Below, one piece after another: positions 1-64,000 of a DNA stretch of 64,000 bases. Below the pieces are notes generated by a model that saw only the letters and a program-made list of their open reading frames with translations, ran no database searches and was not told the origin of the DNA. The stretch is from Streptantibioticus silvisoli (lineage in GTDB: Bacteria; Actinomycetota; Actinomycetes; Streptomycetales; Streptomycetaceae): the NCBI RefSeq assembly GCF_027947535.2, contig NZ_JAAGKO020000031.1, positions 1 to 64,000 of the forward strand. The letters run 5' to 3'. Numbering within the stretch: position 1 is the stretch's first letter; the number at the start of each line of letters is the position of its first letter. A program made the position numbers and the translations under genes.

Positions 1-1125
1 GACGAGTTCGCCCTTGCGGCGCACGATCGGCAGCCGCTTGGGGTCGTCGGTGGGCAGCGACACCGCACCGCCCAGGTCGGGTTCGGGTGCGGAGCGCACC
101 AACGACCGCAGCCAGCCGTTGAGTTCCTCGACGCCGGGGCGTTCGGCCGGGTCGGCGCGCAGCAGCGACTCCACGACGGGCCGCAGCGGGCCGCACTCCT
201 CGGCCGGCGCGGCCGGTTCGCAGCAGACCAGGTGGGCGAGTTCGGCGGCGTTGTCCTCGGGGAAGGCGGCGTGGCCCTGGACGCTGCGGAACAGCAGCGC
301 GCCCAGTGCCCACAGGTCGGCCTCCGGGCCGATCGGCGGCGCGAGCTGCCAGTTGCCGCGCACGGGGGTGGCGGCCTGCTCGGGCGCCCAGCGTTCGGTG
401 ACCGGGCCGACCACCGACAGCCGGGCCGTGCGGGCGCGTTCACCGGCCAGTGCGGAGTCCGGGCCGCCGGCCCAGCCGCCGGCCGGGGCCTCGTCGGTGC
501 CGCCGGCGCCGGTCAGCACCTCCAGCGGGACCGGGTCGTAGCCGCACAGCGCCTCCTGCGCGGCGCCGAACGCGAGTCCGTCGAGCATGGCGCGGCCGTC
601 GTCGCAGACCAGCACGGTGCTCGCGGTGATGTTGCGGTGCGTCCAGCCGTGGGCGTGCAGGGCGCGCAGTCCGGCGAGCAGGTCGGCGGCGATCTCGGCG
701 GCCCGGTAGGCGGTCAGCGGGGCGAAGCCGGTCATCGCGGCCACCGGCCGTGCGCCGGGCACGAGTTCGGAGACCACCCACAGGCTGCCGTCCTCGACCA
801 GCACGTCGAAGACCTGGACCAGCCGCGGGTGGTCGGGGAGCGCGGCGGCGGCGCGGGCCGCGCGCAGCGCGCGTTCGGCGGCGTCGTCCGCGTGGGCCGG
901 GGCGCGGCCGTACCCGTCGTACCCGTCGGGGTCGCCGTCGGGGTAGCCGTCCGGGTCGCCGTCGAACTCGGCGGGCACGACCTCGGGCAACAGCAGCTGG
1001 CGGACCAGGACTTCCTGACCGCTGTAGGTGTCGAAGGCGGGGGTCTCGACGAGTTCGAACTCGTCGGCGGGTGATCGCGGCAGCCGGTAGCGTCCGGCCA
1101 GTACCCGCCCGGCGTACTCGTCCAC
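1..1125 (-). CDS. Ser/Thr kinase-like protein, catalytically dead pseudokinase (C-terminus beyond window)
   Basis: The GTG start at 1125 is preceded by GGAGG four bases upstream. The 375 visible codons follow the protein kinase fold: an opening VDEYAGRVLAGRYRLP typical of Streptomyces PASTA-less kinases, a C-lobe with HGWTHRNITASTVLV, an APE-like WAPEQ and a DLWALGALLF helix. All three catalytic landmarks are altered. The glycine loop is absent, the beta3 lysine is Arg (LVRQL, about residue 42), HRD is HRN (163-165) and DFG is DGL (182-184). An acidic Asp-Pro-Asp-Gly-Tyr repeat sits at residues 54-73. I infer a scaffold or allosteric pseudokinase working with the two active kinases just upstream in the same orientation. 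The 3' end lies outside the window, so a C-terminal membrane or sensor domain cannot be assessed. Confidence 0.85.
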   Translation of the reverse strand, partial: MDEYAGRVLAGRYRLPRSPADEFELVETPAFDTYSGQEVLVRQLLLPEVVPAEFDGDPDGYPDGDPDGYDGYGRAPAHADDAAERALRAARAAAALPDHPRLVQVFDVLVEDGSLWVVSELVPGARPVAAMTGFAPLTAYRAAEIAADLLAGLRALHAHGWTHRNITASTVLVCDDGRAMLDGLAFGAAQEALCGYDPVPLEVLTGAGGTDEAPAGGWAGGPDSALAGERARTARLSVVGPVTERWAPEQAATPVRGNWQLAPPIGPEADLWALGALLFRSVQGHAAFPEDNAAELAHLVCCEPAAPAEECGPLRPVVESLLRADPAERPGVEELNGWLRSLVRSAPEPDLGGAVSLPTDDPKRLPIVRRKGELV

Positions 1126-1214
1126 GGTTCCTCCCATGGGCGCGGTCGTCAGACCGTGGTCATCCCGCGGTCAAGCTCGGTCGGTCGCAGTCGGCTGCGG
1201 ACAGGCCGCGTCCT

Positions 1215-1252
1215 TTTACGATACGTGCTGAACGTATTTACGATACGTGCTG
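1215..1252. repeat. Pair of direct repeats TTTACGATACGTGCTG with embedded inverted repeat
   Basis: Two identical 16-base copies start at 1215 and 1237, 22 bases apart, in an AT-richer island about 90-130 bases upstream of the pseudokinase start. Between and within them ACGTAT and ATACGT form an inverted repeat with a 5-base spacer (1232-1247). The arrangement looks like a regulator-binding site in the pseudokinase promoter; no known consensus was recognised. Confidence 0.6.
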
Positions 1253-1460
1253 TTGACCCGCGACAAGGCCGCTTTACCGCCAACGGACGTGAATCAGACG
1301 CACGTTCGATGACGTACCGGGCCGCCGGGAACCGCCGTCCGCCCGCACGTCCCGGGTCCGCCGGGCGCCGGCCCGGGCCCGGCGCCGCAAGTCACCCGGG
1401 TGGCGGGGCCGCGCCCGGGGCCCGGCCGCGAGCGGTGGGCCGGGCGGGCGCCGGCCGCGC

Positions 1461-1560
1461 TCACGGCGTCGGTCGTCGGCCATGGTCACGGCGTCGGTCG
1501 TCGGCCGTGCTCACCCCGCCGGGCGCCGACCGTGGTCACGCCGTCAGTCGTCGGCCTTGA
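1461..1560. repeat. 25-bp tandem repeat, four copies, running into the kinase 3' end
   Basis: Units begin at 1461, 1486, 1511 and 1536, each starting TCAC and ending near GTCGGCC. The first two are nearly identical, the third is diverged, and the fourth encodes the last codons and stop of the kinase at 1544. The rest of the 1126-1543 spacer is GC-rich with no gene I can support. Confidence 0.7.
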
Positions 1561-3352
1561 ACGTGGCGAAGAACGTGTGCTCCAGCAGCTGGCAGGCCGA
1601 TCCGTTCCACTGGGCGGCCGGGCAGCTGAGCATGATGGCGTAGCCGGACTTGTGGTCGGCGAACCCGCGGTTGATGACGTGGACCTGCTCACCGTGGTCG
1701 CTGCGGGTGAACTGCCAGTCGGCGGCGGTCACGAACGGCGGGAAGGAGACCGGGTGGATGCCCAGGTTGTGGTAGTCGCTGCTGGTCCGGGCGACCGCGG
1801 GCTCCTCGGCACGCCAGAGGGCGGCCGCGTCCTTGCCGGGGGTGGGGCTGTAGTCGACCAGGACCTGCGGGTAGCTCGACGACGACGTGCCGAAGTACGC
1901 ACCGGAATCCTGGCCGGATATCGCCGTCTGGTGCCAGCCGGCGGGCATCGCCATGGAGAAGTGGAACTTCGCGTCGTGGTGCGTGACGTACCCGGCCGGC
2001 ACCGCGCCCGAGCCCGGCGCCGGCGCCTTCGCCGAACCGGAGGCCGCCGCGGACGCCGGCCCGGACGCGGACGGCTTCGAGGCGGATGTGCTGGGCGAGG
2101 CCGCGCCGGACGCCCGTCCGGTCGTACCGCCGTCGGGCGAACCACCGTGCGGGGAGGCGGACCCGGCGACCGCCGGTGCGGAGGCGTCCGCCTTGCCCTT
2201 GCCCTTGCCCCCGCCGCCGCCCGAGGTCAGCACGGCGACGAGCACCGCGACGACGACCACGACGACCACGGCCGCCGCCGCGAGCGCCAGCTTGCGCCGC
2301 GAGTTGCCGCCGGCCCGGATCACCCCGGAGGAGGCCATCAAGGTGGCCGCGTTGCCCGGCCCACCGCGCGAACCGCCGGACAGCGGCACGCCGCCGGCGT
2401 TCACCGCGCCGGCCGGGCGGGCGGCGGCGCCACCGCTGTCGGCCGGCGGCAGGTCGGTCGGCCGCGGCTGCGGGTCGGCCGGTATGACCATGGCCCGGGT
2501 CTGCTCGACCTCCGGTACGTCCGCGGCGTGCAGGGCGCGCGTCAGCAGGTCGCGCACCCCGGCGTCGTCCAGCCGCTCGGCCGGGTCCTTGATCAGCAGT
2601 CCGTTGATCGCCTCGGCCAGCGGCCCGGTCACCCCGGGCGGGTCGAACGGCTCGGTCATCACCGCGGTCAGCGTGGCGATCGCCGACCCCTTGTCGTACG
2701 GCGGGCGGCCGGTGACCGTCGCGTACAGCAGCACGCCGAGCGACCACAGGTCGGCGGGCGGGCCGGGGCGCTGGCCGCGGGCGCGTTCGGGCGAGATGTA
2801 GGAGGGGGCGCCGACCAGCATGCCGGTGGAGGTGACCGACGGGTCGCCCTCGACCTGGGCGATGCCGAAGTCGGTGAGCACCACGCGGCCGTCGGCGGCG
2901 ATGAGCACGTTGGACGGCTTCACGTCGCGGTGCAGGATGCCCTCGCGGTGCGCGGCGCGCAGCACGTCGATGATGGCCAGGCCCACCTCGGCGGCGCGCC
3001 GGGGCGGCAGCGGTCCGTCGGCGCGGATGGCGTCGGACAGCGAGCGGCCCTCGACCAGTTCCATCACGATCCAGGGCCGGTCGTCCTCCTCGACCACGTC
3101 GAAGACGGTGACGGCGCCGCTGGTGCGGATGCGGGCGGTCGCCTTGGCCTCGCGCAGGGTGCGGGTCACCAGGCGGCGCTTCTCGTCGTCGTCGACGTCG
3201 CCGGGGAAGCGCAGCTCCTTGACGGCGACGGTGCGTCCCAGGGTCTCGTCGACCGCCCGCCACACCGTGCCCATGCCGCCCTTGCCGAGCACTTCGCCGA
3301 GGCGGTACCGGTCGGCGAGGAGATGGCCGGTGCTGACTTGCTCCTGGGTCAT
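1544..3352 (-). CDS. Transmembrane Ser/Thr protein kinase with extracytoplasmic domain
   Basis: This 602-residue eukaryotic-type kinase phosphorylates Ser/Thr of target proteins. The ATG at 3352 is chosen because it has an AAGGA ribosome site and opens directly into the kinase domain; in-frame codons upstream are low-complexity. The P-loop is GKGGMGTV (23-30), beta3 Lys is K45, HRDVKPSN has D143, DFG is 161-163 and SPERARG follows, so it should be active. A Pro/Gly/Ala juxtamembrane stretch leads to a single membrane helix (about 353-376), a Gly/Lys/Ser linker, and a roughly 150-residue outer domain starting near YVTHHDAKFHFSMAMPAGW. The outer domain resembles that of the next kinase, suggesting duplication and sensing of an envelope cue. 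From memory, the matching S. coelicolor kinase cluster is linked to spore-wall synthesis; the ligand here is unknown. Confidence 0.9.
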   Translation of the reverse strand: MTQEQVSTGHLLADRYRLGEVLGKGGMGTVWRAVDETLGRTVAVKELRFPGDVDDDEKRRLVTRTLREAKATARIRTSGAVTVFDVVEEDDRPWIVMELVEGRSLSDAIRADGPLPPRRAAEVGLAIIDVLRAAHREGILHRDVKPSNVLIAADGRVVLTDFGIAQVEGDPSVTSTGMLVGAPSYISPERARGQRPGPPADLWSLGVLLYATVTGRPPYDKGSAIATLTAVMTEPFDPPGVTGPLAEAINGLLIKDPAERLDDAGVRDLLTRALHAADVPEVEQTRAMVIPADPQPRPTDLPPADSGGAAARPAGAVNAGGVPLSGGSRGGPGNAATLMASSGVIRAGGNSRRKLALAAAAVVVVVVVAVLVAVLTSGGGGGKGKGKADASAPAVAGSASPHGGSPDGGTTGRASGAASPSTSASKPSASGPASAAASGSAKAPAPGSGAVPAGYVTHHDAKFHFSMAMPAGWHQTAISGQDSGAYFGTSSSSYPQVLVDYSPTPGKDAAALWRAEEPAVARTSSDYHNLGIHPVSFPPFVTAADWQFTRSDHGEQVHVINRGFADHKSGYAIMLSCPAAQWNGSACQLLEHTFFATFKADD

Positions 3353-3736
3353 CGGTGTCCTTCTCGAACTGCTCGATCTCTTCGGACTACGGGAATTCTT
3401 CGCACTGCTCGCAACCTTCGAACTGCGCCGCCCGCGCGCCGCGGCCCCGCCGCGGTCCGTCCGCCGCGAGCCGCCGGGCGGACCGGTGCGCCGGAACGCG
3501 GTACGGCCGGCCGCGGTACGGCCTGACGGGGCGTGGCCTGAGGCGGTGTGACCTGGTGGTACGACTGCTGCGGTGTGGCGTGCCGCGGCCTGGCCCGAGG
3601 TGGTGCGGCCTGCCGTGGTGCGGCGGACCGGCGTTGCGCGGCACGGTGGGTGACGCGCCGTCCGGCACGACCGCGACACGCCCGTACCGGTGTCATTGTC
3701 CCCCGAACCGGTACGTCCGCCACGCCCGCCCCCGGG
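3353..3736. other. Intergenic spacer, 384 bp, with imperfect short repeats
   Basis: Bases 3360-3430 hold imperfect repeats of the type TTCG(A/G/C)ACT(G/A)C and are AT-richer than their surroundings, consistent with the kinase promoter. Bases 3500-3640 are a GGTGTGGCG/GGTGCGGC-type low-complexity repeat. No gene is supported. Confidence 0.5.
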
Positions 3737-5908
3737 TCAGCCGGCCGGCCGGAAGGTGCGGGTGGCGACCGTGAACACCGGCAGCTCCTGATTCCACTGC
3801 TCATCGGGCGCGGACAGGTACAACGCGTACCCGGTGCCGCCCGGTTTGCCGAACCCCAGATCGATGGCGTGATACTTACGGACCGCGCCGTTCCACGTCC
3901 ACTCCCAGATCGCGCCCTTTTCCGTGCTGTCGCCGACCGTCACGGGCGTGGCGTTCATCCGCAGCTGGTGGTACTGGGGTTCCTGGGGCTCGATGACCTT
4001 CTCCAGGTCGATCCAGTGCTGGAGCGCCGGCCCGGCGTAGTCCAGGATGCTGATCTTCAGACCGGACCTGCCGTCCGGGGAGATGTAGTCGGTCTCGTCC
4101 GGCGGCTTGGCCTCGCGCTTCCAGTCGGCCGGCACCGCCATGGTGAACCCGGCCGGGTCGTGGACCATGCGGTACCCCGGCGGCGCGGTCGGCGGCGGCG
4201 CGGGCGTCGTGCTGCGGCTCGGCTCCGGTGACGGCGAACCACCACCGCCGCCGCCCAGCCTCTGCCACGGCAACGCCCCCTGCTGCGCCAGCAGTACGCC
4301 TCCGCCGGTGACCACCGCGACGACGATCACGATGGCCACCGCCCACGGTGCCCGGCTCCCCCGCCGCCCCCGCCCGCGCCCACGCTGCCGCGGCGCGCTG
4401 TAGGGGGGCGTGCGGCCGGAGTCGGCCCGGGAAGCGTCGGCGGCGGGGGCGTCGGGGGTTTCGGGGGCGTCGGCGGAGTGCGGGGCGTCGGCTGAGTGCG
4501 GGGCGTCGGCTGAGTGCCTGGTGTGGCCGGCGTGGCCGACGTGGCCGGCGTGCGGGTGGCCGGCGGGGTGGACGGTGGTGCCGGTCTGCGGGTCGCCGGG
4601 GTCCGCGGACGCGTGCGCGGCGTGCGCGTCCTGCGCGTCGGGGCCGGTGGACTGCCGGGGGAAGCTGGTCGTGGGGCCTTCGAGGAGGGCGTCGTCCCGG
4701 ACCGCCCAGGAGGGCGCGGACCTGCGGGGGGCGGGTGCGGCGGGGTCGCCGGAGCCGGAGCCCGTGCCGGTGCCGGGGGTGCCGGAGGGGGAGCCGGTGC
4801 CGGGGGTGCCGGAGGCTGAGCCGGGGGCGCCGTAGCCGGAAGCGGAGCCCGTACCGGTGCCGGAGCCCGTGCCGGGGGTGCCGTAGCCGGAGCCCGTGCC
4901 GTTTGCGCCGCCGGGGCCGGGTGTGCCGTTCGTCTCACCGTCGGCCGCGGGGACGTTCGTCACACCGGTGGTCGGCGCGGCGTTCATCGCACCGGCGGTC
5001 GGCGGCCCGTTCACCGCACCGGCGGAACCGGCGTGGGGCCCTGCGGGATCGCGGGTCAGGACCGTCTCGACGGAGGAGACCAGCAGCCGTTCGACCTGCT
5101 CGCCGGTCATGCGCTGCTCGGGCTCCTTGGCCAGCAGCGATTCGATGAGCGGCACCAGCGGTCCGGCGTTGCGCATCGGCACGAGCGGTTCGGAGGCGAT
5201 CGCGTACGCCGTCTCGATCGGCGTGTCGCGGTGGAACGGCGCGACGCCCTCCACCGCCTGATACAGCGTCGCGCCCAGCGCCCACAGGTCGGAGGCCGGG
5301 CCGGGGGTGCCGCCGGTGATCCGTTCCGGCGCCAGGTAGTCGAACGATCCGATGAGCTCACCGGTGCGGGTCAGCGTCGAGGTGCCGCTGGCGGAGGCGA
5401 TGCCGAAGTCGGTCAGCACCACCCGGCCGCCCGGCCAGCCGTCGTCGCCGTGCGGCGCGTCCGTCCCGAGCAGCACGTTGGCCGGCTTGACGTCCCGGTG
5501 CAGGACGCCCGCCCGGTGCGCCGCGCGCAGCGCCGCCACCATGCCCCGGCCGATCCGGGCCGCCTCCTTGGGGCTGATCGGCCCCTCGTTCTTCAGAACG
5601 TCGGACAACGTGCGCGAACGGACGTACTCCATCACCACGCAGGGCAGGCCGTCGTCCTCGACGACGTCGTGCACCACGACGACGTTCGGATGGGTGATCC
5701 GTGCGGCGCTGCGGGCCTCGCGCCGGGTGCGTTCGTACAGCCGTTCGCGCTCGTCGTCCTGAAGCTCCGGGGGCACCCGGAGCTTCTTGACGGCGACCTG
5801 ACGTCCCAGCAACTCGTCCTCGGCACGCCAGACGGTGCCCATGCCGCCCCGGCCTATGGGCTCGGCCAGCCGATACCGCCCGGCCACCAGCCGCCCCTGG
5901 TCGGACAC
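3737..5908 (-). CDS. Transmembrane Ser/Thr protein kinase with repeat-rich linker
   Basis: I place the start at GTG 5908 (VSDQGRLVAGRYRL), which has GAGGGG six bases upstream; an in-frame GTG at 5935 has no ribosome site. The product has about 723 residues. Kinase landmarks are intact: GRGGMGTV (19-26), K41, HRDVKPAN (D139), DFG (167-169) and YLAPERITGG. After the kinase comes a long disordered linker with Gly-Thr-Pro-Gly repeats and three HSADAP units (18-bp repeats near 4470-4520), a membrane helix (WAVAIVIVVAVVTGGGVLL) and an outer domain beginning GYRMVHDPAGFTMAVPADW, related to that of the neighbouring kinase. It probably forms a signalling set with the adjacent kinase and pseudokinase. 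Confidence 0.9.
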   Translation of the reverse strand: MSDQGRLVAGRYRLAEPIGRGGMGTVWRAEDELLGRQVAVKKLRVPPELQDDERERLYERTRREARSAARITHPNVVVVHDVVEDDGLPCVVMEYVRSRTLSDVLKNEGPISPKEAARIGRGMVAALRAAHRAGVLHRDVKPANVLLGTDAPHGDDGWPGGRVVLTDFGIASASGTSTLTRTGELIGSFDYLAPERITGGTPGPASDLWALGATLYQAVEGVAPFHRDTPIETAYAIASEPLVPMRNAGPLVPLIESLLAKEPEQRMTGEQVERLLVSSVETVLTRDPAGPHAGSAGAVNGPPTAGAMNAAPTTGVTNVPAADGETNGTPGPGGANGTGSGYGTPGTGSGTGTGSASGYGAPGSASGTPGTGSPSGTPGTGTGSGSGDPAAPAPRRSAPSWAVRDDALLEGPTTSFPRQSTGPDAQDAHAAHASADPGDPQTGTTVHPAGHPHAGHVGHAGHTRHSADAPHSADAPHSADAPETPDAPAADASRADSGRTPPYSAPRQRGRGRGRRGSRAPWAVAIVIVVAVVTGGGVLLAQQGALPWQRLGGGGGGSPSPEPSRSTTPAPPPTAPPGYRMVHDPAGFTMAVPADWKREAKPPDETDYISPDGRSGLKISILDYAGPALQHWIDLEKVIEPQEPQYHQLRMNATPVTVGDSTEKGAIWEWTWNGAVRKYHAIDLGFGKPGGTGYALYLSAPDEQWNQELPVFTVATRTFRPAG

Positions 5909-5982
5909 CCTGCGCCCCTCTCGCTCCCCCGGCACGCCCGATGAACGTATGGACGTTCAGAAGTCGCTCGGCCGTTCCGCTT

Positions 5983-7689
5983 TCAGAGGGGAACGATATC
6001 CGGCGCCCCCAGCCTGGCCGCGTCCGCGGTCAGATCATCGGGCTGCAACTGCGATTCGCGCTCCGCCTCCACCCGTTTCTGGTAGTGCTCGACCTCCCGT
6101 TCGATCTGTTCCTTGTCCCATCCGAGCACGGGTGCCATCAGTTCCGCCATCTCCCCGGCACTGCGACTTCCGCGATCGAACGTTTCGATGGAGATCCGGG
6201 TACGCCGGGTCATCACGTCGTCCAGGTGCCGGGCGCCCTCGTGCGAGGCGGCGTAGACCACCTCGGCGCGCAGGTAGTCGTCGGCGGCGGCCAGCGGCTT
6301 GCCGAGCGAGGGGTCCGCCTCGATCAGGTCCAGTACCTCCTGGGTCAGCGACCCGTACCGGTTCAGCAGGTGCTCGACCCGGGCCACGTGCAGTCCGGTG
6401 CGCGCTGCCAACCGCGCGCGGGCGTTCCACAGCGCGTGGTAGCCCTCGGCGCCGGCCAGCGCGATCTCCTCCGTGCAGCAGTCGGCGACCCGCCGGTCCA
6501 GCCCGTGCACCGCCGCGTCCACCGCGTCCTTGGCCATCACGCGGTACGTCGTGTACTTGCCGCCCGCCACGACCACCAGCCCCGGCGCCGCGTGCGCCAC
6601 GGTGTGCTCGCGCGACAGCATGCTCGTCGCCTCCGACTCCCCGGCCAGCAACGGCCGCAGGCCCGCGTAGACGCCCTGCACGTCGTCCCTGGTCAACGGC
6701 ACCGCCAGCACCGAGTTGACATGTTCCAGCACGTAGTCGATGTCGGCGCTGGAGGCCGCCGGGTGCGCCTTGTCCAGGTCCCAGTCGGTGTCCGTCGTGC
6801 CGACGATCCAGTGCCGGCCCCACGGGATGACGAACAGCACGCTCTTCTCGGTCCGCAGGATCAGGCCGGTCGAGGAGTGGATGCGGTCCTTCGGCACGAC
6901 CAGGTGCACGCCCTTGGACGCCCTGACGTGGAACTGGCCGCGCTCCCCGACCATGGCCTGCGTCTCGTCGGTCCACACCCCGGTCGCGTTGACGACCTGG
7001 CGGGCCCGGATCAGGTACTCCTCGCCCTGCTCGCCGTCCTGCACCCGGGCGCCGACGACGCGCTCGCCCTCGCGGAGGAACCCCACCACCCTGGCCCGGT
7101 TCGCCGCCAGCGCGCCGTACTCGCTCGCGGTGCGCACCAAGGTGGCCACGTAGCGCGCGTCGTCCATCTGGGCGTCGTAGTACTGCAACGCTCCGACCAG
7201 CGCGTCCTTCTTCAGACAGGGTGCGATCCGGAGCGCGTGCCGCCGGCTGAGGTGCCGGTGGTGCGGCAGGCCCCGGCTGTTGCCCGACGACATGCTCATG
7301 GCGTCGTACATCGCCACGCCCGCCCCGGCGTAGACCCGCTCCCACCCCCGGTGCTGCAACGGGTACAGGAACGGCACCGGCTTGACCAGGTGCGGCGCGA
7401 GCCGCTGTATCAGCAGCCCCCGCTCCTTGAGCGCCTCGCGCACCAGCGCGAAGTCCAGCATCTCCAGATAGCGCAGCCCGCCGTGGATCAGCTTGCTGGA
7501 GCGGCTCGACGTGCCCGACGCCCAGTCGCGCGCCTCCACGATCCCGGTGAGCAACCCGCGGGTCGCCGCGTCCAGCGCGGTGCCGGCGCCCACCACACCG
7601 CCGCCCACCACCAGGACGTCCAGTTCCTGCTCCGCCATCCGGGCCAGCGCGTGCGCGCGCTCCTTCGGCCCAAGCTGTGCCGTTTTCAC
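5983..7689 (-). CDS. glpD: FAD-dependent glycerol-3-phosphate dehydrogenase
   Basis: It oxidises sn-glycerol 3-phosphate to dihydroxyacetone phosphate at the membrane and passes electrons to the quinone pool. The 568-residue product has the FAD dinucleotide-binding motif VLVVGGGVVGAGTALDAATRG near the N-terminus, then GLRYLE, the DFALVREALKERGLL region and a C-terminal alpha-helical domain typical of GlpD. GTG 7689 is preceded by GGGAGG at good spacing. The gene is leftward, 74 bases upstream of the kinase start, and divergent from the dehydrogenase-like gene at 8166. The S. coelicolor counterpart is also next to the kinase cluster. No glpF or glpK accompanies it here. Confidence 0.95.
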   Translation of the reverse strand: MKTAQLGPKERAHALARMAEQELDVLVVGGGVVGAGTALDAATRGLLTGIVEARDWASGTSSRSSKLIHGGLRYLEMLDFALVREALKERGLLIQRLAPHLVKPVPFLYPLQHRGWERVYAGAGVAMYDAMSMSSGNSRGLPHHRHLSRRHALRIAPCLKKDALVGALQYYDAQMDDARYVATLVRTASEYGALAANRARVVGFLREGERVVGARVQDGEQGEEYLIRARQVVNATGVWTDETQAMVGERGQFHVRASKGVHLVVPKDRIHSSTGLILRTEKSVLFVIPWGRHWIVGTTDTDWDLDKAHPAASSADIDYVLEHVNSVLAVPLTRDDVQGVYAGLRPLLAGESEATSMLSREHTVAHAAPGLVVVAGGKYTTYRVMAKDAVDAAVHGLDRRVADCCTEEIALAGAEGYHALWNARARLAARTGLHVARVEHLLNRYGSLTQEVLDLIEADPSLGKPLAAADDYLRAEVVYAASHEGARHLDDVMTRRTRISIETFDRGSRSAGEMAELMAPVLGWDKEQIEREVEHYQKRVEAERESQLQPDDLTADAARLGAPDIVPL

Positions 7690-7785
7690 GTGTGCCTCCC
7701 GATCCGGCCCGGTCGCGCAGCCCGTCAGTTCGATGGTGACCGGCTGACGGGACTCGCGCCACACGAGGCGTCCTACGGCCTCAAT

Positions 7786-7798
7786 ACTGAATGTCAGT
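7786..7798. promoter_or_regulatory. Palindrome ACTGAATGTCAGT, candidate operator of glpD
   Basis: ACTGA and TCAGT form a perfect inverted repeat around ATG, extended by imperfect flanks, about 100 bases upstream of the glpD start in an AT-rich island. The location suits an operator. Which regulator family binds it cannot be read from the sequence. Confidence 0.4.
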
Positions 7799-8070
7799 CA
7801 TATTTCCGCTTAGCCTGAAAAAGATCCATCCGGCCAATTACTTGCCGTCATCGGTCGCCCTTACCCGTCCCCGCGCCCTTTTCCTCTCCCACCGCTGCCC
7901 GCCCTCGCCTGTCCCGCGCCCGTCCCGCACCGCTCAACCCGCTGCCCGCCCGGCCACCCGCCGCGAACCGGCCGAATCCCTGTGATCATCACCACGCCCG
8001 GCGGCCCCGCCCGCCGCCGGTCCGGCCGGCCTCTGCCACCGCCGGCGACCACTCCGGGCCGACGGATCTT

Positions 8071-8106
8071 CTTTTAATCGCCTTTTTGATCGCCCTTTTG
8101 ATCACA
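8071..8106. repeat. Three 12-bp AT-rich tandem repeats upstream of the dehydrogenase-like gene
   Basis: Units at 8071, 8083 and 8095 read CTTTTAATCGCC, TTTTTGATCGCC and CTTTTGATCACA. They are unusual in a 73 percent GC sequence and lie 60-95 bases before the start codon at 8166. Confidence 0.6.
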
Positions 8107-8165
8107 GCTGACCATTCCTGATCACCGACGACCCCGTTGCGACACCGGGGAGGGAACTGAACTCC

Positions 8166-9425
8166 ATGCCCGCAGATCTCGCCGTCATCGGACTCCGCCA
8201 CTTCGGCCTGCCCCTCGCCCACGCCGCCACCGCCGCCGGGATCGGCGTGATCGGCTACGAAACCGACCCCGCCGTCGTCGACGGGCTGAACCACGGCCGC
8301 GCCCCCGCCGACGGCCTCACCGCCGCCGAAGTGCGCCGCATGCTGTCCGCCGGCTTCCGGGCCACCGGCGACCCCGCGGTCCTGGGCCGGGCCCGCACCG
8401 CGGTGATCTGCGCGCCGACCGCGCTGGGTGAGGACCGCACGCTCGACCTGACGGCCATCGCCGAGGCGGCCCGCACCCTCGCCGCGCACCTCCGTCCGCA
8501 CACCACGGTCGTCCTCGAATCAACGGCTTACCCAGGAACCACGGAGGAATACCTGCGCCCCATCCTGGAAAGCGGTTCCGGCCTGCGCGCCGGACGTGAC
8601 TTCCATCTCGCCTACTCCCCGAACCGGGTCGACCCCGGCAACCACCGGCACGGCATCGCCAACACCCCCAAGGTCATCGGCGGCCTCACCCCGGCGTGCA
8701 CCGAGGCCGCCGCCGCCTTCTACGGCCGCCTCGCCGAACGCGTCGTCCGCGCCCGCGGCCCCCGCGAGGCCGAAGCGGTCAAACTGCTGGAGACCAACTT
8801 CCGCCACGTCAACATCGCCCTGGTCAACGAGATGGCCGTCTTCTGCCACGACGCCGGCATCGACCTGTGGGACGTGATCCGCTGCGCCGAGACCAAGCCG
8901 TTCGGCTTCCAGCCGTTCCGCCCCGGCCCCGGCGTCGGCGGCCACGACGTCGCCCTCGACCCGAACTACCTCTCCTGCACCTCCCGCACTCTCGGTTACC
9001 CCTTGCGCATGGTCGAGCTGGCCCAGGAGGTCAACGCCCGCATGCCCCGCTACGTGGTGCAGCGCTGCGCGACCCTGCTGAACGAGCACGGCAAGTCCGT
9101 CCGCGGCGCCCGGGTCCTGCTGCTCGGGGTCACCTACAAGGCCGACCTCAACGACCAGCAGGGCTCCCCCGCCCGGGAGATCGGCTCCCGCCTGATGGAA
9201 CTCGGCGCGAGCCTGGGCTACCACGACCCCTACGTCCCCGAATGGCGCCTGCACGACCGCCCCATCCCCCGCGCCGACTCCCTCTGGGAAGCCGCCGGCC
9301 ACGCCGACCTCACCGTCCTCCTCCAGCACCACCACACGTACGACCTCCAGGGGCTGGCCGTGAAGGCGCAACTCCTGCTGGACACCAGAGGAGCGACTCC
9401 GGCGGGGGCCGCTGCGCGGCTTTAG
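8166..9425 (+). CDS. UDP-glucose/GDP-mannose dehydrogenase family protein with altered active site
   Basis: The 419-residue product spans all three domains of the nucleotide-sugar 6-dehydrogenase family (N-terminal NAD domain, central helix, C-terminal substrate domain). Conserved parts include AYSPNRVDPGN, the EAEAVKLLETNFRHVNIALVNE helix (Lys 206, Asn 211), PFGFQPFRPGPGVGGH and LGVTYKADLNDQQGSPA. Two key features differ. The NAD loop reads VIGLRHFG instead of G-x-G-x-x-G, and the nucleophilic Cys after PGPGVGGH is Asp 261. The two-step oxidation to a uronic acid needs that Cys, so the protein is probably not a normal dehydrogenase. GGGGAGGG lies upstream of the ATG. It is convergent with the DUF6049 gene; Streptomyces homologues should show whether Asp is conserved. 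Confidence 0.8.
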   Translation: MPADLAVIGLRHFGLPLAHAATAAGIGVIGYETDPAVVDGLNHGRAPADGLTAAEVRRMLSAGFRATGDPAVLGRARTAVICAPTALGEDRTLDLTAIAEAARTLAAHLRPHTTVVLESTAYPGTTEEYLRPILESGSGLRAGRDFHLAYSPNRVDPGNHRHGIANTPKVIGGLTPACTEAAAAFYGRLAERVVRARGPREAEAVKLLETNFRHVNIALVNEMAVFCHDAGIDLWDVIRCAETKPFGFQPFRPGPGVGGHDVALDPNYLSCTSRTLGYPLRMVELAQEVNARMPRYVVQRCATLLNEHGKSVRGARVLLLGVTYKADLNDQQGSPAREIGSRLMELGASLGYHDPYVPEWRLHDRPIPRADSLWEAAGHADLTVLLQHHHTYDLQGLAVKAQLLLDTRGATPAGAAARL

Positions 9426-9978
9426 GGCGTGTTGGGCGGTGCGGTGCGGTGCGGTGGATGACGGTGGGATCCGGTTGCCGGTGAGGTGGCCGACCGGGCG
9501 GTGCGGTGGACGGCGGTGGGATCGGGTTGCCGGCGAGGTGGACCCCCTCAGGGTGCGGTGGGCTGCCGGTGCGGGGGACGGCGGTGGATCCGGTTGCCGG
9601 TGAGGTGGCCTCCTTCGGGGTGCGGTGGATGACGGTGCGGTGGGCTGCCGGTGCGGTGGCCGACCCGGCGGTGCGATGGATGACGGTGCGATGAATCTGC
9701 GGCCAAGCGGCCTCCACGGGCGTTGAGACGGATGACGGTGAGACGGGCTGCCGGTGCGGCCGACCGGGCGGCGAGGCGGCCTCCCCGGGAGGTGTCTCAC
9801 GGTGACGGCGCTGACCGGACGTTGACGTGGTCGACCGGACGGTGTCGTGGTCGGGCGGTGTCTGGCCGACCGGGGGCGTGGCAGGCGGACGGTGTCGTGG
9901 TTGGCCAAGCGTCGCCCCGGTCCACCGGACATCGTCGTGGCCGACCGGGAGCCGGTGTCCCGGGGAGCGCACGCCCAG
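9426..9978. repeat. Degenerate repeat region between two convergent genes
   Basis: The 553-bp spacer is made almost entirely of diverged copies of a 60-70 base motif with GGTGCGGTGGATGACGG and GGGATCCGGTTGCCGGTG(A)GGTGG. Variants occur about every 60-75 bases from 9430 to 9760, degrading into GACCGGACGGTGTCGTGG-type repeats to 9960. No gene is supported. Confidence 0.6.
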
Positions 9979-12900
9979 CTACCCCCGGCCCCCTGCCGAT
10001 GCCGCCGGAGGCCTGCCGTCGCGGCGGCGGACGCGGCGGGCCTGGACGGCTCCGGCGAGCAGGACGAGGAAGGCGCCACTGGCGATGACGCCGACGACCA
10101 ACGGGGACAGCCGGCTGACCTGCACGCGAAAGGTCACCGGGCGCCCCCAGGGGCGGTGGTTGGACGTGGTGTAGAGCTGGGCGGTCATCTCGACCGGCCC
10201 GTTGGCGTACGCGCGGACCTTGACCTGCTCGGTGTGGTTGGAGGCCGGCGGCGCCTCCACGAGCGTGGCCGGGTGCGCGAGGGTCACCCGGTTGGGAGCC
10301 GAGGAGACGACCTTGAGCTCCAGCCCGCCGAGCGGCTGCTGCAACCCGTTCGACACGGTGATGGGGACGCTCGCGGCGTCACCCGCCAGCGTGACCGTGC
10401 CGTGCTTGGGATACAGATGGACGGAAGCGATTGAATTGTCGACATAAGCACGAACACCCCCTGTATAGGACCTCTGGTCGTCGGCGTCACCGCCCACCGC
10501 CGCCACCCGCCACCCGGTGGAGACCGCACGAAGCATCGCCCGGTGCACCGCGTCCGTGGTCCGTCCCGGGTCGGACAGCACCCTGCTGAGGGTGCCCAGG
10601 TCCGGCTGGATCGCGGCTACCGCGGACAAATCGTCCGCCGAGAGCTCCCCGGCCCGCAACCCCTGTGGATAACTCCTGGTTCGCCCCTCTTTTCCCCCGG
10701 TCGATCCTCGCCCCCCGCCCGACACCGCTTCGGGACCGGGACGCTCCGCACGGATGGGCTGCTCTCGGATGCGCTCTTCACGGATGCGCTGCTCACGGAG
10801 GCTCTCGACGGCGGCGCCCTCGTCGGTGACGCCCTCGTCAGCGACGCGCTCCCCTGCGACACGGGACCGCCCCGCGGCACGACCCTCCCCCGCAGCACGG
10901 ACCTCCCCGTTCTTGAAGGCCCCCCCGCCCGAGAAAGCCCCCCTTGCCGAGAAGGCGCCCGTGCGGGCCGCGCCGGTGAGAAAGCCTCCCGGGTGCTCCT
11001 CGCCGGTGCGTTCGGCGCCGGTGTCCCCCTCGGTCGGGCCGGCGCCCGTTCCGCGGTGACCGGCCTCCGCTCCGTTCGGGCCGGGCCGGTCCGGGCCGGC
11101 CGGGCTCCGCGCTCCCGCCACCGCGGCCACCGTCAGGTCGCCCGACGTCCCCGAGCCGAGGTCGTCCAGGCCGACCAGCCGCACCCAGCCGGCGTCGCGG
11201 GCCGACTCCAGGACGGAGGAGAGGACCCGGGCCATCGATCCGGTCATCTGGCGCGGCGGTACGACAAGCAGCCCGCCCCCGCCCGCAGCGCCACCGTCCG
11301 TCAGCGCCAAGTCATTCGCGACGGCACCGAAATCCGGGTCACCGAAATCCGTGTCCCCGGAATCGGAGTTCCCGGAATCGGAGTTCCCGGAATCCGTGAC
11401 ACCGCTCCCCTCACCGGCGGCGCCCCAATCACCGGCGGCGCCCGAACCGTCCGCACCACCGGTCCACGCCGCGCCGCTCCCCGACGTTCCCGAGCCGTTC
11501 CCCACCGACAGGCGGGCCTTCAGCAGGGCCGCCATCAGACTTTGCCGGGCGGAGAGGAGATCGGAGGCGTCGTCGGACGGGCCGGAGAGGGCGGTGGTGG
11601 CGGCGGGGTCGCCCACCAGCGCCGAGGCGCCGCCGCCGAGCGAGACGCGCGACAGCGAGCTGCCGGTGCTCAGACCGCGCCCCGATGCGATGAACACACT
11701 GGATCCCATCGACGCGGCGACCCCCGTGATGCCCGCGTCCAGCGCGCCCCCGTACGGCCACACGACGTCGTCCCGCACCCGGCCGCCCAGTGCCGCGGCG
11801 GTCGCCGCCCCGCCCCAGCGCACCGACTGGCGCAGGACGGAGGCCAGCGCGCCGTTGAGTGCGCCGGCGCCCGGTCCCGACGCCGCCGAGCCCTCAGCGC
11901 CCCCGGCACGCCCACCGCGCCCCACCCCTCCACGAGCCCGGTCCGCATCCGTCAGCCCCGCCCGCTCCACCGGCCCCGCAGCCCTCGCCGGCTCCGCCGA
12001 TCCCGCAGACCGCGCCGCGCCCGAAGACCTCTCCGGCCCGCCGGCCCTCGTCGATCCCGCTGACCCCGCCGCGCCCCTGGACCCCGTTTCGCCCCTGGAA
12101 CCCGCCGCGCTCGCTGACCCCGCCCTCACGGACGCCACAGCCCCCGTCCCGCCGCCGCCCCCACCCCGTCCGCTCCGCGTCGCCGCCTCGGCCGTCCAGG
12201 TTGCGCTCGTCGTTCCGCTCCGCGCGCCGCTGTGGGCCAGGGCGGCCACGTCGGGGTCGGCGTAGGGGAGCGCGACGACATCCTGGTCCTTGACGGCGGT
12301 GCGCAGGGCGCCGAGCCAGCTGGTGGCCGCGGCCCGGCCCGCGCCGGGGCGGCTGAGCTGGGGGTCGCCGGCGTCGCGGACACCGGCCACCCGGTAGCCG
12401 CCCGCCATGCTCCGCGCCTCGTCCAGCAGGGCCGGGTCGACGGTCCAGGTCACCGGCAGGCCGTCCGCCGCGTCGACGAGTTCGCGCAGCCTGCCCGCGG
12501 TGCCGAACGAACCGGCCAGCGCGTCGTCCCGGAAGACGGGCTGCGCGGAGTCGCCCCAGCCGAGCGAGACCGCCTCGGCGTGCGGTTCGTCGGTGACCGG
12601 CCAGAGCACGGCGACGTCGAGCGGGTCACCGTCGACGCCGTCCGGCGCCCACGGGAACCGCGTCGATCCGAGTCCGGAGAGCACGTCGTCAGCGGTCGTC
12701 AGAGCGACACCGAACGAGTGAATGCCGGCGTTCCCCAGCCGGAGGTCGCCGGCCGGGACATGCAGGGTGAAGGACCGCTTCTCCCCCGGGCCCAGCGGAT
12801 CGAGGTCCTGATCGTCGAAGGCCGCGCGGGCCACGCCGTCCACCCGGACGCCCAGCCGCGCGCCCGTGATCCGCTGGGGCGTGGTGTTGACCAGTTGTCC

Positions 12901-13320
12901 GCGGACCGTCAGCGTGTCGTCGCCCTTGGGCCATAGGGGTGACAACGCCTCCAGCGTGACGCGTACGGGGTACGCGTCGGCGTCCGACGTACCCGAGTCC
13001 GTCGTACGGCCCGAAGCCGGCGTGCCGGACGACCGGGCGGACGGCGGGGCAGACGTACTCATACCGGCCGACGTACTCGTACCGGCCGACGTAATACCCG
13101 ACGACGCGGTGCCCGCCACGTTCCGCGCCCTGGCGTCGTCCCTCGCGTCGTCCCTGGCGTCGGCCGGTACGGCGGCCGCGGCCAGCAGCCCCAGCAGCAG
13201 TGTCACCGCCGCCCACCGGTACGACCGCGGCCCGGCCGTCGGTGACGCGTACCGCGGGGAACGCCGCCCGTTCCACCGACGGGTACCCGACCGTGCGGCG
13301 CCGCCGCGTTCCCGGCGCAT
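9979..13320 (-). CDS. DUF6049-type large secreted, membrane-anchored protein
   Basis: This is a 1113-residue protein. An N-terminal signal anchor (YRWAAVTLLLGLLAAAAVPA, about 34-53) precedes a folded domain with VRVTLEALSPLWPKGDDTL and VNTTPQRITGARLGVRVDG. A second region (DVAVLWPVTDEPHAEAVSLG) and a long Gly/Ala/Ser/Arg low-complexity insertion (about 370-880) follow, then a C-terminal beta-rich domain and a terminal helix PLVVGVIASGAFLVLLAGAV with a basic tail. The layout fits the actinobacterial DUF6049 family, whose role is unknown but which lies next to the MurJ-type flippase in other loci. Here it starts 26 bases after the MreB-like gene in the same direction, so the two are probably co-transcribed in an envelope function. 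The insertion is unusually long. Confidence 0.75.
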   Translation of the reverse strand: MRRERGGAARSGTRRWNGRRSPRYASPTAGPRSYRWAAVTLLLGLLAAAAVPADARDDARDDARARNVAGTASSGITSAGTSTSAGMSTSAPPSARSSGTPASGRTTDSGTSDADAYPVRVTLEALSPLWPKGDDTLTVRGQLVNTTPQRITGARLGVRVDGVARAAFDDQDLDPLGPGEKRSFTLHVPAGDLRLGNAGIHSFGVALTTADDVLSGLGSTRFPWAPDGVDGDPLDVAVLWPVTDEPHAEAVSLGWGDSAQPVFRDDALAGSFGTAGRLRELVDAADGLPVTWTVDPALLDEARSMAGGYRVAGVRDAGDPQLSRPGAGRAAATSWLGALRTAVKDQDVVALPYADPDVAALAHSGARSGTTSATWTAEAATRSGRGGGGGGTGAVASVRAGSASAAGSRGETGSRGAAGSAGSTRAGGPERSSGAARSAGSAEPARAAGPVERAGLTDADRARGGVGRGGRAGGAEGSAASGPGAGALNGALASVLRQSVRWGGAATAAALGGRVRDDVVWPYGGALDAGITGVAASMGSSVFIASGRGLSTGSSLSRVSLGGGASALVGDPAATTALSGPSDDASDLLSARQSLMAALLKARLSVGNGSGTSGSGAAWTGGADGSGAAGDWGAAGEGSGVTDSGNSDSGNSDSGDTDFGDPDFGAVANDLALTDGGAAGGGGLLVVPPRQMTGSMARVLSSVLESARDAGWVRLVGLDDLGSGTSGDLTVAAVAGARSPAGPDRPGPNGAEAGHRGTGAGPTEGDTGAERTGEEHPGGFLTGAARTGAFSARGAFSGGGAFKNGEVRAAGEGRAAGRSRVAGERVADEGVTDEGAAVESLREQRIREERIREQPIRAERPGPEAVSGGGRGSTGGKEGRTRSYPQGLRAGELSADDLSAVAAIQPDLGTLSRVLSDPGRTTDAVHRAMLRAVSTGWRVAAVGGDADDQRSYTGGVRAYVDNSIASVHLYPKHGTVTLAGDAASVPITVSNGLQQPLGGLELKVVSSAPNRVTLAHPATLVEAPPASNHTEQVKVRAYANGPVEMTAQLYTTSNHRPWGRPVTFRVQVSRLSPLVVGVIASGAFLVLLAGAVQARRVRRRDGRPPAASAGGRG

Positions 13321-13346
13321 GGGTCAACGCTCCCCGGGGCGCCGCG

Positions 13347-14639
13347 TCATACCTTGAACGCCAGGTACGAGTGCGGGGTGGCGTCCAGCACCGTGCGCAG
13401 CGCCTCGTAGTGCTCGACGCACTTGCCGGTGCCGAGGGCGACGCAGTCCAGTGGCGCGTCGGCGACGATCACCGGGATCTCGAAGGCGCCGCCGATCCGC
13501 AGGTCGAGGCCGGGGAGCAGCGCTCCGCCGCCGGTGAGGACGATGCCGCGTTCCATGACGTCGCCGGCGGCCTCGGGCGGGCAGGCGTCGAGGGTCAGCC
13601 GGACGGCGCTGATGATCGCTTCCAGGGGGTCGTCGATGGCCCGCCTGACCTCCGAGGCGTCGAGTTCCAGCGTCTTGGGCAGTCCGCTGGCCTGGTCACG
13701 GCCCCGGATGCGGCACCGGGGGCCGCTGTCGCCGGTCGGCCCGACGCGGGTGACCAGGCCGACGCCGGCGACCCGATCGCGTTTGCCGGACGGGGACCGG
13801 CGCCGTTCGACCGCGGTATCACCGCCGGATTCGGGGCCTCCGTCACCGGCGACGGGCGCGGGACCGGGGTGCGGGGCGTCGTCCGGTGGGGTGCCGTCGC
13901 CGGTGGCCTGCTCGGGGCAGTCGCGTTCGAACTCACGGTCCAGGGCGCTGAGCCGGTCGGTCCAGTACCCGGGGGGCGCGGCGGAACCGATGGCGAGTTT
14001 GATCTGCTCGGCCGTCTGCTCGCCGATGACCAGTGCGTGTTCGCGGCGGACGTGCTGCGCGATCGCCGCGTCGATGGCGTCGCCGCCGACACGTGCCGAT
14101 CGTGACGTGACCGTGCCGCCCAGCGAGAGCACCGCCACCTCGGTGGTGCCGCCGCCGATGTCCACCACCATGGAGCCGGTCGGTTCACTGACCGGCAGGC
14201 CGGCGCCGATCGCGGCCGCCATCGGTTCCTGGATCAGGTGGACCTCGCGGGCGCCCGCCGTGGTGGCCGCCTCGATGACCGCGCGGCGTTCGACCGACGT
14301 GATACTCGACGGTACGCAGATCACCATCCTGGGGCGGGAGGCACGGCGGCCGCCGACCGCCACCTTGCGCAGGAAGTGGGCGATCATGCGTTCGGCCAGC
14401 TCGTAGTCGGCGATGACCCCGTCCCGCATCGGGCGCAGTGCCACGACGTGGGACGGGGTCCGGCCCATCGTCGACTTGGCCTCCGTGCCGACGCTGATGA
14501 CCTCACGGCTCACGGCGTTGACCGCCACCACTGACGGCTCGTTGAGCACGACGCCCTCACCGCGCGCGTACACCAAGGTGTTGGCGGTGCCGAGGTCCAT
14601 GCCCAGATCACGTCCGGCGAATGACTTCCTGTGCCCCAT
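13347..14639 (-). CDS. MreB/Mbl-like bacterial actin with an 88-residue insertion
   Basis: The 430-residue protein has the MreB ATPase core: DLGTANTLVY (phosphate 1), SVVAVN, EPMAAAIGAGLPV, VVDIGGGTTEVAVLSLGG (phosphate 2), RVGGDAIDAAIAQHVR, IRGRDQASGLPKT and GIVLTGGGALLPGLD (adenosine). MreB usually has about 340-350 residues. The excess is a Pro/Gly/Asp/Arg-rich insertion at about 221-308, between KLAIGSA and CRIRGRD in domain IIB. Such proteins polymerise at the membrane and guide wall synthesis; in streptomycetes MreB acts in spore-wall formation. It is 26 bases upstream of the DUF6049 gene and far from any mreCD genes in this window, so it is probably a paralogue of the canonical MreB. 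The ATG start gives the expected short N-terminus. Confidence 0.88.
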   Translation of the reverse strand: MGHRKSFAGRDLGMDLGTANTLVYARGEGVVLNEPSVVAVNAVSREVISVGTEAKSTMGRTPSHVVALRPMRDGVIADYELAERMIAHFLRKVAVGGRRASRPRMVICVPSSITSVERRAVIEAATTAGAREVHLIQEPMAAAIGAGLPVSEPTGSMVVDIGGGTTEVAVLSLGGTVTSRSARVGGDAIDAAIAQHVRREHALVIGEQTAEQIKLAIGSAAPPGYWTDRLSALDREFERDCPEQATGDGTPPDDAPHPGPAPVAGDGGPESGGDTAVERRRSPSGKRDRVAGVGLVTRVGPTGDSGPRCRIRGRDQASGLPKTLELDASEVRRAIDDPLEAIISAVRLTLDACPPEAAGDVMERGIVLTGGGALLPGLDLRIGGAFEIPVIVADAPLDCVALGTGKCVEHYEALRTVLDATPHSYLAFKV

Positions 14640-15180
14640 ACATCCCGATTATTGGGTCGGCACGCTCAGGGTGCCCGTCGAGCGGCAAATGGCCGAACCG
14701 TGGTCCGCCGACCCGGACGGCGGCCACCGGATCACGGTCCACCACCTGCTGAGGCACTGTCAGCATCCGGCAGCGGCCACGAGACGGAGGCGGGGCTGGG
14801 CAGGGGGCAGCGCCGTGGGACTCCATCCGGGGGGCGAGAGGCTGGAGGCGCGATCGACGCGAGGTCCCGTCCGCGGCCGCAGGCGGGCGCTGGAGCCCCC
14901 GGGACGGCGGCACGGCCGAGAGGGGGCTTGCCGGCTCCGCAGGCGTCGAGCGGCCCCCAGGAGCCCGGGAACGGCCGCTGAGCGGCCCCGGCCCACCTGC
15001 CCCGGGTCTTCGGCCCCGGCTTCAGGGCGGCAGTCCGGCCGCGGCAGTCCGGCCGCGGCAGTCCGGCCGCGGCTGGGCCAGCGACATCGGCTACGGCAGC
15101 GGGTTCGGCTACAGCACCGGGACCGGTACGGCTACGGCTAACGGCTACGGCGAACGCGCGGCCGAGGGACGAACGGCAAC
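14640..15180. other. Intergenic region upstream of the mreB-like gene
   Basis: GC-rich, no supported gene. It contains three 14-bp repeats (15027-15068) and a run of GGCTACGGC/TACGGC hexamer variants at 15085-15155. The AT-richest stretch just upstream of the mreB-like start (14640-14665) is a reasonable promoter site. Confidence 0.5.
15027..15068. repeat. 14-bp tandem repeat, three exact copies
   Basis: GCGGCAGTCCGGCC is repeated exactly at 15027, 15041 and 15055, followed by a partial copy. Confidence 0.75.
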
Positions 15181-15209
15181 GGTCCCGGGTTCGCGGGGAA
15201 CCCGGGACC
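15181..15209 (-). terminator. Hairpin downstream of guaB3
   Basis: GGTCCCGGGTT and AACCCGGGACC form a perfect 11-bp stem with a 7-base loop, 22 bases past the guaB3 stop. It is strongly GC and lacks a clear U run, as is common for streptomycete terminators. Confidence 0.75.
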
Positions 15210-15231
15210 GTGTGTGCCGTGCGGCGGGACG

Positions 15232-16356
15232 TCAGTGGTGGACGGCCGTCGGGGCGACGGTGACCTCGACTCGCTGGAACTCCTTGAGGTCGGAGTAGCC
15301 CGTGGTGGCCATCGCGCGGCGCAGCGCGCCGAAGAAGTTCATCGAGCCGTCGGGGGCGTGGGAGGGGCCGAGCAGGATCTCCTCGGTGGTGCCGGCCGCG
15401 CCGAGGTTCATCCGCTTGCCGCGCGGCAGCTCCTCGTGGACCGCCTCCATGCCCCAGTGGAACCCGCGGCCGGGCGCGTCGGTGGCGCGGGCCAGCGGCG
15501 AGCCCATCATCACGGCGTCGGCACCGCAGGCGATGGCCTTGGGCAGGTCGCCGCTGGAGCCGAAGCCGCCGTCCGCGATGACGTGGACGTACCGGCCGCC
15601 GGACTCGTCCATGTAGTCGCGGCGGGCGGCCGCCACGTCGGCGACGGCGGTGGCCATCGGGACCTGGATGCCGAGCACGTTGCGCGTGGTGTGCGCGGCG
15701 CCGCCGCCGAAGCCGACCAGGACGCCGGCCGCGCCGGTGCGCATCAGGTGCAGGGCGGCGGTGTGCGTGGCGCAGCCGCCGACGATGACGGGCACGTCGA
15801 GTTCGTAGATGAACTGCTTGAGGTTCAGCGGCTCGTGCGAGCCGGAGACGTGCTCGGCGGAGACGGTGGTGCCGCGGATGACGAACAGGTCGACACCGGC
15901 GTCCACCACGGCCTTGGAGAACTGCGCGGTGCGCTGCGGGGAGAGCGCCGCGGCGGTGACCACTCCCGCGTCGCGCACCTCCTTGATGCGCTGGCCGATG
16001 AGTTCCTCACGGATGGGGGCGGCGTAGATCTCCTGGAGGCGCGCGGTCGCGGCGACGTCGTCCAGTTCGGCGATCTCGGCCAGCAGCGGCTCGGGGTCGT
16101 CGTAACGGGTCCACAGGCCTTCGAGGTTGAGCACGCCCAGCCCGCCGAAGCGGCCGATGCGGATCGCGGTCTCGGGCGAGACGACGGAGTCCATCGGCGC
16201 GGCGAGGAAGGGCAGTTCGAATCGGTAGGCGTCGATCTGCCAGGCGATCGAGACCTCCTTGGGGTCACGGGTGCGCCGGCTCGGGACGACGGCGATGTCG
16301 TCGAACGCGTACGCCCTGCGGCCCCGCTTGCCCCGCCCGATCTCGATCTCAGTCAC
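15232..16356 (-). CDS. guaB3: GuaB3 family IMP dehydrogenase-related protein
   Basis: The 374-residue product is an IMPDH/GMPR-type TIM barrel without CBS domains. It opens MTEIEIGRGKRGRRAYAFDD, has the substrate-binding FLAAPMDSVVSPETAIRIG and GGVGVL-like GGLGVLNLEG segments, and ends SDLKEFQRVEVTV, matching actinobacterial GuaB3. Where IMPDH and GMPR have the catalytic Cys loop (G-x-G-S-x-C-x-T-R), this protein reads GFGGGAAHTTRNVLG with His in the Cys position. I recall that mycobacterial GuaB3 also lacks that Cys. Its activity is therefore uncertain, although it is always adjacent to guaB. The GTG start has AAGAAAGG upstream. It lies 97 bases after guaB and is probably co-transcribed with it. 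Confidence 0.88.
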   Translation of the reverse strand: MTEIEIGRGKRGRRAYAFDDIAVVPSRRTRDPKEVSIAWQIDAYRFELPFLAAPMDSVVSPETAIRIGRFGGLGVLNLEGLWTRYDDPEPLLAEIAELDDVAATARLQEIYAAPIREELIGQRIKEVRDAGVVTAAALSPQRTAQFSKAVVDAGVDLFVIRGTTVSAEHVSGSHEPLNLKQFIYELDVPVIVGGCATHTAALHLMRTGAAGVLVGFGGGAAHTTRNVLGIQVPMATAVADVAAARRDYMDESGGRYVHVIADGGFGSSGDLPKAIACGADAVMMGSPLARATDAPGRGFHWGMEAVHEELPRGKRMNLGAAGTTEEILLGPSHAPDGSMNFFGALRRAMATTGYSDLKEFQRVEVTVAPTAVHH

Positions 16357-16453
16357 TGTTCGCCTTTCTTGGTGGCCTGCCGCCCAGTATCCCAGGGCGA
16401 CACGCGGAGGGGTACGCGGCGGTGCGCACCCCTCCCGCGGCCGGCCGGCCCGC

Positions 16454-18142
<1,689 letters not shown>

Positions 18143-18186
18143 TCACGCCGTACGGGCTGCGGCGTGCGGTGCGGCAGCCACGTTTA

Positions 18187-18310
18187 CGTGACGTGTACGT
18201 GCGGCGCCGGCTGTCTTCGTGACGTAGTCCGTGCGGCGCCAACGCGATCGTGACGTACACATGCGGCCGCCGGCGTCATCGTGACGTCCGGATGCCCGCC
18301 GCAGCGCAGG
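18187..18310. repeat. 31-bp tandem repeat, four copies, between the sigma gene and guaB
   Basis: CGTGACGT begins each unit at 18187, 18218, 18249 and 18280, an exact 31-base period. Units continue roughly as (A/G)nnCnTGCGGCGCC followed by GGCGTC. The array starts 219 bases upstream of the guaB start and ends 20 bases past the sigma stop. A 31-bp period is close to three helical turns, so the repeated CGTGACGT boxes face the same side of the helix. Confidence 0.75.
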
Positions 18311-18330
18311 AGGCCAGCGGCGGGCTCGCG

Positions 18331-19068
18331 TCAGGCGGACAGGCCCCGCGCGCCGTCCGCGCGCATGACCTCGGCCTGTTCGGCCAGGGCCCGCAGCCGG
18401 CTCAGCGCGCGGTGCTGGGCGACCCGGACGGCGCCGGGTGACATGCCGAGCATCTGGCCGGTCTCCTCGGCGGTGAGGCCGACGGCGACGCGCAGCAGTA
18501 CGAGTTCGCGCTGGTTGGCCGGGAGGTTGGCCAGCAGGGCCTTGGCCCATTCGGCGTCACTGCTGAGCAGGGCGTGCTCTTCGGGGCCGAGTGAGTCGTC
18601 CGGCTTCTCCGGCAGGTCCTCGGACGGCACGGCGGTCGAGCCGGGGCCGCGCATGGCGGAACGCTGGAGGTCGGCCACCTTGTGCGAGGCGATGGCGAAG
18701 ACGAAGGCCTCGAACGGCCGCCCCTGGTCGCGGTAGCGCGGCAGGGCGCACAGCACGGCGAGGCAGACCTCCTGCGCGAGGTCGTCCACGAAGTGCCGTG
18801 CGTCACCGGGCAGCCGCGACAGCCGGGTGCGGCAGTAGCGCAGGGCCAGCGGATGGACGTGCGCCAGCAGATCGTGGGTGGCCCGTTCGTCCCCCTGGGC
18901 GGCTCGACGCACCAGGGCGCGGATGGTTCCCGCACCTCCGGCCGCGGCGGACCCCGGCGTCTCGTCGTCGCGCATCGGTCCATGGTGCCCCGTGCCCTCG
19001 GAATCCGTCGCACCGCGTCCCGAGTTGTGCACCGAAGCGTTATGGGGTGGAGCGTCGGCCGCCGTCAT
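18331..19068 (-). CDS. ECF-type RNA polymerase sigma factor (SigD/ShbA position)
   Basis: The product has region 2 ([57 protein letters not shown]) and region 4 ([45 protein letters not shown]). I choose the ATG at 19068 because GGGGGA lies at good spacing; an in-frame ATG at 19194 has GAGG only one base away. That gives 245 residues with a disordered N-terminus of about 45. The position between guaB and bldM matches S. coelicolor SCO4769 and mycobacterial SigD. I believe S. griseus ShbA, which transcribes hrdB, is the same family. No anti-sigma gene is adjacent. Confidence 0.88.
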
Positions 19069-19574
19069 CTCTGTCCCCCGAAACTTCTCCGTCCCGGTCA
19101 CTCGCACGGCGTTCGCCGTGGCCGACCCGGCCGCCACCGCCTCTGACGCGGACGCCGCACGGCGCAGCTCTCGTCGTTCCCCGAGGAAGTCCATACCTCA
19201 AGCATGCGTCCTCGCGCGGGCATCCGGAACTTCAAGGAGCCGTCCACTCTGCCGCCGTTCCCGTTCGCCACCCGTCCGGCAGGAAGCGCCGAAGACGCAA
19301 CGGCGACGGGAAGCACATTGAAACGGCAGGTCCGGACCGCTTTCGGCACTGTACGCGTTCCGTGGGCGCCGGACCGAAACGGGTCCGTGTACGTCACGAT
19401 TCCGATGCGCGATACCGGTGAACGCGGTACGCCGCTCCGGGTGAACGTCCCACGGAGCGGGACGCGGATGCACGCCGGCCGGGGGCGGCGAGGGCCGCGC
19501 CCCGACATCGTCGCGCGGTGCGCGGCGGTGAGGCGGTGCGCCGCCGTGACATCGCACAGCGCACCACACGTCCT
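19069..19574. other. Intergenic region between bldM and the sigma gene
   Basis: This 506-bp spacer carries GC-rich imperfect inverted repeats shortly after the bldM stop (19490-19560) that may end bldM transcription. The promoter of the sigma gene must lie in the sigma-proximal half. I cannot pick a confident -10/-35 pair, and no gene is supported. Confidence 0.4.
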
Positions 19575-20186
19575 TCAGCGCACCAGGCCCCAGCGGAAAC
19601 CGAGCGCGACCGCGTGGGCACGGTCGGAGGCGCCGAGCTTCTTGAACAGGCGTCGCGCGTGGGTCTTGACGGTGTCCTCGGAGAGGAACAGCTCACGCCC
19701 GATCTCCGCGTTGGAGCGGCCGTGGCTCATGCCCTCCAGCACCTGGATCTCACGGGCTGTGAGGGTGGGAGCGGCTCCCATCTCGGCGGACCGCAGCCGC
19801 CGGGGGGCCAGCCGCCACGTGGGGTCGGCGAGCGCCTGCGTGACCGTCGCCCGCAGTTCGGCGCGCGAGGCGTCCTTGTGCAGGTAACCGCGGGCACCGG
19901 CCGCCACCGCGAGGGCGACGCCGTCGAGGTCCTCGGCCACCGTCAGCATGATGATGCGGGCCCCGGGATCGGCGGACAGCAGGCGCCGCACGGTCTCCAC
20001 CCCGCCGAGTCCGGGCATCCGGACATCCATCAGGATGAGGTCGGAGCGGTCGGCACCCCAGCGGCGGAGGACTTCCTCGCCGTTGGCCGCCGTCGTCACG
20101 CGCTCGACGCCGGGCACGGTCGCGACCGCGCGGCGAAGCGCCTCTCGGGCAAGCGGGGAGTCGTCGCATACAAGGACGGATGTCAT
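19575..20186 (-). CDS. bldM: Developmental response-regulator-like transcription factor BldM
   Basis: BldM controls aerial growth and sporulation genes as a homodimer and as a heterodimer with WhiI. The 203-residue sequence begins MTSVLVCDDSPLAREALRRA. It has a receiver domain with D8/D9, D54 in LILMDVRMPG and K104 in YLHKD, and a LuxR-type helix-turn-helix at about 137-195 (LTAREIQVLEGMSHGRSNAEIG, EDTVKTHARRLFKKL). It appears almost identical to the S. coelicolor protein as I remember it. ATG 20186 has GGAGGG five bases upstream. The gene is divergent from whiD, as in other streptomycetes, and a SigmaBldN-type promoter lies about 115 bases upstream. Confidence 0.97.
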   Translation of the reverse strand: MTSVLVCDDSPLAREALRRAVATVPGVERVTTAANGEEVLRRWGADRSDLILMDVRMPGLGGVETVRRLLSADPGARIIMLTVAEDLDGVALAVAAGARGYLHKDASRAELRATVTQALADPTWRLAPRRLRSAEMGAAPTLTAREIQVLEGMSHGRSNAEIGRELFLSEDTVKTHARRLFKKLGASDRAHAVALGFRWGLVR

Positions 20187-20306
20187 GACCGCCCTCCGCA
20201 GCTGATCCGCGTCACGTTGAGCCTCCAGGCTGGTACGAATCGTCACCGGTGGGGCTGACGGCGTCGGGCCTTCACCCACAGCCACGCCGTACAACCTCCT
20301 CCGCAC

Positions 20307-20334
20307 TCACAACGATGCTCACTCGAAAGAGTTA
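20307..20334 (-). promoter_or_regulatory. SigmaBldN-type promoter of bldM
   Basis: On the minus strand CGTAAC (20329-20334) and CGTTGT (20307-20312) are separated by exactly 16 bases. The SigmaBldN consensus is CGTAAC-N16/17-CGTTGA, so only the last base differs. bldM is an established SigmaBldN target. The predicted start is near 20300, giving a leader of about 115 bases. Confidence 0.8.
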
Positions 20335-20628
20335 CGGAGTCTGGCAGCCGTCGCCGACACTCTACGTGATCACCTCGACACGATTCAGCCACACCGCACC
20401 GCCAACTGGTGCATCGCCACTAAACCGGAGCACGACCGGCGCACGAGATCACTTCGGGCATCGCCCCCGGAGCGCCCGCCGGACCGCTCCACGGAGCGCC
20501 GGCGCGAACGGCGGCGGCCACCAGCGGGACATCCCGTACGACGTTCACATACGCCGACACCCCGGGCGTGGCATCGATGGATGTCCCTCCTTGAACTATT
20601 TGGTCCCTTTTTTCCGCATAGGCGAGTG

Positions 20629-20657
20629 TTGAGGCTAGATTGGCAATGAGTCATATT
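20629..20657 (+). promoter_or_regulatory. Candidate whiD promoter
   Basis: TTGAGG (20629-20634) and CATATT (20652-20657) are 17 bases apart, about 100 bases before whiD, in the most AT-rich part of the bldM-whiD spacer (20187-20753). A TTGAAC at 20591 may belong to a second promoter. Confidence 0.4.
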
Positions 20658-20753
20658 TACATCCAGTTACACAAAGAACGGGCGCAACTGCGCCCTCATC
20701 CGCTCGCGGTCGGGCGGCCGAACCTCAGGAAGAACCTTTCGAGGGGATGAGCA

Positions 20754-21059
20754 ATGGCAGATTTCTCCCGACTCCCTGGCCCCAACGCCGATCTGTGGGA
20801 CTGGCAGCTGGTGGCCGCCTGCCGGGGAGTGGACAGCTCGCTGTTCTTCCACCCCGAAGGTGAGCGCGGGGCCGCCCGAAGTTCGCGGGAGGCGGCGGCC
20901 AAGGAGGTATGCATGCGATGCCCGGTGCGCGCCGCCTGCGCGGCGCACGCGCTGGCGGTCCGCGAGCCCTACGGCGTGTGGGGCGGCCTGACCGAGGACG
21001 AACGCGAGGAGATGATGGGGCGCTCCAGAAACCGGTTGACCGGCACCGCGAGCCCATAG
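20754..21059 (+). CDS. whiD: WhiB-family iron-sulfur developmental regulator WhiD
   Basis: The 101-residue protein carries the Wbl [4Fe-4S] ligands C23, C53, C56 and C62 (AACRGVD, EVCMRCPVRAAC), followed by the G-V-W-G-G turn (GVWGGLTEDERE) and a basic C-terminal stretch for DNA contact. Wbl proteins bind region 4 of the principal sigma factor; WhiD is needed for late sporulation septation and spore maturation. The start follows GAGGGG. It is slightly shorter at the C-terminus than I recall for S. coelicolor WhiD (about 112 residues). The divergent bldM neighbour makes the assignment firm. Confidence 0.95.
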   Translation: MADFSRLPGPNADLWDWQLVAACRGVDSSLFFHPEGERGAARSSREAAAKEVCMRCPVRAACAAHALAVREPYGVWGGLTEDEREEMMGRSRNRLTGTASP

Positions 21060-21176
21060 CGCGGACCGTCCGGAACGGTCGAAGAATCGTTTCTTCAGGC
21101 GGCGGCCGACGAGGCCGCCGCCCCGCCTTCGCACGGATCGCGAGGCGTCCGGTCGCCGGTGAGCGGCGGTCCGCGC

Positions 21177-21397
21177 AGGCGGCTGGCGCGACGCGGGCGC
21201 GGGCGACGGAACGCGCGTGTCGGCGCTACGCGGGCGCGGCCGATGGAACGCGAGCGCGGCCGGCGCAACGGGAGCGTGCCGGCGCAACGCGGACGCGCTC
21301 GGCGCAGCGGGAGCGTGCCGGTCGGCAGCGGAGGCCGAGAGGTGCGCCGACGCCGGGCTCGCCCCGCCTTCGCCTTCACGCCCGTGGCGCGCGGGGC
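21177..21397. repeat. Degenerate ~20-bp repeats downstream of whiD
   Basis: Between whiD and the LysR gene (convergent), variants of GGCGCAACGCGGGCGCGGCC recur every 19-20 bases, clearest at 21220-21330. Nothing coding is supported in 21060-21397. Confidence 0.5.
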
Positions 21398-22435
21398 TCA
21401 GCCCTGGGCGGCCTCAGCCAGACGGGCCATGAGCTGTTCGACGGCGGGGACCTTCGCCAGGTCCGGCAGCGTCAGCGCGACGACCTCGCGTCGCACGAAC
21501 GGGTGCACGTCGACCAGCGCGACGTTCCGCAGGCGCAGTGAGCGGACGGCCAGCTCGGGGAGCAGGGCGACGCCGAGGCCCGCTCCGACCAGGCCCGCCA
21601 CCGCCGGCGAGTCGTCGGTGGCGAAGTCGATGCGCGGGGAGAAGCCCTCCTCGTCGCACACCTGGATGAGATGACGCCGGCAGCGCGGGCACCCGGCGAT
21701 CCACGCCTCGTCCGCCAGCGAAGCCAGCGGCACCGGCCACGGCGTCCGGCTCTCCCGGGCCACGACCCCCTCGCGCCTCAGGCCCGGCGCGCGCCCGTCG
21801 CCCGGGCTGCCGGAGCCGGAGAGGCCGCTGTGCCCGTCGTGGGCGGCGGGAGCGTCCTGCCCGGTGGCGGCGGGCGGGGCGAGCGGGTGGGCCGCCGGGA
21901 GCAGGCCGACCAGGCGGTCGGTGAGGAGCGAGGTCACCACGAGGTCGTCCCACTCGGCCAGGTCCACATGCCCGTGCCGACCGACGTAACGAAAGGCGAG
22001 AGCGACCTCGCAATCACCCGAACGGAGCAACTCGACCGAACGTGGCGGCTCGGCGTCCTCCAGGAAGACCTGGGTTCCCGGGTTCTCGGCCCGCATTCGG
22101 GCGATCGCGACCGGCGCGATCGTCGAACTGCCCGAGGGGAAGGAGACCATCCGCACCTTGCCCGAACGCAGACCGGCGATCGCGGCGACCTCCTCCTCGG
22201 CCGCGGTCAGCCCGGCCAGGATCCCGGCGGCGTGCCGGGTCAACGCACGACCGGCCTCGGTCAGCCGGGTGGAGCGGCCCACGCGCACCACCAGCGGCGT
22301 GCCGGCGACGTGCTCCAGGGCTTTCATCTGCTGGCTGACGGCCGGCTGCGTGATCCCCAGTTCGCGGGCCGCGGCCGAGAACGACCCCGTGCGGGAAACA
22401 GCGCGCAGTACCCGGAGATGGCGTGCTTCGATCAT
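21398..22435 (-). CDS. LysR-family transcriptional regulator
   Basis: This 345-residue LTTR has an N-terminal winged helix (RHLRVLRAVSRTGSFSAAAR, GITQPAVSQQMKALE) and a linker helix. The two-lobe effector domain begins near GKVRMVSFPSG and ends in the GVGLGVALLPE-type motif GAGLGVALLPELAV. A Gly/Ser/Asp-rich insertion (about 195-225) and a CPRC pair (WIAGCPRCRRHL) occur in the effector domain; the cysteines could be redox- or metal-sensitive, which is speculation. It is divergent from the PLP enzyme with 46 bases between starts, so it most likely controls that gene and itself. Confidence 0.92.
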   Translation of the reverse strand: MIEARHLRVLRAVSRTGSFSAAARELGITQPAVSQQMKALEHVAGTPLVVRVGRSTRLTEAGRALTRHAAGILAGLTAAEEEVAAIAGLRSGKVRMVSFPSGSSTIAPVAIARMRAENPGTQVFLEDAEPPRSVELLRSGDCEVALAFRYVGRHGHVDLAEWDDLVVTSLLTDRLVGLLPAAHPLAPPAATGQDAPAAHDGHSGLSGSGSPGDGRAPGLRREGVVARESRTPWPVPLASLADEAWIAGCPRCRRHLIQVCDEEGFSPRIDFATDDSPAVAGLVGAGLGVALLPELAVRSLRLRNVALVDVHPFVRREVVALTLPDLAKVPAVEQLMARLAEAAQG

Positions 22436-22445
22436 TTCTTAAGTA

Positions 22446-22458
22446 TAAGCAATCCTTA
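22446..22458. promoter_or_regulatory. LysR-type operator in a 46-bp divergent promoter
   Basis: TAAG-N5-CTTA (TAAGCAATCCTTA) is an interrupted palindrome with the T-N11-A form bound by LysR-type regulators. It lies between the regulator start (22435) and the PLP-enzyme start (22482), where an LTTR autoregulatory site is expected. Confidence 0.65.
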
Positions 22459-22481
22459 GGGGTGAATACCACTTACCACCC

Positions 22482-23567
22482 ATGGACTTCTGGGTTGCCG
22501 AGATGCACGCTGAGTCCATGGACAGTTTGTCGAGCGCCGAGTTCACCCATCCGACCACCTATCTCAACACGGCCTCGTCCGGTCTGCTCCCTGCCCGGAC
22601 AGCCGCCGCACTGCACCGCGCCGTCGACGAACTCGCGGCCGGGGACTTCTCCGGACCCGAGAGATGGATCGACACCGCGCGAGCCGGCTACGCCCGGCTG
22701 GCCGGCGTGTCCGCCGACCGGGTCGCCGTCGGCTCGTCCGCCAGCGTCCACGCCGGACTGATCGCCTCCGGACTGGCTCCGGGAGCCGAAGTCCTCGTCG
22801 CGGACGGTGACTTCAGCTCGCTGGTGAACCCCTTCGCGGTGCGCCGGGACCTGAGCCTGCGGATAGTTCCCCTGAAGCGGCTGGCCGAGGAGATACGCGC
22901 GCAGACCGCGCTGGTCGCCGTCAGTACGGTGCAGTCCGCCCACGGACGGGTGGCCGACCTCGCCGCGATCCGGGAGGCCGCCACACGGTGCGGAGCACGC
23001 GTGTTCCTCGATGCCACCCAGTCGGCCGGGTGGCTGCCGCTGGACGCGGGCGCCTTCGACTACGTGATGTGCGCGCCCTTCAAGTGGATGCTCTGCCCGC
23101 GGGGGGCGGCGTTCCTGACGGTGGCCGAATCGGTCGCCGACGCGACGACGCCGGTGTTCGCCGGATGGACCGCCGGGGAGTCCCCCTACGACTCCACCTA
23201 CGGACCGATCACGCGACTGGCCTCGTCGGCGCGGCGGTTCGACGCCAGTCCGGCCTTCCTGGTCTACGCGGGGGTGATGGCCTCGCTGAGCGTCATCGAG
23301 GAGATCGGCGTGGCGACGATCGGCGAGCACAACAAGGCGCTGGCCCGGCGGTTCGAGGAAGGAGTGCGGTCGTTGGGGTACGAGCCCGTGCCGACCGGCG
23401 GTTCGGCCATCGTCTCCGTCCCCGGCCTCGACCACGCGGTGCCGGGGCTGGAGAAGGCCGGGATCACGGTGGCCGGCCGCGCGGGAAATCTGCGCGCCGC
23501 CTTCCACCTCTACAACTCGTCGTCGGACGTCGACACCCTGCTGGAGGCGCTGCCGGCACGACGGTGA
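22482..23567 (+). CDS. PLP-dependent class V aminotransferase-fold enzyme
   Basis: The 361-residue enzyme belongs to the aminotransferase class V/cysteine-desulfurase-like group. Visible elements are TYLNTASSGLLPARTAAALH, GSSASVHAGL, D177 in VFLDATQSAGW (pyridine nitrogen) and the PLP Schiff-base Lys K201 in CAPFKWMLCPRGAAFL. The substrate cannot be inferred; no NifU/SufE-like partner is nearby. Start is uncertain: ATGs at 22482, 22503 and 22518 are all in frame and none has a strong ribosome site. It is probably regulated by the divergent LysR protein through the TAAG-N5-CTTA site. Confidence 0.85.
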   Translation: MDFWVAEMHAESMDSLSSAEFTHPTTYLNTASSGLLPARTAAALHRAVDELAAGDFSGPERWIDTARAGYARLAGVSADRVAVGSSASVHAGLIASGLAPGAEVLVADGDFSSLVNPFAVRRDLSLRIVPLKRLAEEIRAQTALVAVSTVQSAHGRVADLAAIREAATRCGARVFLDATQSAGWLPLDAGAFDYVMCAPFKWMLCPRGAAFLTVAESVADATTPVFAGWTAGESPYDSTYGPITRLASSARRFDASPAFLVYAGVMASLSVIEEIGVATIGEHNKALARRFEEGVRSLGYEPVPTGGSAIVSVPGLDHAVPGLEKAGITVAGRAGNLRAAFHLYNSSSDVDTLLEALPARR

Positions 23568-23819
23568 GGTGGACGGAGGCGGAGTGCCGCTCGGCGGCGG
23601 GGCGGTGTGCCGCTCGGCGGCGGCGCGGCGAGGTGCGGCGCGACGGGTGTGGTGCCGAGCGGCATGGTGCCGGTGCGGTGCGGTGCGACGGTGCGGTGCG
23701 GCGCCGGGCGGCGCGGCGCCGGGCGGTGCGGTGCCGGTGCGGCGCGAAGTGAACGGTGGCAGGGGCGGCGGGCGGTTAATCGATCGCGGCGGGAGCGGGG
23801 CGGTCGTACCGTCGGTGGC
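23568..23819. repeat. Low-complexity GGCGG/GGTGC repeat spacer
   Basis: The 252-bp spacer holds repeated GTGCCGCTCGGCGGCGG and GCGGTGC units (23580-23750). No gene is supported; the last 50 bases carry the MOSC gene promoter. Confidence 0.5.
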
Positions 23820-24395
23820 GTGAAGTTGCTGTCAGTGAACATCGGCGTGCCGCGACCCAACCCGTGGAAGGGGGTCAGCACCACCGGTATCGACAAGCGG
23901 CCGGTCGAGGGGCCGGTGGCGGTGAGCGCGCCGGGGCCGAAGGGCACCGGCGCGGTGGGCCTGGCCGGCGACCGGGTGTACGACGTGGACCACCACGGCG
24001 GCGACGACCAGGCGGTGTACGCCTACGCGAGGGAGGAACTCGACGATTGGGAACAGGAGTTGGGGCTGAGGCTGGCCAACGGGGCCTTCGGCGAGAACCT
24101 GACGACGGCCGGGGTGGACGTCACCGGCGCGGTCATCGGTGAACGCTGGCGGGTGGGACCGGAGGTGGTGCTGGAGGTGACGGCACCGCGGATCCCGTGC
24201 GGCACGTTCCGGGGATGGCTGGGGGTGCCGGGGTGGCTGCGGCGGTTCACGCTGGCCGAGCGGCCGGGGGCATACCTGCGGATCGTGACGCCGGGCGAGA
24301 TCCGGGCGGGCGACGCGATCGAGGTGGTCGCGCGGCCGGCGGACGGGGAAACCGTGGCGGAGGCGTTCCACCGGTTCATGCACCGGGGCGGCTGA
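23820..24395 (+). CDS. MOSC domain-containing protein (copy 1)
   Basis: This stand-alone MOSC domain protein of 191 residues has VKLLSVNIGVPR, GIDKRPVEGPV, GLAGDRVYDVDHHGGDDQAVY, ANGAFGENLTTAGVDV and a conserved Cys in APRIPCGTF. MOSC domains bind or transfer sulfur, or handle N-hydroxylated substrates such as in YiiM. TACCGT lies seven bases before GTG 23820 with no ribosome site, which suggests a leaderless mRNA; in-frame codons upstream are repeat sequence. It is followed 210 bases later by a close paralogue in the same direction. The pair probably arose by duplication. Confidence 0.85.
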   Translation: MKLLSVNIGVPRPNPWKGVSTTGIDKRPVEGPVAVSAPGPKGTGAVGLAGDRVYDVDHHGGDDQAVYAYAREELDDWEQELGLRLANGAFGENLTTAGVDVTGAVIGERWRVGPEVVLEVTAPRIPCGTFRGWLGVPGWLRRFTLAERPGAYLRIVTPGEIRAGDAIEVVARPADGETVAEAFHRFMHRGG

Positions 24396-24605
24396 CCGGC
24401 TCGTCGGTGCGGTCGGGGCGGTCGGGGCGCTCGGGGCGGCTGACCGTTTTATCCGCGTGGCTGACTCGGCGGGACAGTTGACGGCGACAACCGCTCGTCG
24501 GGACGACCGGCGGGAGCCGACCGGCGGAACGGTGGGCGGATCGCGCAGGGGCGACGGGGACAAAGGTTCTGCGCGGGTGTGCGGGCGGGACGTAGGGTGC
24601 CGGGC
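24396..24605. other. Spacer between the two MOSC genes
   Basis: GGGGCGGTC/GCTCGGGGCGGCTGACC repeats occupy 24410-24450; the rest is unremarkable. The -10 element of the second MOSC gene is TAGGGT at 24593-24598. Confidence 0.45.
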
Positions 24606-25274
24606 ATGTCACGCATTCTCTCGGTGAACGTGGGCACTTCCATGGTCACCGATTACAGCGACGCCGGCAGCACGGGCATCGACAAACGGCCGGTGGACGG
24701 GCCGGTGCGGGTCGAGGCGCCCGGTGAGCGGGCGTTCGGGGAGGTCGGGGGCAGCGGGCTGGCCGGTGACGCGATCAGCGACCGCAGGTTCCACGGCGGG
24801 AACGCGCAGGCGGTGTACGCGTACGCGAGGGAGGAACTGGATGGCTGGGAGCGGGAGTTGGGCCGGCCGCTGAGCAACGGGATGTTCGGGGAGAACCTGA
24901 CGACGTCCGGCGTCGTGGTCTCCGACGCGCTCATCGGTGAGCGGTGGCGGGTCGGCGACGGGCTCGTGCTGGAGGTGACGTCCTGCCGCATTCCGTGCCG
25001 GACGTTCGCCGAATGGCTGGGCGAGAGGGGCTGGGTGAAGCGGTTCACGCAGGCCGCGCTTCCCGGTGCGTACCTGCGCGTCATCACTCCCGGCGAGGTG
25101 TGCGGGGGCGACGCGGTCGAGGTGGTGAGCCGGCCGGCGCACGACGTCACCGTCAGCGTGCTGTTCCGGGCGATGACCACCGAACCGGCTCTGCTGCGGC
25201 GGACGTTGGCGGCGTCCGGCACGCTGAACCCCGACCACCTCGACGCCGTCCTGCGCCGCCTCACCCGCACGTGA
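24606..25274 (+). CDS. MOSC domain-containing protein (copy 2)
   Basis: The 222-residue protein is colinear with the preceding MOSC protein: SRILSVNVGTSM, GIDKRPVDGPV, GLAGDAISDRRFHGGNAQAVY, SNGMFGENLTTSGVVVSDAL and Cys in SCRIPCRTFAEWLGERGW. It has an extra C-terminal segment of about 30 residues (LLRRTLAASGTLNPDHLDAV) that copy 1 lacks and that resembles the YiiM-type C-terminal helix. ATG 24606 has TAGGGT seven bases upstream, so leaderless translation is likely. Divergence between copies suggests an old duplication with separate substrates. Confidence 0.88.
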   Translation: MSRILSVNVGTSMVTDYSDAGSTGIDKRPVDGPVRVEAPGERAFGEVGGSGLAGDAISDRRFHGGNAQAVYAYAREELDGWERELGRPLSNGMFGENLTTSGVVVSDALIGERWRVGDGLVLEVTSCRIPCRTFAEWLGERGWVKRFTQAALPGAYLRVITPGEVCGGDAVEVVSRPAHDVTVSVLFRAMTTEPALLRRTLAASGTLNPDHLDAVLRRLTRT

Positions 25275-25388
25275 CCGCCGCACCGCCGACCACCGCACCC
25301 TCCACGCATCGAACCGCACCGCCCGCCCACCGCACCGGCCACCCCACCCTCCGGGACCTCCGCGCCGCCCGCCACCGCCCCGTCCGCC

Positions 25389-25670
25389 TGAACCAACTAC
25401 ACCCCCAGCCACCGCACCCTCCGCACACCAGCCGCACCGCCCACCACCTCACCGCCCGCGTGAACCAGCCGCACCCCCAGCCACCGCACCCTCCGCACAC
25501 CAGCCGCACCCCCAGCCACCTCACCGCCCGCGTGAACCAGCCGCACCCCCAGCCACCGCACCCTCCGCACACCAGCCGCACCCCCAGCCACCTCACCGCC
25601 CGCGTGAACCAGCCGCACCCCCAGCCCACCGCACCGCCCGCGTGAACCAGCCGCACCGCCCGCCCCATCA
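25389..25670. repeat. 72-bp minisatellite
   Basis: TGAACCA starts at 25389, 25461, 25533 and 25605, an exact 72-base period, with a truncated unit at 25643. Each unit contains two copies of GCACCCCCAGCCACC. The period is a multiple of three, so frames stay open on both strands (Pro/His/Gln/Thr or Trp/Gly/Val), but there is no gene evidence. The remaining spacer (25275-25388) is similar low-complexity sequence. Confidence 0.8.
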
Positions 25671-25700
25671 CCCCCTCCCCGTCGGCAATAGGCTGCGCGC

Positions 25701-26474
25701 ATGACGACTTCACTGATCACGGGGGCGACGGCGGGGCTGGGGGCGGCGTTCGCGCGGCGGTTGGCGGGTGACGGGCACGCGTTGGTGCTGGTGGCCCGGG
25801 ACGAGCGGCGGCTGGAGTCGTGCGCGGCGGAGCTGGGCCGGCGTTACGGGGTTCCGGTGGAGGTGCTGGCGGCGGATCTGTCGGCGCAGGACGGGATCGC
25901 GGCGGTCGAGGCGCGGCTGGCGGACGCGGACCGGCCGGTGGACGTGCTGGTGAACAACGCCGGGTTCGGCAACCGGGGCACGTTCCTGAACGTGCCGGTG
26001 GCCGACGAGTTGACGATGCTCACGCTGCACTGCGAGGCGGTGCTGCGGCTGACGTCGGCCGCGGCGGCGGCGATGCGCGAGCGGGGACGCGGGTTCGTGG
26101 TGAACGTGGCGTCGGTGGCGGCGTTCGTGCCGCGCGGGACCTACGCGGCGAGCAAGTCGTGGGTGCTGCGGTTCTCCGAGGGGGTGGCGCTGGAGCTGGC
26201 CGGGACCGGGGTGCGGGTGATGGCGCTGTGCCCGGGGTTCGTGCGCACGGAGTTCCACGGGCGCGCGGGGATGGACGTCAGCGGGTTGCCCGGTTTCGCC
26301 TGGCTGGACGCCGACAAGGTGGTGGCCGCGGCGATCCGGGATCTGGCGGTCGGCAAGACGGTGAGCGTGCCGGACGTGCGGTACAAGGTCGCGGTGGCGC
26401 TCGCGCGGGCAGTGCCGAGCAATGCCTTCGGCCGGCTGTCCTCCGGTCTCGGCCGCAAGTACGGACCGCGCTGA
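25701..26474 (+). CDS. Short-chain dehydrogenase/reductase
   Basis: The 257-residue classical SDR has the NAD(P) motif TGATAGLGAAFARRL, DLSAQDG, NNAGFGNRG, catalytic Ser in NVASVAAFVP and Tyr/Lys in TYAASKSW, then LCPGFVRTEFH. The C-terminal helix (YKVAVALARAVPSNAFGRL) could associate with membrane, as in the DltE/YqjQ-like SDRs. ATG 25701 is preceded by TAGGCT at six bases, again a leaderless pattern. Its natural substrate is unknown. It is convergent with groEL across a strong hairpin. Confidence 0.92.
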   Translation: MTTSLITGATAGLGAAFARRLAGDGHALVLVARDERRLESCAAELGRRYGVPVEVLAADLSAQDGIAAVEARLADADRPVDVLVNNAGFGNRGTFLNVPVADELTMLTLHCEAVLRLTSAAAAAMRERGRGFVVNVASVAAFVPRGTYAASKSWVLRFSEGVALELAGTGVRVMALCPGFVRTEFHGRAGMDVSGLPGFAWLDADKVVAAAIRDLAVGKTVSVPDVRYKVAVALARAVPSNAFGRLSSGLGRKYGPR

Positions 26475-26614
26475 CCAGCTGACCGTAGGAAGAAAAGACC
26501 CTGGGACGATACGACCGCCCCACCCCGGCCGACGCCCGGCCCCGGTCAACGCCCACCCGGCCGACGACCACCCCGGTCAACGCCCACCCCGTCACCCCCC
26601 GGGGGGAAAACGCC

Positions 26615-26655
26615 GGTGAGGCCCGGCTCCGCTGTTCGCGGTGCCGGGCCTCACC
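26615..26655. terminator. Bidirectional terminator between the SDR gene and groEL
   Basis: GGTGAGGCCCGGC and GCCGGGCCTCACC form a perfect 13-bp stem around a 15-base loop, placed between the convergent SDR and groEL genes. Confidence 0.85.
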
Positions 26656-26656
26656 C

Positions 26657-26738
26657 GTGGGGCGTCGTCGGATGCCGTGCGGCAGCCTCGGAACCCCGTG
26701 GGGCGTCGTCAGTTGCCGTGCGGCAGCCCCGGACGCCC
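26657..26738. repeat. Two 41-bp direct repeats downstream of groEL
   Basis: GTGGGGCGTCGTC and TGCCGTGCGGCAGCC recur with a 41-base offset (starts 26657 and 26698), between the terminator hairpin and the groEL stop. Confidence 0.6.
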
Positions 26739-26751
26739 CGGACGCGTCGCG

Positions 26752-28386
<1,635 letters not shown>

Positions 28387-28414
28387 CTACCTCGTCATTC
28401 CTCGTCAAAGACCG

Positions 28415-28461
28415 CCGCCCCGGTCTTCCCCGGGTCCGTAGGACGCGGAAAGCCGGGGCGG
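28415..28461 (-). promoter_or_regulatory. Hairpin in the groES-groEL spacer
   Basis: CCGCCCCGG and CCGGGGCGG pair across a 29-base loop, with an internal TTCC/GGAA. It may stabilise or process the groES-groEL transcript, or attenuate groEL. Confidence 0.5.
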
Positions 28462-28525
28462 GGGCGCGGCTACATGTGTGGAGCCGGTGGTCCGATCCCC
28501 GCCGGAGCGGGGAACGCGCCGTGTG

Positions 28526-28834
28526 TTACTTCTCGACGATCGCGAGAACGTCGCGGGCCGAGAGGACGAGGTACTCCTCGCCGTTGTACTTGACCTCGGT
28601 GCCGCCGTACTTGCTGTAGAGCACGACGTCACCGACCTTGACGTCGAGCGGAAGACGGTTGCCGTCCTCGAAGCGACCCGGACCGACGGCGAGGATGACG
28701 CCCTCCTGGGGCTTCTCCTTCGCGGTGTCCGGGATGACCAGGCCCGAGGCCGTGGTCTGCTCGGCCTCGAGCGGCTGGACCACAACGCGGTCCTCAAGCG
28801 GCTTGATGGCAACCTTGGTGCTGGCGGTCGTCAC
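28526..28834 (-). CDS. groES: Co-chaperonin GroES
   Basis: The 102-residue Hsp10 reads [20 protein letters not shown], then the mobile loop with [15 protein letters not shown] and the roof beta hairpin [11 protein letters not shown], ending [13 protein letters not shown]. It caps the GroEL ring. GTG 28834 has GGGAGG at suitable distance and matches the family N-terminus. It is the first gene of the groES-groEL1 operon, controlled by a promoter embedded between two CIRCE operators. Confidence 0.97.
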
Positions 28835-28933
28835 GATCCGACCTCCCCCTTCGGAGAGCTGACGGGAGTAAATGTCTTGGGTGGCGACCTGGTAGGCCCG
28901 TCGTCGCGGGTGCCGGACCTGCCCGTCGCTGTG

Positions 28934-28960
28934 CTGGCACTCCCTGGCGGAGAGTGCCAA
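28934..28960. promoter_or_regulatory. CIRCE element 1 (HrcA operator)
   Basis: TGGCACTC-N9-GAGTGCCA matches the CIRCE inverted repeat TTAGCACTC-N9-GAGTGCTAA in all core positions. It lies just downstream of the -10 box, over the likely transcription start of groES. Confidence 0.9.
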
Positions 28961-28965
28961 CGCCG

Positions 28966-28994
28966 AGACTAGGACGGTCTTAGCACTCGGTCAA
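28966..28994 (-). promoter_or_regulatory. groES promoter
   Basis: On the minus strand TTGACC (28989-28994) and TAGTCT (28966-28971) are 17 bases apart. The -35 falls inside CIRCE 2 and the start site falls in or next to CIRCE 1. The leader to the groES GTG is about 125 bases. Confidence 0.8.
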
Positions 28995-29006
28995 GCGGAG
29001 TGCCAG
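28980..29006. promoter_or_regulatory. CIRCE element 2 (HrcA operator) overlapping -35
   Basis: TTAGCACTC-N9-GAGTGCCAG is an almost perfect CIRCE repeat, 46 bases from CIRCE 1 and covering the -35 hexamer. Confidence 0.85.
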
Positions 29007-29460
29007 CGCGCCGCGATCGGGATCCGGCGCGAAGGCGCACTCGACCGCCCGCCGCACGCCCCCCACGAGCGCCCGCCGGCCCCCTCGGCGAGACCCCCGC
29101 CGACCCCGCGCGCAGCCCCCTGTTGACCCCTCGGCACGCCCCCGCGAGCCCTTCCGTGCGGCCCCACGGGCCGCCTTCGCACGGTCCCGTCAGCCACCTT
29201 CGCACGGTCCCGTCAGCATCCTCCGTACGGCCCCGCCAGCCCGGCCGTACGGCGCCGTCAGCCCCTCTGTACGGCGCCGTCGGCCCATCCGCGCGCCCCC
29301 GAGGCCCCGTTGGCGCCGGACGCGCCGGCCCCTCAGCAACGCCCCTGGGCAACGCCTCTCAGCAACGCCCCTGGGCAACGCTCCTCGGCACCGCCCCTCC
29401 GCTCGGCCGCGCCCGGCGGACCCCGCCCCGGCCGGCGGCCCCCGCCCCGGTTTCCGCTGA
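29007..29460. repeat. Low-complexity spacer with ~25-bp and 26-bp repeats
   Basis: TTCGCACGGTCCCGTCAGC variants recur about every 25 bases at 29175-29285, and CTCAGCAACGCCCCTGGGC is duplicated at 29332 and 29358 (26-base period). No gene is supported between the groES promoter and 29473. Confidence 0.55.
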
Positions 29461-29472
29461 CACAATGGCCGG

Positions 29473-30672
29473 GTGAGCACCGCACCCCGGGACGACGTGC
29501 CCGACGACGACGCGTTCGGGTTTCTGCTGACGGCTGAAGGCACGGAACTGCTCGCGTCGTTGCGGGACTTCACGCCCGAGCAGGAGCTGGCGACGGCGAC
29601 GCGGCTGCGGCGCGGCTATCCGGCGCCGGTGGTGTCGGAGGCGGTCGGGCAGGCGGGGCTGCGGCGGCGGGCGGTGGCGAAGTTCGGGGACGACGCCTGG
29701 CGGATGTTCTTCACCCCGGACGGCGTCGAGCAGGCGACCCGGGCCGGCGTGGCGGAGCACCGGGCGCGGCGGCTGGCGGGGCTGGGGGTGCGGCGGCTGG
29801 CGGACCTGTGCGGCGGGATCGGCGGCGACGCGATCGCGCTGGCCCGCGCCGGGATCGAGGTGCTGGCGGTCGACCGTTCACCGCGTACCTGCGCGGTCGC
29901 GGCGGCCAACGCGGCGGCGCTGGGGCTGGCGGACCGGATCACCGTGCGGTGCCAGGACGTGGCCGCGGTGCCGCTCGACGGGTTCGACGCGGTCTTCGTG
30001 GACCCGGCCCGGCGTGGCGGGCGCGGCCGGATCTTCGACCCGGAGGCGTACTCGCCGCCGCTGTCGTGGGCGGTGCGGGCGGCCCGTTCGGCGCCGCACG
30101 CCGCGCTGAAGGTGGCGCCGGGCATCCCGCACGAGGCGGTGCCGCACGACGCGGAGGCGGAGTGGGTCTCGCAGGGCGGCGACGTCAAGGAGGCGGTGCT
30201 GTGGTTCGGTACGCGGCCGGGCGCCCGGTGCGCGACGCTGCTGCCGGCCGGGGTGACGCTGACCGGTGCCGGGCTGCCCGATCCGCCGGCCGGGCCGGTG
30301 CGGCGGTACCTGTACGAGCCGGACGGCGCGGTGATCCGGGCGCATCTGGTGGCCGAGGTGGCCCGGGAGACCGGCGGCACGCTGATCGACCCGACGATCG
30401 CCTACGTCACCTCGGACCGGCTGGTGGCGACGCCGTACGCGAGCGCCTACGAGATCACCGACGTGCTGCCGTTCAACCTCAAGCGGCTCAAGGCGCTGCT
30501 GCGCGAGCGCGAGGTGGGCACGCTGACGGTGAAGAAGCGCGGTTCGGCGGTGGAGCCGGAGGAGGTGCGCCGCCGCGTCCGCCCGAGCGGGCCGAACGCG
30601 GCGACGGTGCTGCTGACCCGGGTGGCCGGGGCGCCGGCCATGCTGATCGGCGCCCCGGCCGCCGCGGAGTGA
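29473..30672 (+). CDS. THUMP-like class I SAM-dependent methyltransferase family protein
   Basis: The 399-residue protein has a helical N-terminus, a Rossmann methyltransferase core with the SAM motif LADLCGGIGGDAIALARAG and DRSP, and motif IV DAVFVDPARRGGRGR. It ends in a C-terminal THUMP-like region with DVLPFNLKRLKALLRERE and GTLTVKKRG. The DPAR motif and domain order match the actinobacterial PRDD/THUMP-like methyltransferases annotated as RNA or protein methyltransferases; the substrate is unknown. GTG 29473 is preceded by CACAAT at six bases, a leaderless pattern. It is convergent with the secreted cell-wall protein, 21 bases away. Confidence 0.88.
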   Translation: MSTAPRDDVPDDDAFGFLLTAEGTELLASLRDFTPEQELATATRLRRGYPAPVVSEAVGQAGLRRRAVAKFGDDAWRMFFTPDGVEQATRAGVAEHRARRLAGLGVRRLADLCGGIGGDAIALARAGIEVLAVDRSPRTCAVAAANAAALGLADRITVRCQDVAAVPLDGFDAVFVDPARRGGRGRIFDPEAYSPPLSWAVRAARSAPHAALKVAPGIPHEAVPHDAEAEWVSQGGDVKEAVLWFGTRPGARCATLLPAGVTLTGAGLPDPPAGPVRRYLYEPDGAVIRAHLVAEVARETGGTLIDPTIAYVTSDRLVATPYASAYEITDVLPFNLKRLKALLREREVGTLTVKKRGSAVEPEEVRRRVRPSGPNAATVLLTRVAGAPAMLIGAPAAAE

Positions 30673-30693
30673 TCCGGCGTTACCGGCGGACCG

Positions 30694-32718
30694 TCAGCGG
30701 ACGATGCCGACCGGCGAGCCCAGGGCGTGCGCCTGCGGGCCGGCGGTGCCGCCGTGCGACGCGGCGGTGGCCGCGCGGCGGGTGGTGAACGCCTCCGGCG
30801 TCCGCGCCGGCTTGATCGGGGTCGCGCTGGCGCCGTTGAGGAACGTGTCGTAGACCCAGTTGCCGGACACCGCCAGGGAGTTGGCCAGGCCGTCGAAGGC
30901 GTTGGTCGTGACGTTGGAGGTGCCGCTGAAGGTGACGATGTCCTGCACGGAGGCCGACTCGTCCTTGAGGTAGGTCTCGTCGACCGCGTCGGCCGCGGTG
31001 GGCGTGACCCACATGACCGGGCCCCAGCCGGCCATCGAGGAGTAGCCGTCCAGGCCGTCATGCCAGTTGTCGTCGTCGACGAAGGTGGCGGTGTACGGGC
31101 CGCCGGCCCACCACATGCGGGCCAGCGCCACCGAGGTGCCGGTGTTGCCGCTGCCGGAGACCGGGTAGGCGTAGACCGTGCTGCCCCAGTTGGACAGGTG
31201 GCCGGCCCTGACCGCGCCGGCCAGCGCGGTGGACGCGCTGCCGATCGGGATCAGTACGGTGCTGGGCGACAGCGAGTCGAGGTACTGGTAGACCGAGGCG
31301 GTCATGGTGGAGCCGTCGGTGTAGACCGCGGTGGCGTTGCTGTCGGCGCCGGCGGAGCCCGCGGCGGCCTCGGCCTCCAGGATGGAGTGGTAGTCGCCGC
31401 CGGTGGCGAGGAAGACGTAACCGGGGGCGCTCGCGGTGGCCTTGGCGATGTCGACCGAGGTGACGTAGCGCGAACTGCCGGAGATCCGCACGGCCTTGTA
31501 GCCGAGCGAGGTCACCTTGGTGGAGACCGCGGAGCTGAGGACGCTGGTGCCGCCGACCAGGTAGACCGTCCTGCCCTGCGGCAGCACCCGCTGGAGTTCT
31601 GCCTGCACCGCGCTGTCGAGCGAGGTGGCGGTGGTCATCAGCGCCGGGCCGTTCTTCTTGGCGGCCAGCGCCGGGACCAGGCCGGCGTCGGTCTGGTCGC
31701 CGCTGGCCACCAGGACCGCGGAGTCGGCGGTCTGCAGGCCGGGTGCCGACTGCCCGGCGGTGTTCCAGTTCCAGCGGGACGCGGCGATGTTGGTGGCCGC
31801 CGCGCTGCTTCCGTAGACCCGGCCGGCGTGCACGGCGTTGTCCGGCTGCCAGGCCAGGTAGCCGGCGCTGCGCCCGACGTCGGTGACCGTCGGGGTGGAC
31901 GCGGTCAGGTCGATGCTGACCTCGGTGTGCGTGGAGCCGCTGGTGGCGACCGCCAGGACGGTACCGCCGTCCGGCGCCCAGGTGTACGACCCGTAGGTGC
32001 GGCCGTCGCTGGTGAGCTGCTGGGCGTTGCCGCCGTCGGAGTCGGCCAGGTAGGCCTGCCCGTCGGATCCGGTGTAGACGAGCTGGTCGCCGGCCTGCGA
32101 CTGCACGGCGTCGGAGCCGGCCGCGATGACCTGGCTGACGTCGTAGGTCTGCTCGTCGTACCGCCACACCGACAGGTTGTGGCCGCAGCCGCCGCTGGAC
32201 CGGGTGAAGTACACGGAGTCGCCGCCGGCCGAGGCCGACGCCTGGGTGTCGCAGTTGCCGCTGGACATCTGGGCGGCGCTCAGCAGGTTCTGCGGGCCGG
32301 TGGCACCGTCGGCCGGGGCGATCTGGAGCTTGCCGGCCGCGGTGTAGACGACGGACCGGCCGCCGAAGGCGAAGGCCGGGCCGGTCGGCGCCCCGGTGCT
32401 GGCGGCGGTGGTGTGCACGGTGTGCAGGCCGCTGCCGTCGTACCGCTGGGTGACGACGCTGTTGCCGGTGATCGACACGAGGCGGGCGCCGGTCGGCGAC
32501 CAGGCCGGCTGGGTGCCGGAACCGGTCAGGGTGCGCACGGTGGCACCGGCGGCCGTCACCTCGGTGACGGTGCCGGAGGTGCCGCTGCTGGCGATGACGG
32601 TGCCGGCCGAGGTGCTGCCGGCGTAGGCGGACGACGGCAGGGCCGCCAGGACCGTGCCCGCGGCGACCGCGATCGCCACGGAGAGCGCCGCGGAGGTGCG
32701 GCGGGTGGAACTGTTCAC
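30694..32718 (-). CDS. Secreted cell wall-binding repeat (CWBR2) protein with beta-propeller-like N-terminus
   Basis: The 674-residue exported protein starts at GTG 32718 behind GGGGG. A signal peptide (SAALSVAIAVAAGTVLAALPSSAYA) is followed by a TolB/WD40-like region with recurrent motifs (QPAWSPTGARLVSITG, GSYTWAPDGGTVLAVATSG) to about residue 330. Two or three cell-wall-binding repeat 2 modules follow (LVPALAAKKNGPALMTTATS, GRTVYLVGGTSVLSSAVSTK, GYKAVRISGSSRYVTSVDIA), typical of Gram-positive surface proteins. No catalytic domain is evident. Expression may be controlled by the leader described at 32735-32832, consistent with cell-wall genes under c-di-AMP riboswitches in Streptomyces. Confidence 0.85.
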   Translation of the reverse strand: MNSSTRRTSAALSVAIAVAAGTVLAALPSSAYAGSTSAGTVIASSGTSGTVTEVTAAGATVRTLTGSGTQPAWSPTGARLVSITGNSVVTQRYDGSGLHTVHTTAASTGAPTGPAFAFGGRSVVYTAAGKLQIAPADGATGPQNLLSAAQMSSGNCDTQASASAGGDSVYFTRSSGGCGHNLSVWRYDEQTYDVSQVIAAGSDAVQSQAGDQLVYTGSDGQAYLADSDGGNAQQLTSDGRTYGSYTWAPDGGTVLAVATSGSTHTEVSIDLTASTPTVTDVGRSAGYLAWQPDNAVHAGRVYGSSAAATNIAASRWNWNTAGQSAPGLQTADSAVLVASGDQTDAGLVPALAAKKNGPALMTTATSLDSAVQAELQRVLPQGRTVYLVGGTSVLSSAVSTKVTSLGYKAVRISGSSRYVTSVDIAKATASAPGYVFLATGGDYHSILEAEAAAGSAGADSNATAVYTDGSTMTASVYQYLDSLSPSTVLIPIGSASTALAGAVRAGHLSNWGSTVYAYPVSGSGNTGTSVALARMWWAGGPYTATFVDDDNWHDGLDGYSSMAGWGPVMWVTPTAADAVDETYLKDESASVQDIVTFSGTSNVTTNAFDGLANSLAVSGNWVYDTFLNGASATPIKPARTPEAFTTRRAATAASHGGTAGPQAHALGSPVGIVR

Positions 32719-32734
32719 TTGTGCCCCCACGAAA

Positions 32735-32832
32735 GGTGTGCGCGGCCGTCGCGTCCTCCCCTTGAGTCCCCCGGCGTCGGCGCACGCGGATTCCCCACGC
32801 GTGGCCGGCTGGTGCGACGGCAGCCGGGTCAC
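32735..32832 (-). ncRNA. Candidate c-di-AMP (ydaO/yuaA-like) riboswitch leader
   Basis: On the minus strand the leader contains GCGCCGA, then GGGGGACTCAAGGGG (32758-32772) and GGACGCG. This recalls the conserved GCCGAA ... GGGGAcCCAAGGGGUGAAUCG segment of ydaO RNAs, which in Streptomyces precede cell-wall protein genes. Two hairpins are visible: CCGGCTG/CAGCCGG (32805-32827) and CACGCG/CGCGTG (32783-32803). Several consensus bases differ (AGGACG for UGAAUC), so this is tentative. The rest of 32719-33086 shows no gene. Confidence 0.4.
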
Positions 32833-33086
32833 TGTAACGCGCGGAAGGTGTGATGGGAATGTGAAATATCTCCATCCGCTTCACAGCCGCCACCGGGCGC
32901 CCGGCAGCGTTTTCCGCGGGTTCGCGGCACCCGCCGGCGCGTCATCCGGCCCGCCGGCACACCGTCCTCCGGCCACGGCACGCTGTCACCGGCTCGACGG
33001 CACGCCGTCATCCGGTCCGACGGCACACCGCAAGCCGGACCGCCGGCACGCCCCCACCCGGTCGCCGTGGCGGGGCGGTTGAGCGG

Positions 33087-33350
33087 TCAGGCCGCGCCGC
33101 CGGCCTGGACGAACCGCCAGCGGTGCACCGGACGGGCGATCAACTCCCCCGGCGGGTCCGGCAGTTCGGGTACGTCGGCGTCGTAGCCGCCGGGCCACCA
33201 GGTGATGACCAGCACCCGGTCGCCGGGCGCGGTCAGCGTCTCGCGGCGCGACGGTTCGGCGCCCAGCGTGCACTCGCGCGTCCAGGCCAGCAGGTCGGCG
33301 CCGCGGCCGTCGGCGGCGCGGGCCTCCCACATCAGCGCGACGGTGGCCAT
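33087..33350 (-). CDS. Small conserved-looking protein coupled to tsaD
   Basis: The 87-residue product begins [20 protein letters not shown] and includes GDRVLVITWWPGGYDADVPE and VHRWRFVQAGGAA. The ATG overlaps the tsaD stop by one base (TGATG), so translation is coupled to tsaD. The short beta-alpha pattern with alternating hydrophobics could be a dimeric alpha/beta-barrel fold, but I do not recognise a family. Its place at the end of tsaB-rimI-tsaD suggests co-expression only. Confidence 0.75.
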   Translation of the reverse strand: MATVALMWEARAADGRGADLLAWTRECTLGAEPSRRETLTAPGDRVLVITWWPGGYDADVPELPDPPGELIARPVHRWRFVQAGGAA

Positions 33351-34426
33351 CAGTGGTGGTGGCCGGGCGCGGTGGCCGGGGTGCGGCCGGGGACGTGCGG
33401 TTCGGTGACCGGCAGCGAGGAGTCGGCCGGCAGGTCCCAGTCGGAGGCGGACCGGCCGCGGGCCACCATCTCGGCGCCGAGAGCGGCCACCATCGCGCCG
33501 TTGTCGGTGCACAGCTTCGGCCGCGGCACGCGCAGTTCGATGCCGGCGTCGGCGCAACGCCGCTGGGCCATCGCGCGCAGGCGGGAGTTGGCGGCGACGC
33601 CGCCGCCGATCATCAGGTGCTCGACGCCGTGGTCCTTGCAGGCCCGGATCGCCTTGCGGGTCAGCACGTCGGTGACGGCCTCCTGGAAGGACGCGGCGAC
33701 ATCGGCGATCGGCACGTCCGCGCCCTCACGGCGGCGTTCCTCCACCCAGCGGGCGACGGCGGTCTTCAGGCCGGAGAAGGAGAAGTCGTAGACCGGGTCG
33801 CGCGGTCCGGTCAGCCCGCGCGGGAAGCGGATCGCCTTGGGGTCGCCGTCGCGCGCGTACCGGTCGACGGCGGGGCCGCCGGGGAAGCCGAGCCCGAGCA
33901 CCCGGGCCACCTTGTCGAACGCCTCACCGGCCGCGTCGTCGATGGTCGAGCCCAGCGGCCGCACGTCGGAGGTGATGTCGGTGGTCAGCAGCAGGGAGGA
34001 GTGGCCGCCGGAGACCAGCAGCGCCATCGTCGGCTCCGGCAGCGCGCCGTGCTCCAGCTGGTCCACGCAGATGTGCGACGCGAGGTGGTTGACGCCGTAG
34101 AGCGGCTTGCCGAGCGCGTACGCGTACGCCTTGGCCGCCGACACCCCGACCAGCAGCGCGCCGGCCAGGCCGGGGCCGGCGGTGACGGCGATGCCGTCGA
34201 GGTCGGACGCGGCGACCCCGGCGTCCTTCAGGGCGCGCCGGATGGTGGGGACCATGGCCTCCAGGTGGGCGCGGCTGGCGACCTCGGGCACCACGCCGCC
34301 GAACCGGGCGTGTTCCTCGACGCTGGAGGCGACCGCGTCGGCGAGCAGGGTGTGGCCGCGCACGATGCCGACGCCGGTCTCGTCGCAGGAGGTCTCGATG
34401 CCGAGGACGAGGGGTTCGTCAGCCAT
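33350..34426 (-). CDS. tsaD: tRNA N6-adenosine threonylcarbamoyltransferase TsaD
   Basis: TsaD transfers the threonylcarbamoyl group from TC-AMP to A37 of ANN-decoding tRNAs, making t6A, with TsaB and TsaE. The 358-residue ASKHA protein has [17 protein letters not shown], the metal-binding HLASHICVD-type motif [48 protein letters not shown] and [13 protein letters not shown]. Its start overlaps the 3' end of rimI by eight bases and its stop overlaps the next small gene. It is part of the tsaB-rimI-tsaD operon. Confidence 0.97.
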
Positions 34427-34931
34427 GGTGCAGTCCTTGGTCCGGAACGGAGGTGGGGTCGGTCAGTCGCATCACGAGGGCGTCGACGTCTCCGGGCTGG
34501 TAGTAGCCGCGCCGCACCCCGATCGGCTCGAACCCGAAGCGCCCGTAGAGGCGCTGGGCCGGCGCGTTGTCCACCCGGACCTCCAGCAGGACCTCGTGGC
34601 ACTCGAACGCGGTGGCCTGCCGCAGCAGTTCGGTCAGCAGCCGGGCGCCGAGGCCGGTGCCCTGGTGGCCGGCGGTGACGCCGATGGTGGTGACGTCGCC
34701 GGTGCCGGCGATCGCCGACAGGCCGGCGTACCCCGCCAGGCGGCCGTCGTTGCCGTCCTCGGCGACCACGTAGTACCGGTTGGCGCCCGGGTGGCGGGCG
34801 TTGGCCAGCTCCGACCAGAACATCCCGCGCGACCAGGCGTCGTCGGGGAACAGTTCGGCCTCCAGGTCCATCACCTGGTCCAGGTCCCACCAGCGCATCT
34901 CGCGCAGCGCCGGGGCGGTCGGCGCGGTCAC
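34419..34931 (-). CDS. rimI: Ribosomal protein S18-alanine N-acetyltransferase-like (RimI)
   Basis: The 170-residue GNAT enzyme starts at GTG 34931, overlapping the tsaB stop by four bases. The acetyl-CoA motif A is [19 protein letters not shown], preceded by [22 protein letters not shown]-type motif [12 protein letters not shown] and followed by [20 protein letters not shown] with the conserved Tyr of motif B. The tsaB-rimI-tsaD order is widespread and supports the RimI call; substrate range in actinobacteria may be broader than S18. Confidence 0.93.
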
Positions 34932-35590
34932 TTCGGCAGGACCTGCTTGTAGCCGGCCGGCACCTGGGCGTCCGGCCGGCGCAGGTAGAGCGGCAGCGCG
35001 GGCGGGAACTCCTCGCCGCGCGCCAGCTTCCCGGCGGCCAGCGCGGCCAGCGCGGCGGCGTCCTGGTGGGCGGGCGGCCGTACGTCGGGGAAGACCTCCG
35101 GGTACAGCGCGGCGCCGGCCCCGACCGCGGGCGCCCCGGCCACCTGCGCTGCGATGTCGGCGGGCCGGTCGACGGCCGGTTCGGTGACCCGGGCGCCGGC
35201 GTCGTCGTACCGGGCCCAGTAGACCTCCTTGCGGCGCGCGTCGGTGGCCACGGTGAACGGTCCGGTCAGACCGCCGTCGCGGGCCGCGTACGCCAGGCCG
35301 TCCAGCGTGCACAGGCCGTGCACCGGCACGCCGAGGGCGTCGCCCAGCGACGCCGCGGTGACCAGTCCGACCCGCAGCCCGGTGTACGGCCCCGGCCCGA
35401 CGCCGACCACGATCCCGGTCAGGTCCCCCACCACCGCCCCGGCCCGCGTCAGCACCCGGTCGACGGCGGGCAGCAGCAACTCGCCGTGCCGCCGGGCGTC
35501 CACGACGGTGGAGTGCGCGACAGCGTCCCTCCCGTCGTGCAGCGCGACGGTGACGGCGGGGGTGGCGGTGTCCAACGCGAGCAGCAACAC
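34928..35590 (-). CDS. tsaB: tRNA threonylcarbamoyladenosine biosynthesis protein TsaB
   Basis: The 220-residue ASKHA-fold partner of TsaD has MLLLALDTATPAVTVALHDG, HGELLLPAVDRVL, IVVGVGPGPYTGLRVGL and a C-terminal variable domain ending LPLYLRRPDAQVPAGYK. It lacks its own catalytic site and stabilises TsaD. It is first of three overlapping genes. A 70-bp tandem duplication sits directly upstream. Confidence 0.95.
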   Translation of the reverse strand: MLLLALDTATPAVTVALHDGRDAVAHSTVVDARRHGELLLPAVDRVLTRAGAVVGDLTGIVVGVGPGPYTGLRVGLVTAASLGDALGVPVHGLCTLDGLAYAARDGGLTGPFTVATDARRKEVYWARYDDAGARVTEPAVDRPADIAAQVAGAPAVGAGAALYPEVFPDVRPPAHQDAAALAALAAGKLARGEEFPPALPLYLRRPDAQVPAGYKQVLPK

Positions 35591-35625
35591 GGGGTCAGCC
35601 TAACGGCGCCGCTCATCCGGCGTTC

Positions 35626-35768
35626 GCCGGTCCTTGCGGGCGTTCGCCGGCTCTTACGTGCGTACGCCCGCCGCCGGGCGGACGTCACCGGGTGCGCCGG
35701 TCCTTGCGGGCGTTCGCCGGCTCCTCCGTGCGTACGCCCGCCGCCGGGCGGACGTCACCGGGTGCGCC
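35626..35768. repeat. 70-bp tandem duplication upstream of tsaB and the YkuD-like gene
   Basis: Bases 35641-35700 recur at 35711-35770 with two changes (CTCTTACGTG against CTCCTCCGTG); flanks extend the unit to 70 bases from about 35626. Units contain GCGTACGC. The array fills most of the 256-bp divergent spacer 35591-35846. Confidence 0.85.
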
Positions 35769-35846
35769 GCCGCCGGACGTTCCTCCGCGATCGCGGGCAC
35801 CGGTGGCGATCCGAAGGACAGACAAACACCTACTAGTCTTATCGCC

Positions 35847-36410
35847 ATGGCCAAGGTCAGCTCCGCAAGCATCGTCACCGCTCTCACCACGGCGGCGCTC
35901 GCCGCTGTCGGCGTGCTGGCGTGGCAGGCGTCGGCCGCCCCGGACCATGCCGGTTCCGCGCCGCGGCCGAGCGCGTCGGCGAGCCGGCACAGCGCGCCGC
36001 CCGGACCGTCGGCGGCGCAGAAGAAGGCCCTCGCGCTGCCCGCGGCGTCCGGCACCGGCAAGCGGGTCGTCTACTCGCCCGGCCGGCACCGGGTCTGGCT
36101 GGTGGCGGCCGACGGCACGGTGGCGCGGACCTACGCGGTCGCGCCGGGCACGGTCTCGCCGGTGGCGGGCACGTACAAGGTGACCGGCCACAGCGCGCTC
36201 ATCACCGGCAGCGACGGCGTACCGGTCAACCACATCGTGTACTTCGCGGTCTTCCAGTCGGTCTCGATCGCCTTCGACGCGGCGTCCGACGGCTCGTTCC
36301 CGACACCGGACCCGGCCAAGCGCACCGGTGCGATCCGGGAACACGTGGCGGACGCGGGCGCGATGTGGTCGTTCGCACCGGTCGGCACGAAGGTCGTCGT
36401 CGTCGCCTGA
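35847..36410 (+). CDS. Secreted YkuD/L,D-transpeptidase-like protein lacking catalytic residues
   Basis: The 187-residue protein has an N-terminal signal/anchor helix (SIVTALTTAALAAVGVLAWQ), a Ser/Ala/Pro linker and a domain reading RVVYSPGRHRVWLVAADGTV, YAVAPGTVSPVAGTYKV and VNHIVYFAVFQSVSIAFDAA, ending GAMWSFAPVGTKVVVV. The order of beta strands resembles the L,D-transpeptidase catalytic fold, but the S-H-G-C-(I/V)-R motif is replaced by IREHVADAGAM and the protein has no cysteine at all. I infer a non-catalytic YkuD-like envelope protein. TAGTCT seven bases before the ATG indicates leaderless expression. Confidence 0.75.
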   Translation: MAKVSSASIVTALTTAALAAVGVLAWQASAAPDHAGSAPRPSASASRHSAPPGPSAAQKKALALPAASGTGKRVVYSPGRHRVWLVAADGTVARTYAVAPGTVSPVAGTYKVTGHSALITGSDGVPVNHIVYFAVFQSVSIAFDAASDGSFPTPDPAKRTGAIREHVADAGAMWSFAPVGTKVVVVA

Positions 36411-36555
36411 CGCGGGCGCTCGGACCGCCTGACGCGGGTGCTCGGCGTGGCGTGGCGCCGTGGGACTTCACCGTGGAACGTTGCCGTGGCACCCCCTCGG
36501 CGTGGCACCGGCGTCACGCTGACGTGCCGCAGGTTCAGCCGATCGGGCTACCCGC
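36411..36555. other. Short spacer, no feature seen
   Basis: Contains GACGCGGGCGCTCGG/GACGCGGGTGCTCGG direct repeats (36411-36445) and no supported gene. Confidence 0.4.
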
Positions 36556-36783
36556 TCAGGCGGCGTCGCGTTGACCGCCGGGACGCCGGCGGGCGGAACG
36601 GTGGTCCGCGTCGGGCTGGTCCGCGCGGTTGTCGCCCCGGCGGTCGGGGCCGGGGCGGTCCGCGTCCGGGCGGTCCTCGTCGGGGACGGCCGGCGGGGTG
36701 GACAGCACGCGGGCGGCGTCGCAGGCCGCCAGGAGAACGCGCATCGGGGGCGTCGGCGGCAGGGTGCCGCGGTCGTCGGCCAT
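36556..36783 (-). CDS. Small acidic/Arg-rich hypothetical protein
   Basis: The 75-codon frame starts MADDRGTLPPTPPMRVLLAA with a near-perfect AGGAGG five bases upstream. The first 30 residues look folded (VLLAACDAARVLSTPP); the rest is a charged Asp/Arg/Pro-rich tail. An IdeR/DmdR-like half-conserved iron box lies 60-80 bases upstream. It sits 158 bases downstream of tsaE on the same strand. The strong ribosome site and codon use support it; I assign no function. Confidence 0.65.
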   Translation of the reverse strand: MADDRGTLPPTPPMRVLLAACDAARVLSTPPAVPDEDRPDADRPGPDRRGDNRADQPDADHRSARRRPGGQRDAA

Positions 36784-36842
36784 CCTCGCCTCCTGGGCTC
36801 GGCGGTCCGGCCGGGTCGGGCGACGCGGCCGCAGGATCGAAG

Positions 36843-36861
36843 TTAGGTAGCCCTAACCATC
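36843..36861. promoter_or_regulatory. Iron-box-like site upstream of the small hypothetical gene
   Basis: The minus-strand 19-mer GATGGTTAGGGCTACCTAA matches the IdeR/DmdR iron box TTAGGTTAGGCTAACCTAA at 13 of 19 positions, and TTAGG-N4-CCTAA forms a palindrome. It is in an AT-rich patch between tsaE and the small gene. Confidence 0.4.
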
Positions 36862-36941
36862 CTCTGACCTCCAGCACACCACGCCCGGCGCCCCGCGCGC
36901 AACACTTTACCGACAGCCTGTCGGAACCTCGCCCCGGACGT

Positions 36942-37457
36942 TCACCCGCAGGCCACCGACAGCCCGGACAGCCCGGCCGACCTCCAGCGCGCGCCGACAC
37001 CGGTGACCACCACCTGCCGCACGTCGTCCGCCGCAGTGCCGGTGCCGCGGTGGATCGCGATGTGCAGCCGGTCCTCCGCCAGTTCCTCCACCTTGCCGTC
37101 GCCCCACTCGACGACCACCACCGACTCGGTCAGCGACACGTCGAGGTCGAGGTCCTCCATCTCGTCCAGGCCGCCGCCGAGCCGGTAGGCGTCCACGTGG
37201 ACCAGCGCGGGGCCGTCGCCGAGCGGCGGGTGCACCCGGGCGATGACGAACGTCGGCGACGTCACCGCCCCGCGCACGCCGAGCGCCTCACCGAGCCCCC
37301 GGGTCAGCGTCGTCTTGCCGGCGCCCAGCTCACCGCTGAGCAGCACCAGGTCCCCCGGCCGCAGCAGCCCCGCCAGCCGCCCGCCCAGCTCCCGCATGGC
37401 CTGCGCGGTCTCCACCGTCAGCCGCACCCGTACGTCCAGGTCATCCATCGCACCCAT
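36942..37457 (-). CDS. tsaE: tRNA t6A biosynthesis ATPase TsaE
   Basis: TsaE is the P-loop ATPase that resets the TsaBD complex. About 171 residues include LRPGDLVLLSGELGAGKTTL (Walker A GELGAGKT), TSPTFVIARVHPP (switch I) and ALVHVDAYRLGG and VVVVEWGDGKVEEL (Walker B-like). ATG at 37457 and ATG at 37448 are both possible; the first lies eight bases after TAGCAT, hinting at a leaderless mRNA. In many streptomycetes it is adjacent to the alpha/beta hydrolase and alr genes, as here. Confidence 0.92.
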   Translation of the reverse strand: MGAMDDLDVRVRLTVETAQAMRELGGRLAGLLRPGDLVLLSGELGAGKTTLTRGLGEALGVRGAVTSPTFVIARVHPPLGDGPALVHVDAYRLGGGLDEMEDLDLDVSLTESVVVVEWGDGKVEELAEDRLHIAIHRGTGTAADDVRQVVVTGVGARWRSAGLSGLSVACG

Positions 37458-37785
37458 GCCTGTGGATGCTACGCGGACGACGCACCGCCCGGCCCCGGCG
37501 ACCGGGCGAGCGGCGCGGTTCCCGCGCGGGAGCGGGGCGGGCGGGGGCCACGCGGGGGGCGGGACGGAGGCCGGGATCGGGGTGCCGCCCGCCGGGGGCC
37601 GTGACCGGAGCCGGAGCCCCGGCCGCGACAAGCCGCCGGACCCGAAGCCGACGCCGGAGCACAGGCCGAAGCCGGGACCGGTGCCGCCCGTAAGGCCGAA
37701 GCCGGCACCGGAGCACAGGCCGCAGCCCGGACCGGAGCCGCACAGCCCGCCGTCGATCCTCCGGCAGCGCGCCGCCGGTCCTCCG
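37458..37785. other. Intergenic spacer, GC-rich, Pro/Lys-coding-like repeats
   Basis: This 328-bp spacer includes degenerate GAAGCCGG(C/G)ACCGG-type repeats (37640-37740). It holds the tsaE promoter near 37460-37500. No gene is supported. Confidence 0.45.
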
Positions 37786-38949
37786 TCAGTCCTCGGGCGC
37801 CAGCCGCGGAGCGGGCTCTCCGGAGGCCACGGCGCGTACCGCCGGAGGCAGCGGCACGCCGGCCCGGTCGGCGGCGCGGACCAGCAGGGCGGCGAACCGG
37901 GCGTTGACCACGTCGGGGTACTCCAGCAGCACCAGGTGGCCGGCCTGCGGGACGATGACCAGTTCGGCGCCCGGCAGGTGGTCGGCGATGTCCGCGCTGT
38001 GGTCCGACGGCGTGAGCAGGTCCTTGTCGCCGGTGAGCACCAGGGCGGGCAGGCCGTCGAAGACCGCCAGCGACTCGCCCTTGTCGTGCGTGGTGAACGC
38101 CGGGTAGAACTCGGCGACCACGTCGATCGGCGTGGACTCGATCATCCGTTCGGCGAGCCGGGCGACGGCCGGGTCCACCTCGGAGGCGAACGAGTAGTGC
38201 TTGACGATGCCGGCGAACAGGTCCGCGGTCACCCGCCGGCCGCGTTCCACCAGGCCGGCCTGCGCGCCCATCGCCTTCAGCACGCCGGGCGCCAGCACCC
38301 GGAACGCCTTGGCGCCCATCGTCGGCAGCCCCAGCGTCACCGCCGCCAGCTTGCCCGCCGAGGTGCCGGTCAGGAACACCCCGGCCACCCGCTCGGCCAC
38401 CAGCTGCGGGAACTGCTCGGCGAACGCCATCACCGTCATGCCGCCCATCGAGTGGCCGGCCAGCACCAGCGGGCCGTCGGGGGCCGCCGCGTCGATGACC
38501 GCCCGCAGGTCACGGCCCAGCTGGTCGATGGTGGCCGGCTCGCCGGCCGCCTGGTCGCGGCCGTGCTCGGAGCGGCCGTGCGAGCGCTGGTCCCAGTAGA
38601 CGGCGCGGACCGCGCCGCGCAGCAGCGCCCGCTGGAAGTGCCAGGAGTCCTGGTTGAGGCAGTAGCCGTGGCTGAAGACCACCGTCAGCCCCGGCGTGGT
38701 GCCGTCCGCGAGTTCCTCGACCTCGTAGGCCAGTTCGGTGCCGTCCGCGGCCACCGCGGTGCCCGGTTCGCCGCGCAGCGTGCCGAAGGGGCCCGCCGCG
38801 TCCAGCGCCTGGCGGGCCTTGCGGCGCATTCCACGTCCCACGGTCATCCGTTCTATCGCGACCCCGGCCGCCGCGCCCGCCGCCAGCACGCCGATGGCGG
38901 CGCCGACCAGCCCGGCGGTGCGGCCGACGGACGTGCCGCCCGCGCTCAT
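37786..38949 (-). CDS. Alpha/beta hydrolase with N-terminal membrane helix
   Basis: The 387-residue protein has a hydrophobic N-terminal segment (GLVGAAIGVLAAGAAAGVAI), then an alpha/beta hydrolase domain. It shows HGYCLNQDSWHFQRALL (oxyanion region), nucleophile Ser in LVLAGHSMGGMTVMAFAEQF, acid Asp in LVLTGDKDLLTPSDH and His in VPQAGHLVLLEYPD. The start ATG overlaps the alr stop by four bases (ATGA), so it is coupled to alr. The substrate is unknown; its fixed place after alr and before tsaE is conserved among actinobacteria in my recollection. Confidence 0.92.
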   Translation of the reverse strand: MSAGGTSVGRTAGLVGAAIGVLAAGAAAGVAIERMTVGRGMRRKARQALDAAGPFGTLRGEPGTAVAADGTELAYEVEELADGTTPGLTVVFSHGYCLNQDSWHFQRALLRGAVRAVYWDQRSHGRSEHGRDQAAGEPATIDQLGRDLRAVIDAAAPDGPLVLAGHSMGGMTVMAFAEQFPQLVAERVAGVFLTGTSAGKLAAVTLGLPTMGAKAFRVLAPGVLKAMGAQAGLVERGRRVTADLFAGIVKHYSFASEVDPAVARLAERMIESTPIDVVAEFYPAFTTHDKGESLAVFDGLPALVLTGDKDLLTPSDHSADIADHLPGAELVIVPQAGHLVLLEYPDVVNARFAALLVRAADRAGVPLPPAVRAVASGEPAPRLAPED

Positions 38950-40136
38950 CCGGTACCCGCCGCGTCGTCCGCGTAGACCCGGGGCACCCGGGCGCCGATC
39001 CGGGTGACGATCTCGTACGCGATCGTGCCGCACGCCGACGCCCAGTCCTCCGCGGTCGGCTCGCCGTGCTCGCCGGTGCCGAACAGCACCGCCTCGTCGC
39101 CGGCCCGGGCGGTGTCGCCGCCGAGGTCGACCACGAACTGGTCCATCGCCACCCGTCCCGCGACGGTGCGCCACTTGCCGGCCACCAGCACCGGCCCGGT
39201 CCCGGAGGCGTGTCGCGGCACGCCGTCCGCGTAGCCGGCCGGGACGAGGGCGAGGGTGGTCTCGCCGGGCGTCGTGTAGTGGTGGCCGTAGGAGACGCCG
39301 TGCCCGCCGGGCACCCGCTTGACGTTGGCCAGCGTGGCGCTGAGCGTCATGACCGGGCGCAGCCCGAAGTCGGCCGGCCCGCCGAGCTGCGGCACCGGGG
39401 AGACCCCGTACATCGCGATGCCGGTGCGCACCAGGTCGAAGCGGGCCTCCGGCAGGGTCAAGGTGGCCGGCGAGTTGGCGATGTGCCGGACCTCCGGGCG
39501 GACGCCGGCCGCCTCGGCGACGGCCAACACGCTGTGGAACTCGGCAAGTTGGGCCGCGATCGACGGGTGGCCGGGCTCGTCGGCGCAGGCGAAGTGCGAC
39601 CACAGGCCGGTCACCTTCAGCAGGCCGTCCGCCTCGGCGGCCATCGCGGCGGCCACCAGGTCGGGCCAGTCGGCGGCCGGCGCGCCGTTGCGGCCCAGGC
39701 CGGTGTCGGCCTTGAGCTGGACGCGGGCCGGGCGGCGGGCGGCGCGGGCGGCGCCGATGACCTCGCGCAACGCCCACATGCCGCTGACCGTCACGTCGAC
39801 GTCGGCCTCGACCGCCTCGCGCCAGGGGCCGCCCGGCGTCCACAGCCAGCACAGCACCGGTCCCCCGATCCCGGCGGCGCGCAGCGTCAGCGCCTCCTGC
39901 GGGGTCGCGGTGCCCAGCCAGGCGGCGCCGGCCTCCCGGGCGGCGCGGGCGCAGGGGACCATGCCGTGGCCGTAGGCGTCGGCCTTGACCACGGCCATCA
40001 CACCGGCGTCGCCGGCGCGTTCGCGCAGGGCCCGGACGTTCGCGCGCAGGGCGGCGAGGTCGATCCGGGCCCGGACACGGTCTGCCGCGCCGGTGGTGAC
40101 CGGTGCGGCGCTCGGGGCTGTCTCGTTCTCAGGCAT
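38946..40136 (-). CDS. alr: Alanine racemase
   Basis: It makes D-alanine for peptidoglycan. The 396-residue fold type III PLP enzyme has RARIDLAALRANVRAL, the PLP Lys in VMAVVKADAYGHGM, LKADTGLGRNG, HFACADEPGHPSIAAQ, FDLVRTGIAMYGVSP, catalytic Tyr in SYGHHYTTPGETTLALVP and MDQFVVDLG. ATG 40136 is preceded by an in-frame GTG with weak ribosome-site support, so I take the ATG. It is the first gene of an alr-hydrolase pair. Confidence 0.96.
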   Translation of the reverse strand: MPENETAPSAAPVTTGAADRVRARIDLAALRANVRALRERAGDAGVMAVVKADAYGHGMVPCARAAREAGAAWLGTATPQEALTLRAAGIGGPVLCWLWTPGGPWREAVEADVDVTVSGMWALREVIGAARAARRPARVQLKADTGLGRNGAPAADWPDLVAAAMAAEADGLLKVTGLWSHFACADEPGHPSIAAQLAEFHSVLAVAEAAGVRPEVRHIANSPATLTLPEARFDLVRTGIAMYGVSPVPQLGGPADFGLRPVMTLSATLANVKRVPGGHGVSYGHHYTTPGETTLALVPAGYADGVPRHASGTGPVLVAGKWRTVAGRVAMDQFVVDLGGDTARAGDEAVLFGTGEHGEPTAEDWASACGTIAYEIVTRIGARVPRVYADDAAGTG

Positions 40137-40261
40137 CACCGACAGTCTCTCAGCACGGACCCGGTGCCGGAGGCGATCGCGGGGACCGGCCGGGGACGCC
40201 GGGAAGCCCCGCGGTCACCGCCCCCGCGGCTGTACCGGTAGCGGTCCCCGCGGCCGAACCC

Positions 40262-40312
40262 GCATCCGTACCTGTACCCGTACCCGTACCCGTGGCCGTC
40301 CCCGCACCCCTA
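40262..40312. repeat. ACCCGT hexamer microsatellite
   Basis: TACCTGTACCCGTACCCGTACCCGTGGCCG and flanking variants form a hexanucleotide array in the spacer between the alr start and the next gene's stop. Confidence 0.6.
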
Positions 40313-40348
40313 CTCGTGGCCGTGGCCGCCCCCGCGGTCGCCGTCGGG

Positions 40349-41068
40349 TCAGTCGCTCCTGGTGGGCGAGGACGGTCCGGACGCCTGCGGCCGGGCGTGC
40401 GGCCCGTCGTCGCGCATCGCGGCCCAGGTGACCGGGCCGGCGAAGCCGATGGCGGGCTGGATGCCGTGGTCGCGCTGGTAGCGGCGGATCGCCGCGCAGC
40501 TGACCGGCGTCTGGCGGGCCGGTCCGCCGGCCTGCGGTGGCAGGCGCAGGAAGCGGGCGACCTGTTCCTGGTACGGGCCGGTGTGCCGGGAGCAGAAACC
40601 GCGCACCGGGCGCAGCAGCGGCGTGCGGTCGAGCGCGCGGACGGCGTCGGCGTCGTCGGCGGGCACGAACTCGGTGCGGGTGGCGGACCGCGCGGCGGTG
40701 GCGCCCGGCGGGCGCGGCGCGGTCGCCGGGTCCGGGGTGTCCGCGGTGCCGTCCGGCAGCGGCGGCCCGGGCACCAGCGCGTCCAACGGCACCGGCTGAC
40801 CGGCGTCCACCCCGACGGGCCCGGGGGCGGGCGCGCCGGTGGCGGGTGCCGCCGCGAGGTCACCACCGGTGCCACCGGCCGCGTCCGACGCCGCCATGCC
40901 GACCGGGGCGACGGCGCCGACCGGGACCGCGCCGACCACGCCGGCCGGAGCGGGCGGGGCCGGCGCCGGGCCGGTCGCCGCCGCGGTTCCCGCGCCCAGC
41001 AGCAGCGGCAGCACGCTCACCGCCACGAGCAGCCCGGCCCGCGCCCTCGTCCTCACCACACCCGCCAT
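40349..41068 (-). CDS. Secreted protein with peptidoglycan-binding-like C-terminal domain
   Basis: The 239-residue product starts at ATG 41068 with AGGAGG nine bases upstream and has a signal peptide (AGLLVAVSVLPLLLGAGTAAA). A Pro/Ala/Gly-rich middle leads to a C-terminal domain of about 70 residues containing FCSRHTGPYQEQVARFLRL, VSCAAIRRYQRDHGIQPAIG and GPVTWAAMRD, which resembles the peptidoglycan-binding domain 1 fold (helices ending in the F-D/G-x-x-T-W motif). Two cysteines flank the domain and could form a disulfide. It probably binds the cell wall; no enzyme domain is visible. Confidence 0.82.
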   Translation of the reverse strand: MAGVVRTRARAGLLVAVSVLPLLLGAGTAAATGPAPAPPAPAGVVGAVPVGAVAPVGMAASDAAGGTGGDLAAAPATGAPAPGPVGVDAGQPVPLDALVPGPPLPDGTADTPDPATAPRPPGATAARSATRTEFVPADDADAVRALDRTPLLRPVRGFCSRHTGPYQEQVARFLRLPPQAGGPARQTPVSCAAIRRYQRDHGIQPAIGFAGPVTWAAMRDDGPHARPQASGPSSPTRSD

Positions 41069-41110
41069 GGCAGCAGTCCTCCTGGAAAAGGTCACGGGCG
41101 CCGGCCGCAC

Positions 41111-41170
41111 TCCGACGGGACGCAACGAGACGGAACGAGACCGAACGAGACGCGACGGGACAGAACAGGA
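41111..41170. repeat. Six 10-bp phased repeats upstream of the peptidoglycan-binding-like gene
   Basis: Units TCCGACGGGA, CGCAACGAGA, CGGAACGAGA, CCGAACGAGA, CGCGACGGGA and CAGAACAGGA sit end to end from 41111. The strict 10-base phase is close to one helical turn. The array lies 43-102 bases upstream of the start at 41068; the remaining spacer to 41578 has no supported gene. Confidence 0.65.
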
Positions 41171-41578
41171 ACGGAAGCAGGAACAGAACACGGCACGAGC
41201 AGAACGAGCCGGACAGCGAAACGGAAACGGTGAACGGTGAGTCGAAACCAGCCATACGCCCGCGCCCGGCGCACGTCCGGCGACCCGGCGGCCGACCACC
41301 CCCATGACCGGCAGCGATTCCCCCTGAAGGCCCACGGCCCCGGCCCCGCCACCTCCGCGCACCGGCCCGCACGCCGACCGCGTCCCCGGCTCAAGCACCA
41401 CCGCGCGCACCGGCCCGCGCCGCGTTCCGCCCCGCCCCCGGGCAACCGGCCCCGCGGCGCACCGCCCCCGCCCGGCCCGCGCCCACCTCCAGCGGCCGTT
41501 CACCGCCTCCTTCCCCCGCACCTGCCGAAGGCCCCGCGCCCGCCGAAGGCCCCGTACCGCCCGCCTAAGCTGGCCCCC

Positions 41579-41710
41579 GTGTACGGAATCGTGAGGTATA
41601 CGGCCGTCCGGAACGCCCCCGACGTGGTCGGCGCCCGCCGCGGCGCACCGCTGGTCGTCGGCGTCGTCGACCGGCCGCGCGACCTGGCGAGGCCGGTGAC
41701 CGCCGCATGA
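41579..41710 (+). pseudogene. glmS: Miniature remnant of glmS retaining both gene ends
   Basis: The 43-codon frame begins [19 protein letters not shown], matching the GlmS N-terminus (MCGIVGYVG...), but with Tyr in place of the catalytic Cys. It passes through APLVVGV, like the GlmS glutaminase segment SPLVVG, and ends [13 protein letters not shown], matching the GlmS C-terminal DxPRNLAKSVTVE. Roughly 1.7 kb of an about 1.85-kb gene is therefore missing, yet the frame is open. The stop overlaps the acpS start (ATGA), and TAAGCT lies seven bases before the GTG. In S. coelicolor glmS is, as I recall, directly upstream of acpS. I infer a decayed glmS kept as a translated leader for acpS. Confidence 0.75.
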
Positions 41711-42075
41711 TCGTCGGGACCGGCATCGACGTGGCCGGGATCGAACGGTTCGCGGCGGCGCTGGAGCGGACGCCGGGGCTGCGGGACCGGCTGTTCGTGG
41801 CCGCCGAGACCACCCGGCCGGACGGCACGGCGCGGTCCGCGGAGTCGCTGGCCGCCCGGTTCGCGGCGAAGGAGGCGATCGCCAAGGCACTCGGCGCCCC
41901 CGGCGGCCTGGCGTGGACCGACGCGGAGATCACCACCGGCGCGGACGGCCGCCCCGGCATCGTGGTCACCGGCACGGTGGCGGCCCGCGCGGCGCAGCTG
42001 GGGGTGCGGTCCTGGCACGTCTCCCTCAGCCACGACGCGGGGATCGCCACGGCGGTCGTGATCGCGGAGGGCTGA
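41707..42075 (+). CDS. acpS: Holo-[acyl-carrier-protein] synthase
   Basis: AcpS moves 4'-phosphopantetheine from CoA to the Ser of ACP. The 122-residue protein has [12 protein letters not shown] with the Mg-binding Asp, [20 protein letters not shown] with the conserved FAAKEA and [17 protein letters not shown]. The ATG overlaps the stop of the glmS remnant by four bases and its own ribosome site is weak, so translation probably depends on ribosomes finishing the relic frame. nnrD follows 66 bases later. Confidence 0.95.
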
Positions 42076-42141
42076 GCGGGTAGACGTCTGCCAGGGACCG
42101 CCGGCGGAGCGCGCCCGCGACGAGGGGCCGAGGGAGCGAGC

Positions 42142-43677
42142 ATGCGGTACGCGCACAGCGTGGAGGCAGTCCGGGCGGCGGAACGGGAGCTGATGGCCCG
42201 GGTCCCGGAGGGCACCTTGATGCGGCGGGCCGCCGGCGGGCTGGCGGCGGCGTGCGCCGGGATGCTGGGCCGGGTCTACGGCCGCCGGGTCGTCGCGCTG
42301 GCCGGCAGCGGCGACAACGGCGGCGACGCGCTGTACGCCCTCGCCCTGCTGGCCCGGCGCGGCGCGGGCGTCACCGCGGTGCTGCTCGCGCCGGACCGGG
42401 CGCACGCCGGGGGCCTGGCGGCGGTACGGGCCGCGGGCGGCCGGGTGATCGACGCCGGCGCGGGCGGTGGCGCGGGCGGCGGCTCGGACGGCGGCTCGGG
42501 CGGTGACGCGGCTGATGGGTCGGAGGGCGGCGCGGCCGGTGTTTCCGCCGGTGACGCGGCCGGTGCGGCGATCGCGCGGGCCGACCTCGTGCTGGACGGG
42601 ATCGTCGGGATCGGCGGCAGGGGCGGGCTGCGCCCGGACGCGGTCCGGCTGGCGGCTGCGGTACGCGCGTCGGGCGCGGCGGTGGTCGCCGTCGACCTGC
42701 CCAGCGGCGTGGACGCGGAGACCGGCGAGACGGCGGGCGAGGCGGTCCGCGCGGACGCCACGGTGACGTTCGGCACGTACAAGCCCGGTCTGCTGATCGA
42801 CCCGGCGGCCCAGTACGCCGGGGCGCCGCGCCTGGTCGACATCGGTATCGGCCCGTACCTGCCGGCGCCGGTGGCGGAGGCGTTGCAGGACGCGGACGTG
42901 GCGGCGCTGCTGCCGGCGCCGACCGGGGAGAGCGACAAGTACCGGCGCGGGGTGGTCGGCGTGGTGGCCGGTTCCGCGCGGTATCCGGGCGCGGCGGTGC
43001 TGGCGGTCTCCGGCGCACTGCGCGGCGGCAGCGGTGCCGTGCGGTACGTGGGGTCGGCGGGCGACGCGGTGATCGCCCGGTTCCCGGAGGCGCTGGTGTC
43101 GGCCGGGCGGCCGTCGCAGGCGGGCCGGGTGCAGGCGTGGGTGGCCGGGCCGGGGCTGGGCCGCGAGGAGGACGCCCGCGCGGTGGTCGCCGAGGTGCTG
43201 GCGGCGGACGTGCCGGTGCTGGTGGACGCCGACGGCCTGGCGGTGGCGGACCGGGAGGCGATCCGGGCGCGCCGGGCGCCGACCGTGCTGACCCCGCACG
43301 CCGGGGAGGCCGCCGCGCTGCTGGGCGTCGACCGGGCGGACGTGGAGGCGCGGCGGCTGGAGCACGTGCGGCGGCTGGCCCGCGAACTGGACGCGGTCGT
43401 CCTGCTGAAGGGCTCGACGACGCTGATCGCGGCGCCGGACGGACCGGTGCGGATCAACTCCACCGGTACCGCGTGGCTGTCGACGGCCGGCAGCGGCGAC
43501 GTGCTGTCGGGGCTGATCGGTTCCCTGCTGGCGGCGGGCCTGGGCGGCCGCGACGCGGCGTCGGTCGGCGCGTATCTGCACGGCCTGGCCGGCCGGGCGG
43601 CCCCGGTGCCGTTCGGCGCGCACGAACTGGCCGACCGGATTCCGCTGGTGCGACCGGAGGGAACGGGCGGACGCTGA
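42142..43677 (+). CDS. nnrD: Bifunctional NAD(P)H-hydrate epimerase/ADP-dependent dehydratase
   Basis: This 511-residue protein repairs hydrated NAD(P)H. The N-terminal YjeF epimerase domain (RYAHSVEAVRAAERELMA, VALAGSGDNGGDALYALALL, VVAVDLPSGVDAETG, ATVTFGTYKPGLLI) contains a Gly/Ala/Asp-rich insertion at about 110-145 encoded by GGCGGC repeats. The C-terminal ribokinase-like dehydratase has KYRRGVVGVVAGSARYPGAA, VAGPGLGR, DADGLAV, TPHAGEAAALLG, VVLLKGSTTLIA and the catalytic WLSTAGSGDVLSGLIG. It is probably co-transcribed with acpS. Confidence 0.95.
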   Translation: MRYAHSVEAVRAAERELMARVPEGTLMRRAAGGLAAACAGMLGRVYGRRVVALAGSGDNGGDALYALALLARRGAGVTAVLLAPDRAHAGGLAAVRAAGGRVIDAGAGGGAGGGSDGGSGGDAADGSEGGAAGVSAGDAAGAAIARADLVLDGIVGIGGRGGLRPDAVRLAAAVRASGAAVVAVDLPSGVDAETGETAGEAVRADATVTFGTYKPGLLIDPAAQYAGAPRLVDIGIGPYLPAPVAEALQDADVAALLPAPTGESDKYRRGVVGVVAGSARYPGAAVLAVSGALRGGSGAVRYVGSAGDAVIARFPEALVSAGRPSQAGRVQAWVAGPGLGREEDARAVVAEVLAADVPVLVDADGLAVADREAIRARRAPTVLTPHAGEAAALLGVDRADVEARRLEHVRRLARELDAVVLLKGSTTLIAAPDGPVRINSTGTAWLSTAGSGDVLSGLIGSLLAAGLGGRDAASVGAYLHGLAGRAAPVPFGAHELADRIPLVRPEGTGGR

Positions 43678-43838
43678 GGGGGCGGACGCCGCGGGGGCGC
43701 CCACCCCCTCAGGACCCGCCCCGGAAGCCCCCGTCCCCGCCGGAGGCCACCACCCCCGCCGGAGGCCCTCGCGCCGTGAGGTGATCTCCACCGCACCCGG
43801 CGGTACTTCCGTAGGAGGATCGGATCTTCGGCATCACA

Positions 43839-44828
43839 ATGGGCGGCGTGCCTGTGCCGACCGAACCGCGGCGCCGCGAGGCGACCCCGTACGTGGATCT
43901 GACCCGAGCCGAGTGGAGCGCCCTGCGCGAGCGCACCCCGCTGCCGCTGACCGCCGGGGAGGTGGAAGGGCTGCGCGGTCTGGGCGACCAGATGGACCTC
44001 GACGAGGTGCGGGACGTCTACCTGCCGCTGTCGCGCCTGCTGAACCTCTACGTCGGCGCCACGACCGGGCTGCGCGGCGCGCTCAACACCTTCCTGGGCG
44101 ACGCGGGCGGCGGCCACGGTGCCCAGAGCGGGACGCCGTTCGTCATCGGGGTGGCCGGCAGCGTCGCGGTCGGCAAGTCGACCACCGCCCGGGTGCTCAA
44201 GGCGCTGCTGGCCCGCTGGCCGGAGCACCCGCGGGTCGAGCTGGTCACCACCGACGGCTTCCTGTACCCCAACGCCGAGCTGGCCCGGCGCGGCCTGATG
44301 GCCCGCAAGGGCTTCCCCGAGTCCTACGACCGCCGGGCGCTGACCCGGTTCGTCGCCGACGTCAAGGCCGGCAAGGACGAGGTCGGCGCGCCGGTCTACT
44401 CCCACCTGATCTACGACATCGTGCCGGGCGAGCGCCTCGTGGTGCGCCGCCCGGACATCCTCATCGTCGAGGGCCTCAACGTGCTCCAGCCGGCGCTGCC
44501 CGGCACCGACGGCCGCACCCGGGTGGGGCTGGCCGACTACTTCGACTTCAGCGTCTACGTCGACGCGCGCGGCGAGGACATCCAGCGCTGGTACCTCAAC
44601 CGTTTCCGCATGCTGCGCGAGACGGCGTTCCACAACCCGGACTCCTACTTCCGCAAGTACACCCAGGTCTCCGAGGACGAGGCGCTGGACTACGCCCGCA
44701 CCCTGTGGCGGACCATCAACCAGCCGAACCTGGAGGAGAACGTGGCCCCCACCCGCGGCCGGGCCACCCTCGTGCTGCGCAAGGGCGCCGACCACACCGT
44801 GCAGAAGCTGTCGCTGCGCAAGCTGTGA
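43839..44828 (+). CDS. coaA: Type I pantothenate kinase
   Basis: It phosphorylates pantothenate at the first step of CoA synthesis, which also feeds acpS. The protein of up to 329 residues has [20 protein letters not shown], the P-loop [58 protein letters not shown] and [20 protein letters not shown]. The start is ambiguous. ATG 43839 is the longest frame, while GTG 43848 lies seven bases after CACAAT, like other leaderless genes in this window. A GTAGGAGGAT at 43811 is too far upstream to serve. Confidence 0.96.
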
Positions 44829-44850
44829 GCCGGCCGGGACGGGCCCACGG

Positions 44851-44877
44851 CCCGCGCGGCGGGCGGCGCCGCGCGGG
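44851..44877. terminator. Bidirectional terminator between coaA and glmM
   Basis: CCCGCGCGGC and GCCGCGCGGG pair perfectly over a 7-base loop between the convergent genes. Confidence 0.8.
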
Positions 44878-44920
44878 TGGCGGCCGGGGCGGGCGGCCGC
44901 TACCCGCGTAGCGCGGGGAG

Positions 44921-46279
44921 TCAGCCCAAGGTGGTCTTGACGACGTCGGCCAGCCGGCCGGCGACGGTGCGGGCGTGTTCGATGTCGGCGGCCTCGACCA
45001 TGACGCGTACCAGCGGCTCGGTGCCGGACGGGCGCAGCAGGACGCGGCCGGTGGTGCCGAGTTCCTCCTCGGCGTCGCAGACGGCGCGCTGGAGGCGGGG
45101 TTCGCTGGCGACCCGGCTGCGGTCGACGTCGGAGACGTTGACCATGACCTGCGGCAGGCGTTCCATGACGCCGGCCAGGTCGGCCAGCGGGCGCCCGGTG
45201 GCGGCGACCCGGGCGGCGAGCAGCAGGCCGGCGAGGGTGCCGTCGCCGGTGGTGGCGTGGTCCAGCACGATGACGTGGCCGGACTGCTCGCCGCCGAGGG
45301 CGAAGCCGTGGACCTTCATCGCCTCCAGCACGTAACGGTCGCCGACCGCGGTCTGCACCATTTCGATGCCCTCGCGTTCCATGGCGAGCTTGAAGCCGAG
45401 GTTGGACATGACGGTGACCGCCACGGTGTCCTGCCGCAGGGTGCCGGCCTCGCGCATGGCCAGCGCCAGGATCGCCAGGATCTGGTCGCCGTCGACCTCC
45501 GCGCCGGTGGCGTCCACCGCGAGGCAGCGGTCGGCGTCGCCGTCGTGCGCCACGCCGAGGTCGGCGCCGTGCTCGACAACGGCGGCGCGCAGCGGGCCCA
45601 GGTGGGTGGAGCCGCAGCCGTCGTTGATGTTGAGGCCGTCGGGGTCGCCGCCGATGGTGATCACCTCGGCGCCGGCCCGGATGAAGGCCTCCGGGGAGAC
45701 CCGGGAGGCGGCGCCGTGCGCGGCGTCGACGACGATCTTGAGGCCGTCGAGGCGGTTGGGCAGCACGCCGACGAGGTGGGCGACGTAGGTGTCGAGCCCT
45801 TCGGCGTAGTCGCGCACCCGGCCCACGCCGGCGCCGGTCGGCCGGTCCCACGGCTGGCCGGCGGCGTGGCCGTGGTAGGTCTTCTCGATGCGGTCCTCCA
45901 GCTCGTCGGCGAGCTTGTGGCCGCCGCGGGCGAAGAACTTCACGCCGTTGTCGGGCATCGGGTTGTGGCTGGCGGAGAGCATGACCCCGAGGTCGGCGCC
46001 CAGCGCGCCGGTGAGATACGCCACCGCGGGGGTGGGCAGCACACCGACTCGCAGGACGTCCACTCCGGCGCTGGCCAGCCCGGCGACCACCGCGGCCTCC
46101 AGGAACTCCCCCGAGGCCCGCGGATCGCGGCCCACCACCGCCACCGGCCGGTGCCCTTCGAACGTTCCCACTTCGGCCAGCACGTGCGCGGCGGCCACCG
46201 ACAGGCCCAGCGCCAGTTCAGCGGTCAGGTCCGCGTTCGCCACGCCGCGCACGCCATCAGTGCCGAAGAGTCGTCCCAC
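44921..46279 (-). CDS. glmM: Phosphoglucosamine mutase
   Basis: GlmM converts glucosamine-6-phosphate to glucosamine-1-phosphate on the way to UDP-GlcNAc. The 452-residue protein has [13 protein letters not shown], the phosphoserine loop [19 protein letters not shown], metal-binding DGDADR in [23 protein letters not shown] and the phosphate-binding [17 protein letters not shown] 46279 has GGAGG upstream. It is monocistronic in appearance, between rpsI and coaA. Its upstream substrate is made by GlmS, whose local copy is only a relic, so a second glmS must exist elsewhere. Confidence 0.97.
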
Positions 46280-46365
46280 TGTGGTTCCTCCGAAAGTACG
46301 AGGTGAAGAGGTTACGAAAAGGTGATGACCCCCGTTGGCGCGACTGATGCCGCTACTCGCAAAAC

Positions 46366-46402
46366 AACGCCCCGGAGGCGCACATCGTGCCTCCGGGGCG
46401 TT
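46366..46402 (-). terminator. rpsI terminator
   Basis: AACGCCCCGGAGGC and GCCTCCGGGGCGTT form a perfect 14-bp stem with a 9-base loop, followed on the minus strand by TTGTTTT. It lies 16 bases past the rpsI stop. Confidence 0.92.
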
Positions 46403-46417
46403 GCCAAAAAAGCAAGG

Positions 46418-46927
46418 TCAGCGCTTGCTGTACTGCGGTGCCTTACGGGCCTTCTTCAGACCGGCCTTCTTGCGCTCGATCTCGCGGGAGTCGCGGGTGA
46501 GGAAGCCGGCCTTCTTCAGGGCGGCGCGGTTGTTGTCCTCGTCCGCCAGGTTGAGGGCACGGGCCACGCCGAGGCGCAGGGCGCCGGCCTGACCGGAGAT
46601 GCCGCCACCCGCGATGCGGGCCACGACGTCGTAGCGGCCGTCGAGCTCAAGGATCTTGAACGGCTCGTTGACTTCCTGCTGGTGCACCTTGTTGGGGAAG
46701 TACCCCTCCAGGGTGCGACCGTTGATCTTCCACTTGCCGGTGCCCGGAACGATCCGGACCCGGGCCACCGACTCCTTGCGGCGGCCGGTGCCGCCCGCGG
46801 GCTGCGGGTCGCCGAACCGGCCGGCGAGCGACTCGGTCGTGTACTCCTCGACCGCGTCCGACTCGGAGGTGTACTCGGTGAATTCGCCGTCCTCGGCGAG
46901 GGGGGCCTCAGGGGTGGTCTCAGCCAC
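46418..46927 (-). CDS. rpsI: 30S ribosomal protein S9
   Basis: The 169-residue S9 has the core [50 protein letters not shown] and the C-terminal [17 protein letters not shown] that reaches the P site. An acidic N-terminal extension of about 40 residues ([20 protein letters not shown]) is typical of actinobacterial S9. It follows rplM after 39 bases, forming the usual L13-S9 operon. Confidence 0.97.
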
Positions 46928-46966
46928 GATTCTCCTCAGATGCTTTCTGCTGGTAGGTGGCCGGGA

Positions 46967-47413
46967 CTAGCCCTGCGAAACCTGCGTGATCTCGAACGGA
47001 ACAGGCTGCTGAGCGCTGTGCGGGTGCTCGGTGCCCGCGTACACCTTCAGCTTGCTCAGCATCTGACGGCCCAGGGTGTTCTTGGGCAGCATGCCCTTGA
47101 TGGCCTTCTCGACGGCCTTCTCGGGGGCCTTCGCCATCAGCTCGTCATAGCGCATGGAGCGCAGACCGCCCGGGTAACCGGAGTGGCGGTAGGCCATCTT
47201 CTGAGTGCGCTTGTTGCCGGACAGGTGCACCTTGTCCGCGTTGACGATGATGACGAAGTCACCGGTGTCGACGTGGGGGGCGTACACCGGCTTGTGCTTG
47301 CCCCTCAGGAGGGACGCGACCTGAGAGGCCAGACGGCCCAGGACAACGTCCTGCGCGTCAATGACGTGCCACTGGCGCTGGACGTCGCCGGGCTTGGGGC
47401 TGTACGTACGCAC
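46967..47413 (-). CDS. rplM: 50S ribosomal protein L13
   Basis: The 148-residue L13 has [78 protein letters not shown] and [20 protein letters not shown]. It starts at GTG 47413 with GAAGG upstream and is the first gene of rplM-rpsI. The 296-base spacer to the ABC-F gene, with an AT-rich patch at 47560-47610, should hold its promoter. Confidence 0.97.
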
Positions 47414-47709
47414 GGTCGTATGCCTTCGCTTCTGCAGTGAGTGGGTCCTGACGGGACCACCTGGCCGGCCACAGCGTGTGACGCCCGTGGGCGACGCAAC
47501 CCGTAAGGCGAACGCTGATCAACGACCCGGTGGACCGGCGTAACGGCCTCTCACGTGAGAACGAGCAAGCCAATACGCATGAGTCTATGTTTCAACGCGA
47601 AAGTCTAGCCGCCGTCCGCCAGCAGGGTCAAAACGGGGGCGCCGCGGGGACGCGCCGGTGCCCCGCGGCGGACGGCCGGCCGCCGTCGCGCGGCGCCGTC
47701 CGGGCCGTC

Positions 47710-49329
47710 TCAGCGGGCCCGGCGCACCCGTTCCTCGTCCCACACCGGCTCCGGCACCTCGCGCACCACGCCGTCGGAGCCGAAGAGCAGGAAGCGGTCG
47801 AAGGTGCGGGCGAACCAGCGGTCGTGGGTGACGGCCAGGACGGTGCCGTCGAACGCCTCCAGGCCGGTCTGGAGCGCGTCGGCGCTCTCCAGGTCCAGGT
47901 TGTCCGTCGGCTCGTCCAGCAGCAGCGCCGTGGCGCCGGACAGCTCCAGCAGCAGGATCTGGAAGCGGGCCTGCTGGCCGCCGGACAGGTGGTCGAAGCG
48001 CTGGTCGCCCTGCCGGTCGAGTTCGTAGCGGCGCAGCGCGCTCATCGCCTTGCCGCGGTCGCGGGCGTACTCGGTCCACAGGATGTCGGTGAGCGGACGG
48101 CCCTGGAGTTCGGGGTGGGCGTGGGTCTGGGCGAAGTGGCCGGGGACCACCCGGGCGCCGAGCCGCCACTCACCGGTGTGGCCGACGTCGTCGCCGGCCA
48201 GCAGGCGCAGGAAGTGCGACTTGCCGGAGCCGTTGGAGCCCAGGACGGCGACCCGTTCGCCGTAGAAGACCTCCAGGTCGAACGGCTTCATCAGGCCGGT
48301 CAGCTCCAGGCCCTTGACGGTGACCGCGCGCAGCCCGGTGCGGCCGCCGCGCAGCCGCATGCGGATGTCCTGCTCGCGCGGCGGCTCCTGCGGCGGGCCG
48401 GCCTCCTCGAAGCGGCGCAGCCGGGTGGTGGACGCCTGGAGGCGGGAGGCCATGTCGGAGTTGAAGGCGGCCTTCTGCCGGTACATCAGCACGAGCTGCT
48501 TGAGCTGGGCGTGCTGCTCGTCCCAGCGCCGGCGCAGCTCCTCGAAGCGGGCGAACCGCTCCTTGCGCGCCTGGTGGTACGTGGCGAAGCCGGCGCCGTG
48601 CACCCACACGTCGCTGCCCGCCGGGCCCGGCTCGACGCTGATGATCCGGTCGGCGGCCCGGGCCAGCAGCTCGCGGTCGTGGCTGACGAAGAGCACGGTC
48701 TTGCGGGTCAGGCCCAGCTGCTCCTCCAGCCAGCGCTTGCCGGGCACGTCGAGGTAGTTGTCCGGCTCGTCGAGCAGCAGCACCTCGTCGTTGCCGCGCA
48801 GCAGCGCCTCCAGCACCAGGCGCTTCTGCTCGCCGCCGGACAGCGTGCGCACCTCGCGCCACTGGGCGCGGTCGTAGGGCACGCCGAGCGCGGCCGAGGT
48901 GCACATGTCCCACACGGTCTCGGCCTCGTAGCCGCCGGCCTCCGCCCAGTCGCTGAGCGCCTGCGCGTACGCCATCTGGGCGGGTTCGTCGTCCTGGGCC
49001 ATGATGGCCAGCTCGGCGGTGTCGACCGCGGCGGCGGCCTGCCGGATGCGCGGGCGGGCGACGGAGACCAGCAGGTCGCGCACGGTACGGTCGTCGCGCA
49101 CCGAGCCGACGAACTGCCGCATGACGCCGAGCCCGCCGCCCACGGTCACCGTGCCGGCGTCCGGTTTCAGGTCGCCGGCGATCATCCGCAGCAGTGTCGT
49201 CTTGCCGGCGCCGTTCGCCCCGACCAGGGCCACCGCCGCGCCCTCGCCGATGCGGAACGACACGTCGTTCAGCAGCGCCCGGCCGTCCGGCAGGCAGTAC
49301 TCCAGGTGCGCGGCTTCCACGTGTCCCAT
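47710..49329 (-). CDS. ABC-F family ATPase
   Basis: The 539-residue duplicated ABC protein without membrane domains has Walker A GANGAGKTTL and GSNGSGKSHF, signatures LSGGEQKRL and LSGGQQARF, and Walker B LLLDEPDNYLDV and LLLDEPTDNLDLE. The inter-domain linker (about 245-320) is rich in Arg, Glu and Gln as in P-site-tRNA-contacting ABC-F proteins. Such proteins act on ribosomes, in translation control or antibiotic resistance; nothing here fixes which, although the place next to rplM is suggestive. ATG 49329 is chosen because a TTGGAC-N17-GACAAT promoter places the start seven bases after the -10. Confidence 0.92.
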   Translation of the reverse strand: MGHVEAAHLEYCLPDGRALLNDVSFRIGEGAAVALVGANGAGKTTLLRMIAGDLKPDAGTVTVGGGLGVMRQFVGSVRDDRTVRDLLVSVARPRIRQAAAAVDTAELAIMAQDDEPAQMAYAQALSDWAEAGGYEAETVWDMCTSAALGVPYDRAQWREVRTLSGGEQKRLVLEALLRGNDEVLLLDEPDNYLDVPGKRWLEEQLGLTRKTVLFVSHDRELLARAADRIISVEPGPAGSDVWVHGAGFATYHQARKERFARFEELRRRWDEQHAQLKQLVLMYRQKAAFNSDMASRLQASTTRLRRFEEAGPPQEPPREQDIRMRLRGGRTGLRAVTVKGLELTGLMKPFDLEVFYGERVAVLGSNGSGKSHFLRLLAGDDVGHTGEWRLGARVVPGHFAQTHAHPELQGRPLTDILWTEYARDRGKAMSALRRYELDRQGDQRFDHLSGGQQARFQILLLELSGATALLLDEPTDNLDLESADALQTGLEAFDGTVLAVTHDRWFARTFDRFLLFGSDGVVREVPEPVWDEERVRRAR

Positions 49330-49336
49330 GCGGAGG

Positions 49337-49365
49337 ATTGTCACCCGGCCCCGGCAGCCGTCCAA
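49337..49365 (-). promoter_or_regulatory. Leaderless promoter of the ABC-F gene
   Basis: On the minus strand TTGGAC (49360-49365) and GACAAT (49337-49342) are 17 bases apart, and GACAAT ends seven bases before the ATG. Confidence 0.75.
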
Positions 49366-49544
49366 ACGGCTTTTCCACAGCCGGCGGGTTTTCCACAGGC
49401 CGCGGCGGTGGCGCCGGGGGCGCTGCGGGGGCGGGGAGGGGGCCTGCGGGGGCCTGCGGGGGCGGCGGCGGGTCAGGCGGTCGGGGAGACGGGCCTGGCG
49501 GTGCGGGGGCGGCGGGTCAGGCGGTCGGGGTCTGGCGGTGCGGA

Positions 49545-49653
49545 GAGGCGGCCGGTCGTGGCGGAGGCGGTGCGGCCGGTCAGGGCGGAGGCACCTCGGC
49601 GAGGCGGCCGGTCGTGGCGGAGGCGGTGCGGCCGGTCAGGGCGGAGGCACCTG
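49545..49653. repeat. 56-bp tandem duplication in the ABC-F/membrane protein spacer
   Basis: GAGGCGGCCGGTCGTGGCGG starts at 49545 and 49601, with the following 30 bases also identical. The spacer 49330-49707 is otherwise GGCGG-rich, with promoters at both ends. Confidence 0.8.
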
Positions 49654-49707
49654 GCCGGTGCGGCCGGTGCGTAGAACGTCCGACAACCCTCACATAAGAT
49701 GCGCGGC

Positions 49708-50901
49708 ATGACGGATGGACCGCAGCAGCACGAGGAACACCCCGGCGCCGACGACGAGTTCGCGCCGAAACCGGGTCAGCCCACGATGCCGTTCCGCGCC
49801 GTCATCCCGCCCGCCGAGCAGTGGCCCGGGGCGCGGCAGGACCAGCCGCAGGAACCCGGGTACGGCTACCCGGGGCAGCCGCAGCAGGACCGGCCGGCGC
49901 AGCCGCTGCCGCACCCCGGGTACGGCTACCCGCCGCAGGACCCCGCCGCCGCCCCGCAGCCCCAGCAGCCCGGGTACGGGTTCCCGCCGCAGTCCCCGCC
50001 GCCGGCCGGTCGGCAGCCCGGGTACGGGTTCCCTCAGCAGCCCTCCCAGCCGTCCGGCCACGGCTTCCCCCAGCAGCCCGGCGCCGCCTGGACGCCGCCG
50101 GCCGCCCCCATCGGCACGGCACGCCCCGGCGGCGAACCCGACTGGTCCGCGCTCGCCGAACGCCGCGCGCACGAGGGCACCAAACGCCGCAAGCTGTTCC
50201 TGATCGGCGGCGGCGCGCTGGCCGTCGTGGTGATCGGCGCCATCGTGGCCACCGCCGTCGTGGTCACCGGTCACAAGAAGCCGGTCACCTCGCCCACCGC
50301 GGCCCCCACCGATCCGGCCATCCCCGTGCCGTCGCCCACCTTCTCCGACGCCAGCCCGACCCCGCCGCCCAGCGCCCTGACGGTCATCTCCAACGCCGCC
50401 ACCGACAAGGCGCCGGTCACCGCGGCCGGGCTCTTCCCCGGCGACCGTTTCACCTTCTCCGGCCGCGCCTACGCCAAGACCGCGCTGGCGTCGACCACCT
50501 ACTGCGCCGGCGCGGGCGCCGCCGGGCTGCCCGCCGTGCTGGCCCGCTACGGCTGCCACCAGATGGTCCGCGCCACCTACACCCGCGACGGCATCGCGGT
50601 CACCGTCGGCGTCGCCGTCTTCGACAACGCCACCGAGGCCCAGCACGTGAAGCAGGCCGCCGGCCCCTACGTGCTGCCGCTGGCCGGCGGCGGCATCGGC
50701 CACGCCTTCTGCCACTCCACCCCGTGCCGGAGCAGCACGAACGCGGTCGGCCGCTACGCCTACTTCACCATCGCCGGCCGGGTCGACGGCGGCGCCGTCA
50801 CCGCCACCGACACCGCCACCGGGAACGCGGCCGACGACATCGGCACCCTCACCTTCCGCCGGCTGCTCGCCCGCGGTCAGCAGCCCACCGGCGGCCAGTG
50901 A
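49708..50901 (+). CDS. Single-pass membrane protein with Pro/Tyr/Gly-repeat cytoplasmic domain
   Basis: The 397-residue protein begins MTDGPQQHEEHPGADDEFAP and carries five to six PGYG(Y/F)PxQ repeats (about 45-125) in a disordered N-terminal region. A basic stretch and one membrane helix (LFLIGGGALAVVVIGAIVATAVVV) precede a Thr/Pro linker and an outer domain of about 170 residues with four cysteines (YCAGAGAAG, GCHQMVRA, AFCHSTPCR), likely disulfide-bonded. TAAGAT ends seven bases before ATG 49708, so this start is preferred to the ATG at 49699. The family is not recognised; the topology suggests an envelope or septal protein. Confidence 0.8.
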   Translation: MTDGPQQHEEHPGADDEFAPKPGQPTMPFRAVIPPAEQWPGARQDQPQEPGYGYPGQPQQDRPAQPLPHPGYGYPPQDPAAAPQPQQPGYGFPPQSPPPAGRQPGYGFPQQPSQPSGHGFPQQPGAAWTPPAAPIGTARPGGEPDWSALAERRAHEGTKRRKLFLIGGGALAVVVIGAIVATAVVVTGHKKPVTSPTAAPTDPAIPVPSPTFSDASPTPPPSALTVISNAATDKAPVTAAGLFPGDRFTFSGRAYAKTALASTTYCAGAGAAGLPAVLARYGCHQMVRATYTRDGIAVTVGVAVFDNATEAQHVKQAAGPYVLPLAGGGIGHAFCHSTPCRSSTNAVGRYAYFTIAGRVDGGAVTATDTATGNAADDIGTLTFRRLLARGQQPTGGQ

Positions 50902-50974
50902 CCGCACCCCCGGCCGTACCGCCCCGACGCCGACGCCGACCGGCCGCACCGGGCCGCCCGCACCGCCCGCCCGC

Positions 50975-51817
50975 TCAACCCGCCGGCAGCGTCCGGCGGT
51001 TGCGGGCCTCGACGGCGCGGGCGGCCAGCGCGTCGTCGGCCGGGTAGCCGACCTCCTCCAGGGTCAGCCCGTGCGGGCGCACCACGTTGACCGCCGAGTC
51101 GCGCACCCGGCCGGCCAGCACCCGGGCCGGGAAGTCCACCGGGCGGTGCCCGTCGCCGACCAGGATCATCGCGCCCACCAGCGCGCGCACCATGTTGTGG
51201 CAGAACGCGTCCGCCCGCACCGTCGCCTCGGCGACCCCGTCGGCGGTCCGCGTCCAGCGCAGCAGTTGCAGGGTGCGGATGGTGGTCGCCCCCTCCCGCT
51301 TCTTGCAGTACGCCGCGAAGTCGTGCTCACCCAGCAGCAGTTCCGCCGCCCGGTTCATCAACTCCACGTCCACCGGCCGGTCGTGCCACAGCACGTGCCC
51401 GCGCAGCAGCGGGTCGACGCCGCCGGGGTGGTCGCCGACCCGGTAGGCGTAGCGGCGCCACACGGCGGAGAACCGCGCGTTGAAGCCCTCGGGGGCCGCC
51501 GCGACCCGCCGCACCCGTACGTCCTGCGGCAGCCGGCCCGCCAGCCGCCGCAGCAGCTTGTCCGCCTCGCGCTGCCACACCTCGCCGGGCAGGTCCACGT
51601 GCGCCACCTGGCCGCGCGCGTGCACCCCCGCGTCGGTGCGGCCGGCCACCGTCAGCTCGACCGGCTCCGCCAGCCGCAGCACCGTGCCGATCGCCGCCTC
51701 CAGCTCCCCCTGCACGGTGCGCCGCTCGGTCTGCCGGGCCCAGCCCGAGAAGTCCTTGCCGTCGTAACTCAGGTCCAGCCGTACCCGCACCCGTCCCGGT
51801 GCCACCTCGTCGCTCAC
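50975..51817 (-). CDS. truA: tRNA pseudouridine(38-40) synthase
   Basis: The 280-residue enzyme has [19 protein letters not shown], the catalytic Asp in [54 protein letters not shown] and [17 protein letters not shown]. It isomerises U38-U40 in tRNA anticodon arms. GTG start at 51817. It is downstream of rplQ past a hairpin, the usual actinobacterial arrangement, and convergent with the membrane protein gene. Confidence 0.96.
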
Positions 51818-51840
51818 CCGTGGATCCTCTCAAAACGGGA

Positions 51841-51872
51841 ACGGGCCCGCCCCCAGCAGGGGGCGGGCCCGT
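51841..51872 (-). terminator. rplQ terminator
   Basis: ACGGGCCCGCCCCC and GGGGGCGGGCCCGT form a perfect 14-bp stem with loop AGCA, 20 bases past the rplQ stop. Confidence 0.88.
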
Positions 51873-51892
51873 CCTCGGACGTGCTGAGGCGA

Positions 51893-52387
51893 TCAGGCCT
51901 TGTCGGACTTCGCGTCCTCGACGACCTCGGCCTCGTCGGCCTTGTCGGCCTTCTTGGCCTTCGTGGTGTCTTCCTTGACCGCACGCTTGGTGGCGGCCTC
52001 GGCCTCACCGGTGGCCTGCTGGGCCACGGTCAGCGCCTCGACCAGCTCGATGACCGCCATCGGGGCGTTGTCGCCGCGACGGCCGCCGATCTTGGTGATG
52101 CGGGTGTAGCCACCGGGGCGGTTCTCGTAGCGGGGAGCGATCTCCGAGAACAGGCGGTAGACGTCGTCACGGTTGTTGAAGACCGACAGGACCAGGCGAC
52201 GGTTGTGCAGGTCGCCCTTCTTCGCCTTCGTGATCAGCTTCTCCGCGACCGGGCGCAGCCGGCGCGCCTTGGCCTCGGTGGTGGTGATCCGGCCGTGCTC
52301 GAAGAGCTGCCGCGCGAGGTTGGTGAGAAGGATCTTCTCGTGCGCGGCGGAACCGCCCAGGCGGGCACCCTTGGCGGGCTTCGGCAT
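51893..52387 (-). CDS. rplQ: 50S ribosomal protein L17
   Basis: The 164-residue L17 has [60 protein letters not shown] and [20 protein letters not shown]. The Lys/Glu/Asp-rich C-terminal tail (about 125-164) is an actinobacterial extension. ATG 52387 opens the conserved sequence. It follows rpoA after 127 bases that contain hairpins. Confidence 0.97.
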
Positions 52388-52467
52388 GGTTTTCTCCTTC
52401 ATTCCTGCACCGGCCGTACCAGGTACCGGTGTCAGTACCCCCGGGGCGGTCGCCCCGGCGGGGGGAC

Positions 52468-52505
52468 GCGGCGGCCGGGGTGCCCTTACGGGCGCGGGCC
52501 GCCGC
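52468..52505 (-). terminator. Hairpin after rpoA
   Basis: GCGGCGGCC and GGCCGCCGC pair, enclosing a second GTGCCC/GGGCGC stem, 9 bases past the rpoA stop. CCGGGGCG-GT-CGCCCCGG (52441-52458) lies next to it. These may attenuate rplQ or set transcript ends. Confidence 0.55.
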
Positions 52506-52514
52506 GTCGGTGGA

Positions 52515-53534
52515 TCAGTACTGCTCGGTCTCGACGAAACCGGTGTCGTCGTCGTCGGCGCCGAAGGCGTCCGCGGCGGCGGTCGGGTCGAATCCGGGCG
52601 GGCTGTCCTTGAGCGCCAGGCCCATGCCGGCCAGCTTCGCCTTGACCTCGTCGATCGACTTCGCACCGAAGTTGCGGATGTCGAGCAGGTCCGCCTCGGA
52701 CCGCGCGACGAGTTCACCCACCGAGTGGATGCCCTCACGCTTGAGGCAGTTGTAGGAGCGGACGGTGAGTTCCAGCTCCTCGATCGGCAGCGCCAGATCG
52801 GCGGCCAGCGCGGCGTCGGTGGGCGAGGGGCCCATGTCGATGCCCTCGGCGTCCACGTTCAGCTCGCGGGCCAGGCCGAACAGCTCGACCAGGGTCTTGC
52901 CGGCCGACGCCATGGCGTCCCGCGGCCGCATGGCCTGCTTGGTCTCGACGTCGACGATCAGCTTGTCGAAGTCGGTGCGCTGCTCGACACGGGTCGCCTC
53001 GACCTTGTAGGTGACCTTGAGCACCGGGCTGTAGATGGAGTCGACCGGGATGCGGCCGATCTCCTGGCCCTGCTGCTTGTTCTGGACCGCGGAGACGTAG
53101 CCGCGACCGCGCTCGACGGTCAGCTCCATCTCCAGCTTGCCCTTGCCGTTGAGCGTGGCGAGGACCAGGTCCGGGTTGTGCACCTCGACGCCGGCCGGCG
53201 GCGCGATGTCCGCGGCGGTGACGACACCCGGGCCCTGCTTGCGCAGGTACATCACGACCGGCTCGTCGTGCTCCGAGGAGACGACCAGCTGCTTGATGTT
53301 GAGGATGAGGTCGGTCACGTCCTCCTTGACGCCCGGCACGGTGGTGAACTCGTGCAGGACGCCGTCGACCCGGATGCTGGTGACAGCGGCACCGGGGATC
53401 GAGGACAGCAGGGTGCGGCGCAGGGAGTTGCCGAGGGTGTAGCCGAAACCGGGCTCCAGCGGCTCGATGACGAACCGGGAGCGGTACTCGTCGACGACCT
53501 CTTCGGTCAGCGACGGGCGCTGAGCGATCAGCAT
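52515..53534 (-). CDS. rpoA: DNA-directed RNA polymerase subunit alpha
   Basis: The 339-residue alpha subunit opens [20 protein letters not shown]. It has the N-terminal dimerisation domain ([20 protein letters not shown]), [14 protein letters not shown] and the C-terminal DNA/activator-binding domain ([25 protein letters not shown]-like [20 protein letters not shown]). An acidic tail ends [13 protein letters not shown]. It lies between rpsD and rplQ as in all actinobacteria. Confidence 0.98.
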
Positions 53535-53590
53535 GTGTTGTCCTTCAGTCGAGGGCGCCCGCTATTTGACGCCCGCTGTACTGACGATGG

Positions 53591-53628
53591 TACGGGCGGC
53601 ACGGCACAAACGCGCCGTACCGCCCGTA
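53591..53628 (-). terminator. Hairpin between rpsD and rpoA
   Basis: TACGGGCGGcACGGC and GCCGTaCCGCCCGTA pair over an 8-base loop with one mismatch, between the rpsD stop and the rpoA start. Confidence 0.6.
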
Positions 53629-53662
53629 TCGCCTGACTACCCACGGTAATGCCCCGAAGGGA

Positions 53663-54289
53663 TTACTTGGAGTAGAGCTCGACGATCAGCTGCTCCTGCA
53701 CCTGGGTGTCGATCACCTGGCGCTCGGGCAGGGAGTGCACGAGGATCCGCAGCTTCGCCGGGCTGGACTCCAGCCACGCCGGAACCGTCTTGTCGCCGGC
53801 CTCGGCGGCAGCGACCACGAAAGGGGTCATCTGACGCGAGGAGGCACGGACCTCGATGATGTCGTTCGGGGCGACCCGAGCCGACGGGATGTCCGTCTTG
53901 CGGCCGTTCACGGTGATGTGACCGTGCCGGACCAGCTGACGGGCGTGGTCGCGGGACTTGGCGAAGCCGGCCCGGTAGACCACGTTGTCGAGGCGGGACT
54001 CGAGGATGCGAAGAAGGTTCTCACCGGTCTTGCCGGACTTCTTGTTCGCCTCTTCGTAGTATCCGCGGAACTGCTTCTCCAGGACACCGTAGATGCGCGC
54101 GCACTTCTGCTTCTCGCGCTTCTGCAGCAGGTACTCGCTGTCCTTGGTGCGCCCGCGACCGTGCTCACCCGGGGGGTAAGGACGGATCTCGATCGGGCAC
54201 TTCGCGCTCTCGCACTTGCTCCCCTTGAGGAAGAGCTTCTGCTTCTCCCGACGGCATCGCTTGCAGTCGGCCCCGGTGTAACGCGCCAT
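53663..54289 (-). CDS. rpsD: 30S ribosomal protein S4
   Basis: The 208-residue S4 starts MARYTGADCKRCRREKQKLF and retains four cysteines (CKRC, C26 and C31 region), the zinc-binding form. It has the KQKCARIYGVLEKQFRGYYE region and the S4 RNA-binding domain (LESRLDNVVYRAGFAKSRDH, QLVRHGHITVNGRKTDIPS). S4 nucleates 16S rRNA folding and is often a translational repressor of its own operon. Confidence 0.98.
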   Translation of the reverse strand: MARYTGADCKRCRREKQKLFLKGSKCESAKCPIEIRPYPPGEHGRGRTKDSEYLLQKREKQKCARIYGVLEKQFRGYYEEANKKSGKTGENLLRILESRLDNVVYRAGFAKSRDHARQLVRHGHITVNGRKTDIPSARVAPNDIIEVRASSRQMTPFVVAAAEAGDKTVPAWLESSPAKLRILVHSLPERQVIDTQVQEQLIVELYSK

Positions 54290-54315
54290 TGTCTAAGTTC
54301 TCCTACTTCAGCTGG

Positions 54316-54720
54316 TCAGACGCGGCGGCGCTTCGGCGGGCGGCAGCCGTTGTGCGGGGTCGGGGTGACGTCCTGGATCGAGCCGACCTCGAGGCCGGTG
54401 GCCTGGAGGGAGCGGATCGCGGTCTCACGGCCGGAGCCGGGACCCTTGACGAACACGTCGACCTTGCGCATTCCGTGCTCCTGCGCCCGGCGGGCGGCCG
54501 ACTCGGCGGCCATCTGCGCGGCGAACGGGGTGGACTTGCGCGAGCCCTTGAAGCCGACATGGCCGGCGGAGGCCCAGCTGATCACGTTCCCGGTCGGGTC
54601 GGTGATCGAGACGATCGTGTTGTTGAACGTGCTCTTGATGTGGGCGTGCCCGTGAGCGACGTTCTTCTTTTCCTTGCGGCGCACCTTCTTGGCGGCGCCT
54701 TGACGGCCCTTCGGAGGCAT
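54316..54720 (-). CDS. rpsK: 30S ribosomal protein S11
   Basis: The 134-residue S11 has [60 protein letters not shown] and the C-terminal [18 protein letters not shown]. It lies in the platform of the 30S subunit. Order rpsM-rpsK-rpsD is conserved, with 69 bases after rpsM. Confidence 0.98.
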
Positions 54721-54789
54721 AAGTCTGTGAACTCCAATGGAGGTGGTCGGTCCTACAGCGAAGACCGTGGACAGTCAGTCCGCTGAGGA

Positions 54790-55170
54790 CTACTTCTTGC
54801 CCGGCTTCTTCTTGCCGGCGATCGCGCGACGCGGGCCCTTGCGGGTGCGGGCGTTCGTGTGGGTGCGCTGACCGTGGACCGGCAGGCCGCGACGGTGACG
54901 CAGACCCTGGTAGCAGCCGATCTCGACCTTGCGCCGGATGTCCGCCTGGATCTCGCGGCGGAGGTCACCCTCGCACTTGTAGTTCTCGTCCACCCACTTG
55001 TTGATCGCGACGAGGTCTTCCTCGGCGAGATCGCGCACGCGGATGTCGGGGTTCACACCGGTGTTCTTCAGGGTCTCCTGGGCACGGGTGCGACCGATGC
55101 CGAAGACGTAGGTCAGAGCGACCTCGATGCGCTTTTCGCGCGGGAGGTCAACGCCTGCGAGGCGTGCCAT
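54790..55170 (-). CDS. rpsM: 30S ribosomal protein S13
   Basis: The 126-residue S13 starts at ATG 55170 ([20 protein letters not shown]), with [40 protein letters not shown] and the basic tail [20 protein letters not shown]. In-frame codons upstream to 55212 lack a ribosome site and family similarity. It contacts the P-site tRNA and the 50S bridge. Confidence 0.98.
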
Positions 55171-55351
55171 GAATCTGGCTCCTGTGGATGAGTCGGAGGT
55201 CTTCCGCAGCACCGTTCCCGTAGGTCATACGAGCCGGGTCCCCGGCCTCCACCGGGGGTATCGTCCCCGCGCTTGCGCGAGGGGTCGGGTGTCTGCGTAT
55301 TACGTGGTGCGCGTCGCGCGAAGAGCTGCGAAAAGTGCAGGTGCTCGTGCG

Positions 55352-55465
55352 TCAGCCCTGGCGCTGCTTGTGGCGCAGGTTGTCGCAGATGACCATGACC
55401 CGGCCGTGACGGCGGATCACCTTGCACTTGTCGCAGATCTTCTTGACGCTCGGCTTGACCTTCAT
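55352..55465 (-). CDS. rpmJ: 50S ribosomal protein L36
   Basis: This is a 37-residue L36 of the zinc-binding type: it begins [20 protein letters not shown] and ends [13 protein letters not shown], with C11, C14, C27 and H32 as the metal ligands. It lies between infA and rpmM/rpsM as usual (infA, rpmJ, rpsM). A second zinc-free L36 is commonly encoded elsewhere in streptomycetes and induced under zinc limitation. Confidence 0.96.
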
Positions 55466-55506
55466 GAGGCTCAGGTTCTCCGGGTCGTGAGAGATCTACT
55501 GTTCCG

Positions 55507-55728
55507 CTACTTGTACCGGTAGACGATCCGTCCGCGCGTCAGGTCGTAGGGAGACAGCTCCACGACGACCCGGTCATCGGGCAGGATCCGGATGTAGTGC
55601 ATCCGCATCTTGCCGCTGATGTGCGCGAGGACCTTGTGACCGTTCTGCAGCTCCACCTTGAACATCGCGTTCGGCAGAGACTCGATCACGGTGCCTTCGA
55701 TTTCGATGGCGCCTTGCTTCTTGGCCAT
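55507..55728 (-). CDS. infA: Translation initiation factor IF-1
   Basis: The 73-residue OB-fold protein reads [40 protein letters not shown] and [20 protein letters not shown]. It occupies the 30S A site during initiation. It heads the infA-rpmJ-rpsM-rpsK-rpsD-rpoA run, with its own promoter expected in the 173-base spacer to map. Confidence 0.98.
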
Positions 55729-55783
55729 GTCCTGCTTTCGGGATCGGCTACCTTGATCGGCTCCGCACTACGATCAGGCGAGT

Positions 55784-55797
55784 TCAGGCAAACCTGA
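55784..55797. promoter_or_regulatory. Palindrome TCAGG-N4-CCTGA upstream of infA
   Basis: TCAGGCAAACCTGA is a 5-bp inverted repeat with a 4-base spacer, 56-69 bases upstream of infA. The same spacer has CACGT/ACGTG and, near the map stop, GGGGGT/ACCCCC (55853-55889), a likely map terminator. Confidence 0.35.
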
Positions 55798-55901
55798 TAG
55801 CACACGTGAGCCGACGTGTCAGTCTACGTCAGCCCGGTTGGAAACCCTAATTCGGGGGTAACGAACCGAAACCCCCAGGTCAAACCGGGTGGGAAAGTGA
55901 A

Positions 55902-56738
55902 TCAGCCGAGCGGGTCCGGCGCGGCGGTGATACCGAGTGCGGCGAGTTTCGCCTTGCCGCCGTCGACCGCGGTGAGCACCAGCGGACCGCGTTCGGTCAG
56001 CGCGATGGAGTGCTCCCAGTGCGAGGACCAGGACCCGTCGTCGGTCTTGACCGTCCAGTCGTCGCGCAGCACGTGGGTGGCCGGGTTGCCCAGCGCCACC
56101 ATCGGCTCGATCGCCAGGCACAGCCCCGGCACCAGCTTGATGCCCCGGCCGCGCTTGCGGGAGACGTAGTTCAGCAGGTGCGGGTCCATGTGCATCTGGC
56201 TGCCGATGCCGTGGCCGCCGTAGTCCTCGATGATCCCGTACCGGCCGGCGGCGGGGCGCGGCTGGCGGCGGATGTAGGACTCGATGGCCCGGGAGATGTC
56301 CACCAGCCGGTCGCCGGTGCGGAACGCGGCGATGCCGGCCCACATCGACTCCTCCGTCACCCGGCTCAGCTCGATCTGCTCCGCGGTGTGGCCGGTGCCG
56401 ACCAGCACGGTGATCGCCGCGTCGCCGTGCCAGCCGTCGATGATCGCGCCGGCGTCGATCGACAGCAGGTCGCCGGACTTCAGCACCGTCGCGCGGTCCG
56501 GGATGCCGTGCACGACGACGTCGTTGACCGAGGTGCAGATGTTGCCGGGGAAGCCGCCGTAGCCGAGGAAGTTGGGCTTGGCGTTGTGCTCGGCGAGCGT
56601 CCTGGCGGCCACCTCGTCGAGGTCCTGGGTGGAGGCGCCCGGCACGGCGGCCTCCCGGCACGCCCGGTGGATCGCCGCGACGACCAGCCCCGCCTCGCGC
56701 ATCTTCGCGATCTGCTCCGGGGTCTTGATCTCCACCAT
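55902..56738 (-). CDS. map: Type I methionine aminopeptidase
   Basis: The 278-residue enzyme removes N-terminal Met. Metal ligands are visible: Asp in SIDAGAIIDGWHGDAAITV (two), His in IEDYGGHGIGSQMHMDP, and Glu in CLAIEPMVALG and near SSHWEHSIALTERG. It opens MVEIKTPEQIAKMREAGLVV. It lies 110 bases after adk in the secY-adk-map cluster. Confidence 0.97.
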   Translation of the reverse strand: MVEIKTPEQIAKMREAGLVVAAIHRACREAAVPGASTQDLDEVAARTLAEHNAKPNFLGYGGFPGNICTSVNDVVVHGIPDRATVLKSGDLLSIDAGAIIDGWHGDAAITVLVGTGHTAEQIELSRVTEESMWAGIAAFRTGDRLVDISRAIESYIRRQPRPAAGRYGIIEDYGGHGIGSQMHMDPHLLNYVSRKRGRGIKLVPGLCLAIEPMVALGNPATHVLRDDWTVKTDDGSWSSHWEHSIALTERGPLVLTAVDGGKAKLAALGITAAPDPLG

Positions 56739-56848
56739 GGCCTTGCGCCTTCCTGTGTGCTGCTCTGCTCGGCGGTGTGCGCCCTCAACGGTACGGCCGC
56801 GACGCCCTGGGGCGCCGCGGCCGGTGTGCCTACCGGGTACGGGGTCGG

Positions 56849-57508
56849 TCAGGCGGCCTCGGAGACGCCCAGCGCCTCCATGGCCCGCGCGGTGACCTCG
56901 TCGACCGGGCCGAGCGCCGAGATCGTCACGACCAGGTTCTGCGCCCGGTAGTAGTCGATGATCGGCTCGGTCTCGCGGTGGTAGACCTCGATCCGGGTGC
57001 GGACCGTGTCCTCGCTGTCGTCCGGGCGCTGGTACAGCTCGCCGCCGCAGACGTCGCAGACGCCCTCGCGGGCCGGCTGGTTGTAGCTCTCGTGGAAGAC
57101 GTGGCTGCTGTCGCGCCGGCAGACCCGGCGCCCCGCGATCCGCTTGACGATCTCGTCCTCGGGGACCTCCAGGTCCAGCACGCCGTCCAGCGCGATGCCC
57201 TGCTCGGCCAGGAACGCGTCCAGCGCCTCGGCCTGGGCCAGGTTGCGCGGGAAGCCGTCCAGCAGGAACCCGTCGGCCGCGTCCGCCTCCTGGAGACGGT
57301 TGGTCGCCATGCCGATGGTGACCGAGTCCGGTACCAGCTGGCCCGCGTCGATGTAGTCCTGCGCCTGCCGGCCCAGCTCCGTGCCCTGGCTGATGTTCGC
57401 CCGGAACAGGTCCCCGGTGGAGACGTGCGGGATCGACAGGTTCTTCGCCAGGTATTGGGCCTGGGTGCCCTTCCCAGCGCCAGGCGGCCCGACGAGGACG
57501 ATTCGCAT
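56849..57508 (-). CDS. adk: Adenylate kinase
   Basis: The 219-residue kinase interconverts ATP+AMP and ADP. P-loop is LVGPPGAGKGTQAQYLAKNL, with STGDLFR, LDGFPRNLAQ and the LID domain GRRVCRRDSSHVFHESYNQP. The LID includes a CDVCGGE pair that with the other cysteine may bind zinc. The ATG overlaps the secY stop by one base (TGATG), so it is coupled to secY. Confidence 0.98.
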   Translation of the reverse strand: MRIVLVGPPGAGKGTQAQYLAKNLSIPHVSTGDLFRANISQGTELGRQAQDYIDAGQLVPDSVTIGMATNRLQEADAADGFLLDGFPRNLAQAEALDAFLAEQGIALDGVLDLEVPEDEIVKRIAGRRVCRRDSSHVFHESYNQPAREGVCDVCGGELYQRPDDSEDTVRTRIEVYHRETEPIIDYYRAQNLVVTISALGPVDEVTARAMEALGVSEAA

Positions 57509-58824
57509 CAGCGGAGGAACCCTTCGTAGTTGCGCTGCTGGAGCTGGCTCTCGATCTGCTTCACGGTCTCCAGGCCGACACCCACGATGATGAGGATGCT
57601 CGTGCCGCCGAACGGGAAGTTCTGGCTGCCGTTGAACAGCGCGATGGCCACCGTGGGCACGAGGGCGATCAGCCCCAGGTAGAGCGACCCGGGCCAGGTG
57701 ATGCGGTTCAGGACGTAGCCCAGGTACTCAGCCGTGGGTCGGCCGGCCCGGATGCCCGGGATGAACCCACCATACTTCTTCATGTTGTCTGCAACTTCTT
57801 CGGGGTTGAACGAGATCGCCACGTAGAAGAACGCGAAGAAGACGATGAGCAGGAAGTACAGGGTGAGGTACATCGGGTGATCGCCCTTGGTCAGGTTGGT
57901 ACTGATCCACTGGGCCCACCCGGCCGTCGTGTTGCCGCTGAACTGGACCACGAGAGCGGGGATGTACAGCAGCGACGAGGCGAAGATGACCGGGATGACA
58001 CCGGCCTGGTTCACCTTGAGCGGGATGTACGTCGACGTACCGCCGTAGGACCGGCGGCCGATCATGCGCTTGGCGTACTGCACCGGTACCCGGCGTTGCG
58101 CCTGTTCGACGAAGACCACCAGGCAGACCATCGCCAGACCGACCAGGATCACGAGCGAGAACTCGCCCCAGCCGTCCAGGATCTTGCCGGCCTGCTTGAT
58201 GCCCCACAGCGAGCCGGGGAAGCCGGCCGCGATGGAGGTGAACATCAGGATCGACATGCCGTTGCCGATGCCGCGATCGGTGATCAGCTCACCCAGCCAC
58301 ATGATCATCACGGTGCCGGACGTCATGGTGATGACCATGACCGCGGTCCGGAAGATCGAGGTGTCCGGCACGATCTGGTTGCCGACCTGGCAGGTGCGGA
58401 ACAGCGTGCCGCTCTGCGCGGTGGCCACCAGGCCGGTGCCCTGGAGCACGGCCAGCGCCAGCGTCAGGTACCGGGTGTACTGGGTGATCTTCGCCGTGCC
58501 GGACTGGCCCTCCTTCTTGAGGGCCTCCAGGCGCGGGATCACCACCGTCAGCAGCTGGAGGATGATGCTCGCCGTGATGTACGGCATGATCCCCAGGGCG
58601 AAGATGGTCAACTGCAGCAGCGCGCCGCCGCTGAACATGTTGATCATGCCGAAGAGACCGCCGTTGCCGCCGGCCTCCTTGATGCACTGGTTGACGTTCG
58701 TGTAGTCCACCCCGGGAACCGGGATGGTCGCACCGAGCCGGAACAGTACGAGGATGCCCAGTGTGAACAGCAACTTTTTGCGCAGGTCGGGCGTTTTGAA
58801 CGCGCGGGCGAATCCGGTGAGCAC
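57508..58824 (-). CDS. secY: Preprotein translocase subunit SecY
   Basis: The 438-residue ten-helix channel protein starts MLTGFARAFKTPDLRKKLLF. It has FRLGATIPVPGVDY, the plug region NGGLFGMINMFSGGALLQLT, ALGIMPYITASIILQLL, IPLKVNQAGVIPVIFASSLL and the C-terminal cytoplasmic end SQLQQRNYEGFLR. It forms the SecYEG export pore. It follows rplO after 218 bases with a hairpin, which suggests an independent promoter. Confidence 0.98.
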   Translation of the reverse strand: MLTGFARAFKTPDLRKKLLFTLGILVLFRLGATIPVPGVDYTNVNQCIKEAGGNGGLFGMINMFSGGALLQLTIFALGIMPYITASIILQLLTVVIPRLEALKKEGQSGTAKITQYTRYLTLALAVLQGTGLVATAQSGTLFRTCQVGNQIVPDTSIFRTAVMVITMTSGTVMIMWLGELITDRGIGNGMSILMFTSIAAGFPGSLWGIKQAGKILDGWGEFSLVILVGLAMVCLVVFVEQAQRRVPVQYAKRMIGRRSYGGTSTYIPLKVNQAGVIPVIFASSLLYIPALVVQFSGNTTAGWAQWISTNLTKGDHPMYLTLYFLLIVFFAFFYVAISFNPEEVADNMKKYGGFIPGIRAGRPTAEYLGYVLNRITWPGSLYLGLIALVPTVAIALFNGSQNFPFGGTSILIIVGVGLETVKQIESQLQQRNYEGFLR

Positions 58825-58976
58825 GCTGCCTCCTGCGCCCTCCGCGGGCGCGGAAGGTGACGGTCGTGAGGTCGACGAATACGGGTAGCTGCCGAAGGCC
58901 GGGGGCTACGCATGCGTAACCCGCCGGAATCCGGCAGTCCTCGCCACCATACCGGCGAGAAGGCCCCCCGAGGAAT

Positions 58977-59020
58977 GACCAACCGGGGATGCCCCATGAA
59001 TTGGGGCACCCCCGGTGGTC
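58977..59020 (-). terminator. Hairpin after rplO
   Basis: GACC..CCGGGG.TGCCCC and GGGGCA.CCCCGG.GGTC pair over a 7-base loop with small mismatches, 23 bases past the rplO stop. It separates the ribosomal genes from secY. Confidence 0.75.
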
Positions 59021-59042
59021 GATCAGTCGCGTCGGTGAGCGG

Positions 59043-59498
59043 TCAGAGCAGCTCGGTGACGCTGCCGCCGGCAGCGGCGATCTTCTCCTTGGCGGAGCCG
59101 GAGACGGCGTCGACCGTCACCTGGAGCGCCACGGAGACCTCGCCGGCGCCGAGCACCTTGACGAGTTCGTTCTTGCGCACGGCACCCTTGGCGACCAGGT
59201 CGGCCACCGTCACCTCGCCACCCGACGGGTACAGCTCGGTGAGCTTGTCCAGGTTGACGACCTGGAACTGCTTGTGGGCGGGGTTCTTGAAGCCCTTGAG
59301 CTTCGGGAGACGCATGTGGAGGGGCATCTGCCCGCCCTCGAAGCGCTCCGGAACCTGGTAACGGGCCTTGGTGCCCTTGGTACCACGACCGGCCGTCTTG
59401 CCCTTGGAGCCTTCACCACGACCGACACGGGTCTTGGCGGTCTTGGCGCCGGGGGCCGGACGGAGGTTGTGCAGCTTGAGCGGCTTCTCTTCCGCCAT
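59043..59498 (-). CDS. rplO: 50S ribosomal protein L15
   Basis: The 151-residue L15 has [60 protein letters not shown] and a C-terminal [20 protein letters not shown]. It starts one base after the rpmD stop region in the spc operon. Confidence 0.98.
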
Positions 59499-59499
59499 C

Positions 59500-59682
59500 T
59501 CAGTCCACCTCCTCGACCGTGACGAGGTGACGCACGGTGCGCGCCATGCCGCGGATCTCCGGGCGGTCCTCCTTGACGACGACGTCGTGCAGGCGCTTCA
59601 GCCCGAGCGAACGCAGCGTCTCACGGTGGTTCTGCTTGCTACCGATGTAGGACTTGGTCTGCGTGATCTTGAGACGGGCCAT
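59500..59682 (-). CDS. rpmD: 50S ribosomal protein L30
   Basis: The 60-residue L30 reads [38 protein letters not shown] and [19 protein letters not shown]. The ATG at 59682 overlaps or abuts the rpsE stop (TGACATG). Confidence 0.97.
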
Positions 59683-59683
59683 G

Positions 59684-60289
59684 TCAGACTCCCGCCCCAG
59701 CACGCGCCCGCAGCAGAGCCGCGGGGGCCACGTCCTCCAGCGGCAGGCCACGACGGGCCGCGATCTCCTCGGGCCGCTGAAGGCCCTGGAGCGCCGCCAC
59801 CGTGGCGTGCACGATGTTGATCGGGTTCGACGAGCCGAGCGACTTGCTGAGCACGTCGTGGATGCCGGCGCACTCGAGAACGGCGCGCACCGGGCCACCG
59901 GCGATCACACCGGTACCGGGGGAGGCCGGCTTCAGCAGCACGACACCCGCGGCCTTCTCACCCTGGATGGGGTGCGGGATGGTGCCCTGGATACGGGGGA
60001 CGCGGAAGAAGTGCTTCTTGGCCTCCTCAACACCCTTGGCGATGGCGGCCGGCACCTCCTTCGCCTTGCCGTAGCCGACACCGACCTGACCGTCACCGTC
60101 GCCCACCACGACCAGCGCGGTGAAGCTGAAACGACGACCACCCTTGACAACCTTGGCGACTCGGTTGATCGCGACAACGCGCTCGACGTACGCGGTCTTC
60201 TCAGCCGCGGCGCCGCCGTCGCGCCGGTCCTTCCGGTCCCGCCGCTCGCCGCCACCGGCGCCGCCACCGCGGCGCTGGGGTCCAGCCAT
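59684..60289 (-). CDS. rpsE: 30S ribosomal protein S5
   Basis: The 201-residue S5 has the dsRNA-binding-like domain ([60 protein letters not shown]) and the C-terminal [21 protein letters not shown] Gly/Arg/Asp-rich N-terminal extension of about 35 residues ([20 protein letters not shown]) is characteristic of actinobacteria. Confidence 0.98.
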
Positions 60290-60356
60290 TGGAATTACCT
60301 CTCTTCGTTGCTTCCGCTAGCTACGCTGCGACCTTTAGTCGCTCGCGACGGGCGGC

Positions 60357-60740
60357 TCAGAACTTGAGCCCAGCTTCGCGGGCGGCGTCCGCCAGGGCGG
60401 CGATGCGCCCGGCGTACCGGTTACCGCCACGGTCGAACACGACGGACTCGACACCCGCGGCCTTGGCACGCTCCGCGAGGAGTGCGCCAACCTGCTTGGC
60501 CTTGGCGCTCTTGTCGCCATCGACCCCGCGGATGGAGGAGTCCAACGTCGACGCGGAGGCCAGCGTGTGGCCCACGTTGTCGTCGATGACCTGTGCGGTG
60601 ATGCCCCGGTTGGACCGGGTCACGACCAGACGGGGACGTTCCGCCGAACCGGACACGCGCTTGCGCACCCGGATGTGGCGGCGCTTGCGAGCGGCGCCCT
60701 TGTACGCGTCGCCCTTGGCAATCTTTACACCGTACGCCAT
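60357..60740 (-). CDS. rplR: 50S ribosomal protein L18
   Basis: The 127-residue L18 reads [59 protein letters not shown] and [20 protein letters not shown]. It binds 5S rRNA. It lies three bases after rplF. Confidence 0.98.
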
Positions 60741-60743
60741 GGC

Positions 60744-61283
60744 TTACTTACCACTCTTTCCGACCTTGCGGCGGATGACCTCGCCCGCGTACTTCACGCC
60801 CTTGGCCTTGTAGGGGTCGGGCTTGCGCAGCTTGCGGATGTTCGCGGCGACCTCGCCGACCTTCTGCTTGTCGATGCCCTCGACGCTGAGCTTCGTGGGC
60901 GACTCGACCTTGAAGGCGATGCCCTCGGGGGCTTCGACGGTGATCGGGTGGCTGTAGCCCAGCTGGAACTCCAGGTTGGAGCCCTTCGCCTGGACGCGGT
61001 AACCGACACCGCTGATTTCGAGAGCCTTGCTGTAACCCTGGGTCACGCCGGTGATCATGTTCGCCACCAGCGTGCGCGACAGGCCGTGCAGGGCCTTCGA
61101 CTGACGCTCATCATTCGGGCGGGTCACCGCGAGGGTGCCGTCCTCGCCCTTGGCGATCTCGATGGGCGCGGCGACGGTGTGGGAGAGGGCGCCCTTGGGG
61201 CCCTTCACCTGGACCGTACGGCCATCGATGGTGACGTCCACGCCGGCGGGAACCGTGATGGGCAGCCGTCCAATACGCGACAT
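60744..61283 (-). CDS. rplF: 50S ribosomal protein L6
   Basis: The 179-residue L6 starts [20 protein letters not shown] at 61283, with [52 protein letters not shown] and the C-terminal [20 protein letters not shown]. In-frame codons to 61334 belong to the spacer after rpsH. Confidence 0.98.
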
Positions 61284-61305
61284 GGCTATACCTCCGTTTC
61301 CCGAA

Positions 61306-61704
61306 CTACCAGACGTAGGCGAGGACTTCCCCACCCACGCCCTTCTTGGCGGCCTGCTGGCCGGTGAGGAGGCCCTGAGACGTGGAGATGATCGCCACGC
61401 CCAGGCCGCCGAGCACCTTCGGCAGGTTGGTGGACTTTGCGTAGACCCGCAGACCCGGCTTGCTGATCCGCTTGATGCCGGCGATCGAGCGCTCGCGGTT
61501 CGGTCCGAACTTCAGGTCGAGGATGAGGTTCTTGCCAACCTCGGCGTCCTCGACCTTCCAGCCGGTGATGTAGCCCTCCTGCTGGAGGATCTCCGCGATG
61601 TGCGACTTGATCTTGCTGAACGGCATCACGACGTCGTCGTGGTAGGCCGAGTTCGCATTCCGCAGACGCGTGAGCATGTCTGCGATGGGGTCGGTCATGG
61701 TCAT
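61306..61704 (-). CDS. rpsH: 30S ribosomal protein S8
   Basis: The 132-residue S8 has [60 protein letters not shown] and [20 protein letters not shown]. In E. coli S8 represses the spc operon. A 205-base spacer with two hairpins separates it from rpsN. Confidence 0.98.
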
Positions 61705-61816
61705 GATGGCCTGAGGCCTCTCTCGCCGCGGTTTCCTGTCTGCGCGTCCCTCTCCCCCAACTGACGTGGGGGCGGGTGGGCGCGGGGACCTTCGGCGTAG
61801 TAAGACGATTATGAGC

Positions 61817-61867
61817 GGCGGGCGCCCAACCCCTCTACCTTACGGTACGAGGGGGTGGGCTCCCGCC
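61817..61867 (-). terminator. Long hairpin between rpsN and rpsH
   Basis: GGCGGG, GCCCA and CCCCTC pair with GAGGGG, TGGGC and CCCGCC around a loop containing CC/GG, an almost continuous stem of about 18 bp. It lies inside the operon, so it may be an attenuator or RNA-processing site rather than a full stop. Confidence 0.65.
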
Positions 61868-61894
61868 GACCACCTGCTTACCGAGAGCCCTGGA

Positions 61895-61908
61895 TACCCG
61901 AAAGGGTA
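61895..61908 (-). promoter_or_regulatory. Small hairpin immediately after rpsN
   Basis: TACCC-GAAA-GGGTA is a GNRA-like tetraloop hairpin (on the minus strand loop TTTC) touching the rpsN stop codon. Confidence 0.5.
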
Positions 61909-61909
61909 T

Positions 61910-62095
61910 TTACCAGGAGCTCTTGGTCACGCCCGGCAGCTCACCGCGGTGGGCCATCTCACGAAGGCACACGCGGCACAGGCCGAACTTGCGGTAGACG
62001 GAGTGCGGACGGCCGCAGCGCTGGCAGCGGGTGTACGCGCGCACACCGAACTTGGGCTTGCGGGCGGCCTTCGCGATCAGGGACTTCTTCGCCAC
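61910..62095 (-). CDS. rpsN: 30S ribosomal protein S14 type Z
   Basis: The 61-residue zinc-binding S14 starts at GTG 62095 ([20 protein letters not shown]). It has the two CxxC pairs CQRC and CRVC in [20 protein letters not shown] and ends [10 protein letters not shown] with a TAA stop, rare in this GC-rich genome. It is two bases downstream of rplE. Confidence 0.97.
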
Positions 62096-62097
62096 GG

Positions 62098-62658
62098 TCA
62101 GTTCTCCTTGAAGGGGAAGCCGAGGTGACGAAGCAGGGCGCGGCCCTCGTCGTCCGTGGTCGCCGTGGTGACCACGGTGATGTCCATGCCCCGGACCCGG
62201 TCGATCTTGTCCTGGTCGATCTCGTGGAACATGACCTGCTCCGTGAGACCGAAGGTGTAGTTGCCCCGGCCGTCGAACTGCTTGGCCGACAGGCCGCGGA
62301 AGTCGCGGATACGCGGCAGCGCGAGCGACAGCAGGCGGTCCAGGAACTCCCACATGCGGTCACCGCGCAGGGTGACGTGGGCACCGATCGGCTGGCCCTC
62401 ACGCAGCTTGAACTGCGCGATGGACTTGCGGGCCTTGGTGACGGCGGGCTTCTGGCCGGTGATCGTGGCGAGGTCGCGGATGGCGCCCTCGATCAGCTTG
62501 GAGTCGCGGGCGGCGTCGCCCACACCCATGTTGACCACGATCTTGGTCAGGCCGGGGATCTGCATGACGTTCGCGTAGCTGAACTCTTCACGCAGCTTGC
62601 CGGCGATCTCCTCGCGGTAGCGAGTCTTCAGACGCGGCGTAGTGGTGGTGGCAGTCAT
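62098..62658 (-). CDS. rplE: 50S ribosomal protein L5
   Basis: The 186-residue L5 has [46 protein letters not shown]-like [40 protein letters not shown] and the C-terminal [20 protein letters not shown]. It binds 5S rRNA. Its ATG overlaps the rplX stop by one base. Confidence 0.98.
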
Positions 62659-62981
62659 CAGATGTCCTCACCGGTCCGCTTGGCAACGCGGATCTTGTTG
62701 CCCTCGTCGTCGAAGCGGTAGCCGACGCGGGTGACGACCTTCTTGCCGTCCTTCTCCACGACGAGCTGCACGTTGCTGACGTGCACCGAGGCCTCGGTGG
62801 TGACGATGCCGCCGGTCTTCGACCCACGAGCGGTCTGGCCGACCTTCGTGTGCTTCTTGACCCGGTTGACACCCTCGACCAGGACACGGTTGTCGGCCGG
62901 GATGGCCTGAATGACCTTGCCCTGCTTGCCCTTGTCCTTGCCGGTGATGACCTGGACCAGGTCACCCTTCTTGATCTTCAT
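62658..62981 (-). CDS. rplX: 50S ribosomal protein L24
   Basis: The 107-residue L24 has the KOW motif ([20 protein letters not shown]), [20 protein letters not shown] and [20 protein letters not shown]. It initiates 50S assembly. It is three bases downstream of rplN and overlaps rplE. Confidence 0.98.
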
Positions 62982-62984
62982 CGG

Positions 62985-63353
62985 TTACAGCACCTCCGGC
63001 GCGAGAGAAACGATCTTCATGAACCGCTTCTCACGCAGCTCGCGGCCGACCGGGCCGAAGATGCGGGTGCCGCGGGGGTCACCGTCGTTCTTGAGGATGA
63101 CCGCGGCGTTCTCGTCGAACCGGATGTACGAGCCGTCGGGACGGCGCCGCTCCTTGACGGTGCGGACGACGACCGCCTTGACGACCTCGCCCTTCTTCAC
63201 GTTGCCACCGGGGATCGCGTCCTTGACGGTGGCGACGATGACGTCACCGATTCCCGCGTAGCGGCGACCGGAGCCACCGAGAACACGGATGCAAAGGATC
63301 TCCTTGGCACCAGTGTTGTCGGCGACACGCAGTCGCGACTCCTGCTGGATCAC
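62985..63353 (-). CDS. rplN: 50S ribosomal protein L14
   Basis: The 122-residue L14 reads [60 protein letters not shown] and the C-terminal [20 protein letters not shown]. It is separated from rpsQ by 124 bases with two strong hairpins. Confidence 0.98.
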
Positions 63354-63386
63354 GTCTATCTCCTGATTGTCGCGTCGGTTCCCGGT

Positions 63387-63420
63387 GCGGGGGCCGTGGA
63401 CCAGTGGTCACGGCCCCCGC
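63387..63420 (-). terminator. Perfect hairpin between rpsQ and rplN
   Basis: GCGGGGGCCGTG and CACGGCCCCCGC form a 12-bp perfect stem with CCA/TGG continuing inside. It lies in the rpsQ-rplN spacer, just upstream of rplN. Confidence 0.65.
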
Positions 63421-63440
63421 TCCGAGCCTGACGGAACGGT

Positions 63441-63475
63441 CCTGAGGGGCCCCCAAATATTTCTGGGGCCTCAGG
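63441..63475 (-). terminator. Second hairpin, directly after rpsQ
   Basis: CCTGAGG(GG)CCCC and GGGGCCTCAGG pair across an AT-rich loop (CAAATATTTCT) two bases past the rpsQ stop. Confidence 0.7.
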
Positions 63476-63477
63476 GA

Positions 63478-63765
63478 TTACTTGGCCTTTTCGAGGATCT
63501 CGACGACGCGCCACCGCTTGGTGGCGGAGGCCGGCCGGGTCTCCATGAGCAGCACGCGGTCGCCGATGCCGGCGGCGTTCTGCTCGTCGTGCGCCTTGAG
63601 CTTGTTGGTACGACGGATGACCTTGCCGTAGAGCGCGTGCTTGACGCGGTCCTCGACGGCGACGACGACGGTCTTGTCCATCTTGTCGCTGACGACCAGG
63701 CCCTCACGGACCTTGCGGAAGCCGCGCTCGCTCTTGTTCGTGTCAGTCACAGTCTTCTCGCTCAT
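63478..63765 (-). CDS. rpsQ: 30S ribosomal protein S17
   Basis: The 95-residue S17 has [60 protein letters not shown] and [15 protein letters not shown]. An N-terminal extension ([13 protein letters not shown]) is usual in actinobacteria. Its ATG overlaps the rpmC stop by one base. Confidence 0.98.
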
Positions 63766-63989
63766 CAGGCGCTCGCCACCGTCTCGATGCCCAGCTCACG
63801 CTCACGCATGAGGGTGTAGATCCGAGCGATGTCCTTCTTGACAACCTTGAGCCGGTTGTTGTTCTCGAGCTGCCCGGTGGCCGCCTGGAAACGGAGGTTG
63901 AACAGCTCCTCCTTGGCCTCACGGAGCTTTCCGAGGAGATCCTCGCTGTTCAGCTCGCGCAGCTCTGACGCCTGGGTACCGGCCGCCAT
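63765..63989 (-). CDS. rpmC: 50S ribosomal protein L29
   Basis: The 74-residue L29 reads [40 protein letters not shown] and [20 protein letters not shown]. The ATG at 63989 is preferred over a GTG three bases earlier because the sequence matches streptomycete L29. It sits at the tunnel exit and binds trigger factor and SRP. It overlaps the rplP stop. Confidence 0.97.
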
Positions 63990-64000
63990 CACGACTCACC
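63989..64000 (-). CDS. rplP: Last codons of 50S ribosomal protein L16 (truncated by window edge)
   Basis: Gly-Glu-Ser-stop (GGTGAGTCGTGA) precedes rpmC, with the TGA overlapping the rpmC ATG by one base. rplP is the invariant upstream neighbour of rpmC in the S10 operon, so identity rests on context only. Confidence 0.45.

Follow-up and report, generated by a model that had tools for sequence, protein, structure and literature searches.

The gene at positions 8166-9425 of the window (the whole stretch of 64,000 nucleotides from Streptantibioticus silvisoli analysed here) raises the question of what a homologue of the nucleotide-sugar dehydrogenases does when the catalytic cysteine of that family is absent. 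An earlier note had reported Asp in place of this Cys and the sequence GLRHFG in the Rossmann loop, and both are borne out by the translation: the intact forward-strand frame encodes 419 aa with a sole stop at its end, IGLRHFGLPL spans residues 8-17, and D261 takes the catalytic Cys position in the active-site loop RPGPGVGGHDVALDPNYL. Membership of the homologous family (TIGR03026 / UDPG_MGDP_dh) is given by a three-domain profile match over the curated cut-off: the N, central and C domains of UDPG_MGDP_dh (Pfam) all match above gathering scores, and the protein scores 352 bits against the TIGR03026 cut-off of 189.8. TIGR03026 is matched by 34/34 orthologues, whereas scores against the equivalog models fall far under every cut-off. 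Among proteins of known structure, Cap5O (3ojl) and the Pyrococcus horikoshii enzyme 4r16 come closest to the window protein; an AlphaFold model built from an alignment of 34 orthologues was set aside (mean pLDDT 64, central domain below 50). Only two other homologues occur in the same genome, 33% and 28% identical to the window protein, making a hetero-oligomer with a close active paralogue unlikely. A divergent NDP-sugar dehydrogenase homologue of this genome (L002, G000:C42:56025-57044) keeps the Cys and has APRR in place of the PER motif.

The earlier description of all other motifs as well preserved does not survive comparison with active enzymes. Eighteen residues are invariant in 229 NDP-sugar dehydrogenases, with roles assigned to them (PMC4794789), and 4/18 are changed in the window protein (Sp numbering: G9 to Arg, E141 to Asn, N208 to Thr and C260 to Asp), which consequently lacks three sequence hallmarks of an active enzyme, namely the catalytic Cys, the invariant Glu and Asn, and the GxGxxG loop. 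The Lys (Sp K204), Thr (T118) and Asp (D264) are each present. The features and altered residues are located in Table 1. A further canonical Arg is replaced by Gln at position 332, the R of DxRxSP, which presumably contacts NAD in human UGDH; orthologues mostly carry Glu or Gln here.

Table 1 Positions in the window of the gene, its upstream element and the residues discussed in the text
Feature	Window position	Strand	Basis
Cys-less nucleotide-sugar dehydrogenase homologue, 419 aa	8166..9425	+	Translation, profile matches, orthologues
Conserved element CAGTCATATTTCCGCTTAGCCT, probable promoter/operator of the gene	7795..7816	+	Conservation across loci
Asp261 (codon GAC), catalytic Cys position (Sp C260 / human C276)	8946..8948	+	Alignment; roles from PMC4794789
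Asn153 (codon AAC), replaces the invariant Glu (Sp E141) in the P-E-R loop	8622..8624	+	Alignment
Thr210 (codon ACC), at invariant Asn (Sp N208)	8793..8795	+	Alignment
Arg11 (codon CGC), at second Gly of GxGxxG; window's subclade only	8196..8198	+	Alignment
Gln332; Arg in 46/46 canonical relatives, Glu in most orthologues	9159..9161	+	Alignment
Lys325 (Sp K320, UDP diphosphate binding), kept in 138/139 orthologues	9138..9140	+	Alignment; PMC4794789

A clear pattern emerges across the 139 distinct orthologous sequences from Streptomycetaceae, most of which are 68-87% identical to the window protein. Position 261 is occupied by Gly (68), Ala (37), Ser (26), Thr (5), Asp (2) and Cys (1), and on these counts the site now accepts several small residues, Asp among them; the window's codon lies one step from the commonest orthologue codon, GGC, as expected of drift among small residues. 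With Asp in only 2/139 sequences, Asp261 itself is not conserved in the clade, we find no evidence for an Asp-based mechanism, and a role for this residue as a new nucleophile or acid is rejected. Nor does GLRHFG define the clade, being confined to the window's own subclade: GxGxxG is complete, with its second Gly, in 123/139 orthologues, and position 11 is R, H or N in eight and Ala in eight more. The invariant Glu (position 153, Sp E141) is kept in none of the 139 and the Asn (position 210, Sp N208) in two. Thr120 (Sp T118) persists in 36, with drift to A/P, and Lys206 (Sp K204) in 88, with drift to Q/R/N/A/G. Asp265 (Sp D264) is kept in 137 and Thr85 in 128; P152, E203, N221, G258 and G259 are each present in all 139, and D265, N290, K325 and R408 each in at least 137. 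Also retained in the substrate pocket are the GPGVGG loop, R154 and R213. Many orthologues (L109, L209-L210 and L213-L225) also carry a short deletion directly after the former catalytic residue, shortening DPNYL, a further pointer to a relaxed active-site loop.

Among canonical relatives, the Cys, Glu and Asn are all retained in 46/46 close sequences, and the Cys in 52/52 homologues taken for comparison and in 44/44 read from viral contigs. Of the published 18 invariants (PMC4794789), those kept in less than 90% of the clade (G9, T118, E141, K204, N208 and C260) are all cofactor or catalytic residues, whereas the structural and substrate invariants P140, E201, N219, G257, G258, N287 and K320, together with D264, are kept in at least 98%. 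Defining a canonical invariant as a residue present in at least 95% of the 46 canonical relatives, we find that 17/25 NAD or catalytic sites are lost in the clade against 0/20 substrate or core sites (Fisher p ~1e-6), on site lists of our own that were made with knowledge of the clade and whose substrate and core sites were partly chosen by hand, such that the published list offers the cleaner test. As judged from the alignments, the loss is limited to NAD and catalytic positions, and substrate-pocket and core invariants are retained.

In a maximum-likelihood tree, 100 orthologues group together as a single clade, with support 100 and a stem branch of 0.47, nested among Cys-containing sequences, upholding the earlier suggestion of a conserved clade. 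Its deepest branch is L083, a genus-mate of the divergent sequence L230 (G008:C17:73526-74779; genus g9, 68% identity), which was left out of the tree and which keeps the Cys (GGYCTALDP), Asn210 and Lys206, with Thr for Glu153. Another orthologue, L200, keeps Asn210 and has Gly at 261. Because Glu153 is absent from every member, the Glu was probably lost first and the Cys later. The nearest sequences in the tree are Cys-containing actinobacterial sisters (L113-L117, L151-L154; 52-60% identical), which share the GPGVGGH loop but differ in having the full catalytic set and a scattered distribution, and in the one genome compared (G170) the sister lies far from the guaB3 locus.

In 80/80 loci, as far as each contig reaches, the gene sits between glpD and guaB3-guaB-shbA-bldM and is oriented divergently from glpD. 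It is present in 103/103 genomes sampled from g10, the main genus, which is presumed to be Streptomyces because named orthologues are mostly from that genus, while 0/15 genomes from other families of the order reach a comparable score. Among genera without the gene, glpD directly adjoins guaB3 in four and lies 1.2-2.4 kb from it in two; genus g15 has no glpD at the locus, and in genus g12 the stretch read did not extend to guaB3. One genome, G087 (L191, G087:C1:4342000-4356000), lacks both the gene and its upstream element beside glpD, the gene being otherwise present in its genus. On the reverse strand at positions 9979-14639 of the window, separating the gene from guaB3, are encoded a DUF6049 protein of 1113 aa that contains long stretches of low complexity, and an MreB-like protein, both found at this locus in only some relatives. 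A phage or plasmid origin was rejected, the best plasmid and phage matches falling below 60% identity. The median dN/dS of the gene is 0.10, compared with 0.07 for glpD and 0.14 for guaB (Nei-Gojobori, 16 pairs). The earlier note was right to doubt simple decay: the loss is neither unique to this strain nor accompanied by a pseudogene-like dN/dS, being shared across 139 orthologues, and the median dN/dS is ~0.1, on which grounds strain-specific mutation or decay is rejected. Catalytic residues are gone across an orthologous group under purifying selection, the sequence signature of a pseudoenzyme.

The gene also appears to possess regulatory sequence of its own. A conserved element (consensus CAGTCATATnTCnGCTTArCCT) lies upstream of it in 78/80 loci, at a median of 71 bp from the start codon across loci and at 346 bp in the window; its final part is an invariant TA[AG][CT]CT-like block, a possible -10 box. 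A CAATnC block, also conserved, lies ~23 bp before the TArYCT block. No second copy of the element occurs in the genome at three mismatches or fewer, and its membership of a regulon was rejected on this basis. A search beside glpD in 8 genomes that lack the gene, G087 among them, did not find it, leaving a role as the glpD promoter unsupported. The conservation of the element is evidence for what would be maintained, dedicated expression.

With moderate confidence, we interpret these proteins as a clade-wide pseudoenzyme in which the fold and sugar-nucleotide pocket are kept and which would serve as a sensor or scaffold; the non-oxidative, regulatory or sensing role proposed in the earlier note thus appears to be the best reading. 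In human UGDH, the C276A mutant does not complete turnover from UDP-glucose and still oxidises the aldehyde, and mutation of Glu161, the counterpart of the Glu lost here, leaves that enzyme trapped as the thiohemiacetal (PMC3184952, where the mutant is written both E161Q and E161N). Normal four-electron oxidation by clade members is very unlikely, because the Glu, Cys and Asn are gone and the Lys and Thr are drifting, and we infer that dehydrogenase activity is absent. We infer, more weakly, that sugar-nucleotide binding persists and that the role is regulatory; a retained pocket is suggested by conservation of the diphosphate Lys, the C-terminal DTRG Arg, the GPGVGG loop, R154 and R213. Under this scenario, a Streptomycetaceae ancestor would have carried, between glpD and guaB3, a gene for a UDP-sugar 6-dehydrogenase of the TIGR03026 type, and the lineage would then have lost Glu153 and afterwards Cys261 and Asn210, with relaxation of NAD contacts, while the fold, substrate pocket and the gene's own promoter element were retained through the loss of catalysis. 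The protein has most likely kept the ability to bind a UDP-sugar, whether a UDP-hexose or a UDP-HexNAc; this binding may change its conformation or oligomeric state, and the switched protein may act on a partner. Given that pocket occupancy is coupled to neighbouring subunits in active members (PMC3184952), a ligand-switched scaffold or sensor seems the most economical reading. Two observations count against a pseudoenzyme: D265, the general base, and most of GxGxxG are conserved clade-wide, and a fully NAD-free protein need not keep them; moreover, the deep-branching L230 retains the Cys, Lys and Asn.

A possible, if doubtful, alternative is that the protein remains an enzyme with other chemistry, NAD being a tightly bound or transient hydride carrier (for an epimerase, an isomerase, or a two-electron oxidation that goes no further than the C6 aldehyde) via the kept Asp265. 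Conservation of D265 (137/139), Thr85 (128/139) and the complete GxGxxG (123/139) is in its favour, as is the residual aldehyde oxidation by human C276A (PMC3184952), which implies that Cys loss alone leaves some redox chemistry. However, all 139 orthologues lack Glu153 and 137/139 lack Asn210, Lys206, Thr120 and Arg332 (to E/Q) are replaced in many members, the window's subclade has a broken NAD loop, and position 261 drifts among G/A/S/T/D, whereas retained chemistry should fix its residues. It is distinctly unlikely that the protein is a purely structural scaffold, its fold and oligomer kept for protein contacts with no sugar nucleotide bound: approximately 40 positions fixed in the clade are variable in canonical relatives, many in the C-terminal half (e.g. 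W360, Q387, Q395, G396, L397), consistent with new surface contacts, but the substrate-pocket residues K325, R408, R154, R213 and the GPGVGG loop are all retained. That the protein is a normal, active dehydrogenase whose nucleophile has moved, for which homology and the automatic name nucleotide sugar dehydrogenase speak, is highly improbable, since the active-site Glu, Asn, Lys and Thr are likewise lost or drifting, and the Cys residues conserved in the clade (82, 178, 227 and 240) lie outside the active-site loops, those at 82 and 178 being found in many canonical relatives too. Least credible of all is a decaying pseudogene in strain or clade, which the loss of several catalytic residues and the absence of the gene from G087 might suggest, and which is refuted as a general explanation by the dN/dS of ~0.1, intact full-length frames, conserved upstream element and presence in all 103 g10 genomes sampled.

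Among known systems, the clade is closest to the UDP-HexNAc branch of TIGR03026 (WecC, Cap5O 3ojl, P. horikoshii 4r16, TviB), with which it shares full-length three-domain homology, the GPGVGGH loop, R154, R213, K325, R408 and D265, and from which it differs in lacking the catalytic Cys, Glu and Asn in almost all orthologues and in the relaxation of its Lys, Thr and NAD contacts. Pseudoenzymes in general similarly maintain an enzyme fold under selection without the defining catalytic residues (PMC5106787, PMC10211241). We found no description of an NDP-sugar dehydrogenase pseudoenzyme family in open-licence PubMed Central papers, and a report elsewhere is possible.

Several consequences follow for Streptomyces biology. 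Profile-based naming labels the protein a nucleotide sugar dehydrogenase in a very well studied group, and Streptomyces sugar-metabolism models may therefore credit it with an activity that it probably lacks. The Cys-bearing transitional member L230 makes the order of catalytic loss directly testable. A near-universal, single-locus dead NDP-sugar dehydrogenase is also a natural candidate for a sugar-nucleotide sensor, and we tentatively raise the possibility, itself rather unlikely, that this core Streptomyces protein, encoded in the glpD-guaB-shbA-bldM segment beside two Ser/Thr kinases, might sense the cytoplasmic UDP-sugar pool and relay its state to cell-wall or developmental control.
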